Shown here in pieces: positions 1-50,028 of a stretch of 50,028 nucleotides of DNA. The stretch is taken from the NCBI GenBank assembly GCA_024636675.1, contig JAGXGM010000050.1:1-50028 (forward strand), written 5' to 3'. The stretch's first letter is position 1. Each line of letters opens with the position of its first letter. Made by a program: the position numbers and the translations under genes. The stretch comes from Hydrogenophilales bacterium. Its GTDB lineage: Bacteria; Pseudomonadota; Gammaproteobacteria; Burkholderiales; Thiobacillaceae. The notes beneath the pieces are model-generated. The model did not search any database. It was not told the origin of the DNA and saw only the letters and a program-made list of their open reading frames with translations.

Positions 1-640
1 AGACGACAACCTTGTGGTCGCGGGTCGAGAAGCCGACTGCACCGGCGATGCGGCTCGGGTCGTTCTTGTCGTTGACCAGCTTGACGATGAAGATGCGCTC
101 TTCGATGCGGTCCATGCCGAGCGCTTTCTTGGTGGCTTCCGCAACGATCCATTTGTAGGATTCGCCGTTGATCATGATCTGCCATTTGCCGGAACGCACG
201 GGCTTGCCGCCGTCCTTCAGTGCGGGCAGGCCCTGGGCGCCGTCGTGGCGCTCGCCGTTTTCGTCGGTCTTCCAGATCGGCAGGCCCCATTCTTCGAACA
301 GGTGCACGGAATCGTCCACGTTGCGGCCCAGGTCGTAGGCCAGGTCGTCGCGGGTGATGCCCATCAGGTCGTTGGAGACCATGCGGGCGTAGTCGGCGGG
401 GTCCTGCTCGGAGCCGATGTAGGTGTTGATCGCGGACAGACCCTGCGCCACGGCGCCGGAACGGTCCATTGCGGCCTTGTCGACCAGCTTGATTTTCAGA
501 TCGATGCCCATCTCGGCCTTGGCAGCGTCTGCCCAGCGCATGACTTCGTAGCCGGCGCCGCAGCAAGCCATGCCACCACCGATCAGGAGGATGTCGACAT
601 CCTCTTGGACAACTTCGGGATTACCAAATTCTCCAGCCAT
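1..640 (-). CDS. aprA: Adenylylsulfate reductase alpha subunit AprA (N-terminal part, runs off left edge)
   Basis: This is the FAD-containing catalytic subunit of dissimilatory APS reductase. In sulfur oxidisers the enzyme works in the oxidative direction, joining sulfite and AMP to make adenosine 5'-phosphosulfate in the cytoplasm. About 213 residues are visible, starting MAGEFGNPEVV. A dinucleotide-binding motif (DILLIGGGMACCG) lies near residues 16-28, followed by the AprA-typical SGAVAQGLSAINTYIG stretch. The start is set by GAGGTG at 645-650, five bases before the ATG. It follows aprB after 27 bases and sits downstream of sat, so the order is sat-aprB-aprA. The C-terminal two thirds lie outside the window. 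The identification is firm because partner and motifs agree. Confidence 0.95.
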   Translation of the reverse strand, partial: MAGEFGNPEVVQEDVDILLIGGGMACCGAGYEVMRWADAAKAEMGIDLKIKLVDKAAMDRSGAVAQGLSAINTYIGSEQDPADYARMVSNDLMGITRDDLAYDLGRNVDDSVHLFEEWGLPIWKTDENGERHDGAQGLPALKDGGKPVRSGKWQIMINGESYKWIVAEATKKALGMDRIEERIFIVKLVNDKNDPSRIAGAVGFSTRDHKVVV

Positions 641-667
641 TTCACACCTCTTTCAATTAAATCTGGA

Positions 668-1141
668 TTACTTACGGATCAGTTCGGCAGGGTTGCCGGC
701 GCGATAACCACCCATCATGTCCCGGGTAAACGAACCCGTGGATTCGATGTCGACCATTTTGGGCATGGGCTTGCCGCCGTAGCAGTCAATGGAGCCTTCG
801 GGGGTGGTGCGGATCGGGAACTTGAAGCGCTTCAGCGTGCCGTTGCGGAACTTGATGGTCCACATGATGGAGTCGGAACCGCGCAGCGGCTGAACCATGC
901 CGCCCAGCGGCACGACGTCGGCGTAGTGGCGGACTTCGATGGCTTGCTGCGGACAAATCTTCACGCACGAATAGCACTCCCAGCACTGCTCGGGCTCCTG
1001 GTTCCAGGCCTTCATCGCATGGCCGGTTTCCGAACCGTCCTTGTCGAGCTTCATCAGATCGTGCGGGCAGATGTACATGCAGGCGGTCTTGTCCTGACCC
1101 TTGCAGCCATCGCACTTATCGGTACGAACATAGGTTGGCAT
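668..1141 (-). CDS. aprB: Adenylylsulfate reductase beta subunit AprB
   Basis: This 157-residue iron-sulfur subunit carries electrons between the AprA flavin and the membrane electron acceptor. Two ferredoxin-type [4Fe-4S] motifs are visible: Cys10/13/21/25 and Cys53/56/59/63. The C-terminal tail (roughly residues 100-157) is the segment that wraps round AprA in known structures. The length is normal for the family. AGGAGA at 1147-1152 precedes the ATG. The 118-base gap to sat contains a small hairpin (CCGCG-TACGT-CGCGG, 1169-1183) and a 10-base palindrome GTTAGCTAAC (1156-1165). These could be mRNA processing or stabilising elements between sat and aprBA, but that is inference. Confidence 0.96.
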   Translation of the reverse strand: MPTYVRTDKCDGCKGQDKTACMYICPHDLMKLDKDGSETGHAMKAWNQEPEQCWECYSCVKICPQQAIEVRHYADVVPLGGMVQPLRGSDSIMWTIKFRNGTLKRFKFPIRTTPEGSIDCYGGKPMPKMVDIESTGSFTRDMMGGYRAGNPAELIRK

Positions 1142-1259
1142 TACAGTCTCCTAAAGTTAGCTAACAATCCGCGTACGTCGCGGTCCGATTAGAACTGAAC
1201 CCGTCCTTGGCCGGGGCGTATCGCGAATCCGCTTCCGGTAGGCTCGTGTCCTAAAATCT

Positions 1260-2477
1260 TCATGCGGCCGAGTGGCCTTTAAGTTCGATCTTGACGTTCT
1301 GCTCCGAGGAAAGGCCGGCGTAGTACTTCTGCAGCACCTTGGCGACTTCGGGGCGACTGAATTCGACCGGCAAATCCTGGCCTTCTGAAAGCATCGAACG
1401 CACCTTGGTGCCAGACAGCAGGATGCGGTCGTCCTTGGTGTGGGGGCAGGTGCGCTGCGAGGCCATGCCGCCGCACTTGTTGCACCAGAAGGTCCAGTCG
1501 ATGTTCATGTTCTTGGTTTCGAGCGCGTCCTTGGGGATCTCGTCGAAGATTTTCTGCGCGTCGAACGGGCCGTAGTAGTCGCCCACGCCGGCGTGGTCGC
1601 GGCCGACGATCAGGTGCGAGCAGCCGTAGTTCTGGCGGAACAGCGCATGCAGCAGCGCTTCGCGCGGACCGGCATAGCGCATGTCCAGCGGATAGCCAGC
1701 CTGGATCACGGTGTTGGGGGCGAAGTAGTTGTCGACCAGCACGCTGATCGCTTCGGAGCGGACCTCGGCAGGGATGTCGCCCGGCTTCAGCGCGCCTAGC
1801 AGCGAGTGGACCAGCACGCCGTCCATGGTCTCGATGGCGATCTTGGCCAGGTATTCGTGCGAGCGGTGCATCGGGTTGCGGGTCTGGAACGCGGCGATCT
1901 TGGACCACCCCATTTGCTCGAACTTGGCACGGGTTTCGGCCGGGGTCATGAACTGGTCGCCGTACTCTTCCTTGAACGAGCCGGTGGACAGCACCTTGAC
2001 CGGGCCGGCGAAGTTGACCGAACCCTGGTCCATCAGCATCTTCACGCCGGGGTGTTCGAGGTCGGTGGTCTTGTAGACCTGCATGCACTCGTGCGCCTTG
2101 TCGATGGCGTACTTCTCGGTGATGGTCATGGTGCCCATGATCTCGCCGCTTGCGCCGTCGACCAGCGCGACATCGGCGCCGACCGGGATGCTTTGGGCGG
2201 TGACTTCGTCGGCAGAGAGGGTGACCGGGATCGGCCAGAACAGCCCGTTGGCCATCTTGTAGCCGTCGCACACGCCTTCCCAGTCGGCGTGGGTCATGAA
2301 GCCTTCGAGCGGGGTGAAGCCGCCGATGCCCATCATGATGAGGTCGCCGGTTTCGCGCGAGCTCATCTTGACCTTGGGCAGCGAGGCTGCGCGGGTTTTT
2401 TCTGCGGCAAGCGCATCACCCGTCAGCAGCAGGGGTTTGAGTTCGCCGCCACCATGTGGGCGTACCAGTTTGGACAT
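1260..2477 (-). CDS. sat: Sulfate adenylyltransferase (ATP sulfurylase), dissimilatory type
   Basis: This enzyme converts APS plus pyrophosphate to ATP and sulfate, the substrate-level phosphorylation step that completes sulfite oxidation by APS reductase. The 405-residue protein has the nucleotide-binding signature [11 protein letters not shown] and the [16 protein letters not shown] loop. It also has a Cys-rich CNKCGG...CPH segment near residue 330 that looks like the zinc site of single-domain dissimilatory enzymes. It is not the CysD/CysN assimilatory type. GAGGAGA at 2482-2488 sets the start. It is the first gene of the sat-aprB-aprA cluster, and the terminator at 2600-2626 separates it from the gene upstream, so its promoter should lie in 2490-2600. 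No clear -35/-10 pair was recognised there. Confidence 0.96.
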
Positions 2478-2599
2478 GCTGTCTCCTCAGACTGTGTGTG
2501 GGTATTAGAGTCCGGGCAGGATAGCACTGGGCTTGGCACCTGAATAATCCTTTATTTTTATTTGAGGATAAGCGGGGTTGATACAGAAAGGCAGGAACG

Positions 2600-2626
2600 A
2601 AAAAGCCCGGACAAGCCGGGCTTTTT
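2600..2626 (-). terminator. Rho-independent terminator between the unknown gene and sat
   Basis: A 6-bp GC stem (GCCCGG / CCGGGC) with a 5-base loop is flanked by A5 on one side and T5 on the other, extending the stem. It can act in both directions. It lies 18 bases past the stop of the 137-aa gene and isolates the sat-apr transcript from it. Confidence 0.8.
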
Positions 2627-2643
2627 CTTTTTGAAACAAATTC

Positions 2644-3057
2644 TTATGCGTCAAAGAAGGCGGGCATGTCAGTCTGCTCAGTCTTGATGACGTCAACCCA
2701 GGCGGGCTTGGTGTCGCCCCCGGCGGCGGCCAGCTTTTTGGTTTCTTCGTAGAGCATTTTCCAGCGGTTGTAGAGACAGTCGCTGACCTTGCGCATGCCG
2801 CCGTCGAAGTAGGAGTTATGCAGGTCGCCAATGGTGCGGGTGAAGGATTCCATCTGCTCCAGCTGGTTGTGCGGGTAGCCCTGGCGGTTGGGGTCGGCAT
2901 ATTTGACCATTTCGCGCTTGACCGCGCGCACAAAGACTTTCTGGCCTTCGGTGAGGTCGGTTTCGGTGCGGGGTGAACCGCCATAATTCATGACTTCCTG
3001 GATGAAGCCGTTCAGGCGCGCTCCGAAATCGAAGTTGGCGTAATCGATGTTTTGCAT
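2644..3057 (-). CDS. Hypothetical 137-aa soluble protein upstream of sat
   Basis: I do not recognise a family. The product is a soluble, mostly helical-looking protein beginning MQNIDYANFDFGARLNGF. It has no signal peptide, no membrane segment and a single cysteine (about residue 94). Aromatic residues are frequent, and a charged central helix (EGQKVFVRAVKREMVKYAD) is visible. GGAGATCCC precedes the ATG. Codon use looks like that of its neighbours. It points the same way as sat-aprBA but ends at its own strong terminator, so it is probably a separate transcript. Its position beside the sulfite-oxidation genes suggests, but does not show, a link to sulfur metabolism. Confidence 0.8.
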   Translation of the reverse strand: MQNIDYANFDFGARLNGFIQEVMNYGGSPRTETDLTEGQKVFVRAVKREMVKYADPNRQGYPHNQLEQMESFTRTIGDLHNSYFDGGMRKVSDCLYNRWKMLYEETKKLAAAGGDTKPAWVDVIKTEQTDMPAFFDA

Positions 3058-3163
3058 GGGATCTCCGTTTTTCAGGTGGTGCTTACAAACTCAATGTGAC
3101 TTCGGTAATTATCCTACGCCGCGCGATGCGGCTGTCTAGCGTCTTTCCGGAAAGGTGGCGCGA

Positions 3164-3874
3164 TTATTGCCTAAGCCCTTGAATCCAGCGGGAATAAATT
3201 TTGTCCGCCAACCGGTGCAACTGGGCAGTGCGAGCGGGCATGTCCGCCTGGATGGCATCGACCGATTGTACCCCCGGGCTGTCGCTGGCAGCGATCTCGG
3301 CAGCGCCGTGGTCGCACCAGCTGGCAATCAGTTCGGGGGTCATCTCGACATGGCATTGCATGCCGATGTGGCGGTCGTTCAGTACGTAGGCCTGACTGGT
3401 GCAAAAGGCGCTGTCGAGGATGCGGATGGCGCCTGGCGGCAGGGTGAAGGTTTCGCCATGCCAGTGAAACGCCAGCATGGGCGCTGCGGAATCGCCCAGC
3501 CAGGGGCGTGCGGTGTCGGCATCGGTGATGCGGACGTCGCCCCAGCCGATCTCGCTGACCGGGTTGGCGCCGACCGTGCCGCCCAGTGCCTTGGCCATCA
3601 GCTGGCCGCCCAGGCAGTGACCGATCACCGGAATGTCCGCCGCGACCGCCTCGCGGATCAATGCAAGCTCGGGTTCAATCCAGGGGAGGTCGTCGTTCAC
3701 GCTCATCGGTCCGCCCATCAAGCAGACGCCGGAAACGCCGTTAAGGTTTTCGGGCACGGCGTCGCCGGCGTCGATGCGTACCAGTTGCCAGGGAATGTCG
3801 TGGTGATCCAGGAACGTGGTGAAATAGCCCGGCCCTTCGCTCTGGGAATGACGAAAAATCAGAACAGGATGCAT
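3164..3874 (-). CDS. Class I glutamine amidotransferase-like protein (GuaA/YfeJ type)
   Basis: This 236-residue cytoplasmic protein has the class I GATase fold. The nucleophile elbow is GHCLGG with Cys87, and His175 and Glu177 in MQCHVE complete the triad. The N-terminus MHPVLIFRHSQSEGPGYF is typical of stand-alone GMP-synthase-glutaminase-like proteins with no synthetase domain, so the amine acceptor is unknown. A longer reading frame exists upstream, but the conserved block begins at this ATG. The start codon overlaps, on the opposite strand, the start of the aspartic-protease-like gene (bases 3873-3874 are shared). Each promoter must therefore lie inside the other gene. Confidence 0.87.
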   Translation of the reverse strand: MHPVLIFRHSQSEGPGYFTTFLDHHDIPWQLVRIDAGDAVPENLNGVSGVCLMGGPMSVNDDLPWIEPELALIREAVAADIPVIGHCLGGQLMAKALGGTVGANPVSEIGWGDVRITDADTARPWLGDSAAPMLAFHWHGETFTLPPGAIRILDSAFCTSQAYVLNDRHIGMQCHVEMTPELIASWCDHGAAEIAASDSPGVQSVDAIQADMPARTAQLHRLADKIYSRWIQGLRQ

Positions 3875-4523
3875 GATGGCTTTCAAACAAAAATCAATCG
3901 CACTCATCATAGCCGCAGGGTGGCTTGGGTGCACGGCGGCCGGGGCTGTCAGCGTGTCGGTGGCTGGGCTATTCAAGGACAAGGCCATCGTCAGCATCGA
4001 CGGCAGCAAGCCGCGCACTCTCAGCATCGGGCAGACCGTCAATGGCGTCAGGCTTCTTGCAGCCGACTCCGACAGCGCCAGTTTTGATGTCGATGGCAAG
4101 CGCCGTACCTTGCACATGGGGCAATCGTTTGCTGGCGGCTCCGCGGCGGCTGCGCGCCAGAGCGTGTCGCTCACCGCCGACGCGCGCGGCCACTTTTCTG
4201 CGGCAGGCTCGCTCAATGGCTACCCGGTGAGCTTTCTGGTCGACACCGGCGCCACCTCCATTGCCATCAACGCGGCAGAAGCCAAACGCATTGGTCTCGA
4301 CTACAAGTCAGGTCAGGCTGTCGGCGTCGGCACCGCTGCGGGCATGGTGCCGGCCTGGCGCGTCAAGTTCGCTACCGTCAAGGTCGGCAGCATTACGCTT
4401 AACCACGTGGACGGCCTCGTGGTGGAGAGCGGCCTTAATGTGCCGCTGCTGGGGCTGAGTTTTCTGAACCGGATGGAGATGAAGCGCGACGGCCAGACGA
4501 TGACGCTGATCCAGCGCTACTGA
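3873..4523 (+). CDS. Retropepsin-like aspartic protease (TIGR02281/clan AA), exported
   Basis: This is a 216-residue protein with an N-terminal hydrophobic signal segment (residues about 8-25, ending near TAAGA) that should place it in the periplasm. The C-terminal half holds a single retropepsin domain with the catalytic DTGATS motif at Asp124 and the LGLSFLNR motif near the end that pairs with it in dimers. The middle carries SH3-like repeats on short beta strands (DKAIVSIDG, SASFDVDG). Bacterial single-domain members are thought to act as dimers, and their substrates are unknown. Two consecutive ATG codons (3873, 3876) are possible starts. A terminator follows at 4548. Confidence 0.85.
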   Translation: MMAFKQKSIALIIAAGWLGCTAAGAVSVSVAGLFKDKAIVSIDGSKPRTLSIGQTVNGVRLLAADSDSASFDVDGKRRTLHMGQSFAGGSAAAARQSVSLTADARGHFSAAGSLNGYPVSFLVDTGATSIAINAAEAKRIGLDYKSGQAVGVGTAAGMVPAWRVKFATVKVGSITLNHVDGLVVESGLNVPLLGLSFLNRMEMKRDGQTMTLIQRY

Positions 4524-4547
4524 CGTCATGCATTCCTGAATGCAAAA

Positions 4548-4573
4548 AGGCCTGCAACCACAGGCCTGTTTTT
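4548..4573. terminator. Bidirectional terminator between convergent genes
   Basis: AGGCCTG (4548-4554) pairs with CAGGCCT (4561-4567) around a 6-base loop. It is followed by GTTTTT on the plus strand and preceded by A5, which is a T-run on the minus strand. It serves both the protease-like gene and folE2, which converge here. Confidence 0.8.
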
Positions 4574-4591
4574 GGGGCGACAGCAAAGATC

Positions 4592-5407
4592 TCAGGCGGT
4601 TGTTTTCCGCTTGTCGCGTTCGATCAGCGCGTACGCACTGTGGTTGTGGATGGACTCGAAGTTTTCCGCTTCCACCACGTAGGCATCGATCAGCGGCTCG
4701 TCGTTCATCGCGGCGGCGACGTCGCGCACGATGTCCTCGACGAATTTCGGGTTGTCGTAGGCGCGTTCGGTGACGTATTTCTCATCCGGGCGCTTCAGCA
4801 GGCCGAACAGTTCGCACGATGCCTGGTCTTCCACCTTGCGTACCAGATCCTCGATCCACAGGAAGCCGTTGGTTTTGGCGGAGACGGTGACGTGCGAGCG
4901 CTGGTTGTGTGCGCCGTAGTCGGAGATTTTCTTCGAGCACGGGCACAGCGAGGTGACCGGCACCAGCACCTTGGTGGTGTGGGTGAATTCGCCGTTTTCG
5001 ATGGAGCCGATGAAGGTGACTTCATAGTCCATCAGGCTCTGCACGCCGGAAACAGGCGCGGTCTTGTTGATGAAGTAGGGGAAGCTCATCTCGATGTAGC
5101 CCGATTCGGCTTCCAGGCGCTCGACCATCTGACGCAGCATGCCTTCGAAATTCTCGACCGAAATCTCTCGCTCACGCGTGTTGAGAATTTCAATGAAGCG
5201 TGACATGTGCGTGCCCTTGAAATTGTGCGGCAGGTACACGTACATGTTGAAGTCGGCGATGGTGTGCTGAACGCCATCACTCTTGTCCGCCACCCGAACC
5301 GGATGGCGAATGCTCTTGATGCCAACCTTGTCAATGGCGATCTGACGCGTGTCAGGCGAGCTTTGCACGTCCGGCATGCATACGGCAGTGTCGCAAATCT
5401 GGTTCAT
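4592..5407 (-). CDS. folE2: GTP cyclohydrolase FolE2 (type IB)
   Basis: This enzyme converts GTP to 7,8-dihydroneopterin triphosphate, the first step of folate and (via QueD) queuosine synthesis. The type IB form can use metals other than zinc. The 271-residue protein contains the family blocks KGTHMSRF, the metal-site LCPCSK loop (catalytic Cys region), NQRSHV and the C-terminal [16 protein letters not shown] at 5414-5419 precedes the ATG. It is the last gene after xseB-ispA-dxs, 80 bases beyond the dxs stop. That gap holds a promoter-like sequence, so it can probably also be transcribed alone. FolE2 genes are often zinc-regulated, but I saw no convincing Zur box. Confidence 0.96.
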
Positions 5408-5458
5408 GGCGGGATCCTTAGATGTGTGATCAGTTATGGCTGAGTTCGATTTAGACTA

Positions 5459-5487
5459 AGTATAAACTGTGAGAATACTTGAGTAAA
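5459..5487 (-). promoter_or_regulatory. Putative sigma70 promoter of folE2 with overlapping inverted repeat
   Basis: Read on the minus strand, TTTACT (5482-5487), a 17-base spacer and TATACT (5459-5464) make a good -35/-10 pair just after the dxs stop. An inverted repeat AAGTAT-N11-ATACTT (5458-5480) covers the -10 and could be an operator. The regulator is unknown. Confidence 0.5.
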
Positions 5488-7347
5488 CTACTCGGGTAAT
5501 AGGGTTATCCGACGGCGCACTGTGGCTTCGATTCCCGTTGCGTCGAGTCCGCAGCCACACAGCATCCTGGCGGGGTCGCCGTGTTCGATGAATCGATCCG
5601 GCAAGCCCAGATGCAGCATGGGGACCTGTACGTCGAGTTCGGCGAGCGCCTCCGCCACCCCGGCGCCGGCGCCGCCCGCTACCGCGTTTTCCTCCAGCGT
5701 GACCAGCAGGCGGTGGCTTTGCGCCAGTTCACGCAGCAGGTCGACGTCCAGCGGTTTGACGAAGCGCATGTCGGCCACGCTGGCGTCGAGCGCCGCGGCG
5801 GCCTCAAGTGCGGGCGCGACAAGGCTGCCGAAGGCGATGAAAGCGACTTCGCGACCGCTGCGGCGCAGCACGCCGCGGCCGATCTCGAATGGGTCGAGGC
5901 CGGGTTCGATGGCGGCGCCGACGCCGCAGCCGCGCGGGTAGCGCACCGCCGACGGGCCGTCGTGCAGGAAGGCCGTGCTCAAGAGGCGGCGGCACTCGTT
6001 CTCGTCCGAAGGCGCGGCGATCAGCATATTGGGAATGCAGCGCAGGAAGGAAAGGTCGAAGCTGCCGGCGTGGGTGGGGCCGTCGGCGCCGACCAGCCCG
6101 GCACGGTCGATCGCCAGCATCACCGGCAAATCCTGCAGGGCAATGTCGTGAATCAGCTGATCATAGGCGCGCTGCAGGAAAGTCGAGTAGATCGCTACCA
6201 CCGGCTTCACGCCTTCGCAGGCCAGCCCGGCGGCAAAGGTCAGTGCGTGCTGCTCGGCGATGCCGACGTCGAAATAGCGCTTCGGGTAATCCTGCGAGAA
6301 GCGCACCAGACCGGAGCCTTCGCGCATCGCCGGGGTGATGCCGACCAGCCGGGTATCGGCGGCGGCCATGTCGCACAGCCAGTCGCCGAATATTTGCGTG
6401 TAGGTCGGCTTGCCGCCGGACTTTTCGGTGACGCCGGTCGCCGGGTCGAAACGCGAAACGCCGTGATACAGGCAGGGGTTGGCTTCGGCGGGCTTGTAGC
6501 CCTTGCCTTTTTTGGTGACGACATGGAGGAACTGCGGGCCGCTCAGCTGCTTGATGTTGGAGAGGGTGTCCCGCAGCACGTCGAGGTCGTGGCCGTCGAT
6601 CGGGCCGATGTAATTGAAGCCGAATTCCTCGAACAGCGTACCCGGTGTCACCATGCCTTTCATGTGTTCCTCGGCGCGCTTGGCCAGCTCGCGGATCGGC
6701 GGTGCGACCGACAGTACTTTATCGCCGGCGCGGCGCGCGACGGCATAGAACCTGCCCGACATCAGCCGCGCCAGGTAATTGTTGAGTGCGCCGACGTTGG
6801 GCGAGATCGACATGTCGTTGTCGTTCAGCACCACCAGCAGCGGCAGGTCAGTGGTGCCGGCGTTGTTGAGTGCCTCGAACGCCATGCCCGCGGTCATCGC
6901 GCCGTCACCGATGACCGCCACCGCGCGTTGGCGGGAGCCCAGCTGATGGAAGGCCTCGGCCATGCCGAGTGCCGCCGAGATCGAGGTGCTGGAATGGCCG
7001 ACACCGAAGGCGTCGTACTCGCTTTCGGCGCGACGCGGAAAGCCGGCGATGCCGCCCGGCTGGCGCAGGCCGGCCATCGCTGCGCGCCGTCCAGTGAGGA
7101 TCTTGTGCACATAGGTCTGGTGGCCAACGTCCCACACGATGCGATCCGCCGGGGTGTCGAACACGTAATGCAGCGCCAGGGTCAGTTCTACCGTCCCAAG
7201 ATTGGACGCCAGATGACCGCCAGTGCGAGCCACCGACTCCACCAGAAATTCGCGCAGCTCGGCAGCGAGTTTCGGCAGGGCATCGGGCGGCAGGGCGCGC
7301 AGGTCGGCAGGCGTGTCGAGGGTGTCGAGCAGGGGGGCTGTCGTCAT
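5488..7347 (-). CDS. dxs: 1-deoxy-D-xylulose-5-phosphate synthase
   Basis: This thiamine-diphosphate enzyme joins pyruvate and glyceraldehyde-3-phosphate to start the MEP isoprenoid pathway. The 619-residue length is normal. The N-terminal substrate motif [14 protein letters not shown], the ThDP/Mg site GDGAMTAG...NDNDMSIS and the transketolase-type [13 protein letters not shown] block are all present. The reading frame is open further upstream, but the start [10 protein letters not shown] fits homologues and lies one base after the ispA stop (TGAAATG), which indicates translational coupling. It supplies isopentenyl and dimethylallyl diphosphate to IspA, encoded just upstream in the same operon. 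Confidence 0.96.
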
Positions 7348-7348
7348 T

Positions 7349-8236
7349 TCAGAATGTCCGCTCGACCACAAAGTCGGCCAATTGGCGAAGCCGCGTGGCG
7401 GGCATCCCCAGACTGTCCAGCGCGGCGTGGGCGTCGGCACGCAGTTCCTGTGCCAGTTCGCGCGCACGTGTCACGCCGAGCAGGCTGACGTAGGTGGGCT
7501 TGTTGTTTGCGGCATCCTTGCCGGCGGTCTTGCCCAGCGTGGCGGTGGGCACTTCGGCGTCGAGCACGTCATCGACCACCTGGAAGGCGAGGCCGATGCA
7601 CTTGGCGTAATGGTCGAGCGCGGTGCGGGTGGCGTCGGGAACGCTGCCGCATTGGGCACCGAGCAGCACCGAGGCGCGGATCAGCGCACCGGTCTTGTGA
7701 ATGTGCATGAATTCGAGTTCGGTCAGGTTGAGCGGCTTGCCGATGCTGGCGAGATCGATCGCCTGGCCGCCGGCCATGCCGCGCGAGCCGGCTGCCTGTG
7801 CCAGCAGTTGCACCATGTTGAGCTGGGTGGCCGCATCGGCGGCCAGCGGCGTTGATGCGAGGATGCCGAACGCCAGGCTCTGCAGGGCGTCTCCCACTAG
7901 CAGGGCGGTCGCTTCGTCGAACTCGACATGCACCGTGGGCTTGCCGCGCCGCAGCGCATCGTCGTCCATCGCCGGCATGTCGTCGTGCACCAGCGAATAG
8001 GCGTGGATAAGTTCCACCGCGGCGGCGGCGTGTTGCACGCGTTCGGGCGACGCACCGGCGACTTCGCCAGCGGCAAACGCCAGCAGCGGCCGCACCCGCT
8101 TGCCGCCGTCCAGCACGGCGTAGCGCATCGCTTCGTGCAGGCGCTGCGGGGCAATATGGGCAGGGGGGAGCCACTCGGCCAGTACGCTTTCCATGCGGGT
8201 CTGACAGACTAGCGTCCAGGCGGCAAAGTCAGTCAT
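7349..8236 (-). CDS. ispA: Polyprenyl (farnesyl/geranyl) diphosphate synthase
   Basis: This 295-residue trans-prenyltransferase condenses isopentenyl diphosphate with allylic diphosphates to give farnesyl diphosphate for quinones and undecaprenyl carriers. The first Asp-rich motif DDMPAMDDD, the GGKRVRP diphosphate site and the second Asp-rich motif QVVDDVLD are visible. The start (ATG ACT GAC, 8234-8236) overlaps the xseB stop by eight bases. A longer open frame upstream lies inside xseB and is unlikely to be used. Confidence 0.95.
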
Positions 8237-8468
8237 CGGTTTCTTCAGCCTTGAACGGGAGCAGGGTGCCATTTTCCAGAATCTTCACCTGCTGCTCGGC
8301 ATCAGCCAGTTGCTGGCGGCAATACTGCAGCAGTTCGGCGCCACGCTTGTAGGCGGTGAGCGAAGCCTCCAGCGGCAGCTGGCCTGATTCCATTCCGGAC
8401 ACAATGGTGTCCAGTTCAGCCAGTGCGGATTCGTAATCTTTGGGGGGGGTGGCGCGGGATTTGGCCAT
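8229..8468 (-). CDS. xseB: Exodeoxyribonuclease VII small subunit
   Basis: The 79-residue XseB subunit has the family pattern YESALAELDTIVSGMESGQLPL...L..YKRG. It binds several copies to the XseA large subunit to form the single-strand-specific exonuclease VII. It is the first gene of xseB-ispA-dxs-folE2, an order found in many proteobacteria. xseA is not in the window. Confidence 0.93.
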   Translation of the reverse strand: MAKSRATPPKDYESALAELDTIVSGMESGQLPLEASLTAYKRGAELLQYCRQQLADAEQQVKILENGTLLPFKAEETDD

Positions 8469-8801
8469 GAACTCGGACCCGGCGGAGTAAAGACCGACAC
8501 TTTAACAAATTTAGCCCACTGCTTTAACGGTAATCGGTATGGCGGTGTCTCCAGGGCCGGTGAGGCTGCTGAAAATGTGTGCTTTTCCTGCTGAATGGCG
8601 AACAGGGGTCATCTTCGTCCGTCCCCGCAGCGAGACCCTGAAACCGGTCCGTATCAGTCGGAACTGGAAGATGGCATGATGTAATTTCATGCTTTCCTGC
8701 GTCGAAAATCGAGCTGCATCAGAAATGCGTTTTTTTATAATTCCCCCAGCGGGCGGCGCACACCGCCCGTTTTTTTGTCCGTCCGCGATGGGCTGTCCCC
8801 A
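8469..8801. other. Divergent intergenic region between xseB and the EamA transporter gene
   Basis: No gene is well supported in these 333 bases. A minus-strand frame of about 59 codons (from about 8690 down to 8511) has AGGAAA before its ATG, and a plus-strand frame of 46 codons overlaps it. Neither has recognisable content. Near the right end TATAAT (8736-8741) is followed at once by a GC hairpin with a T7 tail (8750-8776), described separately. Confidence 0.5.
8750..8776 (+). terminator. Terminator-like hairpin just upstream of the EamA gene
   Basis: CGGGCGG (8750-8756) pairs with CCGCCCG (8763-8769) around a 6-base loop, followed by T7. It points towards the transporter gene, whose ATG is at 8802. 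No upstream plus-strand gene is visible, so it may be an attenuator or the end of a small RNA. Confidence 0.65.
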
Positions 8802-9668
8802 ATGAAGTCGAGCTGGATGCTGGTGGCGGCGGCGCTGTTCGCGTTGATGGGCGTGCTGGTGAAGCATGCGTCCGCCACTTTTTCACCCGCCGAGCTGGTG
8901 TTCTATCGCTCGGCATTCGGACTGCTCGCGATCTGGGGGGGAATCGCGCTCGGCCGTCGCAGGTTGCTGGCGCCGCTTGTCACGCGCCATTGGCGGACAC
9001 ACTTCTGGCGCGGTTTGTCGGGCTTTGTCGCATTGGTGCTGTTCTTCTACGCCATCGGGCGGCTGCCGCTGGCCACCGCGGTCACCCTCAATTACACCGC
9101 TCCGCTGTTTCTGGCGGCACTGTCGGCCTGGTGGCTGCATGAACGCCACGGGCGGGGCTTGATCGGTGCGGTGCTGTTGGGCTTTGTCGGCATCGTGCTG
9201 CTGTTGCGCCCACAGGTGCAAGGCCAGGAGTGGCTGCCCGCGCTGGCCGGGCTGACGTCAGGGATGCTGGCGGCGGTAGCCTATGTCAACGTCAAGCAGC
9301 TGGGCCGGCTGGGCGAACCCGAATGGCGGGTGGTGTTCTATTTCACCCTGCTGGCGACCGTAGGCGGCGGCGCATGGATGGCGGTGGCCGGCTTTCACCG
9401 GCCGTTGGCGGGCGACTGGCTGTGGCTCGCCGGCATCGGCGTCACTGCCACGCTGGCGCAGCTGGCACTGACGCGCGCCTACCATCGCGGCCGCACGCTC
9501 ATGGTCGGCTCGCTCGCCTATACCACGGTGGGATTTTCCGCGCTCTACGGCGTGCTGCTGTTCGATGAACGGCTGCCGATATTGGCCTGGATCGGCATGT
9601 CGGTGGTGGCGGCAGCCGGCATATGGGCGGTGCGCGCGTCGACGCCCGCGCAGCCCGATCCGCTATAG
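8802..9668 (+). CDS. EamA/DMT-family inner-membrane transporter
   Basis: This 288-residue very hydrophobic protein has about ten predicted membrane helices in two EamA repeats. The first repeat starts with FALMGVLVKHASATFSPAELVFYRS and the second near residue 145. Members export metabolites or amino acids, and the substrate cannot be told from sequence. The Arg-Pro turn VLLLRP and the ending of the first repeat (LPLATAVTLNYTAPLF) are typical of the S-adenosylmethionine/RhaT-like subgroup. ATG 8802 was preferred to a TTG at 8775, which lies in the T-run of the upstream hairpin. Confidence 0.87.
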   Translation: MKSSWMLVAAALFALMGVLVKHASATFSPAELVFYRSAFGLLAIWGGIALGRRRLLAPLVTRHWRTHFWRGLSGFVALVLFFYAIGRLPLATAVTLNYTAPLFLAALSAWWLHERHGRGLIGAVLLGFVGIVLLLRPQVQGQEWLPALAGLTSGMLAAVAYVNVKQLGRLGEPEWRVVFYFTLLATVGGGAWMAVAGFHRPLAGDWLWLAGIGVTATLAQLALTRAYHRGRTLMVGSLAYTTVGFSALYGVLLFDERLPILAWIGMSVVAAAGIWAVRASTPAQPDPL

Positions 9669-9695
9669 TGGGAACACCTAAATGAGGAGCGCACC

Positions 9696-10064
9696 ATGAT
9701 CAGTCTGAATACCCAAGACAACCAGATTGCCGTCACCGTGATGGGGCAGTTCACGCTGGACGATTACCGTGAATTCGAGCAGGCGGTGTGCTACGGCATC
9801 CAGTTTCAGGGCAAGGTCAACCTGCTGTTCGACCTGCGCGACATGCTGTCGTACAGCGTCGACGTGGCGTGGGAGGAACTGAAATTTTCGCGCGAGCACA
9901 AGAACGATTTCGGCCGCATCGCCATCCTCACCGGCGACCAGTGGGTGGCGTGGAGCATGTGGGTGAACCGTCTGTTCATGTCGGCGGATATCCGGCTGTT
10001 CGACGAACTGGAGCTGGCGCAGGCCTGGGTGGCCGGCGCTGATCTGCCGGTGGCGGCGAGCTGA
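9696..10064 (+). CDS. SpoIIAA-like (STAS-fold) protein
   Basis: This 122-residue soluble protein fits the SpoIIAA-like family (PF11964): MISLNTQDNQIAVTVMGQFTLDDYREFEQAV, then NLLFDLRDM and a C-terminal ELAQAWV helix. The fold is that of STAS domains, but the family lacks a proven biochemical role and the phospho-Ser site of true anti-anti-sigma factors is not evident. GAGGAG at about 9683 gives a strong start. It lies 27 bases after the transporter and is probably co-transcribed with it. Confidence 0.75.
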   Translation: MISLNTQDNQIAVTVMGQFTLDDYREFEQAVCYGIQFQGKVNLLFDLRDMLSYSVDVAWEELKFSREHKNDFGRIAILTGDQWVAWSMWVNRLFMSADIRLFDELELAQAWVAGADLPVAAS

Positions 10065-10080
10065 AGCCGCCCGGCTGTTT

Positions 10081-10827
10081 TTATCCTCGGCGCGCCGGCC
10101 GGAAAATCTCCAGGTTGGCGTAATACGCGTCGTCGGCGTTGGCCGCATCCCAGCCGGGAATCCCCTGCACCGGAAGCGGGGCAAGCTGGCGCGGGGTGTC
10201 GATGGCCGCGAGAGCCGTGACCGCCTGCGCATCCGCGGCATCGGGATCGAGCGTGTCCGACATCAAAATGAGGCATTTCGCGGTCATCGAGGGGTAGGCC
10301 GCAAGCGCCTTTTCCAGCAGCGCGTGGCCCACCACTACAAAACGCATGTCGGTCTCGACGCGCGGGCGGGCTTCCCAAAAAAGTGCGTGCCATTCACGTC
10401 CGGCCAGCAGTTCGGGCAAGGCCGGGTCGCGGCTGATCGCCCACACGCCCGACTCGTCCAGCATGGTCAGCGCGTCGCGGCGACGCCCGCGCCGGCTGTC
10501 GGCCTCGGTTGCGAGGGCTTCGCCGTGGGCCGCGTTCAGCGCCGCCTTGAAGCGTGGAAAGCGCAGCCATACCAGCGCGTTCAGCACGTCATGCCAGGTG
10601 TCGGCGCGGGTCGGCACCTGCCCGGTGTGCAGGATATGGGTTTCGTAATCGCGCGCCGACAACCGGCCGTCGGGGACAAAGAAACGCAGCGGCAGGCCGC
10701 GCGCCTGGGTCGTGCCGCGGGTGGCGGCCTGCGCGTTGAGGGCATTCAGCGAGGGCAGACCGCGCGCCAGTTCCAGCGTGTCGATCAACGCCCGGTAAGG
10801 CGCGAAGGCGGGGTGATCGAAACTCAA
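10081..10827 (-). CDS. DUF3025 family protein
   Basis: This is a 248-residue cytoplasmic protein of a family of unknown function. The blocks PLRFFVPDGRLSARDYETHI, WHDVLNALVWLRFPRFKAALN and a C-terminal PVQGIPGWDAANADDAYY stretch fit DUF3025. The start is probably the TTG at 10825-10827, which overlaps the stop of the CnoX-like gene (TTGA). The homologous part begins there, and the upstream open frame runs antisense-like through CnoX. Together with pip and the CnoX-like gene it forms a three-gene overlapping unit. Confidence 0.8.
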   Translation of the reverse strand: MSFDHPAFAPYRALIDTLELARGLPSLNALNAQAATRGTTQARGLPLRFFVPDGRLSARDYETHILHTGQVPTRADTWHDVLNALVWLRFPRFKAALNAAHGEALATEADSRRGRRRDALTMLDESGVWAISRDPALPELLAGREWHALFWEARPRVETDMRFVVVGHALLEKALAAYPSMTAKCLILMSDTLDPDAADAQAVTALAAIDTPRQLAPLPVQGIPGWDAANADDAYYANLEIFRPARRG

Positions 10828-11687
10828 TGCAGCGATTCGGACAGGGCCTGGCGGTATTGCCGCGTCAGCGGATGCGCGCTGCCGAGCAGGTCGAACAGCG
10901 CCAGCAGGCTGGTACGGCCGATGTCGTGGCGGAAGCCGCGGTCGGTACGCGCGATGAACAGCAGTTCCTCCATCGCACCGGCGAAATCGTTTGCCGCCAG
11001 CAGCACCGCCGCGCGCTGGTAGTGCGCGGCGAGGTCGCCGGCATCGTGCGCGAGGCCGGCGTCGATGTCGGCCAGCGGCGGCGCCTGGCGCGCGGTTTCC
11101 ACCAGACTCAGGTGCGCATGCAGGCGGGCGATTTCGGGTTCCGCGCGCGCGGCCGGCGGCAGGCTGTCGAGCAGCTTCAGCGCCTGCGCGCCATCGCCCT
11201 CGGCCCACAGCAGCTTGGCGAGGTCGCGCGGGATCGCGAGGTTGTCGGGCTCGGCCATTGCCGCGTTGGCGAGCAGCATGCGCGCCTGCTGCATATTGCC
11301 CGACTGCCACGCCGCCACCCCCAGCGCGTGGGCGCGGTTGGCGTCGCCTGCGATGAAGCGGTCGAGCACCGTACGGAAGCTGCTGTCGGGATCGGCGCCG
11401 TGGATAGTGTGGGCGACTTCGCCGCGCCAGAAGAATTTCACCGTGGGCACCGAATTCACGCCGAAGCGGCGGGCAAGTTCGGGCAGGTCGTCGGTGTTCA
11501 GCATCACCAGCAGGAACTTGCCGCCGTATTCGGCGGCGAGCTTGACCAGACGCGGCATCAGGATGAAGCAGGGGCCGGCCTTGGGGGTCCAGAAGTGCAC
11601 CAGCACCGGGCCCTTGTGCGAGTTTTCCAGCACCAGCCGGTTGAAGTTCTCGGCGCTGGCGTCGAACACGTAAGGCGACAGGCTCAT
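10824..11687 (-). CDS. cnoX: Thioredoxin-fold/TPR chaperone (CnoX/YbbN-like)
   Basis: This 287-residue protein has an N-terminal thioredoxin domain (residues about 5-110) and C-terminal TPR-like helices (about 115-287), the arrangement of CnoX (YbbN). CnoX is a holdase that hands chlorine- or heat-damaged proteins to DnaK and GroEL. The active-site loop reads FWTPKAGPCF. Only the second cysteine of the CxxC pair remains, so it is unlikely to be a disulfide reductase. The start ATG overlaps the pip stop (ATGA), and its stop overlaps the DUF3025 start. Confidence 0.85.
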   Translation of the reverse strand: MSLSPYVFDASAENFNRLVLENSHKGPVLVHFWTPKAGPCFILMPRLVKLAAEYGGKFLLVMLNTDDLPELARRFGVNSVPTVKFFWRGEVAHTIHGADPDSSFRTVLDRFIAGDANRAHALGVAAWQSGNMQQARMLLANAAMAEPDNLAIPRDLAKLLWAEGDGAQALKLLDSLPPAARAEPEIARLHAHLSLVETARQAPPLADIDAGLAHDAGDLAAHYQRAAVLLAANDFAGAMEELLFIARTDRGFRHDIGRTSLLALFDLLGSAHPLTRQYRQALSESLH

Positions 11688-12649
11688 GGCTCGAATGCTC
11701 CGGTTGCGGCAAAGCGGTCGCAGGCGGCGACGAGTTCGCGTGCGATGCCCGGTTCGAACGCCGAATGGCCGGCGTCCGCCACGATCACATAGCGCGCCTC
11801 GGGCCAGGCGCGCGCCAGCTCGTCGGCTGACACGATGGGGCAGACGACGTCGTAGCGCCCCTGCACGATCACCGCCGGGATGGCGCGGAGGCGGTCGATG
11901 TTGGCAAGCAGGCTGTTGTCGGGCAGGAAGATGTGGTTGACGAAATAATGCGCCTCGATGCGCGACAGCGACAGCGCGGTTTTTTCGCTGCAGAACGCGG
12001 AGACGAGTTCGGGGTTGGGCAGCAGGGTCGAGCAGGACGCCTCGAAGGTGGCCCACTGAAATGCTGCAGGCTGGTGCACCGCTTGGTCGGGATCGACCAG
12101 ACGGCGATGATAGGCGGTGAGCAGGTCATGGCGTTCGGCCTCCGGGATGAATTCCGCCAGCTGCCGCTGCGCCTCGGGAAACAGGGCGCGGATGCCGTCA
12201 AGGAACCAGTCGATCTCGCTTTTTCGGCACAGGAAGATGCCGCGCAGCACCAGCCCGCTGCAGCGTTCGGGATGTGTCTCGGCGTAGGCCAGCGCCAGGG
12301 TCGAGCCCCATGAGCCACCGAACACCAGCCAGGTTTCAATGCCGAGTTCGCGCCGCAGCGCTTCCATGTCCGCGATCAGGTGAGGTGTGGTGTTGTCGGC
12401 GAGCTCGCCGTGCGGCGTCGAGCGGCCACTGCCGCGCTGATCGAACAACACGATGCGATAGTGCGCCGGATCGAAGAAACGTCGCTGGATCGGCGAAGTA
12501 CCGCTGCCGGGGCCGCCATGCACGAACAGAACCGGAATGCCCTCGGGGTTGCCGGAGGTCTCCCAGTAGAGGCGGTGGACATCCGCCGTTTCCAGCATGC
12601 CGCTGGCGTAAGGCGTGATGGGCGGGTATAGCGAAGCAATGTCTGACAT
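11684..12649 (-). CDS. pip: Proline iminopeptidase (alpha/beta hydrolase, S33)
   Basis: This enzyme removes N-terminal proline from peptides in the cytoplasm. The 321-residue protein has the oxyanion HGGPGSG, DQRGSGRS, the nucleophile elbow GGSWGS, the acid region GRYDVVCP and the catalytic His in AGHSAFEP. The length is normal. It is the first gene of the pip / CnoX-like / DUF3025 unit. Its leader (12650-12690) contains an inverted repeat GCCCGAA...TTCGGGC with no T-run. Confidence 0.93.
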   Translation of the reverse strand: MSDIASLYPPITPYASGMLETADVHRLYWETSGNPEGIPVLFVHGGPGSGTSPIQRRFFDPAHYRIVLFDQRGSGRSTPHGELADNTTPHLIADMEALRRELGIETWLVFGGSWGSTLALAYAETHPERCSGLVLRGIFLCRKSEIDWFLDGIRALFPEAQRQLAEFIPEAERHDLLTAYHRRLVDPDQAVHQPAAFQWATFEASCSTLLPNPELVSAFCSEKTALSLSRIEAHYFVNHIFLPDNSLLANIDRLRAIPAVIVQGRYDVVCPIVSADELARAWPEARYVIVADAGHSAFEPGIARELVAACDRFAATGAFEP

Positions 12650-12888
12650 GGAGGGTGCCTGGAGTCGAAGCCCGAATCATATCGCCTGTGCTTCGGGCAT
12701 GAACAGACGAGGGCAGACGGATTCGGCGCGTTTGCCTCAAATCTGGCCGGTATCGACAGGCGGAGGCGGGGACCGTATGCTTCCGGTGCGTTTGCAATCG
12801 CCAGCCGGCAATTCGATGGCTGGGGCGCGGGCGAAACAAAGCAACCGTTCTGATGTTGCTAACCATAACTGATAGGAGGAGTCGTTCC

Positions 12889-13278
12889 ATGAGCCAAGTT
12901 GTTAAAGTTGCCCTGCTGGGACTGGGTGAAGTCGGGGAAACGTTTGCGGAGCATTTCCTGGAGAAAATTCAGGAAGACCATGTCAATGTCGAAATTGTCG
13001 CCGTGGCCTCCCGCGACCTGGAGTCGCCGGTTGCACTGGGCTTCATTCACAGCAAGGTGCCGGTATTTCAGGACGCCATGGAAGTGGTGACGATGGGTGC
13101 GAAAGTCGACATTATTTTCGATCTGACCGGTGACCCGGAGTTGCGCAAGAAACTGCGCATGGCCCTCCAGGAAACGCATAACCAGCACACAGTGATTGCG
13201 CCCGAGGTGGTTGCCCATCTGCTGTGGAGCTTCTTTGGCGAGGGCGAGTTGCCGCATAGTGACCAAACGGGCTATTGA
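12889..13278 (+). CDS. Small NAD(P)-binding Rossmann protein (dehydrogenase N-domain only)
   Basis: This 129-residue protein consists of little more than one dinucleotide-binding domain: VALLGLGEVGETFAEHF (GxGxxG) at the N-terminus, an EIVAVASRD second strand ending in an acidic/Arg pair, and VDIIFDLTGDPELRKKL. It resembles the N-terminal halves of homoserine and aspartate dehydrogenases but has no catalytic or dimerisation domain. A strong AGGAGGA (12874-12880) sets the start, so an extra in-frame ATG at 12853 was rejected. It precedes the FIST gene by 108 bases on the same strand. It may be a redox-sensing or regulatory protein, but the function is not known. Confidence 0.75.
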   Translation: MSQVVKVALLGLGEVGETFAEHFLEKIQEDHVNVEIVAVASRDLESPVALGFIHSKVPVFQDAMEVVTMGAKVDIIFDLTGDPELRKKLRMALQETHNQHTVIAPEVVAHLLWSFFGEGELPHSDQTGY

Positions 13279-13386
13279 TGCATGGCAGGCGCCGATCGAG
13301 ATGACATTTGATGCTGGAATGGTGTGTCTGCGCGTCTCGATGGCCGGAATGCCGGCGCCGTGTGATTCCTGTTGGATGGGCTGTGA

Positions 13387-14490
13387 ATGACCCCCCCCTT
13401 TAAATCCGCCCACGCTGCAGATGCCGATTGGACTCGTGCCGGACAGGCCTGCATGGCCCAATTGGGCGCGATTCCTTCTGCGGCAACGCTGGGTTTTCTG
13501 TATGTGTCGGATGCCTTTGCGAACGAGCTCGACGCGATTCTGGCTTTTTTCAAAAGCGCGACCGGCGTGCCGCACTGGACCGGCAGTGTGGGTGTGGGCG
13601 TCTGCGCCAGCGGCGTGGAATTCCTGGAGGCACCGGCGATGGCGGTGATGCTGGGCGAATTCGAGCCAGCCGACTTCAGCATGCTGCCGCTGCTGCGCGC
13701 CCCGCAGGATATCGACGCGGCGGCTTTATCGGATGCCTACTTCGCCATGGTCCATGGCGACCCGGCCAATACCCGCATCCAGGAGCTGATCGAAGGCCTG
13801 AGCGCGCGCGTATCGAGCGGTTTTGTCGTCGGCGGGCTGTCGAGCTCGCGCGGCGAAACCGCCCAGATCAGCGATGGCGTGGTGAGCGGCGGGCTGTCTG
13901 GCGTGCTGTTCAGCGATCGGGTGAGACTGGCGACGGGGCTGACGCAAGGGGTTTCGCCACTGGGGCCGCGCCACCGCATCACCGCAGCCAACAAGAACGT
14001 CGTCGGCAGCCTGGATCATCGTCCCGCGCTGGAGGTGATGAAGGATGAAATCGGCGAGGTGCTGGCACGCGACCTGAGGCGCGCGGCGGGCTATATTTTT
14101 GTAGGTTTGCCGGTGCGCGGCTCGGACACCGGCGATTATCTGGTCCGCAATATTCTGGGCGTCGACCCGCAAAACAACCTGGTGGCGGTCGGCGAAACCG
14201 TCGAGCCGGGTGGCGACCTGCTGTTTTGCCGCCGCGACCAGCAGTCGGCCGAAGCTGACCTGCAGCGGATGCTCGCCGCCGTCGGGGCGCAATTAAACGC
14301 GCCGATCCGGGGCAGCGTGTATTATTCCTGCCTGGGACGCGGCCAGCACATGTTCGGCGTGCAGAATCGCGAAATGGAATTGATTCGCGAAGCCCTGGGG
14401 GATTTTCCGCTGGTGGGTTTTTTCGCCAACGGTGAAATTTCCCACAACCGTTTATATGGCTACACCGGGGTATTAACCCTGTTCGGCTGA
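13387..14490 (+). CDS. FIST domain protein (FIST_N plus FIST_C)
   Basis: This 367-residue cytoplasmic protein has the FIST N domain (about residues 35-210, with GSVGVGVCASGVEF and VVGGLSSSRGE) and FIST C domain (about 225-350, ending GFFANGEISHNRLYGYTGVLTLFG). FIST domains are predicted ligand-sensing modules, often next to amino-acid metabolism or signalling genes. Here there is no attached kinase, receiver or methyl-accepting domain. It is followed 19 bases later by a short acidic protein, and the three plus-strand genes look like one operon. Confidence 0.88.
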   Translation: MTPPFKSAHAADADWTRAGQACMAQLGAIPSAATLGFLYVSDAFANELDAILAFFKSATGVPHWTGSVGVGVCASGVEFLEAPAMAVMLGEFEPADFSMLPLLRAPQDIDAAALSDAYFAMVHGDPANTRIQELIEGLSARVSSGFVVGGLSSSRGETAQISDGVVSGGLSGVLFSDRVRLATGLTQGVSPLGPRHRITAANKNVVGSLDHRPALEVMKDEIGEVLARDLRRAAGYIFVGLPVRGSDTGDYLVRNILGVDPQNNLVAVGETVEPGGDLLFCRRDQQSAEADLQRMLAAVGAQLNAPIRGSVYYSCLGRGQHMFGVQNREMELIREALGDFPLVGFFANGEISHNRLYGYTGVLTLFG

Positions 14491-14509
14491 CCAGTCTGAG
14501 GATACAAAT

Positions 14510-14773
14510 ATGCCCTTGCACGCAATGAAAGAAGATGAAGTCCGCCTGCTGCGCGGTGAAATCGAAATGTTGATGAACGAACGCAGCCAGCTGCTGCAGG
14601 TAACGGGTGCGGCTGCCGTGTTCGTCGCCAACCTGGATACCGACACCCTGCCCGATGACACCGACACCATCGACGCGGCTGAAATGCTGGCCGAGCAACT
14701 CAACGGCCTGTCCGAGGAAACCCTCAAGGATGCGCTGGAGTCGGTACGCGCCGAACTCGATCCCACTCAATAA
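14510..14773 (+). CDS. Short acidic protein downstream of the FIST gene
   Basis: I do not recognise a family. The 87-residue product starts with an amphipathic, coiled-coil-like helix (KEDEVRLLRGEIEMLMNERSQ). An alanine-rich segment, an Asp/Thr-rich linker (LDTDTLPDDTDTIDAAE) and another helix follow. The small size, acidity and position suggest a partner or regulator of the FIST protein. An in-frame ATG at 14525 is an alternative start. Confidence 0.65.
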   Translation: MPLHAMKEDEVRLLRGEIEMLMNERSQLLQVTGAAAVFVANLDTDTLPDDTDTIDAAEMLAEQLNGLSEETLKDALESVRAELDPTQ

Positions 14774-14987
14774 GCCGGTTTCGGCGCTCATTGTAATGGG
14801 CGTCATCCTGCCTCCTATGGCGGGATCATCGGATGTGGCCATGCCGGGCGCCCCAGGCCTGACTAAATTCAGGGCTATATAGTCAGAAAACGATAGGCGT
14901 GCGCCAAGTTGAGCGAGCGCTGCATTTCACGTTCTGACCGACGCCCGCGCAGGGTGCACGTTGCATTCGCGCCTGCACCCCATATGG

Positions 14988-15013
14988 CTGTCCCAATACG
15001 CTGTCCCAATACG
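14988..15013. repeat. Tandem direct repeat of 13 bases (two copies)
   Basis: CTGTCCCAATACG occurs at 14988-15000 and again at 15001-15013 with no gap. The second copy runs into the left arm of the palindrome at 15012. The function is unknown. No gene is visible in the surrounding 299 bases (14774-15072). Confidence 0.9.
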
Positions 15014-15050
15014 AACGGGGCGTGTGAACAATGTTCACACGCCCCGTTCG
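15012..15050. repeat. Perfect 39-bp palindrome (19-bp arms, 1-base centre)
   Basis: CGAACGGGGCGTGTGAACA (15012-15030) and its exact reverse complement (15032-15050) flank a single A. The structure lies 23 bases past the stop of the membrane cytochrome gene. No T-run follows on either strand, so it is not a standard terminator. It could stabilise or end transcripts from both sides, or be a protein-binding site. Confidence 0.9.
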
Positions 15051-15072
15051 GCGCGACCCGGATAATGCAGGT

Positions 15073-15867
15073 TTACATATTCTGCGTTTTTGACTTTTGG
15101 CCGATGACCGGCAAGGTGCCGCCACATTCCTCGATTTCGTCCGGCAGGGAGTAGAACCACATCTGCCACATCGAAACGACCCATTGCACCGTGAACGAAA
15201 TGCCCATCAAAGCGCCGCTGGCGATGATGAACCAGGCGAATCCGGGGATCCATTTGGTCAGATACCAGGAGAAGATGTCAGTGAGGATGGTGAGGAAGGG
15301 CAGCACGATGATCACGCATTTCAGCCACAGCGGGCGCATGTAGGCGTGGGTGAAGATGCTGCTGACGATAAAGAAGATGAAGGTGATGCCAAACAAATGG
15401 ATATGCGATACGCGAACCAGGGTGGGAATGGTTGCGCCGGTATCCTTGGCCACTAGTTTCGTTACTTCATCAAAGCTGGTCAGGAGCGGGATATGCGGAT
15501 TGCTGCCGTCGTGGCAGGCCAGGCAGCGCTCCTGCAGAATGGGCTTCACATCGCTTTCAAAGGCGTCCTGCTGGGCGCCCGAATCCACCCACTTGAAAAT
15601 GACGGCCCGTTCCGATTCCGGCAGCATGCCTGCCATCGGGCCTTTCAGCGCGGAGACGAGGCGGGTATCGGTTTCGCTGCCGTGGTAGGCAATGCGGATA
15701 TCCTGCGCGGAGATGTTCCTGGAATTGCCGTCGAGCCCCGCATGGCTATAGAACACCTGCAGCATGGCGAACAGATAACCCGTGCCCAGCACCAGCAGGG
15801 TCATGGTGTAGACCATGCGCGTCGACATCGGCAGGGCGCTGAAATGGAAAAAGCCGCGATTGCTCAT
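15073..15867 (-). CDS. Inner-membrane protein with a c-type haem domain
   Basis: This 264-residue protein has a first membrane helix at about residues 17-40, a periplasmic domain with one haem motif (Cys115-Leu-Ala-Cys118-His119), and three further helices (about 148-240). The periplasmic segment VKPILQERCLACHDG resembles planctomycete-type cytochrome c domains. It likely passes electrons between a periplasmic cytochrome and the quinone pool or another membrane complex, but no quinone or haem b site is evident. The ATG at 15867 has GGAGCAACCCCA upstream. A longer open frame was rejected because it runs into the cytochrome gene upstream. Confidence 0.75.
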   Translation of the reverse strand: MSNRGFFHFSALPMSTRMVYTMTLLVLGTGYLFAMLQVFYSHAGLDGNSRNISAQDIRIAYHGSETDTRLVSALKGPMAGMLPESERAVIFKWVDSGAQQDAFESDVKPILQERCLACHDGSNPHIPLLTSFDEVTKLVAKDTGATIPTLVRVSHIHLFGITFIFFIVSSIFTHAYMRPLWLKCVIIVLPFLTILTDIFSWYLTKWIPGFAWFIIASGALMGISFTVQWVVSMWQMWFYSLPDEIEECGGTLPVIGQKSKTQNM

Positions 15868-15895
15868 TGGGGTTGCTCCATGGGAGGAATGAAAT

Positions 15896-16270
15896 TTACT
15901 TCTTTGCGCCTTGGTCGATCCAGGCGGCGATCGTGGCCACATCCTCATCAGACAGCGCGGCCTGGCCGTGAGGCATGCGGATCGACGGATCAGCCTCACC
16001 GGCCACTACACGATAAAGCGTGCTGCCCACGCTGGAGCCCGGTACGATCACCGGGCCAAACTGGGTGCCTTTCATCATGGCTTCGTAGCTGTCCAGACGC
16101 AGGCCCGACTTATCGTAGCCTGCGTTGCCGGGCATATGGCACGACACGCAATTGGCTTCGAGAATCGGCTTGATGTCGGTCTGGTAGGTCAGGGCTTTTT
16201 CGCCGCAACCGGTTTGCAGTGTGGCAACGGCCAAAGCGGACAAAGTAAGCAGAACAGCGCGTTTAGACAT
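15896..16270 (-). CDS. Periplasmic c-type cytochrome, probable lipoprotein
   Basis: This 124-residue protein has a signal peptide ending near LQTGC (Cys22), a possible lipid-attachment cysteine with a weak lipobox. One CxxCH haem motif lies at Cys41-Cys44-His45, and Met99 (RMPHG) is a likely sixth ligand. TYQTDIKPILEANCVSCH places it with planctomycete-type cytochrome c domains. It is 28 bases upstream of the membrane haem protein and transcribed with it, so the two probably form an electron-transfer pair. Confidence 0.85.
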   Translation of the reverse strand: MSKRAVLLTLSALAVATLQTGCGEKALTYQTDIKPILEANCVSCHMPGNAGYDKSGLRLDSYEAMMKGTQFGPVIVPGSSVGSTLYRVVAGEADPSIRMPHGQAALSDEDVATIAAWIDQGAKK

Positions 16271-16302
16271 GATGGGCTCCCGTGTGATGTGTATTGAATT
16301 AA

Positions 16303-16331
16303 ATGCTAATGTATGGACCTGGTTAATTCAA
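16303..16331 (-). promoter_or_regulatory. Putative sigma70 promoter of the cytochrome pair
   Basis: On the minus strand TTGAAT (16326-16331), a 17-base spacer and TAGCAT (16303-16308) form a plausible -35/-10. It lies in an AT-rich stretch 33 bases before the cytochrome ATG. A 12-base palindrome GCCACATGTGGC lies upstream at 16381-16392 and could be an activator site. Confidence 0.45.
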
Positions 16332-16478
16332 GAGTTAAAGGTATTTTTATTATCTTTTTGCGTGGTAATGTGGGCCTCGAGCCACATGTGGCAGGTCATG
16401 GATTGTAAATACGACCCATAAAACCAGCGTAACAACGACCAGTGTCACTCCACAGAGAGTTGCTGATCATCTCGTTGT

Positions 16479-19136
<2,658 letters not shown>

Positions 19137-19222
19137 GTTGGCGTGGCCTGGAAAACGGATAACGAAAGAGGATCGATTTTAGCGGAAGCCGCTCGGGCTT
19201 CGCGACGCGCTGCGGGCTGTCT

Positions 19223-20728
19223 TTAAGCTTCGCGCCGCATCTGCGGGAAGAGGATGACGTCGCGGATGCTCGGCGAATCGGTCAGCAGCATGACCAGGCG
19301 GTCGATGCCGATGCCGCAGCCGCCGGTGGGCGGCAGGCCATGCTCGAGTGCGCGGATGAAGTCGCCGTCGTAGTGCATCGCCTCCTCGTCGCCGGCTTCC
19401 TTCGCCCGCACCTGTTCCATGAAGCGCTCGGCCTGGTCCTCGGCGTCGTTCAGCTCGGAGAAGCCGTTGGCCATTTCGCGCCCGGTGATGAAGAGCTCGA
19501 AGCGTTCGGTGATGTCGGGCTGGGCATCGGAACGGCGGGCCAGTGGCGACACTTCGGCCGGGTAGTCGATGATGAAGGTGGGCTGGATCAGCAGTGCTTC
19601 GGTGGTTTCCTCGAAGAAGGAAAGCTGCAGGCCACCGAGTCCGTCCTGCGGGCGGTATTTCGCCTTCATCGCGACGAACTGGCCGATCAGCCATTCGCGG
19701 TCGTTCAGCTGTTCCATTGTGTAGTGCGGGTGGTAATGGCGAATCGCGTCGACGATGGTGAGGCGGGCGAAGGACTGGCCGAGATCGATTTCATGGCCCT
19801 GATAGGTGACTATGGTCGAGCCGGTTGCGGCAACCGCTGCGGCGCGGATCAGGGATTCGGTGAAGTCCATCAGGTAGCGGTATTCGCGGTAAGCCTCGTA
19901 GAACTCCATCATGGTGAACTCGGGGTTGTGCCGGGTGGAAAGCCCTTCGTTGCGGAAGTTGCGGTTGATCTCGAACACCTTCTCGAAGCCGCCGACCACC
20001 AGCCGTTTCAGGTACAGCTCGGGCGCGATGCGCAGGAACAATTCCATATCGAGCGCGTTGTGATGGGTGGCGAAGGGCTTGGCCGCCGCGCCGCCGGGAA
20101 TGGGATGCATCATCGGCGTTTCGACTTCCAGAAAGTCGCGCTCGACCATGAAGGCGCGGATCGCCTGAATGATCTTCGAGCGGCGGCGGAACGTCTCGCG
20201 CGCGTCGTCGTTGGTGACGAGGTCGAGGTAGCGCTGGCGATATTTCTGTTCCTGGTCGGCCAGACCGTGGAATTTTTCCGGCAGCGGACGCAATGCCTTC
20301 GATAGCAGACGGATCGATTTCGCCTGGATGGTCAGCTCGCCCTTGTTGGTCTTGAACAGGGTGCCGGTCACGCCGAGAAAATCGCCCAGATCCCAGTGCT
20401 TGAACGCGTCGTGCGATTCGGCGCCGGTGAGATCGTTGGAGAGGTAGATCTGGATGCGCCCGCTCATGTCCTGCAGGGTGGCGAAGCTGGCCTTGCCCAT
20501 CACGCGCTTGAGCATCATGCGGCCGGCAAGCTGGACCTCAATGGCTTCGCCTTCCAGCGCTTCCTTGCTCTTGTCGCCGTGAGCGGCGGCCAGCCTGTCG
20601 GCATAGTCGCGGCGCTCGAAGTCGTTGGGGAAGGCAATGCCCTGTTCACGGATTGCGGCGAGTTTGGCGCGGCGTTCGGCGATGATCTGGTTTTCGTCGA
20701 GGGCGGGGGCGGTGGTTTCGGTGTTCAT
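19223..20728 (-). CDS. lysS: Lysyl-tRNA synthetase (class II)
   Basis: This enzyme charges tRNA-Lys. It has an N-terminal OB anticodon-binding domain (about residues 55-150, with [19 protein letters not shown]) and a class II catalytic domain with motif 2 ([20 protein letters not shown]) and motif 3 ([16 protein letters not shown]). Length is about 501 residues from the ATG at 20728. A TTG at 20743 overlapping the toxin-gene stop is an alternative start, and neither has a strong ribosome site. It lies 11 bases after the PIN-toxin gene, so it is probably co-transcribed with that toxin-antitoxin pair. Confidence 0.96.
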
Positions 20729-20739
20729 GGTGGGCTGGG

Positions 20740-21174
20740 TCAATCGCCGAAATAGGCGACTTCAAGTTGGAGTTGTAGGGCGGCACGTCGCATTACGTCG
20801 TCGGCGGTAGCGATAACGCCGGAGCCGAGCATGGTTGCGGTGGCCAGATGCAGAGCGTCGAGTGTGCGCAAGGGTAGCGTGGTCAATTCGTCCATTAGAC
20901 GGAAGGCCTCGATGAAGTCGGCGTCGGTCGAAGGCGCAACGGTGAGCAGGCCATTCTGGATGTCGATGCGCACTTCGTTCATCGCGGCCGCTTCCTGCTC
21001 CGGGTTCAGGCTTGCCTGGCGGCGCTTGCGCGCAAAGGTCGAACGCAATTCGACCAGCGTGAGACGGCTGATATGGACGGGTGCAAGTTCGGAAAAATAG
21101 GTTTCGAACGCCTCGCTGTTGCGCTCGGGCAGGTAGCGCTTCACGAGCGCGCTGGTGTCGAGGTAGACACGCAT
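20740..21174 (-). CDS. vapC: PIN-domain ribonuclease toxin (VapC-like)
   Basis: This 144-residue PIN domain protein has the acidic catalytic residues in place: Asp6 in [14 protein letters not shown], Glu in [15 protein letters not shown], and Asp in [12 protein letters not shown]. VapC toxins cleave specific tRNAs or rRNA when their antitoxin is degraded. The ATG overlaps the antitoxin stop by one base (TGATG). The pair reads straight into lysS. Target and activity are inferred. Confidence 0.88.
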
Positions 21175-21419
21175 CAGCCGCGTTCGTCGCGGTCTTCGCG
21201 AATCAGGACTTCGCTCGGCACATCCTGAAACGGCATCGTTGCGCGAAACGCAGCTAACGAACGAAATGCCTTCTTGCGCGCTTCCGCCGTGGGCGTGACC
21301 GGCAGGATGCGTGCCACCGGTTCGCCGCGATTCATGACCAGGACTTCGTCGGCGTCGGCGAACATCTGGTCGGGGTGCGACAGGCCTTCGCGGGCTTCGC
21401 GGATGGTCAGGGTTTTCAT
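21174..21419 (-). CDS. Phd/YefM-type antitoxin
   Basis: This 81-residue protein has the N-terminal Phd/YefM pattern MKTLTIREAREGLSHPDQMFADADEV followed by VLVMNRGEPVARILPV. The N-terminal half should dimerise and bind its own promoter, and the basic/acidic tail (FQDVPSEVLIREDRDERG) should wrap round the PIN toxin. The adjoining promoter contains a pair of direct repeats at 21445-21472 that suit autoregulation. Confidence 0.85.
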   Translation of the reverse strand: MKTLTIREAREGLSHPDQMFADADEVLVMNRGEPVARILPVTPTAEARKKAFRSLAAFRATMPFQDVPSEVLIREDRDERG

Positions 21420-21444
21420 GGGTCAGCCTTCAAGAGGGCAAAAC

Positions 21445-21472
21445 GTGACACAATTATAGCTAATGTGACACA
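21445..21472. promoter_or_regulatory. Probable antitoxin operator: two direct repeats flanking TATAAT
   Basis: GTGACACA occurs at 21445-21452 and 21465-21472, 20 bp apart, which is about two helical turns. Between them, on the minus strand, lies TATAAT (21454-21459) oriented towards the antitoxin gene. The recQ start is 24 bases to the right, so the site could affect both directions. Confidence 0.5.
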
Positions 21473-21496
21473 CCGCTTGCCATCCATTTTTCATCC

Positions 21497-23296
21497 ATGT
21501 CCGACACTCCCTTAAGCCTGCTCAACCGTGTCTTCGGCTACCCCGCGTTCCGCGGCGAGCAGGCCGCTATTGTCGACACTGTCGCGGCGGGCGGCGACGC
21601 GCTGGTGCTGATGCCCACCGGCGGCGGCAAGTCGCTGTGCTTCCAGATCCCGGCGCTGCTGCGGGAGGGCTGCGCGGTGGTGGTGTCGCCCCTGATCGCG
21701 CTGATGCAGGACCAGGTCGCGGCGCTGAAAGAACTCGGCATCGCTGCCGAGTTCCTGAATTCGAGCCAGGATGGCGCGGCGGCGATGCGGGTCGAGCGCG
21801 AATTCGTTTCCGGGCAGCTCAAGCTTTTGTACGTCGCCCCGGAACGCCTGCTCACGTCGCGTTTCCAGTCCCTGCTCGAACAGGCGCGCGTCGCGCTGTT
21901 CGCCATCGATGAAGCGCACTGCGTGTCGCAATGGGGGCACGACTTCCGGCCGGAATACCTCGGCCTGTCGGCGCTGCACGAGCGCTTTCCCGGCGTGCCG
22001 CGCATCGCGCTCACCGCCACGGCGGACGCCGCCACCCGCGCGGAAATCCTCACCCGGCTCGATCTCGGCGCCGCGCGTGTGTTCGTCGCCAGCTTCGACC
22101 GCCCCAACATCCGCTATCGTATTTCTGAGAAATCCGAGCCGCGCCGCCAGCTGCTCGATTTCCTGGCCGGGCACACAGGCGAAGCGGGCATCGTTTACTG
22201 CAGCACGCGCAAGAAGGTCGAGGAAACCGCCGACGCGCTGAAACAGGCCGGTCTCACCGCATTGCCCTACCACGGCGGCATGGACAACGACACGCGCCGC
22301 CGTCACCAGGAAAAATTCCTGCGCGAGGACAGCGTCGTCATGGTCGCTACCCTCGCGTTCGGCATGGGCATCGACAAGCCCGACGTGCGCTTTGTCGCCC
22401 ATCTCGACCTGCCGAAATCGGTCGAAGGCTATTACCAGGAAACCGGTCGCGCCGGCCGCGACGGCGAGCCGGCCGAGGCGTGGATGGCGTGGGGCCTGCA
22501 AGACGTCGTCACCCAGCGCCGCTTCATCGACGAGGGCGAGGCCGAAGACGCGCACAAGCGCGTCGGCCACGCCAAGCTCGACGCCCTGGTGGGCCTGTGC
22601 GAAGCCGCCAGCTGCCGCCGCGTCGCGTTATTGAGCTACTTCGGCGAAGCCAGCCAGGCCTGCGGCAACTGCGACGTCTGCCTCAACCCGCCGACCCTGT
22701 GGGACGGCACCGAAGCCGCGCAAAAGCTGCTCTCCGCCGTCTACCGCACCGGCCAGCGCTTCGGCGCTGGCCACGTGCTCGACGTGCTGCTCGGCAAGAC
22801 CACCGAGAAGATCGACCGCTTCGGCCACAACCAGTTGAGCGTGTTCGGCATCGGCGCAAGCCAGACCGACAAGGTCTGGCGCGCCGTGCTGCGCCAGCTC
22901 GTGGTGCGCGGGTTATTGGAAGTCGATCACACCGCCTACGGCGCGCTCAAACTCACCCAGGCCGCCAAGCCGGTGCTGAAGGGCGAGGAAACCGTGATGC
23001 TGCGCGCCATCGAAGTGCGCCCGGCGCGCAGCAGGAAATCGCGCTTCGCATCCAGCTCCGGCGAAGGCGTCCACAACGACGAAGATCCGCTGTTCCTCTC
23101 CCTGCGCGCCTGGCGCCGCGAAACCGCCAACGAAAAAGGCGTCCCCGCCTACGTCATCCTGCACGACGCCACCCTGCGCGAAATCGCCGCGCGCCGCCCG
23201 GCCACGCTGGCGGACCTGGGCGAGATATCAGGACTGGGGACGAAAAAGCTGGAAGCCTACGGCGAGGCGGTGCTGGCGGTGGTGGAGGGGGGCTGA
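21497..23296 (+). CDS. recQ: ATP-dependent DNA helicase RecQ
   Basis: This 3'-5' helicase acts in recombination and restart of stalled forks. The 599-residue protein has Walker A TGGGKS (Lys45), Walker B DEAH in AIDEAHCVSQWGHDFRPEY, and the helicase C domain with QETGRAGRDG. Zinc-binding cysteines (CRRVALLSYFGE...CGNCDVC), a winged-helix RQC domain and a C-terminal HRDC domain (about residues 530-597) follow. It is a full-length RecQ. It lies between lysS/toxin-antitoxin and prfB, on the opposite strand to both. Confidence 0.96.
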   Translation: MSDTPLSLLNRVFGYPAFRGEQAAIVDTVAAGGDALVLMPTGGGKSLCFQIPALLREGCAVVVSPLIALMQDQVAALKELGIAAEFLNSSQDGAAAMRVEREFVSGQLKLLYVAPERLLTSRFQSLLEQARVALFAIDEAHCVSQWGHDFRPEYLGLSALHERFPGVPRIALTATADAATRAEILTRLDLGAARVFVASFDRPNIRYRISEKSEPRRQLLDFLAGHTGEAGIVYCSTRKKVEETADALKQAGLTALPYHGGMDNDTRRRHQEKFLREDSVVMVATLAFGMGIDKPDVRFVAHLDLPKSVEGYYQETGRAGRDGEPAEAWMAWGLQDVVTQRRFIDEGEAEDAHKRVGHAKLDALVGLCEAASCRRVALLSYFGEASQACGNCDVCLNPPTLWDGTEAAQKLLSAVYRTGQRFGAGHVLDVLLGKTTEKIDRFGHNQLSVFGIGASQTDKVWRAVLRQLVVRGLLEVDHTAYGALKLTQAAKPVLKGEETVMLRAIEVRPARSRKSRFASSSGEGVHNDEDPLFLSLRAWRRETANEKGVPAYVILHDATLREIAARRPATLADLGEISGLGTKKLEAYGEAVLAVVEGG

Positions 23297-23312
23297 GCCG
23301 CCCTCCGGAAAA

Positions 23313-24417
23313 TTACACGCCCTGTTTCAGGCTCGCCTCGATGAAGATGTCGAGGTCGCCGTCGAGTATCTTCTGTGTGTTGGTGGCTTCGACGCTGGTG
23401 CGCAGATCCTTGATGCGCGACTGGTCGAGCACGTAGCTGCGGATCTGGTGGCCCCAGCCGACGTCCGATTTGCCGGCTTCGAGCTTGTCCTGCTCGACCT
23501 GGCGTTTGCGCAGTTCGGCTTCGTAGAGCTTGGATTTCAGCATCGACATCGCCTCGGCGCGGTTCTTGTGCTGCGAGCGGTCGTTCTGGCACTGCACCAC
23601 GATGCCGCTGGGCAGGTGGGTGAGGCGCACCGCGGAGTCGGTCTTGTTGATGTGCTGGCCGCCCGCGCCTGACGCGCGGTATGTGTCGACGCGCAGGTCG
23701 GCGGGATTGATGTCCACCTCGATGGAATCGTCGACTTCCGGATAGACGAACACGCTGGCGAAGCTGGTGTGGCGGCCGCCGGAGGAGTCGAACGGCGACT
23801 TGCGCACCAGACGGTGCACCCCGGTTTCAGTGCGCAGGGTGCCGTAGGCGTAGTCGCCCTCGATCTTGATCGAGGCGGACTTGATGCCGGCGACGTCGCC
23901 GTCGGATTCTTCCAGCAGCTCGGCCTTGAAGCCCTTGCGTTCGGCGTATTTCAGATATTGCCGCAGCAGCATCGAGGCCCAGTCGCAGGCCTCGGTTCCG
24001 CCGGCGCCGGCCTGGATGTCGATGAAGCAGTTGTTGGGGTCGGCCGGGTTGTTGAACATGCGGCGGAATTCCAGCGTGGACACATCTTTTTCCAGCGTGG
24101 CAATGTCGGCCTGCACTGCGGCGAGGGTGTCGTCGTCGTTTTCTTCGCGCGCCATTTCGAACAGTTCGGACGCATCCTTCAGGCCCGATGTCACGCGGTC
24201 GAGCACCAGCACCACGTCTTCCAGCGACTTGCGTTCGCGGCCCAGTTCCTGGGCACGGGCGGCATCGTTCCAGAAATCAGGCGCTTCGGACAGGCGGCTG
24301 ACTTCTTCCAGGCGGTCTTTCTTGACAGCGTAGTTAAAGAAACCCCCTGAGTTGGGTGGCGCGCTCGCCCAGGTCGGCGAGTTTGGATTCGATCTGATTG
24401 AGGCTTTCGGCTTCCAT
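23313..24417 (-). CDS. prfB: Peptide chain release factor 2, with programmed +1 frameshift
   Basis: RF2 ends translation at UGA and UAA. The gene is split over two frames: 27 codons from ATG 24417 to CTT (24337-24339), an in-frame TAA at 24334-24336, then the +1 frame AAC... to the stop at 23313, giving about 367 residues. The tripeptide anticodon SPF (KSPFDSSGG) and the catalytic GGQ ([10 protein letters not shown]) are present. The frameshift site has the usual AGGGGG and CTT, but the stop is UAA instead of UGA. It follows the DUF4010 gene by 16 bases. lysS, its usual partner, is 2.6 kb away beyond recQ. Confidence 0.95.
24334..24348 (-). promoter_or_regulatory. RF2 programmed frameshift site with UAA stop
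   Basis: On the coding strand the site reads AGG GGG TTT CTT TAA C. AGGGGG (24343-24348) is the internal Shine-Dalgarno-like element at the standard three-base distance from the CTT slippery codon. Skipping one T continues as AAC TAC GCT. The autoregulatory stop is UAA here. Confidence 0.9.
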
Positions 24418-24433
24418 GATTAGGGCTCGGTGA

Positions 24434-25717
24434 TTAAGCGGAAAAGCCCCGGATTATAGCCCAGGCCAACACCAGGCCCAGACCTGCCGCGCCCATGCCG
24501 CCGATGGCGTGGCGTGCCAACGGCCAGCCGCCAATGCCGAGGGTGAGCGCCGATTTGAATGCCAGGTTGGCCAGGGTGGCGAGGGTGATGACATTGACCA
24601 GCACGGTCACGGATAGCTTGTCCAGGTTGTGCAGGCGCATGCTGGACAGCGTGATGGCGTCGACATCGGTCAGTCCGGACAGCAGCGCCACCGCATACAA
24701 GCCGCGTGTCCCGAGCCAGTCGGATAACCAGGCCGCCGCCAGCAGCACTACGCCATACATCAGGCCGAAGCCCAGCGCCGTACGCAGCTCGGTGGGGTTG
24801 CCCATTGCCAGTGGGGGCATTTCGCCCTGCGGCCGCAGCCGGTGCACGCCATAGGCTGCGCCCAGCGCGCCGATGATCAGGCCGCCTGCCAGCACCGGCA
24901 ACAGTTGCGCCAGGACCGCGGGCGCCACAATTGCAGCCAGCACGCCCAGGCGCACCAGCACCATCAGGTTGGCCAGCACAATGACGACAACCGCAACCGG
25001 AATCATCGTGTCGCTGGTGCGGGCGTGACGGCTGAACGATAAAGTCGTTGCCGTCGACGATACCAGCCCGCCGAACAGGCCCAGCATCACCGCGCCGCGT
25101 TCCTGCCCGACCACGCGCAGGGCGGCATAGCCCGCCAGCCCGACGCCCGCGATCAGCACCACCATCCACCAGACCTGGTGGGGGTTGATCGCTCCGTAGG
25201 GGCCGTAATTCTGGTTCGGCAGCAGCGGCAGGATGATCAGCGCCAGCACCGCGAACTGCAGCACCGACAGCAGGTCGCGTCGGCTCATATGCTGGCTCAG
25301 GCCGCGCAACTCCGGCTTGAAATACAGCAGCATGGTCGCCGCGATCCCCAGCATCACCGCCAGCTGGAACTGGTCGTGCCACACCAGTACGCCGAGGCCG
25401 TAGCACAGCATCAGCGCCGCCACCGTCGTCGTGCCCGGGTCGCCGTCCGCAGGTTGGGGCGCGTGCAGATAGGCCGCAATCATCATGCCGCCGACCAGCA
25501 GCAGGCCCACCGCGATCAGCCACAGCGCACCCAGCTCGGTTGCCAGATGCGTCGTCAGCACGCCGAACAGTGCGGTCAGGGCAAAGGTGCGCAGCCCGGC
25601 CTTCGCCGCCGGGTTGCGCTCGCGCTCCAGCCCCATCAAGAGGCCGATCGCCAGCGCCACCACGTAGCGCGGCAGGGTGGCCAGTTCGGCAGGCAGCCAG
25701 TTCAGGATCTCGTCCAT
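24434..25717 (-). CDS. MgtC/SapB- and DUF4010-domain membrane protein
   Basis: This 427-residue inner-membrane protein has about 12 predicted helices. The N-terminal part (residues about 15-140) has the MgtC-like VVALAIGLLMGLERER...RTFALTALFG signature. The C-terminal part (about 180-420) fits DUF4010, including GLVSSTATTLSFSRHAR and LSGLTDVDAITLS. The function of this two-domain form is unknown, and it should not be equated with the Salmonella virulence factor. The start at 25717 was chosen because the MgtC homology begins right after it. Confidence 0.85.
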   Translation of the reverse strand: MDEILNWLPAELATLPRYVVALAIGLLMGLERERNPAAKAGLRTFALTALFGVLTTHLATELGALWLIAVGLLLVGGMMIAAYLHAPQPADGDPGTTTVAALMLCYGLGVLVWHDQFQLAVMLGIAATMLLYFKPELRGLSQHMSRRDLLSVLQFAVLALIILPLLPNQNYGPYGAINPHQVWWMVVLIAGVGLAGYAALRVVGQERGAVMLGLFGGLVSSTATTLSFSRHARTSDTMIPVAVVVIVLANLMVLVRLGVLAAIVAPAVLAQLLPVLAGGLIIGALGAAYGVHRLRPQGEMPPLAMGNPTELRTALGFGLMYGVVLLAAAWLSDWLGTRGLYAVALLSGLTDVDAITLSSMRLHNLDKLSVTVLVNVITLATLANLAFKSALTLGIGGWPLARHAIGGMGAAGLGLVLAWAIIRGFSA

Positions 25718-25914
25718 CTTGATTTGTTTTTCGGGGGGTATCGGTTGTTGTACCAAGTATGGCGCCGCCGGAACAATTCGCAATCGCCTTCAACCGGCAC
25801 GCGCCTCAGGTTCGTTCGTTGGCGAGGCGGGCCGACAGGCCATGACGGCCGCCACCTGCGCTGCGGTTACCATATGCCACCCCTTAATCGCTATTTTCCA
25901 TATCAGGCACCGAA

Positions 25915-26967
25915 ATGCATCGAATGAAAGGTCTGCTCGCGCTGGTTTTTATCGTGATTTCCGGCTGTGGCCAGGACGATGAAACCGTCACTGGCGGAGT
26001 GGATTCGCCCTTCGTCAAGACCGCGGCGGTCGCATCTGCGGATGCGGGCATCGTCGGTCTTTCCGGAACCGTGCGCGCACGTCACGAGACGCCGGTGGCG
26101 TTCCAGGTGGGCGGGCGCATCGCTGCCCGGCGGGTGGATGCCGGCCAAACGGTGCGTGCGGGTCAGGTTCTGTTCGAGCTCGACGCGCGCGATCTCGAAC
26201 AGGCATCCCAGGCCGCCCAGGCTGATGCCGCCGCGGCACAGTCGGCTCTCGCCACGGCGCGCGCCGAGCTGGGGCGGGTGCGGCAACTTAAAGGCCAGAA
26301 TTTCGTGAGCGCGCAGGCGCTCGACCGCAGCGAGCTCGCCGAACGCGAGGCCCGCACCCGCTCGGATGCCGCCCGCGCGCAGCTGGCCCAGGCGCGCAAT
26401 GCGTTGGGCTACGCCCGCCTGAGCGCGCCGGCAGCGGGTGTGCTGGTCGAGGTGAGCGGCGAACCCGGCCAGGTCGTGGCGGCCGGCCAGCGCGTGGCGA
26501 TGCTGGCGCATGCTGGCGAGCGGGAAGTCGAGGTGTTCTTCCCGGATGCGGCAAGACCGCCTGCCACCGGTCAACTGGTCCGCGCAGACGGGGCGGCTTT
26601 GCCGCTGCGCTTGCGCGAGGTCTCCGGCGCGGTCGATCCGCAAAGCCGCACCTGGCGGGCGCGCTATTCGGTGTTGACCGGGGGTGACGCGCTGGCGCTC
26701 GGTTCGGTGGTGCGCGCCGCCTTTACCCTGCCGGGCGGCGACGGGCAGGCGCTGAGCGTGCCGATTGCCGCGCTGGACGAGCGCGGTGAAGGCCCGCGGG
26801 TGTGGACGGTGGTGGATGGGCGCGCCCAGCCGGTGGCAGTCGAGATTCTTGCGCTGGATGCCGAAACGGCGCGGGTGCGAGGCAGCCTGAAGGCGGGCGA
26901 CACCGTCGTCGCGCTGGGCACCCACCTGCTTACCCCCGGGATGGCGGTGCGGGAACTGGCGCAATGA
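25915..26967 (+). CDS. RND efflux periplasmic adaptor (membrane fusion protein), lipoprotein
   Basis: This 350-residue adaptor links an inner-membrane RND pump to an outer-membrane channel. It has a short signal peptide with lipobox VISGC, a lipoyl/barrel-sandwich half at residues about 55-80 (VAFQVGGRIAARRVDAGQTVRAGQVL) and an alpha-hairpin of Ala/Glu/Arg-rich helices (about 85-160). The second lipoyl half (YARLSAPAAGVLVEVSGEPGQVV) and a beta-barrel follow. ATG 25924 is an alternative start with a tidier signal peptide. The stop overlaps the pump gene start (ATGA). No TolC-like gene is nearby. Confidence 0.92.
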   Translation: MHRMKGLLALVFIVISGCGQDDETVTGGVDSPFVKTAAVASADAGIVGLSGTVRARHETPVAFQVGGRIAARRVDAGQTVRAGQVLFELDARDLEQASQAAQADAAAAQSALATARAELGRVRQLKGQNFVSAQALDRSELAEREARTRSDAARAQLAQARNALGYARLSAPAAGVLVEVSGEPGQVVAAGQRVAMLAHAGEREVEVFFPDAARPPATGQLVRADGAALPLRLREVSGAVDPQSRTWRARYSVLTGGDALALGSVVRAAFTLPGGDGQALSVPIAALDERGEGPRVWTVVDGRAQPVAVEILALDAETARVRGSLKAGDTVVALGTHLLTPGMAVRELAQ

Positions 26968-29900
26968 GCTTTCCCAACCTGTCCGCGCTCGCCGTGCGCG
27001 AGCGCGCGGTGACGCTGTTCTTCCTGATTCTGGCGGTGATCGGGGGCGTCTACGCCTTCCTGTCGCTGGGGCGCGCCGAGGATCCATCCTTCACCGTGCG
27101 GGTGATGATGGTTTCGGCAGTGTGGCCCGGCGCGACGCCGCAGGAACTGCAAGAGCAGGTGGTGGACCGGCTGGAAAAGCGCATCCAGGAAGTTGAATAC
27201 CTCTACCGCATCGAAAGCACGATTCGACCGGGGCGGGCGGATCTGCAGGTTGAATTTCAGGACTACGCCCCGCAGGCCAAGGTCCCCGATCTGTTCTACC
27301 AGGTGCGCAAGCGCATGCAGGACGAAGCCCGCAACCTGCCGCAGGGGGTGATCGGGCCCCTCGTCAACGACGATTTTTCCGATGTCTATTTCAAGCTGAT
27401 TGCGCTGACCGCACCGGGCATGCCGATGCGCGAGCTCACGCGTGAGGCCGAAGCCATCCGCGACCGGCTGCAGCGCACCGCGGGCGTGCACAAGGCCATC
27501 GTGCTCGGCGAGCGCACCGAGCGCGTGTACGTCGAATTCGACAATGCGCGCCTGGTCAATCTGGGCATCACGCCCGAGGCCATCGCCGCCGCCATCGACG
27601 CCAACAACCGGCTGGTTCCGGCCGGCCGCATCGAAACCGACGGTCCGCGCCTGTACCTGCGGATCGATGCCGACCTGTCCGATCCCGCGCAGCTCGCGGC
27701 GGTGCCGATCCGCATCGGCGAACGGCTGTTGCGCCTGTCCGACATCGCCACCATCCGCCGCGGCTACGAGGATCCGCCGAGCTACCTGGTGCGCGCGCGC
27801 GGCGAGGAGGCGGTGTTGCTCGGGGTGGTCATCAACGCGGGCGAAAACGGCCTCGAAGTGGGCAAGCGCCTGACGCGCTTTGTCGAGGACGAGCGCGCCA
27901 GGCTTCCGCTGGGCATGTCGCTTGCCGTGCTGACCGACCAGGCCGAAGCCATCGCCGGCGCGGTCAACCTGTTTCAGGTCAAGTTCCTGATCGCGGTCGC
28001 GGTGGTGGTGGGCGTGAGCATCCTCGCCCTAGGGCTGCGCGCCGGCCTGGTGGTCGGTATCGCGGTGCCGCTCACCCTCGGCATCACCTTCCTCGTGATG
28101 AAGCTGATGGGCATCAACCTCGACCGCATCACCCTCGGTGCGCTCATCATCGCGCTCGGGCTGCTGGTGGACGACGCCATCATCGCCGTCGAAATGATGC
28201 TGGTGAAAATGGAGCAGGGCTGGGACCGCGTGCGCGCCGCCGCGCATGCGTGGAGCGTCACCGCCGCGCCCATGCTGTTCGGCACCCTGGTGACGGTGGC
28301 GGGCTTCTTCCCCATCGGCTTTGCGCAATCGGGCGTGGGCGAATATGCGGGCAATATCTTCTGGGTGCTGGGGGTGGCGCTACTGGTGTCGTGGTTCGTG
28401 GCCGTGACCTTCGTGCCGTATCTGGGCGTCAAGCTGCTGCCCGGCTTTGCCAGCCAGGCGCACGGCGAGGCCGACCTCTACCAGAAGCCGCTGTACCGCC
28501 GCCTGCGCGCCGTCATCAGCGGGTGCGTGACGCACCGGAAAACCGTGGTCGCCGGTACGGTCGCGCTGCTGGTGCTGGCGATCGCGGGGCTGGCCGGGCC
28601 GGTGCAGAAGCAGTTCTTCCCGGGCTCCGATCGCCCGGAAGTGCTGATCAGCGTCTACCTGCCGCAAGGCAGCAGCATCGAGTACACGGACCGCACCGTG
28701 CGCAAGCTCGAGGCCATCCTCGCCCCCATGCCGGAGGTCAAGACCCTGTCGGCCTACGTCGGCGCCGGGGCGCCGCGTTTCTTCATTTCCGCCAACCCCG
28801 AACCGCCCGACCCCGCCTTCGCCAAGCTGATCGCGGTGACGCACGATGCCGCCGAGCGCGACAAGGTGATGGCCGAGCTGGAGGCGCACATCGCCCGCGG
28901 CGAGTTCGCCGAAGCGCGGGTGCGCGTCTATCGCCTGCTGTTCGGCCCGCCGGTGATCTGGCCGGTGAGCTTTCGCGTGGTCGGTTCGGACCCGCTCGAG
29001 CTGCGCCGCATCGCCCATCAGGTGCGCGAGGTCATGGCCGCCGATCCCAACACCCGCGACCCCCATCTGGATTGGGACGAACGCGCGCCCGTGCTGCATC
29101 TCGCCATGGACGTGCAGCGCCTGAGCCTGCTGGGCCTGACGCCGCTCGACGTCTCACAACAACTGCAATTCCACCTCGACGGCACGCCGGTGACCCAGCT
29201 TCGCCAGGACATCCGCACCGTCGAGGTGATCGCCCGCGGCGCCCCCAGCCGGCGCCTGGTTGATGCCGGCAGCCTGGCGACCTTCGAAGTGCTCACCCGC
29301 GACGGCCGCAAGCTTCCGCTCGGCCAGCTGGGCACGCTGGAGGTGCGCTACGAGGCGCCCGTGATCAAGCGCTACAACCGCGAACCCTTCGTCGCCGTGC
29401 AGGCGGAAGTGGAGGGCGCGCAACCCAACGACGTCACCGCCGCACTCTGGCGCAAGCTTGAAACGGTCCGAGAGCAGCTGCCCGCCGGCTACCGGATCGA
29501 CATCGGCGGCGCGGTCGAGCAGTCCGGCAAGGCCAATTTATCGATCCAGAAACTGCAGCCGATGATGGTGGCCTTCATGCTCATTTTCATCATGCTGCAG
29601 ATGCGTTCGTTCTCGGGCACCTTCATGGTCGTCGCCACAGCGCCGCTTGGCCTGATCGGCGCAGTCATCGCCCTGCTGCTGTTCAACCAGCCGTTCGGCT
29701 TTGTCGCGCTGCTCGGCCTGACCGGACTGGCCGGCATCCTGATGCGCAACACCCTGATCCTCACGCAGCAGGTCGCCGACAACTTCAAGGAAGGCATGCC
29801 CGCGCTGGACGCCGTCGTTGAAGCCGCCGTGCGCCGCGCCCGCCCGGTGGTGCTGACCGCGCTGGCCGCAGTCTTCGCCTTCGTGCCGCTCACCTTCGAC

Positions 29901-30023
29901 AGCTTCTGGGGCCCGCTGGCCTACGTGCTCATCGGCGGCGTCGCGGTGGGCACCGCGATTACGCTGCTATTCGTGCCGGCGTTGTATGCGTTGTGGTTCC
30001 GGCTGGACGCTTCGCGGACCTGA
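26964..30023 (+). CDS. RND efflux transporter permease (AcrB/HAE1-like)
   Basis: This is a 1019-residue inner-membrane proton-drug antiporter. The N-terminal helix (RAVTLFFLILAVIGGVYAFLSLGRAEDPSF), the large periplasmic porter loops and the proton-relay Asp pair in GLLVDDAIIAVEMM (equivalent to AcrB Asp407/408) are visible. The C-terminal helices end VGTAITLLFVPALYALWF. A longer reading frame upstream lies inside the adaptor gene and is not real. The substrate is unknown: the AEDP motif and the short adaptor point to the less-studied drug/solvent branch rather than heavy-metal CusA. Confidence 0.94.
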   Translation: MSFPNLSALAVRERAVTLFFLILAVIGGVYAFLSLGRAEDPSFTVRVMMVSAVWPGATPQELQEQVVDRLEKRIQEVEYLYRIESTIRPGRADLQVEFQDYAPQAKVPDLFYQVRKRMQDEARNLPQGVIGPLVNDDFSDVYFKLIALTAPGMPMRELTREAEAIRDRLQRTAGVHKAIVLGERTERVYVEFDNARLVNLGITPEAIAAAIDANNRLVPAGRIETDGPRLYLRIDADLSDPAQLAAVPIRIGERLLRLSDIATIRRGYEDPPSYLVRARGEEAVLLGVVINAGENGLEVGKRLTRFVEDERARLPLGMSLAVLTDQAEAIAGAVNLFQVKFLIAVAVVVGVSILALGLRAGLVVGIAVPLTLGITFLVMKLMGINLDRITLGALIIALGLLVDDAIIAVEMMLVKMEQGWDRVRAAAHAWSVTAAPMLFGTLVTVAGFFPIGFAQSGVGEYAGNIFWVLGVALLVSWFVAVTFVPYLGVKLLPGFASQAHGEADLYQKPLYRRLRAVISGCVTHRKTVVAGTVALLVLAIAGLAGPVQKQFFPGSDRPEVLISVYLPQGSSIEYTDRTVRKLEAILAPMPEVKTLSAYVGAGAPRFFISANPEPPDPAFAKLIAVTHDAAERDKVMAELEAHIARGEFAEARVRVYRLLFGPPVIWPVSFRVVGSDPLELRRIAHQVREVMAADPNTRDPHLDWDERAPVLHLAMDVQRLSLLGLTPLDVSQQLQFHLDGTPVTQLRQDIRTVEVIARGAPSRRLVDAGSLATFEVLTRDGRKLPLGQLGTLEVRYEAPVIKRYNREPFVAVQAEVEGAQPNDVTAALWRKLETVREQLPAGYRIDIGGAVEQSGKANLSIQKLQPMMVAFMLIFIMLQMRSFSGTFMVVATAPLGLIGAVIALLLFNQPFGFVALLGLTGLAGILMRNTLILTQQVADNFKEGMPALDAVVEAAVRRARPVVLTALAAVFAFVPLTFDSFWGPLAYVLIGGVAVGTAITLLFVPALYALWFRLDASRT

Positions 30024-30135
30024 GGGCGCGCGCGGCTGAAAACCGATTGACTGGTTTCAAAGGTACAGTCAGGACTCGCAGAATATTCGAAGCGTCAGAA
30101 CGCTAGATGCGATTCGCTTTGTGCGCCCGCGTTCG

Positions 30136-30164
30136 TTAAATAAATTGGCGCAAACGGTTATGCT
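30136..30164 (+). promoter_or_regulatory. Weak promoter candidate ahead of the signalling cluster
   Basis: TTAAAT (30136-30141), 17 bases, TATGCT (30159-30164). Both hexamers are only partial matches. It is the best candidate seen in the 176-base gap 30024-30199, which otherwise holds nothing recognisable. Confidence 0.25.
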
Positions 30165-30199
30165 ACCGGCTCCCAGGGGCTGCATGAGAGATCGCTCAC

Positions 30200-30427
30200 A
30201 TGAACAGCCAGTTCCCGGGCTTCCTGATCAACGACCTGCTCGATATGGAACAATACATGGCCGGCAAGCTGCATTTTGGAATGCGAATCCAGCCCCTGAT
30301 GCCGCTGATCGAATACGCCCTGTGCGATAACCAGGCCTGCGCCAGCCGGCATGAAGTTGGGCTGCATCTGGCGCAAGGCGCCGGCCCGGTAGCCAGGCGC
30401 GAGCATTTCGCCGAACCAGGCGTCTGA
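30200..30427 (+). pseudogene. Remnant of a histidine kinase (dimerisation-helix region), partial duplication
   Basis: An open frame of 75 codons reads NSQFPGFLINDLLDMEQYMAG and then KLHFGMRIQPLMPLIE. It ends with HLAQGAG before diverging and stopping at 30427. It matches residues just after the phospho-His of the two complete kinases downstream: FLINDLLDME...AGKL.F...QPLMPLIE and GLHLAQGAG in the first, AGKLHFEMRPQPLMPLIE in the second. The phospho-His box, ATPase domain and sensor domain are all missing, so it cannot be a working kinase. Its TGA is two bases before the next ATG, so it is translated in line with the operon if expressed at all. Confidence 0.75.
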
Positions 30428-30429
30428 GC

Positions 30430-32571
30430 ATGCACATTCCCCCCATTCCGGAGAACGAGCCGCAGCGACTGCAGGCACTGCATGAGCGAGCGCTGCTCGA
30501 CACTCCGGCGGAGGAGCGTTTCGACCGTCTGACCCGGCTGGCGCGGAGCATGCTTGGAACCCGGATTGCGCTGGTGTCGCTGGTGGACGCCGATCGCCAA
30601 TGGTTCAAGTCGCGCCAGGGTCTGGACGCCTGCGAGACCGGGCGGGACATCTCCTTTTGCGGACATGCCATTCTCGACGACGCTATTTTCGAGATTACCG
30701 ATGCCCGCCTCGATCCGCGCTTTGCCGACAATCCCCAGGTGACCGGGCCGCCCCATATCCGCTTCTACGCCGGCGCGCCGCTGACCACGGTCGATGGCTG
30801 CCGCATTGGCACCCTCTGTATCATCGATGAGCAGCCGAGAAAGTTGACCGCCGCAGAGCGAAGCGCGTTTCGCGACCTTGCTGATTGCGTGGAGGCGGAA
30901 ATCAACCAGATCGATTTGCAACAGCAAAGCAAGGCCCTGAAAAGGGCTCAGCAGCTTGGTGATGTGATCGCACGGGTCCAATCAGGGTTCATCCGGGAAA
31001 CCGATCGGCGGCTTGCTTTTGAAGGGCTGCTGACCGATGTTCTTGCCCTGACCGAGAGCGAATACGGTTTTGTCGGCGAAGTGCTGCGCACCGCGGAGGG
31101 CGCGCCCTATCTGAAGTCATGGGCCACCACCAATATTGCCTGGAACGATGCCACCCGCGCCTTTTACGACGCGCAGGCACCGCAGGGCATGGAATTCACC
31201 AACCTCAAGACCCTGTTCGGCGCGGCGATCGCCAGTGGCGAACCCGTCATCGCCAACGATCCCGGTCACGATCCGCGCCGGGGTGGCTTGCCCGAAGGCC
31301 ATCCCGCGCTGAACGCCTTCCTCGGCATCCCCGTCCATCACGGCGGCGAGATGGTGGCCATGCTGGGCATTGCCAACCGGCCCGGCGGCTACGATCAGGC
31401 GCTGATCGATTTCCTGCATCCGCTGCTGGTTACCCTGGGCCAGCTGGTCGAGGCAGCGCGCATCCGGCAAAAGCACCGCGAAGGGCAGGTTGAACTGGCC
31501 CGGCTGTCACGGGTGGCCAGTCAGACCACCAACGGTGTGGTGATTACCGACGCGGACGGCCGTGTGGAATGGATCAATGAGGGCTTTACCCGCATTACCG
31601 GCTACACACTGGACGAGATGCGTGGTCGCAAGCCGGGCGATGTGCTGCAGGGCGAGGCGACCGACCCGGCGACAGTGGTGAAAATGCACGAAGCCCTGCA
31701 GCAGTGCCAGCCTTTTGATGTGGATATGATCAATTACAGCAAGGCGGGCCAGCCTTACTGGATCAATGTCAATTGCAATCTCTTGCGGGATGGCGCAGGC
31801 GCGCTGCAGGGTTTCATGGCGATCAAGTCGGATATCACCGAGCGCAAGCGCATGGAGCGCATGAAGAGCGAATTCGTGTCCACCGTCAGCCACGAACTGC
31901 GCACCCCGTTGACCTCGATCACGGGCGCGCTGGGCCTGATCGCGGGCGGCGCACTCGGAATATTGTCCGCGCAGGTGCAGCAGATGGTTGTCATCGCGCA
32001 CAAGAACAGCCAGCGCCTGGGTTTCCTCATCAACGACCTGCTCGACATGGAAAAGCTCATGGCCGGCAAGCTGGATTTCGATGTGCGGGGGCAACCCCTG
32101 ATGCCGCTGATCGAAGGCGCGATCCGCGACAACCAGGCCTACGCCGACCGGTACGGTGTGCGGCTGCATCTGGCGCAAGGCGCCGGCGCGGTACAGGTCG
32201 AGGTGGATACCCAGCGGCTGCAGCAGGTGCTGGCCAATCTGCTTTCCAATGCCGCCAAGTTCTCGCCCGAGGGAGGCGCGGTGGCGGTGCGAGCAAGCCT
32301 TGATGGTGCCCGCGTGCGGGTTGAGGTGACTGACCAGGGACCCGGTATTTCGGCCGAATTCCGCGAACGTATCTTCGAGAAATTCTCCCAGGCCGACGCT
32401 TCGGACAGCAGGCAAAAGGGCGGCAGCGGGCTGGGCCTGGCAATCAGTCGAGAACTGATCCGTCGCATGAATGGAACAATCGGTTTTGAGTCGGTAACCG
32501 GCGAAGGCGCCACTTTTTATTTTGAATTGCCTGTTCGTCGGGATGAGCACGCGACGAGAGACCATGCATGA
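30430..32571 (+). CDS. Sensor histidine kinase, GAF-GAF-PAS-HisKA-HATPase
   Basis: This 713-residue kinase is soluble, with no membrane segment. It has GAF1 (about residues 22-160, with ISFCGHAIL and RFYAGAPL), a short helix, GAF2 (about 190-345) and PAS (about 360-472). HisKA follows with phospho-His488 in SEFVSTVSHELRTPLTS, then HATPase (about 590-705) with N-box NLLSNAAKFSPEGG, DQGPGI, KGGSGLGLAISREL. The PAS resembles a LOV domain (GRKPGDVLQG), but the position of the flavin-binding Cys is not Cys, so it is not photoactive. It has no receiver of its own. The stop overlaps the next kinase start (ATGA). Ligands of the GAF domains are unknown. Confidence 0.94.
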   Translation: MHIPPIPENEPQRLQALHERALLDTPAEERFDRLTRLARSMLGTRIALVSLVDADRQWFKSRQGLDACETGRDISFCGHAILDDAIFEITDARLDPRFADNPQVTGPPHIRFYAGAPLTTVDGCRIGTLCIIDEQPRKLTAAERSAFRDLADCVEAEINQIDLQQQSKALKRAQQLGDVIARVQSGFIRETDRRLAFEGLLTDVLALTESEYGFVGEVLRTAEGAPYLKSWATTNIAWNDATRAFYDAQAPQGMEFTNLKTLFGAAIASGEPVIANDPGHDPRRGGLPEGHPALNAFLGIPVHHGGEMVAMLGIANRPGGYDQALIDFLHPLLVTLGQLVEAARIRQKHREGQVELARLSRVASQTTNGVVITDADGRVEWINEGFTRITGYTLDEMRGRKPGDVLQGEATDPATVVKMHEALQQCQPFDVDMINYSKAGQPYWINVNCNLLRDGAGALQGFMAIKSDITERKRMERMKSEFVSTVSHELRTPLTSITGALGLIAGGALGILSAQVQQMVVIAHKNSQRLGFLINDLLDMEKLMAGKLDFDVRGQPLMPLIEGAIRDNQAYADRYGVRLHLAQGAGAVQVEVDTQRLQQVLANLLSNAAKFSPEGGAVAVRASLDGARVRVEVTDQGPGISAEFRERIFEKFSQADASDSRQKGGSGLGLAISRELIRRMNGTIGFESVTGEGATFYFELPVRRDEHATRDHA

Positions 32572-35500
32572 GCCAGGGGACAATCGACCTTCGTGGCGGC
32601 GCCGGCCGTGTGACGCTGTTCGGCACCGCGCTCTTCAGCCGGCGGAGCATCCCGGCGTGGCTCGTCCTGGTCGCCGGTTTGCTCCTCACCGCGTTGCTGT
32701 CGATGGGCCTGGCGGAGCAGCGTGCCCAGAGCGCCGATCGGCAGTTCGAGTTGCATGTGAAGGAGTTGGTGGCGGAAATCGAGGAGCGCCTGCTCGACCA
32801 TGAGCAGATATTGCTCGGCGGGGCTGCCCTGTTCGATGTCAATGGTCTGGTCACACGGGCACAGTGGCGCACCTATGTGGAACGTCTGTCCCTACAGGAA
32901 CGCTACCCCGGTATTCAGGGCGTCGGCTTTAGCCGGGCGATCCCGCCAGCCGCACTGGCGGGCCATATCGCTGAGATGCGTGCCGCAGGCTTTCCCGAGT
33001 ACACGATCAGGCCCGAGGGCGCCCGCCCCCTCTACACCTCCATCATTTATCTTGAACCTTTCGAGGGGCGCAATCTGGCTGCTTTCGGCTACGACATGCA
33101 CTCCGAGCCGGTGCGGCGCCAGGCGATGCGGCTGGCGGTCAACAACGACAGGACAGCCATCTCGGGCAAGGTGAAGCTGGTCCAGGAGACGCATGGCAAG
33201 GAACAGGCCGGGTTTTTGATGTATGTGCCTGTTTATCGCCAGGGGATGCCGCTGGGCAGTGAAGAGGCGCGCTGGCAGGCGTTGCAGGGCTTTGTCTACA
33301 GCCCTTACCGGATGGCGGACCTGATGCAGGGCATTCTTGGCGGGCGCGATCTGGTGGTCGACTTTACCCTCCATGATGGCGAGCCGACGGCGGACACGCT
33401 GATGTATGACACCGCCACCGACCATGCTCAGGAAAGCGGGACGCCGCCTTCGCATCTGTCGAACCGGCGCATTGACGCCTACGGCCAGAGCTGGATGCTC
33501 TCGCTGCGAAGCCGTCCTGCTTTCCAGGCGCAATTCGAGTCGTCGCTCGACTGGATGATCCCCAGTCTGGGTGGGGGCATCAGCTTGTCGCTGTTTGCGC
33601 TTGTCGGGTCGCTGCTCGGTCGCCGGGAGCGCGCCCTGGCCCTGGCCAATGAAATGTCTGCCCGCCGGGCCGAGTCCGAGGAATTGTTTCACCAGTTTTT
33701 CCTGAACATGGGACAAGGCGTGGTGATCCATCAGCCCGATGGCCGCATCGTGGACGCCAACCCGGCCGCCGAGCGCATCCTTGGCCTGAGCCTGGCGCAA
33801 TTGCACGATGTTGCTTCTTTGGGGTCGCGCTGGAAAACCATTCACGAAGACGGAAGTGATTTTCCGCTTGATGAACACCCGGCAATGGTGGCCCTGCGAG
33901 AAGGGCGTGTCGTGAACGACGTGGTGATGGGCGTGTGGCATCCCGCAGGATGGCGCTGGATCAAGATCGATGCCTATTCGCACAATGAAGGCGCTAGCAA
34001 TGCGGAGCAAGGAGTCTATGCGGTATTCAGCGACATAACTGAGCAACGTGCTGCGGATATTGCAGTGCGCCAAGCCCAGAAGTTTCTCACCGACGTGCTC
34101 GCGGCAGCATCCGAGGTCGCCATTATCGCCACCGATCGCGACGGACTGGTCACGATCTTCAACAAGGGTGCCGAGCGTCTGCTCGGCTATAGCGCAGATG
34201 AAGTAGTGGGCAAGCTTACGCCCGCCGTTCTTCATGTGCCGGATGAGGTCGTGGCACGGGCGGCGGAGCTGAGTATCGAGTTTGGCTGCGCCGTCGAAGG
34301 GTTCCGGGTTTTTGTCGAAAAACCCGAACGCGACGGCTCGGAAACGCGTGAATGGACCTACGTTCACAAGAATGGCCACGCCATTCCGGTATCGCTGGTG
34401 GTGACCCCGATGCGTGACGATGCGGGCGAGATTACGGGTTATCTGGGCATTGCCGAAGACATCACTGCGCGCAAGCAGGCGGAAACTGCGCTGCGCGAGC
34501 AGGCGCAACATACGCAGGCGGTTCTCGACAACATGGTGGACGGCATCATTACCATCGACGGGGCCGGCATCATCGGTTCCTTCAATCCGGCGGCCGAGCA
34601 TATCTTCGGTTACACCCCCGCTGAAGTGGTGGGCCGTAACGTCAAGATGCTGATGCCCAACCCACACCGCGATGCCCATGATGGCTATCTGCGCAATTAC
34701 CAGGCCACAGGGGTGGCGCGCATCATCGGCATCGGGCGCGAGGTTGAAGGGCAACGCCGCGACGGCAGCCTGTTTCCGATGGACCTTGCGATTTCGGAAG
34801 TCACCCGTCAGGGACAGCCTCTGTACGTGGGTATGGTGCGCGACATCACCGAGCGCAAGCGGATGGAGCGCATGAAGAGCGAGTTCGTGTCCACTGTCAG
34901 CCATGAGCTGCGCACGCCGCTGACCTCGATTTCCGGTGCGCTGGGCCTGGTGGTCGGGGGCGCGCTCGGCGCACTGCCGGAACAGGCGAGGCAGATGGTC
35001 GAGATCGCGCACAAGAACAGCCAGCGCCTCACCCATCTCATCAACGACCTGCTGGACATGGAGAAGATCGCGGCCGGCAAGCTGCACTTCGAAATGCGGC
35101 CGCAGCCGCTGATGCCGCTGATTGAACAGGCGCTGGAAGCCAACCGGCCGTATGGCATCGAGCGTCAGGTGACTCTGGTTTTAAATGGTGAGGCAGCCGC
35201 TGCCGAGGTGCGGGTGGACAGCCAGCGTCTGATGCAGGTGCTGGCCAATCTGATCTCCAATGCGGTCAAATTCTCGCCCGATGGTGGCACGGTGGAAATC
35301 ACGGTGCGGACAATTGACGGGAAGGCAAGGGTCGCCGTGGCAGATCACGGTCCCGGTATTCCCGAGTCGTTCCGCGCATCCGTCTTCCAGAAATTTTCCC
35401 AGGCAGACGCCTCGGATACCCGGCAAAAGGGTGGCACCGGCCTTGGTCTGGCGATTACACGGGAACTGGTGGAGCGTATGGGCGGCCGGATCGGCTTCGA

Positions 35501-36347
35501 CTCGGTGGAAGGCGACGGCGCCACGTTCTGGTTTGACCTGCCCTTGTTTGTTGCCGCCATGGGCGTTGTAGCATGGAGCGCGCCTGAGGGGGACGCCGAT
35601 GCGCCATGTATCCTGGTGGTGGAGGACGATCCGGATATCGCGCAGGTGCTGGGACTGATGCTCACCCGTGCCGGCTATCAGGTCGATATCGCCGGCACCG
35701 GCGCCGAGGCGTTGCGTGCCCTGCAGCAGACACCTTACGCCGCCATCAGTCTGGACCTGATGCTGCCGGACATCAGCGGCCTGGAGATCATTCGCCAGGT
35801 GCGCCAACGGCCGGAAACGGCCGACCTGCCCATCGTGGTGGTATCGGCCAAGATGGAGGAAGGGCGGTTGGCCATCAGCGGCGATTTTTCCAACATCGAC
35901 TGGCTGGCCAAGCCGTTCGACGAGAACCGCCTGCTGTCTGTGATTGACGGAATGGTCTCGACGGTCGGTTCATCGCATCCGCGGGTGCTCCACGTGGAAG
36001 ATGATGTCGATCTGCATGAGGTGATCCGCGCCATGGTGGGTGGGCGCTTCGATTTCGATCTGGCAACCACCTTGGGCGAGGCCCGTGCCCGGGTGATGCT
36101 GGAGCACTTCGACGTGGTGATTCTGGACCTCAACCTGCCGGACGGTTCCGGCTGGGATCTGCTGCCGGATATCCGGCTGCGACAACCGGATGCACGGGTC
36201 GTTATCCTGTCCGGCACCGACATGACGGCGGACGAATCACGCAAGGTGGAGGCCGTTCTGCTCAAGTCGCAGGTTTCGCCGCGCGAACTGCTTGACGCCC
36301 TCAGCACCCGTATTCAATCATTCAAATTCAAATGGAACAAGTCATGA
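32568..36347 (+). CDS. Hybrid sensor kinase, CHASE-PAS-PAS-PAS-HisKA-HATPase-REC-REC
   Basis: This is a 1259-residue membrane kinase. It has TM1 (about 29-49), a periplasmic CHASE domain (about 75-300: GIQGVGFSRAIPP, AAFGYDMHSEPVRRQAM), TM2 (about 329-351) and three PAS domains (about 370-490, 505-635, 645-762). HisKA with phospho-His779, HATPase (about 880-1000), REC1 (acceptor Asp1063) and REC2 (acceptor Asp1187) follow. PAS3 has His704 and Arg724 in the spacing of the FixL haem ligand and distal Arg, and the IIGIGR motif, so it probably binds haem. The HisKA core closely matches that of the kinase upstream. CHASE domains sense small extracellular ligands. Confidence 0.95.
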   Translation: MSQGTIDLRGGAGRVTLFGTALFSRRSIPAWLVLVAGLLLTALLSMGLAEQRAQSADRQFELHVKELVAEIEERLLDHEQILLGGAALFDVNGLVTRAQWRTYVERLSLQERYPGIQGVGFSRAIPPAALAGHIAEMRAAGFPEYTIRPEGARPLYTSIIYLEPFEGRNLAAFGYDMHSEPVRRQAMRLAVNNDRTAISGKVKLVQETHGKEQAGFLMYVPVYRQGMPLGSEEARWQALQGFVYSPYRMADLMQGILGGRDLVVDFTLHDGEPTADTLMYDTATDHAQESGTPPSHLSNRRIDAYGQSWMLSLRSRPAFQAQFESSLDWMIPSLGGGISLSLFALVGSLLGRRERALALANEMSARRAESEELFHQFFLNMGQGVVIHQPDGRIVDANPAAERILGLSLAQLHDVASLGSRWKTIHEDGSDFPLDEHPAMVALREGRVVNDVVMGVWHPAGWRWIKIDAYSHNEGASNAEQGVYAVFSDITEQRAADIAVRQAQKFLTDVLAAASEVAIIATDRDGLVTIFNKGAERLLGYSADEVVGKLTPAVLHVPDEVVARAAELSIEFGCAVEGFRVFVEKPERDGSETREWTYVHKNGHAIPVSLVVTPMRDDAGEITGYLGIAEDITARKQAETALREQAQHTQAVLDNMVDGIITIDGAGIIGSFNPAAEHIFGYTPAEVVGRNVKMLMPNPHRDAHDGYLRNYQATGVARIIGIGREVEGQRRDGSLFPMDLAISEVTRQGQPLYVGMVRDITERKRMERMKSEFVSTVSHELRTPLTSISGALGLVVGGALGALPEQARQMVEIAHKNSQRLTHLINDLLDMEKIAAGKLHFEMRPQPLMPLIEQALEANRPYGIERQVTLVLNGEAAAAEVRVDSQRLMQVLANLISNAVKFSPDGGTVEITVRTIDGKARVAVADHGPGIPESFRASVFQKFSQADASDTRQKGGTGLGLAITRELVERMGGRIGFDSVEGDGATFWFDLPLFVAAMGVVAWSAPEGDADAPCILVVEDDPDIAQVLGLMLTRAGYQVDIAGTGAEALRALQQTPYAAISLDLMLPDISGLEIIRQVRQRPETADLPIVVVSAKMEEGRLAISGDFSNIDWLAKPFDENRLLSVIDGMVSTVGSSHPRVLHVEDDVDLHEVIRAMVGGRFDFDLATTLGEARARVMLEHFDVVILDLNLPDGSGWDLLPDIRLRQPDARVVILSGTDMTADESRKVEAVLLKSQVSPRELLDALSTRIQSFKFKWNKS

Positions 36348-36721
36348 GCACCTTGCAGCGTATTTTGTACGTGGAGGACGAGCCCGACATCCAGGCGGTG
36401 GCCAAGCTGGCCCTGGAAATGGTGGGCGGCTTTACGGTGAAGGTCTGCTCATCCGGCGAGGAGGCGCTGCGCGAGGCGGTGGCTTTTGCACCCGACATGA
36501 TCCTGCTGGACGTGATGATGCCGGGCATGGACGGCCCCAGTACCCTCAAGGCACTGCGCGCGCTGCCTGGCCTGGCCGAATTGCCGGTGGCCTTCATGAC
36601 TGCCAAGGTCCAGCCGGCCGAAGTGGCGCACTACAAAACGCTGGGCGCACGCGATGTGATCGCCAAGCCCTTCGACCCCATGGCGCTGGCCAGCCAGGTT
36701 CGGGCCATCTGGGAGGGATAG
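36344..36721 (+). CDS. Single-domain response regulator (CheY-like)
   Basis: This is a 125-residue stand-alone receiver: RILYVEDEPDIQ acidic pocket, acceptor Asp56 in MILLDVMMPGMDG, FMTAK switch Thr, and IAKPFDP with the conserved Lys-Pro. There is no output domain, so it likely shuttles phosphate from the kinases to an Hpt domain. The start at 36344 overlaps the kinase stop (ATGA). A second in-frame ATG at 36332 would overlap by 16 bases. Confidence 0.92.
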   Translation: MSTLQRILYVEDEPDIQAVAKLALEMVGGFTVKVCSSGEEALREAVAFAPDMILLDVMMPGMDGPSTLKALRALPGLAELPVAFMTAKVQPAEVAHYKTLGARDVIAKPFDPMALASQVRAIWEG

Positions 36722-36725
36722 GCAG

Positions 36726-38387
36726 GTGGACGACAAACTCAAGGCGGCCATGGCCGCGCAACTCGCGCAATTGCGCAATGACTATCTGGCACGGCTGCCT
36801 GCGGAACTGGCCACGCTGCAGGGTCTGGGTGCAGGCCTGAGCGGAGGCGACGCCGATCGCGCCAGCCTCGATGAACTTCACCACCGCCTGCACAAGCTGG
36901 CCGGCTCGGGGGGCACTTTCGGCCTGGCTGCCCTGAGTGCGGGTGCGCGCACGCTGGAACAGCGGGTCAACGGCTGGCTGGCAGGCTCGCTGGATGGACA
37001 GGGTGCGCAGGCTCGCGAGGCTTTTTCGGCGGCGCTGGCCGCGCTGGGCGAAACGTTGACCGGAGCCGATGTCCCGCCGGCAAGCGTCGCCCAGGCTCGC
37101 GGCGCCGTGGCAGCACCCGGCAAATCGACCCGGGTGTGGCTGGTGGAAGACGATGTTCTGCTCGGTGAGGAACTGGGGCGCCAGCTCGGGTCCTTCAACT
37201 ATGTGGTGCGCCGGTTTACGCGGATTGGCGACGCCGAGCACGCCGCGCGGACGGAACGCCCCGACATGCTCATCATGGACGTCATGTTCGAGCAGGAAGG
37301 GGAAAACGCAACCGAGGTGTTTGCCCTGCACCCGAACCTGCGGGCGCTTGACTGCCCGCTGCTATTCATCACCTCCATGGATGATTTCCAGTCGCGAGTG
37401 CGTGCCGCGCAGCTGGGTGCCCTGGGTTATTTCCTCAAGCCACTGGACGTTCCCCGGCTGGTGAGCCGGATGACGCACATTTTTGAACAGCAGTACGCGC
37501 CGGCGCAACGGGTGCTGATTGTCGATGACGATAGTGATCTGGCCGAGCATTACCGGCTGGCCCTGCTGGCCGCCGGGATGGAGGCGGACGTGCTGCAGGA
37601 GCCTGTGGCCATCATGGAAAAGATTGCAGCTTTCCGGCCTGAGCTGGTGCTCATGGATATGCATATGCCCACCTTTTCAGGGCCGGATCTCGCGGGGGTG
37701 ATCCGCCAGCATGACAAGTGGTCCAGTCTGCCCATCGTTTACCTCTCTGCCGAGACCGATCTCGACCGGCAGATGGAGGCGATGGACCGCGGTGCGGATG
37801 ATTTCCTGACCAAGCCGATTTCCGACGCCCAGCTCGTTGCGGCCGTGCGCATCCGCATCGAGCGCGCCCGCCATCTGGACGAGCAAATCAATCGTGATAG
37901 CCTGACCGGGTTGTTGAAGCATGCCAGCGTCAAGGAGGCGGCCGCGATCGAGGTGATTCGTTCCCGCCGCAACGGCAAACCCGTCAGCTTGGCGATGCTG
38001 GACATCGACCATTTCAAGTCGGTGAATGACACCTATGGACATGCGGTGGGCGATGTCGTCATCTCGTCGGTCGCCATGCTGCTGCGCCAGCGCCTGCGCC
38101 AATCCGACATCGTCGGCCGCTATGGCGGTGAGGAATTCGTCGCGGTGCTGCCGGAATGCGATGCCGGGCATGCGCGTCTGTTGATGGAGGATATTCGCCA
38201 GCGTTTTGCCTCTTTACGCTTCAGCCACGAAGGGAAAGAATTCAACTGCACGCTTTCCGTTGGCCTGGCCTGCTCGGCCGCCTACCCGGACAGCGATGGC
38301 GCAGCATTGCTCGTCGCTGCCGACGAAGCCCTGTATGTCGCCAAACGGGGCGGCCGCAATCAGGTTCGGGAGAGGAAACCTGCATGA
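36726..38387 (+). CDS. Hpt-REC-REC-GGDEF diguanylate cyclase
   Basis: This 553-residue cytoplasmic protein makes cyclic-di-GMP under phosphorelay control. It has Hpt (residues 1-115, phospho-His56 in LHKLAGSGG), REC1 (about 136-252, Asp185 in LIMDVMFEQ), REC2 (about 262-378, Asp311 in LVLMDMHMP) and GGDEF (about 388-550). The active site GGEEF (467-471) is intact, as are the DIDHFKSVND metal site and the product-inhibition motif RQSD (458-461), five residues before GGEEF. A GTG codon starts it, with GGGAGGGATAGG upstream. An Hpt domain at the front of a two-receiver cyclase is unusual. Confidence 0.94.
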   Translation: MDDKLKAAMAAQLAQLRNDYLARLPAELATLQGLGAGLSGGDADRASLDELHHRLHKLAGSGGTFGLAALSAGARTLEQRVNGWLAGSLDGQGAQAREAFSAALAALGETLTGADVPPASVAQARGAVAAPGKSTRVWLVEDDVLLGEELGRQLGSFNYVVRRFTRIGDAEHAARTERPDMLIMDVMFEQEGENATEVFALHPNLRALDCPLLFITSMDDFQSRVRAAQLGALGYFLKPLDVPRLVSRMTHIFEQQYAPAQRVLIVDDDSDLAEHYRLALLAAGMEADVLQEPVAIMEKIAAFRPELVLMDMHMPTFSGPDLAGVIRQHDKWSSLPIVYLSAETDLDRQMEAMDRGADDFLTKPISDAQLVAAVRIRIERARHLDEQINRDSLTGLLKHASVKEAAAIEVIRSRRNGKPVSLAMLDIDHFKSVNDTYGHAVGDVVISSVAMLLRQRLRQSDIVGRYGGEEFVAVLPECDAGHARLLMEDIRQRFASLRFSHEGKEFNCTLSVGLACSAAYPDSDGAALLVAADEALYVAKRGGRNQVRERKPA

Positions 38388-39148
38388 CAACGAATATGGA
38401 AGCTTTCCAGGCATTGCTGGGGGGAATGCGTGCCGACTTCCTGGCCGAGCTGCCGGAACGCTCCGACAGTTTCGAAGGATCGATCCTGACCCTGGAAAAA
38501 TCACCAGGCGACCGCGAGGCCTTCAATGAACTATACCGGGGCGTTCATAGCCTGAAGGGTTCGGGAGGCACCCATGGTCTTTCCATCATCACCACGATTT
38601 GCCACCAGCTGGAAAATCTTCTCAGCGAGACCGAAGCCCGGCAGGAATTCAGCACCGCCTTCGCCACACGGGCGCTGGCCTACGTCGATCTGTTGCGCCA
38701 GGTCGAGCCAGCCGCGCGGCAGGCGCAGCCGAACTTTTCGGCCATCGTGGCCGAGTTGGAGACCTTGCACCGATTGAGGCTGCAACGCCGCAAGGCCGGC
38801 CTGATCGCGGAGTCCTCCAGCGTGATGACCGGGCTCTATCAGAAGGCACTGGAGACGTTGCCGCTGCAACTGACGGTGGTGGACGATGGCCTGACGGCAC
38901 TGGCGCGCCTGTTGCATGAGCCGTTCGATTTCGTCATCGTCGGGCGTGAACTCAAGGAGCTCAACGGCCTGGCCCTGATGATCGCCGTGCGGGCCGCCAA
39001 GGCGCGCAACCAGGACATCCCGGCGATTCTAGTGAGCAGCAAGCGCGGCTCGCTACCGGATCAGGCACGCTTCAGCGCCACCCTTTCACGCGACCAGAAA
39101 CTTGCCGAGAACCTGGTTGCCGTTGTGCGGACGATATTGCCGGCGTGA
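38384..39148 (+). CDS. Hpt phosphotransfer protein with a degenerate receiver-like C-domain
   Basis: This 254-residue protein has an N-terminal Hpt domain with phospho-His55 (VHSLKGSGGTHG) and a C-terminal segment from about residue 160 (LTVVDDGLTALARLLHEPFDFVIVGREL) with the shape of a receiver. At the acceptor position there is Gly187 instead of Asp, so this half cannot be phosphorylated in the usual way. It probably docks another component, or is a dead-end regulator. The start overlaps the cyclase stop (ATGA). It is the last gene of the five-gene cluster. A longer open frame beginning inside the cyclase gene was rejected. Confidence 0.88.
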   Translation: MTTNMEAFQALLGGMRADFLAELPERSDSFEGSILTLEKSPGDREAFNELYRGVHSLKGSGGTHGLSIITTICHQLENLLSETEARQEFSTAFATRALAYVDLLRQVEPAARQAQPNFSAIVAELETLHRLRLQRRKAGLIAESSSVMTGLYQKALETLPLQLTVVDDGLTALARLLHEPFDFVIVGRELKELNGLALMIAVRAAKARNQDIPAILVSSKRGSLPDQARFSATLSRDQKLAENLVAVVRTILPA

Positions 39149-39275
39149 CGTCGTTACCGGGGCAAACAGCGTGAAGTTTTTTTGATGCTTTGTGAAGCGT
39201 TCCGCCCCTCCAATCCTTGGTGCTCCGACTCCATAGCGCACCGCTCAATACCGAGTCTGACAGCCCCCCTAAACG

Positions 39276-39298
39276 CAAAAAACCACCCTGAATGTGGT
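39276..39298 (-). terminator. Terminator of the VF530-family gene
   Basis: Minus strand: ACCAC, a 7-base loop and GTGGT are followed by a T-run (A-run 39277-39282 on the plus strand). The stem is only 5 bp, so it is modest. It lies 39 bases after the stop codon at 39337. The plus-strand gap 39149-39275 holds nothing else recognisable. Confidence 0.55.
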
Positions 39299-39336
39299 CT
39301 GGGTGCGAAAAGTGGAACGGTTCACTCAGAATGCCG

Positions 39337-39573
39337 TCAGGCTTTGGCACCAAGGCCTCGTGCCATTTCAATATACAGCGCTTCCACACGCTCCCGTGCC
39401 CACGGGGTACGACGAAGAAACTTGAGGCTCGACGCAATACTGGGGTCATGGGTGAAGCAGCGGATCGCAATTTTCCGCCCCAACGCATCCCAGCCATGGA
39501 ACGCAACCAGTTCCTTCAATGTCTGTTCGAGCGTGACGCCGTGGAGTGGATTATTGGGCTGACTTTCTTGCAA
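39337..39573 (-). CDS. VF530/DUF2132 family small protein
   Basis: This 78-residue protein matches the VF530 family closely: [17 protein letters not shown], then [22 protein letters not shown] and [14 protein letters not shown]. The family is small, helical and proposed to bind DNA, with no established role. No ATG precedes the conserved block, and a TTG at 39571-39573 is the likely start. It lies 31 bases after the stop of the J-like gene on the same strand. Confidence 0.88.
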
Positions 39574-39604
39574 GATTTTGGACCAGATCAGGCTTCGGCA
39601 GGTT

Positions 39605-40144
39605 TCACTGGATCGCCGTGCGCATCCTGTCCAGTTTCTCGACCACAGCCTGATAGAGATCGCCGTCAGCGTCGGGATTGCGGTCTGGATGATGTGCGCT
39701 ACGGATCTTCTTCAGCGCAGCCATATCGTCGGGCAGGTCATGCACTTTGGTCACCCGGTCGCCGTTCTTGACCATCTCGCGCTGAACCTCGGCCTCTGCG
39801 CCTTCGCGTGTGTCGTGCAAGCGCTTGCTGCCAAGACGCCAGCCATCCTGAGTCCTGCGCGGTGACTGATTTTTCTCGCCATCAAACCAGACCCATCTGC
39901 CGGTGTCAGGATCCAGTTCAAAACGAATGGTGGTGATGCCATAGGTGTAAACGGGCGGCGTGAGGTCCCTGGCGAACATCTTGAACGTGCCGACAGTGCC
40001 CACGTCGGCGAGGTAATACGCGCCAGCCTCATGGGGGCAGAATGCGCCGCTGGGCGTTGGCCCGGGTGTGGTGTCGCTACGCAACGAATCCACTTCAGCC
40101 TTGCGGCTGGCGTTCAATGCGGCCCGGCGTTGTGCGTTGGTCAC
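39605..40144 (-). CDS. Hypothetical protein with C-terminal partial J-domain
   Basis: This is a 179-residue soluble protein. Residues 1-30 are basic and helical, and residues about 40-130 are an unrecognised domain rich in aromatic and charged residues. Residues about 137-175 look like helix II, the HPD loop (His152-Pro153-Asp154 in [14 protein letters not shown]) and helix III of a J-domain. Helix I of a full J-domain is not evident. It may bind or stimulate DnaK, but this is inference. A GTG start with AAGGAG eight bases upstream fits well. Confidence 0.72.
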
Positions 40145-40325
40145 TCTCGTTACTCCTTATTAGTTAAACCCCACTGGGATCACGAACTGCAGCGCCCAGG
40201 CGGCTGGAGAACGGCTTCAATGGTGGAACGGCATGCTCTCCCTGCATCCGATCATCTGGCTGAGTCTGCGGCCCGCTGGGAATTACTGCGGCGGGCTGCG
40301 ACCCGGCTACGGTGGATCAGAATTG

Positions 40326-40350
40326 AAAAGCCCCGCATCGCTGCAGGGCT
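40326..40350 (-). terminator. Terminator of tRNA-Asn
   Basis: Minus strand: AGCCCTGCA, GCGA loop and TGCGGGGCT (9-bp stem with one T-G pair) are followed by TTTT. It lies 10 bases after the tRNA 3' end. Confidence 0.75.
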
Positions 40351-40359
40351 CTTGGTATG

Positions 40360-40435
40360 TGGCTCCCCGACCTGGGCTCGAACCAGGGACCTGCGGATTA
40401 ACAGTCCGTCGCTCTACCAACTGAGCTATCGGGGA
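40360..40435 (-). tRNA. tRNA-Asn (anticodon GTT)
   Basis: The 76-base cloverleaf has acceptor stem TCCCCGA/TCGGGGA, D-arm AGCTCAGTTGGTAGAGC and anticodon loop CTGTTAA with anticodon GTT. The T-arm has GGTTCGAGCC, the discriminator is G, and CCA is encoded. It is followed by a good terminator and preceded by 55 bases after the Y-family polymerase stop. No repeat of the tRNA 3' end was noticed nearby, so there is no sign of an integrated element. Confidence 0.96.
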
Positions 40436-40490
40436 ATAGGAGAGCGCGCATTCTAGAGTCGGCGGGCTTTTCGGTCAAGCCTTATAGCCG

Positions 40491-41726
40491 CTAACCGTCA
40501 CTTTCCACCTGTAATTCCGGGACGTGGCTGAAGGCGATGCGCATCGGCGCGGCGCCGCGACCGCTGTGGGCGCCGCCGAAGTACAGGGTGTTGGGGCCGT
40601 AGCGCTGGTTGATCTGGTCGAGCACGCTGTTGAGGTTTTCGTGCTGGTCGTCGGGGTCGAACAGGTCGCGGGTGATCTGGCTGTGCTCGGCGAGGTGGAG
40701 CAGGGTGACGCCGACTTTGAGGATGGGAGCGGGATCGGGCGGGCGGCGTTGCCATAGCTCAGCCAGCACGGGGTTGAATTTGAGGGTGTCGGCATGCGGC
40801 GAGAAGCGGGCCTGATCGGACCAGTGGGCGGGTCCGTTGCCGCGTTGCAGGTAACTCAGGTGCAGGCCGAGGCCGCCGGCGCAGTTGCCGTAATGGCGCA
40901 TCCGCATCGCGGCTTTGTGCAGCAGGCGGTAAAGCACTGCCAGGGCGGAGGCGGGGTCGCGCAGGTCGGGCGCGAGCACGTGCGAATGGCCGACGCTGGC
41001 ACGTTGGGTGGGGGTGGATGCCACCGTCTCGCCGCGCAGCCTGGCATAAAAGCGTTCGCCTTCGATGCCACCCCAGGCCTGGCACAGGGTGTTTTTGCTG
41101 GCGGCGCATAGTTGTTCGACGCTGTGAATGCCAAGCCGGTTGAGGCGCGGCTCCATGGCGCGCCCGATGCCGGTGAGGGCACCGAGCTTGAGGCCGTACA
41201 GGTGCTGCGGCAGCTCGTTCTGGCGGATCACGACCAGCCCGTCCGGCTTTTGCATGTTCGACGCGGTCTTGGCGAGAAAGCGATTGGGCGCGATGCCGAC
41301 CGAACTGTGCAGGACCTTGCCCACCTGGTCGTAGATCGCCTGCTTGATCTGCCGCCCGAGGGCGACGGCGTTGGCTTCCTCGCGGTCGCTGCCCATCAGC
41401 TCGCAAGCCATTTCGTCGATCGACAGCACAGCGCCGACGGGGGTGCACGATTCGACCGCGGCGACGATGCGGTGATGGATTTCCACGTAGGTGGCCGGGC
41501 GCGCCTGCACGAACACGATGTCGCGGCATAGCTTGCGGGCCTGCCACACCGGGGTGCCGGTCTTGATGCCGAATCGCTTGGCGTCGATGCTGGCCGCGAT
41601 GCAGCAGGTGGTGTCGGCCATCACCGGCAGCACGCCCACCGGCTTGCCGCGCAGTTCGGGACGCAGCTGCTGCTCGACCGATGCGAAGTAGGAATTGAGA
41701 TCGACGTATAGCGTATGCAATGACAT
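40491..41726 (-). CDS. Y-family DNA polymerase (DinB/UmuC/ImpB-like)
   Basis: This translesion DNA polymerase is about 411 residues long. The catalytic carboxylates are present: Asp9 in YVDLNSYFASVEQQ, and Asp104/Glu105 in LSIDEMACEL. HSSVGIAPNRFLAKTASNMQKPDG is the family block. The palm/fingers sequence (ADTTCCIAASIDAKRFGIKTGT) differs from typical DinB and UmuC, so it is a separate branch. The C-terminus lacks an obvious beta-clamp-binding peptide. ATG 41726 was chosen over a GTG at 41738. A 28-bp inverted repeat lies about 110 bases upstream and probably controls it. No umuD or imuA partner is adjacent. Confidence 0.9.
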   Translation of the reverse strand: MSLHTLYVDLNSYFASVEQQLRPELRGKPVGVLPVMADTTCCIAASIDAKRFGIKTGTPVWQARKLCRDIVFVQARPATYVEIHHRIVAAVESCTPVGAVLSIDEMACELMGSDREEANAVALGRQIKQAIYDQVGKVLHSSVGIAPNRFLAKTASNMQKPDGLVVIRQNELPQHLYGLKLGALTGIGRAMEPRLNRLGIHSVEQLCAASKNTLCQAWGGIEGERFYARLRGETVASTPTQRASVGHSHVLAPDLRDPASALAVLYRLLHKAAMRMRHYGNCAGGLGLHLSYLQRGNGPAHWSDQARFSPHADTLKFNPVLAELWQRRPPDPAPILKVGVTLLHLAEHSQITRDLFDPDDQHENLNSVLDQINQRYGPNTLYFGGAHSGRGAAPMRIAFSHVPELQVESDG

Positions 41727-41836
41727 GGCGCGCTTCACTTATCACTCCGGCGGTGCAGGGTTGTTGCCGTTTGAGTGGTTTGACAGCGATGGCCTGTCCC
41801 ATGCGGGGACAAGCGCGGGGGTGCGGATCAATGCTG

Positions 41837-41864
41837 ATTATAGTGTATATATGTACACTATAAT
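41837..41864. promoter_or_regulatory. 28-bp inverted repeat, probable operator of the Y-family polymerase
   Basis: ATTATAGTGTA (41837-41847) and its exact complement TACACTATAAT (41854-41864) flank TATATG. On the minus strand the distal arm contains TATAAT at 41837-41842, placed as a -10 for the polymerase gene. The core GTGT-N8-ACAC has the length of the LexA box CTGT-N8-ACAG but different outer bases. Confidence 0.65.
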
Positions 41865-41877
41865 TGATTAATTCAGC

Positions 41878-43158
41878 TCAGCCCGGGTTCACCAGATTCA
41901 TCCGTTCCAGCCGCTGGCACAGGGTGTCGATGATGCGGCGCGACAGTGGGGCGGAATGACGCATCAACTCTTCTATGACGTGCGGCGGCAGCGCCAGCAC
42001 GGTGATCTCGGTCTCGGCTACCACCGAGGCGGTGCGTTTTTCATCCAGCAGATAGGCCATTTCGCCGAACAGCTGGCCTTCGTGGAGCTCGCCCAGGCGA
42101 CGCGGGCCGGCGGGGGTGTTCTTGTAGACCACGGCGCGGCCGGCGTGGAGGAAATAGGCGTCGCGCGAGTCGTCGCCTTCCGCGATCAGCGTATGGCCGG
42201 CGGGGAGGATATGGCCGTAGGTTTCCAGCAGGCGCTGGATATCGCCGAAGATATAGGCTTCGACCTTGCCGGTGCTTGTGTCGCTGCCGGCAAGAAACAG
42301 CTTTTCCAGCGCGGTGATGTCGGCCTTGCCGTAGGCGTACAAGGCCTGCGCCCACAAATACAGCAGAAGAAAAGAGAAATAGGCGCCGATCAGCACGAAG
42401 ACCACGCCGCCGAGCGCACCGTACAGGCTGTGGTAATTCTCCAGCTTGAAAAAGGTGCTGAAGAGTGCAAGCAGCAAGCCCAGACTCATGGTGGCGCCCA
42501 ATGCAAACGCCGCGGCGACGCGGGCACTCGCACGTCGCCGCGGCAGCCGCCAGTAGGCGGCGAACAACAACGACCAGCCCATGGCAAAGACAAACAGCGT
42601 ATTGAGCACCTGCAACACCTGCGCATTGCCGGTGCCGATGAAGTTGTTCTGTGCCAGAAAGCTCAGCGTCACCTGCGCCAGCGCGGCCACGCACATCAGC
42701 AGAAACAATACCGGCAGGATGATCAGTGGCAGCACCCACGACACCATTGCATTGCGCTTGCTCGGGCTGGGAAAGATGATGCGGAACGCATTCTGTACCG
42801 CGTTGACCAGCCAGCGCGAAGACAGTACCAGGGTCAGCAGGCCGACGCCGCTTGCAGCCAGTTGGGTCTGGCGCGCGATGAAGCCCAGCGCGGCGAGGCT
42901 TTCCAGTTGCATCTGATCGTAGAGCGCCGCCATCAGGATGGTGGCCGGTACCGAGTCTGCGGCGATGCGGTTCAGCAGCTGCAGGGCATAGCTCAACAGC
43001 AGCAACAACGGCGTGGCCGAGAGCAGGAAATAAAACGCCGTTGCTGCGGCATGGTTTTGCAGGCCGTTCTGGCCGAACAGTCGCAGGGTGGTGTAGGTAA
43101 GCTGAAGCAGCCAGCCAAGCGTGCCGCGCGTAGGAGGCAGGGCGAGATTTCGAAACAT
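41878..43158 (-). CDS. YihY/BrkB-family membrane protein fused to a cyclic-nucleotide-binding domain
   Basis: This is a 426-residue protein. Residues about 15-280 are the YihY (formerly RNase BN) membrane domain with about six helices, including NHAAATAFYFLLSATPLLLLL and the GALGGVVFVLIGAYFSFLLLYLWAQALYAYGK ending cut across two segments. Residues about 300-410 are a cNMP-binding domain: LPAGHTLIAEGDDSRDAYFLHAGRAVVY, LGELHEGQLFGEMAYLLDEKRTASVVA. The phosphate-binding cassette (FGEMAYLLDEKRTAS) is intact with its Glu and Arg. YihY proteins are of unsettled function, and older annotation as ribonuclease BN is wrong. It lies 27 bases after the aspartate aminotransferase stop, on the same strand. 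Confidence 0.88.
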   Translation of the reverse strand: MFRNLALPPTRGTLGWLLQLTYTTLRLFGQNGLQNHAAATAFYFLLSATPLLLLLSYALQLLNRIAADSVPATILMAALYDQMQLESLAALGFIARQTQLAASGVGLLTLVLSSRWLVNAVQNAFRIIFPSPSKRNAMVSWVLPLIILPVLFLLMCVAALAQVTLSFLAQNNFIGTGNAQVLQVLNTLFVFAMGWSLLFAAYWRLPRRRASARVAAAFALGATMSLGLLLALFSTFFKLENYHSLYGALGGVVFVLIGAYFSFLLLYLWAQALYAYGKADITALEKLFLAGSDTSTGKVEAYIFGDIQRLLETYGHILPAGHTLIAEGDDSRDAYFLHAGRAVVYKNTPAGPRRLGELHEGQLFGEMAYLLDEKRTASVVAETEITVLALPPHVIEELMRHSAPLSRRIIDTLCQRLERMNLVNPG

Positions 43159-43185
43159 GGCCCTAGCCTACCTGCGCCCGGGCTG

Positions 43186-44379
43186 CTAGGCCAGTGCGGC
43201 GGTGATGCGTTTGAGCGCTTTTTCCAGATTGGCTTGCGAGGTGGCGAACGACAGGCGGATGTAGCCTTCGGCGCCGAACGCCGACCCGGGTACGACGGCG
43301 ACGTCGGCGGACTCCAGCAGGTATTCGGAAAACGCGATGTCGGTCGGTTCTTCAATGATGTCGCGCGCCAGCAGGTTCATGATCGCGGGGCGGACGTCGG
43401 GAAAGGCGTAGAACGCGCCACCGCTGTCCACGCACTTGAAGCCGGGGAGGGCGTTGAGCGCGTCGACGACATAGCGATGGCGGGTCTTGAAGGCGTCGAG
43501 CATCGGGGTGATGCAGCCCTGGTCGCCGTTCAGCGCAGCTTCGGCGGCCACCTGCGAGATCGAGGTGGGGTTGGAGGTGGACTGCGACTGCACGTTGGTC
43601 ATCGCGCGCAGGATGGCTTCCGGACCGGCCGCGTAGCCGATGCGCCAGCCGGTCATCGAATAGGCTTTCGACACGCCGTTCAGCACCAGGGTGCGGTCGT
43701 ACAGGTCAGGGCAGACGTTGAGGATGTTGACGAAGGGCAGGTTGTCCAGCCGGATGTGCTCGTACATGTCGTCGGATGCGATCAGCACGCGCGGGTAGTT
43801 GCGCAGCACGGCGCCAAGCGCGGCCAGCTCATCGCCACTGTAGACCGCGCCGGTGGGGTTGGACGGGCTGTTGATGACGAACAGTCGGGTCTTCGGCGTG
43901 ATCGCTGCTTCCAGTTGCGCCGGGGTGATTTTGAAACCCTGTTCGATGCCGGCCTCGACGATCACCGGGCGGCCGTCGGCGAGGAGCACGATGTCGGGAT
44001 ACGAAACCCAATAGGGCGCGGGGATGATGACCTCGTCGCCGGGATTGATCACCGCCAGCGCCAGGTTGAAAAAGCTCTGCTTGCCACCGCACGACACCAG
44101 GATCTGCTTGGGCGTGTAGTCGAGTCCGTTATCACGCTCGAATTTGGCGATGACCGCCGCCTTCAGGCTGGGGGTGCCATCGACTGCCGTGTATTTGGTG
44201 AAGCCGGCGTTGATCGCTGCGATCGCCGCATCCTTGATGTGCTGCGGGGTGTCGAAATCGGGTTCGCCGGCGCCAAGACCGATGATGTCGCGGCCGCTCG
44301 CCTTGAGCGTGGCGGCGCGGGCAGTGACGGCCAGAGTAGGGGAGGGCTTGATGGCCTGTACGCGGCGGGAGAGTTCCAC
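43186..44379 (-). CDS. aspC: Pyridoxal-phosphate aspartate aminotransferase (class I)
   Basis: This enzyme transfers the amino group between aspartate and 2-oxoglutarate. The 397-residue protein starts VELSRRVQAIKPSPTLAVTARA, the I-gamma subgroup pattern also seen in bifunctional aspartate/prephenate aminotransferases. SNPTGAVYS, the PLP lysine in NGVSKAYSMTGWRIGY, and the C-terminal RLSFATS substrate Arg are visible. The GTG at 44379 is preferred because AAGGAA lies at the right distance. The open frame continues upstream without homology. TTAAAAT about 70 bases upstream is a possible -10. Confidence 0.92.
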   Translation of the reverse strand: MELSRRVQAIKPSPTLAVTARAATLKASGRDIIGLGAGEPDFDTPQHIKDAAIAAINAGFTKYTAVDGTPSLKAAVIAKFERDNGLDYTPKQILVSCGGKQSFFNLALAVINPGDEVIIPAPYWVSYPDIVLLADGRPVIVEAGIEQGFKITPAQLEAAITPKTRLFVINSPSNPTGAVYSGDELAALGAVLRNYPRVLIASDDMYEHIRLDNLPFVNILNVCPDLYDRTLVLNGVSKAYSMTGWRIGYAAGPEAILRAMTNVQSQSTSNPTSISQVAAEAALNGDQGCITPMLDAFKTRHRYVVDALNALPGFKCVDSGGAFYAFPDVRPAIMNLLARDIIEEPTDIAFSEYLLESADVAVVPGSAFGAEGYIRLSFATSQANLEKALKRITAALA

Positions 44380-44765
44380 AGTGGTTCCTTCATGCACCCG
44401 CGGTGGCAGAGTGCTACTATCGATAAGTTGTTTTTTGCCGCGCGATTTTAACCCGAATGTTTTATAAATTCGCGGGATGATCACGCAGGATTTTTGTCCC
44501 CGCAAGGGGGATGCCGTATCCGTAAGCACTAACGGCTCCGCTATTTTGCTGGGGATATTGTGAAGGGCGGCGTAGTGATTCATACGCCCGACTGTGTGGT
44601 TGTTGCCGGTTTATCGGCTTTGCAAGCCACGGTCTGCACCCTGCGGGTGGACTTTTCATGCGAAACAGTAGCACCCATAAAGGGTACGCCGGATTCGCAA
44701 GCTCTCAAGCGCAACGAGTCCGCTGATCAGCGAGGGCGTGCGTTAATTTTGAAATGTCCGGGTTC
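44380..44765. other. Divergent intergenic region between aspC and uvrB
   Basis: These 386 bases hold no supported gene. Several short hairpins are visible: TCCCC-GCAA-GGGGGA near 44497-44512, GGCTT-TGC-AAGCC near 44620, CACCC-TGC-GGGTG near 44640, ACCC-ATAA-AGGGT near 44675, and the 12-base palindrome CGCTGATCAGCG at 44721-44732. The spacing resembles a structured leader for uvrB, but no known riboswitch or LexA box (CTGT-N8-ACAG) was recognised. Confidence 0.4.
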
Positions 44766-46788
<2,023 letters not shown>

Positions 46789-46796
<8 letters not shown>

Positions 46797-47283
46797 AATT
46801 TTGATGGTCTGCATGGGAAATATTTGCCGCTCGCCGATGGCGGAGGGCATGTTGCGCAAGGCTCTCCAGGAGGCCGGCCTCGATCGGCATGTGGAAGTGG
46901 ATTCCGCCGGCACCCATGCCTACCACGTCGGTTCGGCGCCCGATCCGCGCGCGCAGCAGGCGGTTTTGCAGCGCGGCGCGGATATCAGCCGGCTGCGCGG
47001 ACGCAAGGTGGTGGACGAGGATTTCGAGCTTTCCGATTACATTTTGGTGATGGACGGCGACAATTACAGCAAGCTGATCCAGCGTGCGCCCGCGCACCAT
47101 CACGGCAAGATCCGCCGGCTGTTGTCGTTCAGCCGCAAGTATCCCAATCTCGACGTGGTCGATCCGTATTACGGCGGCGTCCGGGGATTCGAGGAAAATC
47201 TCGACATGATCGAGGATGCCGTGCAGGGGCTGATCCGGGAAATCAGCGGCGACAACCAGGTGAAAATGCGTTCAGGCCGCTGA
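46789..47283 (+). CDS. Low-molecular-weight protein-tyrosine phosphatase
   Basis: This 164-residue phosphatase has the CX5R(S) active-site loop Cys8-MGNIC-Arg14-Ser15 at the N-terminus and the general-acid Asp125 in VDPYYGG. In bacteria these enzymes often act on tyrosine kinases of polysaccharide export or on phospho-arginine/tyrosine proteins. No such kinase is nearby. The start ATG (46789) overlaps the uvrB end by eight bases, with GGAGG at 46781-46785. It is translationally coupled to uvrB. Confidence 0.93.
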
Positions 47284-47308
47284 CCGCTTGTTGCTGCTCG
47301 CCACAAAA

Positions 47309-47338
47309 AACAAGGGCCGCTAAAAAGCGGCCCTTGTT
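47309..47338. terminator. Bidirectional terminator between the phosphatase gene and rne
   Basis: AACAAGGGCCGCT (47309-47321) and AGCGGCCCTTGTT (47326-47338) form a perfect 13-bp stem with a 4-base A loop. A-runs on the left and T-runs on the right give a terminator in both directions for the convergent genes. Confidence 0.9.
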
Positions 47339-47355
47339 TTTGTGCGGTGCAGGCT

Positions 47356-49971
47356 TTACTTCGCCTGGGTTTCCACCTGAACCAGCGGCTCCTGTACCTC
47401 ATTCACCTGCGGACGTGCCCGCCGGCGGCTGGGGTGGGGGGTTGACGAGGCGGACGGCGCGGCCGGCTCGTCAGCAGGCGCAACCACTGGTGCGCTGGTT
47501 TCCACCTGCATCAAACTGACCGGTTCGGCTTCGGCTTTGACCACGGGGCGACGGCGACGACGCGGACGTCCGGATTCGTGGGTTTCGGCCGCTGCCGTGG
47601 CCGCAGCAGCAGTTTCCACTTGCTGCAGATTGGTCGCGGCATCCCCCAAATCCGCCAGGACGACGGCGGGCGAGGCCGTGACCGCAGTCGTCGTTTCCAG
47701 CTCAAACGCCTGCTGCTTGGGCGCTGCGGGTACGCGGGCAGCCTTGGGCGTACCCGCAATTTCGATGATCGCGTGGAAGCCGGCAGGTGCCGCGCTAGCA
47801 TTGATCCCGGCCTGCATCGTGCCTTCGCCCATGCCCGCTTCAGTTTCCGGACGGGCTTCGCGCGGGCGGCGATTGCCGCGTCCACGGCGGCTGCGCGATT
47901 CGCGTTTTTCCTCGCTGGCGGGTTCACGCAGCGCTTCGACCGGTTCCGTAACCTGCGGTGCAATTTCGGCTTCGGGGCGTGGTTTGGGCTGACGCGGCGG
48001 GCGCGGCTGTTTGGGCTGTTCGCTGCCGCGACCCTCACGACCCTCACGACCCTCACGACCCTCGCGACCCTCACGACCCTCACGACCCTCGCGACCCTCG
48101 CGACCCTCGCGACCCTCGCGCGGCGCAGCCTGACGCGGCTCATTCGGGCGGACTTCCCCGCCACGCCCTTCTCCACGGCCGCGACGCTGGCCAGGTTTGC
48201 GGTCACGGTCACGCCGCTCACTCGGCCGTTCGCCGCGGGTGAGGGCGGGAACCGGCTCGGGTGCGGCTGTGGCTGCGGGTGCTTCTTCACCCTGCTTTTT
48301 GAACCAGCCGAAAATGCGCCCGAACAGGCCGGGCTGCGGCTGGGGGGCGGCCGCAATGGCTGGCCGCGCGGTGGGTGCCGGTTGCGCGGGCGCAATCGAT
48401 TTGACCGCGGCGATCTGGCGGACTGGGGCGGCCTCTTGCGCGGTCTGGTAGATGGACTCGGGTTCCGGCAGGGCCACCAGCTTGTAGCTTGGTTCAGCAG
48501 CCCCACTCAGGTTCAGTTCATCGTGGCGCAGCCGGGTCATGCTGTAGAGCGGTGTTTCCAGATGAACGTTGGGGATCAGCACCACGTTCACCTTGAGGCG
48601 CGATTCGATGGTGTGAATGTCGACGCGCTTCTCGTTGAGCAGGAAGGTGGCGACGTCGACAGGAAGTTGTACATGCACAGCGCCCGTGTTCTCCTTCATT
48701 GCCTCTTCCTGCAGGATGCGCAGGATGTGCAATGCGGACGATTCGGCGCCGCGGATGTGGCCGGTGCCGTGGCAGCGCGGGCACGGGGTATAGCTGGTCT
48801 CGCCGAGCGAGGGTTGCAGCCGTTGGCGTGACATTTCCAGCAGGCCGAAGCGCGAAATTTTGCCGGTCTGCACGCGGGCGCGGTCGTGATGCAAGGCATC
48901 ACGCAGGCGGTTTTCGACTTCGCGCTGATGCTTGGCTTCTTCCATGTCGATGAAATCGATCACGATCAGGCCGCCGAGGTCCCGGAGGCGCATCTGGCGG
49001 CCGATCTCGTCGGCCGCTTCGAGGTTGGTGTTGTAGGCGGTCTGCTCAACATCGCTGCCCTTGGTGGCGCGCGCCGAGTTGACGTCGACCGACACCAGCG
49101 CTTCGGTGTGGTCGATCACGATGGCGCCGCCGGAGGGCAGGTTGACCTGGCGCGAATACGCCGATTCGATCTGGTGTTCGATCTGGAAACGCGAAAACAG
49201 CGGCACGTCGTCGTGGTAGAGCTTCACCTTGTCGACGTTGTCCGGCATGACGTGCGCCATGAACTGCTGCGCCTGCTCGTAGATGTCTTCGGTGTCGATC
49301 AGGATCTCGCCGATGTCCGCCGAGAAGTAGTCACGGATGGCACGGATCACCAAGCTGCCTTCCTGATAGATCAGAAATGCGCCTTTTTGCGTGCCGGATG
49401 CGCCATCGATGGCTTTCCACAGGCTCAGCAGGTAGTTCAGGTCCCACTGGAATTCCTCGGCGGTGCGGCCGATGCCGGCGGTGCGGGCGATCAGGCTCAT
49501 GCCTTCGGGAATTTCAAGCTGCGCCAGGGTGTCGCGCAGTTCGTTGCGGTCCTCACCCTCGATGCGGCGCGAGACGCCGCCACCGCGCGGGTTGGTCGGC
49601 ATCAGCACGACGTAGCGGCCGGCCAGCGAAACGTAGGTGGTGAGGGCGGCGCCCTTGTTGCCACGCTCGTCCTTTTCCACCTGGACCAGCAGTTCCTGGC
49701 CTTCTTTCAGGTTTTCCGGGACGCGGCCGCCGTTGGGCAGGCAGGTGCGGGAAATTTCCTTGAACGGCAGAAAGCCGTGGCGCTCGCAGCCGTAATCGAC
49801 GAATGCGGCTTCCAGGCTGGGCTCGACGCGAGTGACGACACCCTTGTAGATATTGCCCTTGCGTTGTTCCTTGCTGGCGGACTCGACGTCAAGGTCGACG
49901 AGCTTCTGGCCGTCGACGATGGCAACCCGGAGTTCTTCCGCCTGGGTTGCGTTGAAAAGCATGCGCTTCAT
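47356..49971 (-). CDS. rne: Ribonuclease E
   Basis: This endoribonuclease is the core of RNA decay and rRNA/tRNA processing at the inner membrane. The 871-residue protein starts MKRMLFNATQAEELRVAIVDG like E. coli RNase E. It has an S1 domain (about 38-120) and catalytic Asp residues in SVDVNSARATKG and VIDFIDMEE. The zinc link is CPRCHGTG, followed by a long basic, Pro/Arg/Glu-rich tail (about 510-871) that should form the degradosome scaffold. The tail contains ten Arg-Glu-Gly repeats. GGAG seven bases before the ATG fits. The promoter and the long leader known to autoregulate rne fall at or beyond the window edge. Confidence 0.95.
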   Translation of the reverse strand: MKRMLFNATQAEELRVAIVDGQKLVDLDVESASKEQRKGNIYKGVVTRVEPSLEAAFVDYGCERHGFLPFKEISRTCLPNGGRVPENLKEGQELLVQVEKDERGNKGAALTTYVSLAGRYVVLMPTNPRGGGVSRRIEGEDRNELRDTLAQLEIPEGMSLIARTAGIGRTAEEFQWDLNYLLSLWKAIDGASGTQKGAFLIYQEGSLVIRAIRDYFSADIGEILIDTEDIYEQAQQFMAHVMPDNVDKVKLYHDDVPLFSRFQIEHQIESAYSRQVNLPSGGAIVIDHTEALVSVDVNSARATKGSDVEQTAYNTNLEAADEIGRQMRLRDLGGLIVIDFIDMEEAKHQREVENRLRDALHHDRARVQTGKISRFGLLEMSRQRLQPSLGETSYTPCPRCHGTGHIRGAESSALHILRILQEEAMKENTGAVHVQLPVDVATFLLNEKRVDIHTIESRLKVNVVLIPNVHLETPLYSMTRLRHDELNLSGAAEPSYKLVALPEPESIYQTAQEAAPVRQIAAVKSIAPAQPAPTARPAIAAAPQPQPGLFGRIFGWFKKQGEEAPAATAAPEPVPALTRGERPSERRDRDRKPGQRRGRGEGRGGEVRPNEPRQAAPREGREGREGREGREGREGREGREGREGREGRGSEQPKQPRPPRQPKPRPEAEIAPQVTEPVEALREPASEEKRESRSRRGRGNRRPREARPETEAGMGEGTMQAGINASAAPAGFHAIIEIAGTPKAARVPAAPKQQAFELETTTAVTASPAVVLADLGDAATNLQQVETAAAATAAAETHESGRPRRRRRPVVKAEAEPVSLMQVETSAPVVAPADEPAAPSASSTPHPSRRRARPQVNEVQEPLVQVETQAK
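48031..48120 (-). repeat. Ten 9-bp tandem repeats coding (Arg-Glu-Gly)10 in rne
   Basis: Ten units of ACCCTCACG or ACCCTCGCG in a row code for Arg-Glu-Gly on the minus strand. Units differ only at one silent base (A/G), so slippage probably made them recently. The copy number should vary between strains without breaking the frame. Confidence 0.93.
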
Positions 49972-50028
49972 TGTTTACTCCCGCGCGCGTGCATACGGGA
50001 CAGGCCAGACTGCCGCCTAGAGCGGGCG

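Follow-up and report, generated by a model that had tools for sequence, protein, structure and literature searches.

A putative split phosphorelay linking sensor kinases, a lone receiver and an Hpt-bearing diguanylate cyclase in a Hydrogenophilales bacterium

In the Spo0 phosphorelay of Bacillus, kinases (KinA-E), a stand-alone receiver (Spo0F), a histidine phosphotransferase (Spo0B) and a terminal receiver (Spo0A) act in that order. Spo0F has been described as a single-domain intermediate receiver (PMC9981736), and the single-domain receiver MrrA of Caulobacter is reported to be charged by at least six kinases and to feed more than one phosphotransferase in a bow-tie arrangement (PMC5964349). 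The acceptors given for MrrA, PhyK and LovK, are kinase-like, and MrrA itself is of the FATGUY type (PMC5964349), named after a motif of single-domain receivers of the MrrA/SdrG type (PMC9981736, PMC5964349). Also in Caulobacter, HmrABCX is presented as a putative phosphorelay with Hpts acting on cyclic-di-GMP, in which one hybrid kinase stands at the centre, the Hpts are separate and a link to the cyclase DgcB is proposed (PMC11481889), whilst the DivJ/PleC-DivK-PleD system comprises several kinases (PMC7003649) and PleD, which combines receiver, pseudoreceiver and cyclase domains but lacks an Hpt (PMC12632262). GcbA (PA4843) of Pseudomonas is reported as an active diguanylate cyclase with two REC domains (PMC9355167).

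The window analysed here is the whole 50,028-nucleotide stretch of contig JAGXGM010000050.1 of a Hydrogenophilales bacterium. It contains, all on the forward strand, five genes (A to E) in which the original prediction recognised two kinases, a lone receiver, an Hpt-REC-REC-GGDEF protein and an Hpt/pseudo-receiver protein, all confirmed here, as well as tight joints, which are three ATGA overlaps (A/B, B/C and D/E) and one 4-nt gap between C and the GTG start of D. A promoter and terminator scan gave no more matches than chance. Gene A (positions 30,430 to 32,571) encodes a 713-aa cytosolic sensor kinase without receiver (Pfam: GAF-GAF-PAS-HisKA-HATPase), with His488 present and its sole hydrophobic stretch falling inside the HisKA domain. 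Gene B (32,568 to 36,347) encodes a 1259-aa membrane sensor kinase (Pfam: CHASE-PAS-PAS-PAS-HisKA-HATPase-REC-REC), whose CHASE domain lies between a hydrophobic stretch at residue 31 and another at residue 333 and whose phospho-sites His779, Asp1063 and Asp1187 are all present; the C-terminal receiver that marks a hybrid histidine kinase is found in B and not in A. A and B share 67% identity in their kinase cores, whereas no other intact kinase found in the same genome exceeds 39%, which argues that both probably address the same partner. Upstream of them lies a non-functional relic of the DHp region of a third kinase (30,191 to 30,391), detected by blastn as 201 nt matching A (81% over 201 nt) and B (76% over 135 nt), its protein being 72% identical to A over 68 residues; the interval of the original prediction, starting at 30,200, takes in most of this relic.

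Gene C (36,344 to 36,721) encodes a lone receiver by Pfam, with its phospho-site Asp56 present (numbered from 36,344), which is proposed as a shuttle, or intermediate receiver, on the grounds of its signature, its missing K-3 aromatic, its Hpt adjacency and its co-occurrence. Its start is most likely 36,344 and not the first ATG at 36,332, because the ATGA overlap forms there and the homologues agree with it. Gene D (36,726 to 38,387, GTG start) encodes a 553-aa Hpt-REC-REC-GGDEF diguanylate cyclase, as judged by Pfam, residue tallies and likeness to PleD. Its Hpt domain (36,768 to 37,046; Pfam residues 15-107) carries His56, a residue kept in 71 of 72 D loci; its second receiver (REC2; 37,512 to 37,850; residues 263-375) carries Asp311 and is the proposed output switch; and its GGDEF domain (37,890 to 38,363; residues 389-546) bears GGEEF and the I-site RxxD, so placed by motif positions. 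His56, Asp185, Asp311, RxxD458 and GGEEF467 are all present. Gene E (38,384 to 39,148), the proposed side branch, encodes an Hpt (50.6 bits) with its phospho-His, His55, and a C-terminal part with a weak REC match (24.7 bits, under the Pfam cut-off of 30.2). In this part the site reads VIVGRE, the phospho-Asp appears, by eye, in none of 26 aligned rows, AlphaFold predicts a receiver fold (mean pLDDT 91.5) and the Foldseek matches are receivers; as modelled, it is a pseudoreceiver, that is, a receiver fold without the phospho-Asp. The predicted domain count was right: kinase cores and Hpts number two each, canonical residues are kept in five receivers, and there is one pseudoreceiver. The His of the kinase, the Asp of the intermediate receiver, the His of the Hpt and the Asp of the terminal receiver, the four sites of a multi-step relay, are all present.

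The anatomy of domains and residues, the recurrence of a core of these genes, the adjacency and fusion of C to Hpt domains, their co-occurrence and the shared DHp type of the kinases are the basis on which we infer all phosphotransfer steps, their direction, their effect on cyclic-di-GMP and the role of E. The reading we consider probable is a split multi-step phosphorelay built around a single-receiver hub, running from the kinases to C as a Spo0F-like shuttle, then to the Hpt of D, REC2 and the GGDEF domain, with E as a side branch. The cytosolic kinase A, with GAF/PAS, and the membrane kinase B, with CHASE/PAS, would autophosphorylate at His488 and His779, respectively, and phosphorylate C on Asp56, B perhaps partly via its own receivers. 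Phosphorylated C, which as a shuttle would have no output itself, would hand its phosphate on to the N-terminal Hpt of D at His56, from where it would move within one protein to Asp311 of REC2. Once phosphorylated, REC2 would bring active GGDEF dimers together and cyclic-di-GMP would rise, within the limit set by the I-site, with REC1 of D as an accessory receiver. E may compete for phosphorylated C via its own Hpt, its pseudoreceiver serving protein contacts, and would act as a side branch or a sink.

As a unit, the five-gene set is only local, and it was rejected as a conserved system: what recurs, in many bacterial families, is the core of kinase, C and D alone, and E adjoins D in 6 of 72 D loci, one of these a truncated remnant. 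These 72 loci, which favour close kin because they were picked by similarity to D, were drawn from 17 loci out of a first set of 80, 19 regions, 40 further regions taken from 49 D matches, and the window itself. Five were removed, namely four duplicates (L134, L136, L186 and L202) and L135, whose D is truncated at the contig end, and L047 was counted once despite its second D copy. A lone receiver lies directly upstream of D in 42 of them, in 36 cases of C's type, and a kinase belongs to the same run in 39 of the 42 (one of these kinases, in L204, is CheA-like). Judging from gene order, the cluster is not due to chance, since the succession kinase > lone REC > Hpt-REC-REC-GGDEF recurs in many genera. 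L041 (Thioalkalivibrio sp. ALJ7), for instance, carries C and D together with two kinases. On a quick LG+G4 tree of D, which covers 99 of 124 aligned homologues and omits 25 GcbA-type rows, the distribution of lone-REC linkage takes 13 changes, 6 of them forced by well-supported branches. The lone REC falls outside the C type at six of the 42 (L119, L122, L124, L125, L126 and L204), so another receiver can replace C, and two further ones (L044 and L169) are atypical and were kept out of the C model. Moreover, among 26 D proteins that have no lone REC linked or fused to them, 25 keep the Hpt His, and its retention therefore needs no linked C. At four of the 72 loci, in four genomes of one genus, a receiver that matches the C type at E 6e-37 to 3e-39 is fused to D as REC-Hpt-REC-REC-GGDEF (Pfam was run on one); the domain series is visible in the AlphaFold model of this natural fusion (mean pLDDT 81.7, pTM 0.42), in which the relative domain positions are too uncertain for docking to be judged.

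C belongs to a discrete receiver subfamily with its own signature. Searching with C itself gave 67 matches at E <= 4e-35, of which 66 were taken as C-type loci (G150:C1:1924425 was left out), and 38 of these have an Hpt within 450 nt downstream. The figure for an independent lone-REC family of the same genome (its 30 top-scoring matches across 274 genomes) is 0 of 30, at a 15-bit cut chosen after four of the 30 had given weak Hpt matches of 7.7-12.4 bits; the Hpts counted at C loci score at least 44.9 bits, except that of L277, at a contig end, with 17.5 bits. When the 24 C loci followed by D are subtracted, an Hpt is found in 14 of 42 (Fisher 2e-4, in a test that, like the others here, ignores relatedness): 11 stand-alone Hpts, one E, one split Hpt-REC-REC + GGDEF and one cut by the contig end. 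Five stand-alone Hpts downstream of C were tested in Pfam, and all pass. In L278, C is followed by Hpt-REC-REC and an overlapping GGDEF frame, probably a D split by frameshift. No Hpt lies within 450 nt downstream in 28 of the 66 C loci, and a kinase immediately precedes C in only 33. A same-locus control, comparing C with other lone RECs (Hpt after 47/76 vs 7/19, p = 0.07), was unusable, because all seven non-C RECs with an Hpt sat upstream of D. The proposed convergence on the cyclase has to be moved to C, since C also adjoins stand-alone Hpts without a cyclase; neighbourhoods lacking the cyclase, which the original prediction had named as evidence against itself, thus do occur and tell against this part of it. 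As for the idea that the sensors jointly set cyclic-di-GMP, a multi-step relay, several sensors and a cyclic-di-GMP output are all supported by the sequences, and it is the unit and the convergence point that are modified.

The genes also co-occur. Among 368 genomes, C is present in 34 of 44 with D and in 18 of 19 with E (7.4 and 3.2 expected), the E genomes being those at E <= 2.1e-32, with seven more (1e-12 to 1e-15) excluded. Where the genes were not seen linked, C occurs in 11/21 D genomes vs 28/324 without D, and in 15/16 E genomes vs 44/349 without E; the D count includes G453, where both genes lie at contig ends and linkage is possible, and becomes 10/20 without it (p = 7e-6). By family, C is also present in 27 of the 33 families with D. 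Of the 44 D genomes, 10 have no C, and 16 of the 62 genomes with C show no D and no strong E.

The alternative that survives best, though we hold it to be unlikely, is a system like PleC/DivJ-DivK-PleD, in which the kinases would phosphorylate the D receivers directly, phosphorylated C would be an allosteric kinase regulator or a sink, and the Hpt of D would run in reverse, from D to C. PleD is the closest solved relative of D, over the REC2-GGDEF part; most catalytic residues are kept in both D receivers; and in three alphaproteobacterial relatives (L110, L112 and L114) a lone REC gene adjoins a REC-REC-GGDEF gene without Hpt. However, these three rows combine an intact REC1 with a degenerate REC2, which reverses the state of D. 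The PleD-type pattern of phosphorylatable REC1, degenerate adaptor REC2 and no Hpt does not fit D, in which an Hpt is present, REC2 hardly varies and REC1 drifts: in the 42 cassette D proteins, REC2 keeps its Asp in 41, Ser in 42 and Lys in 42, and REC1 its Asp in 38 and Lys in 37. The REC2 switch aromatic (F/Y) and Lys are kept in 72/72 D loci. The corresponding K-3 aromatic, expected if C were an output receiver, is missing in 36/36 lone receivers of C's type that precede D, where Val (35) or Leu (1) stands instead; at this switch position, CtrA receivers are reported to have Tyr throughout, and other receivers to vary (PMC9981736). In addition, Hpts adjoin C even without any cyclase.

Still less probable is a classical hybrid relay, from the HisKA of B to its REC1/REC2, the Hpts of D and E and the D receivers, with A and C as auxiliaries. 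It would agree with the two canonical receivers of B, and with the hybrid kinase that adjoins the lone REC in 25/39 cassettes. Yet no kinase bears a receiver in 12/39 (four of these 12 have a lone REC outside C's type), which leaves the lone REC as the only receiver before the Hpt, and hybrid and plain cassette kinases are, by sequence comparison, of one DHp type. Among 34 hybrid and 12 plain cassette kinases and 60 others, DHp identity is 0.59 between hybrid and plain, 0.60 and 0.585 within the groups and 0.46-0.47 to the others; the SHELRTPLT[S/A] motif is missing in 3/34 hybrid and 2/12 plain kinases next to C, and is carried by 26/60 of the others, many of which are further kinases of the same clusters. 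Hybrid receivers would therefore be dispensable to the design. Besides, C co-occurs with D and E also when unlinked. Finally, a decaying or partly non-functional cluster, with sensors lacking a working relay as where D stands alone, is very improbable, for despite the kinase relic upstream, the D genes that stand in G101 and G072 with no kinase or lone receiver beside them and the E Hpt lost in L118, the catalytic residues looked for in A to E are intact save in E's receiver, the frames are full length and tightly joined, and G077 and G101 retain a hybrid kinase and C elsewhere in the genome.

Returning to the split relay, the cyclic-di-GMP output first proposed stands in that the GGEEF and I-site of D are intact. 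The cyclase is perhaps not the sole client of C, because the same genome also encodes an Hpt-REC-REC-PAS/GAF-kinase-REC protein and a REC + HD-domain (PF13487) protein occurs in or near the clusters of four relatives tested. The latter, presumably of the HD-GYP type, is a candidate for a putative opposing phosphodiesterase.

By its sequence, D is a PleD/GcbA relative with an intact Hpt, and it shows the REC-REC-GGDEF order, active-type GG(D/E)EF and I-site of a PleD-type diguanylate cyclase. GcbA is a homologous diguanylate cyclase with two receivers, alignable jointly with D, and the D-family Hpt model built here matches the N-terminus of 28/33 GcbA-type rows. Unlike in D, the phospho-His is kept in 0/33 of these rows (two are gaps), REC1 is degenerate and has lost its Lys, and REC2 is kept; Pfam gave no Hpt in the single GcbA-type protein tested (L057), and no lone receiver of <200 residues adjoins the GcbA-type genes in the loci examined. 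The GcbA type is thus an orphan gene with degenerate Hpt and REC1, whereas D is an intact gene clustered with kinases and C. The His loss maps to one clade on the tree, not to many independent events, and GcbA looks like a member of the family minus Hpt and REC1. To our knowledge, no activating kinase of GcbA has been found.

No published description of a kinase > C > D relay was found in a search of open-licence papers. A broader proposal, which we advance tentatively and rate at somewhat under even chances, is that C represents an undescribed single-receiver hub family across the Gammaproteobacteria sensu GTDB (betaproteobacteria included). Interchangeable kinases of one DHp type would charge C, which would feed interchangeable Hpt clients (Hpt-REC-REC-GGDEF, Hpt-REC-REC-kinase, Hpt-pseudoreceiver and stand-alone Hpt) in a bow-tie independent of the alphaproteobacterial MrrA type, and GcbA would be a disconnected descendant. 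The proposed relay, if confirmed, would be a widespread wiring plan for many sensors reaching one cyclic-di-GMP enzyme, with a specific, testable intermediate (C), a phosphotransferase built into the cyclase and an evolutionary account of GcbA on offer; the kinase > C > D cassette, natural and compact, would also make the specificity of multi-kinase networks testable.

With regard to the described systems, the account of HmrABCX in the accessible part of PMC11481889 mentions no Hpt-REC-REC-GGDEF protein. On our best reading, the proposed relay would work like the MrrA hub or the Spo0 relay. It differs from the former in that the neighbours of C are true Hpt domains and that C lacks the FATGUY motif at the end of beta4, reading FMTAKVQ in its place; at these positions, 42 lone receivers have Phe (35), Thr (42), Ala (38) or Gly (4) for the motif's Gly, and Val (29) and Gln (34) at the last ones. 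With the Spo0 relay it would share several kinases, a stand-alone intermediate receiver, a histidine phosphotransferase and a terminal receiver, and the difference would lie in the fusion of phosphotransferase and terminal receiver into one protein, whose output is cyclic-di-GMP synthesis where that of Spo0 is transcription.

The window is one complete contig (G000:C82) of a 2.54-Mb draft genome that is 81% complete, and at the relay locus its nearest named relatives are MAGs of Hydrogenophilales and Thiobacillus (L038, L039). The five-gene set of the original prediction was confirmed by its Pfam domains, its joints and its phospho-acceptor residues. Encoded on the forward strand, it comprises the sensor kinases A (30430-32571; GAF-GAF-PAS-HisKA-HATPase) and B (32568-36347; CHASE-PAS3-HisKA-HATPase-REC-REC), the lone receiver C (36344-36721; REC), the cyclase D (36726-38387; GTG start; Hpt-REC-REC-GGDEF) and protein E (38384-39148; Hpt plus a sub-threshold REC). 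Three of the joints are ATGA overlaps and the fourth is a 4-nt gap; every phospho-acceptor His and Asp is in place, E's receiver excepted. Two hydrophobic stretches flank the CHASE domain of B, and none was found in A outside its HisKA domain. The cores of A and B are 67% identical, as against at most 39% for the next intact kinases of the same genome. Upstream of A, 201 nt at 30191-30391 are a relic of a third kinase core, 81% identical to A over the DHp region, and point to repeated duplication and loss of kinases in the cluster. A 731-aa open frame antisense to B (32892-35087, minus strand) is in all likelihood a shadow effect of high-GC coding, and the flanking genes for an AcrB-type efflux protein (PF00873; 26961-30020) and a Y-family polymerase-like protein (PF00817; 40494-41738, minus strand) show no evident link to the relay.

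A recurring core emerges from relatives of D gathered at three levels: genus and family, class, and a species-wide collection. Within the class, D occurs in 45 of 369 sampled genomes and 40 of 272 genera (E <= 1e-85, window's own genome counted). Among 72 distinct full Hpt-REC-REC-GGDEF loci, 71 of which keep the Hpt His, a single-domain receiver lies directly upstream of D in 42, and in four more (L128-L131) a receiver of C's type is fused ahead of the Hpt. A kinase in the same run accompanies 39 of those 42 (a CheA-like one in L204); at least one is hybrid in 27 of these cassettes, no kinase carries a receiver in 12, and 14 cassettes have several kinases. Sensor domains differ even between closest kin (with CHASE-PAS3 in the window, PAS alone in L039, and GAF-PAS in both L038 and L118) and are therefore swapped on a fixed core. 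In five loci, including the window, E comes after D, and in L118 a truncated remnant (11988-12308) has lost its Hpt, only the pseudoreceiver part adjoining D. L204 (6058-10358) has a CheA-like protein and a lone receiver not of C's type ahead of D, possibly a Wsp-like rewiring of this cyclase family, and in L192 some 2.5 kb separate D from an upstream CheA-like protein and lone receiver. Some relatives also carry, in or near their cassettes, REC plus HD-domain (PF13487) proteins (L040 2537-3601, L042 6294-7394, L167 1571-2638, L132 10941-12251), which could be opposing phosphodiesterases; none was found in the window cluster.

C itself is a distinct receiver type that keeps company with Hpt domains. 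Searching the class with C gave strong matches (E <= 4e-35) in 62 genomes, window's own excluded, and, beyond an empty gap, four weak ones (9e-26 to 4e-21). Neighbourhoods were counted in 66 of the 67 strong matches, and in 38 an Hpt domain starts at most 450 nt downstream of C: 24 of these are D's, 11 are stand-alone proteins of about 105-140 residues (overlapping C by 8 nt in four), and one is that of E, which stands directly after C (L256). The Hpt after C is cut by the contig end in L277, and in L278 (6432-8121) it lies in an Hpt-REC-REC frame that shares bases with the GGDEF frame after it, probably a D gene split by frameshift or sequencing error. Pfam confirmed all five stand-alone Hpts tested. 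Once the 24 loci with D are set aside, 14 of 42 still show an Hpt downstream of C, versus 0 of 30 for another single-domain receiver of the window's genome searched alike (p = 2e-4, relatedness ignored). On the other hand, both the 28 of 66 C loci with no Hpt nearby and the presence of a kinase just upstream in only half of the C loci count against the relay reading. Among genomes with D, 34 of 44 also have C, as do 18 of 19 of those with E, versus 62 of 368 overall (tests ignore relatedness); C is present too in 27 of the 33 families with D (173 families in all). Where the genes were not seen linked, C still occurs in 11 of 21 genomes with D and in 15 of 16 with E. In G077 and G101, for instance, no C-type receiver adjoins D, and both pair a hybrid kinase with C on another contig. 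Evidence against the relay reading also comes from D genomes without C (10 of 44) and from C genomes with neither D nor a strong E (16 of 62).

Since DHp identity among kinases adjoining C is as high between hybrid (34) and non-hybrid (12) proteins (0.59) as within each group (0.60 and 0.585), and clearly lower against 60 other kinases (0.46-0.47), these kinases most likely share one partner, C. Across the 42 cassette D proteins, the second receiver (REC2) hardly varies (Asp 41, Ser 42, Lys 42), and the first (REC1) is less constant (Asp 38, Lys 37). At the switch position, three residues ahead of the catalytic Lys, 72 of 72 REC2 and 69 of 72 REC1 domains have the aromatic F or Y; the 36 C-type lone receivers that precede D have Val (35) or Leu (1) instead, six of other types being left out. 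According to the available part of PMC9981736, all CtrA-type output receivers have Tyr at the coupling position, otherwise variable, and intermediate receivers have no need for such a switch. Its absence from C and retention in REC2 would thus fit C as an intermediate and REC2 as an output receiver. Of 26 D proteins that have no lone receiver linked or fused to them, 25 keep the Hpt His, and its loss is therefore confined to GcbA-type and Hpt-less clades.

E occurs as its own gene in 27 of 369 genomes (E <= 1e-12, window's included; 19 others at E <= 2.1e-32). Its family has a receiver fold without phospho-Asp and conserves the Hpt His (26 of 26 aligned rows by eye; His55 invariant in 12 rows of alignment A1), and we infer that E may be a second Hpt client of C, either a branch or a sink. 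The window's own genome also encodes a 1331-aa Hpt-REC-REC-PAS/GAF-HisKA-HATPase-REC protein (L309, G000:C58, 6606-10601), whose N-terminal Hpt-REC-REC is like D's (Pfam Hpt 22.4 bits, just below the 24.6 cut-off) and which is possibly a second C client feeding another kinase. Similar proteins stand directly after C in L294 and L295. In the most likely pathway, kinases A and B would pass phosphate to Asp56 of C, which would transfer it to His56 of D and from there to Asp311, so activating the GGDEF domain, with His55 of E as a competing acceptor. The sequences show the anatomy, the recurrence of the core, adjacency and fusion, co-occurrence and residue patterns; the phosphotransfers with their direction, the activation of D and the part played by E are inferred. 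The original interpretation is partly supported: the unit would be kinase(s), C and an Hpt client, the cyclase being the commonest client among the loci analyzed, though not the sole one.

No description of Hpt-REC-REC-GGDEF proteins or of the kinase, C and D cassette was found in the open-licence literature searched. In its logic, the proposed relay resembles Spo0, with a stand-alone intermediate receiver, a phosphotransferase and a terminal receiver, and also the bow-tie of MrrA, as far as the available part of PMC5964349 describes it, from which it differs in that there is no FATGUY motif in C, whose partners are true Hpts. The cyclase D is related by descent to PleD and GcbA. Three PleD-type alphaproteobacterial proteins adjoining a lone receiver have REC1 intact and REC2 degenerate, the reverse of D. 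Pseudomonas GcbA-type proteins, with no adjoining lone receiver, keep the Hpt His in 0 of 33 rows (L059 left out), have lost the REC1 Lys and retain REC2, and Pfam annotated no Hpt in the one remnant tested (L057). Pseudomonas GcbA (PA4843 type; L057 9407-11035, L054-L087 except L059) appears to belong to the D family, its N-terminal Hpt being dead and its REC1 degenerate.
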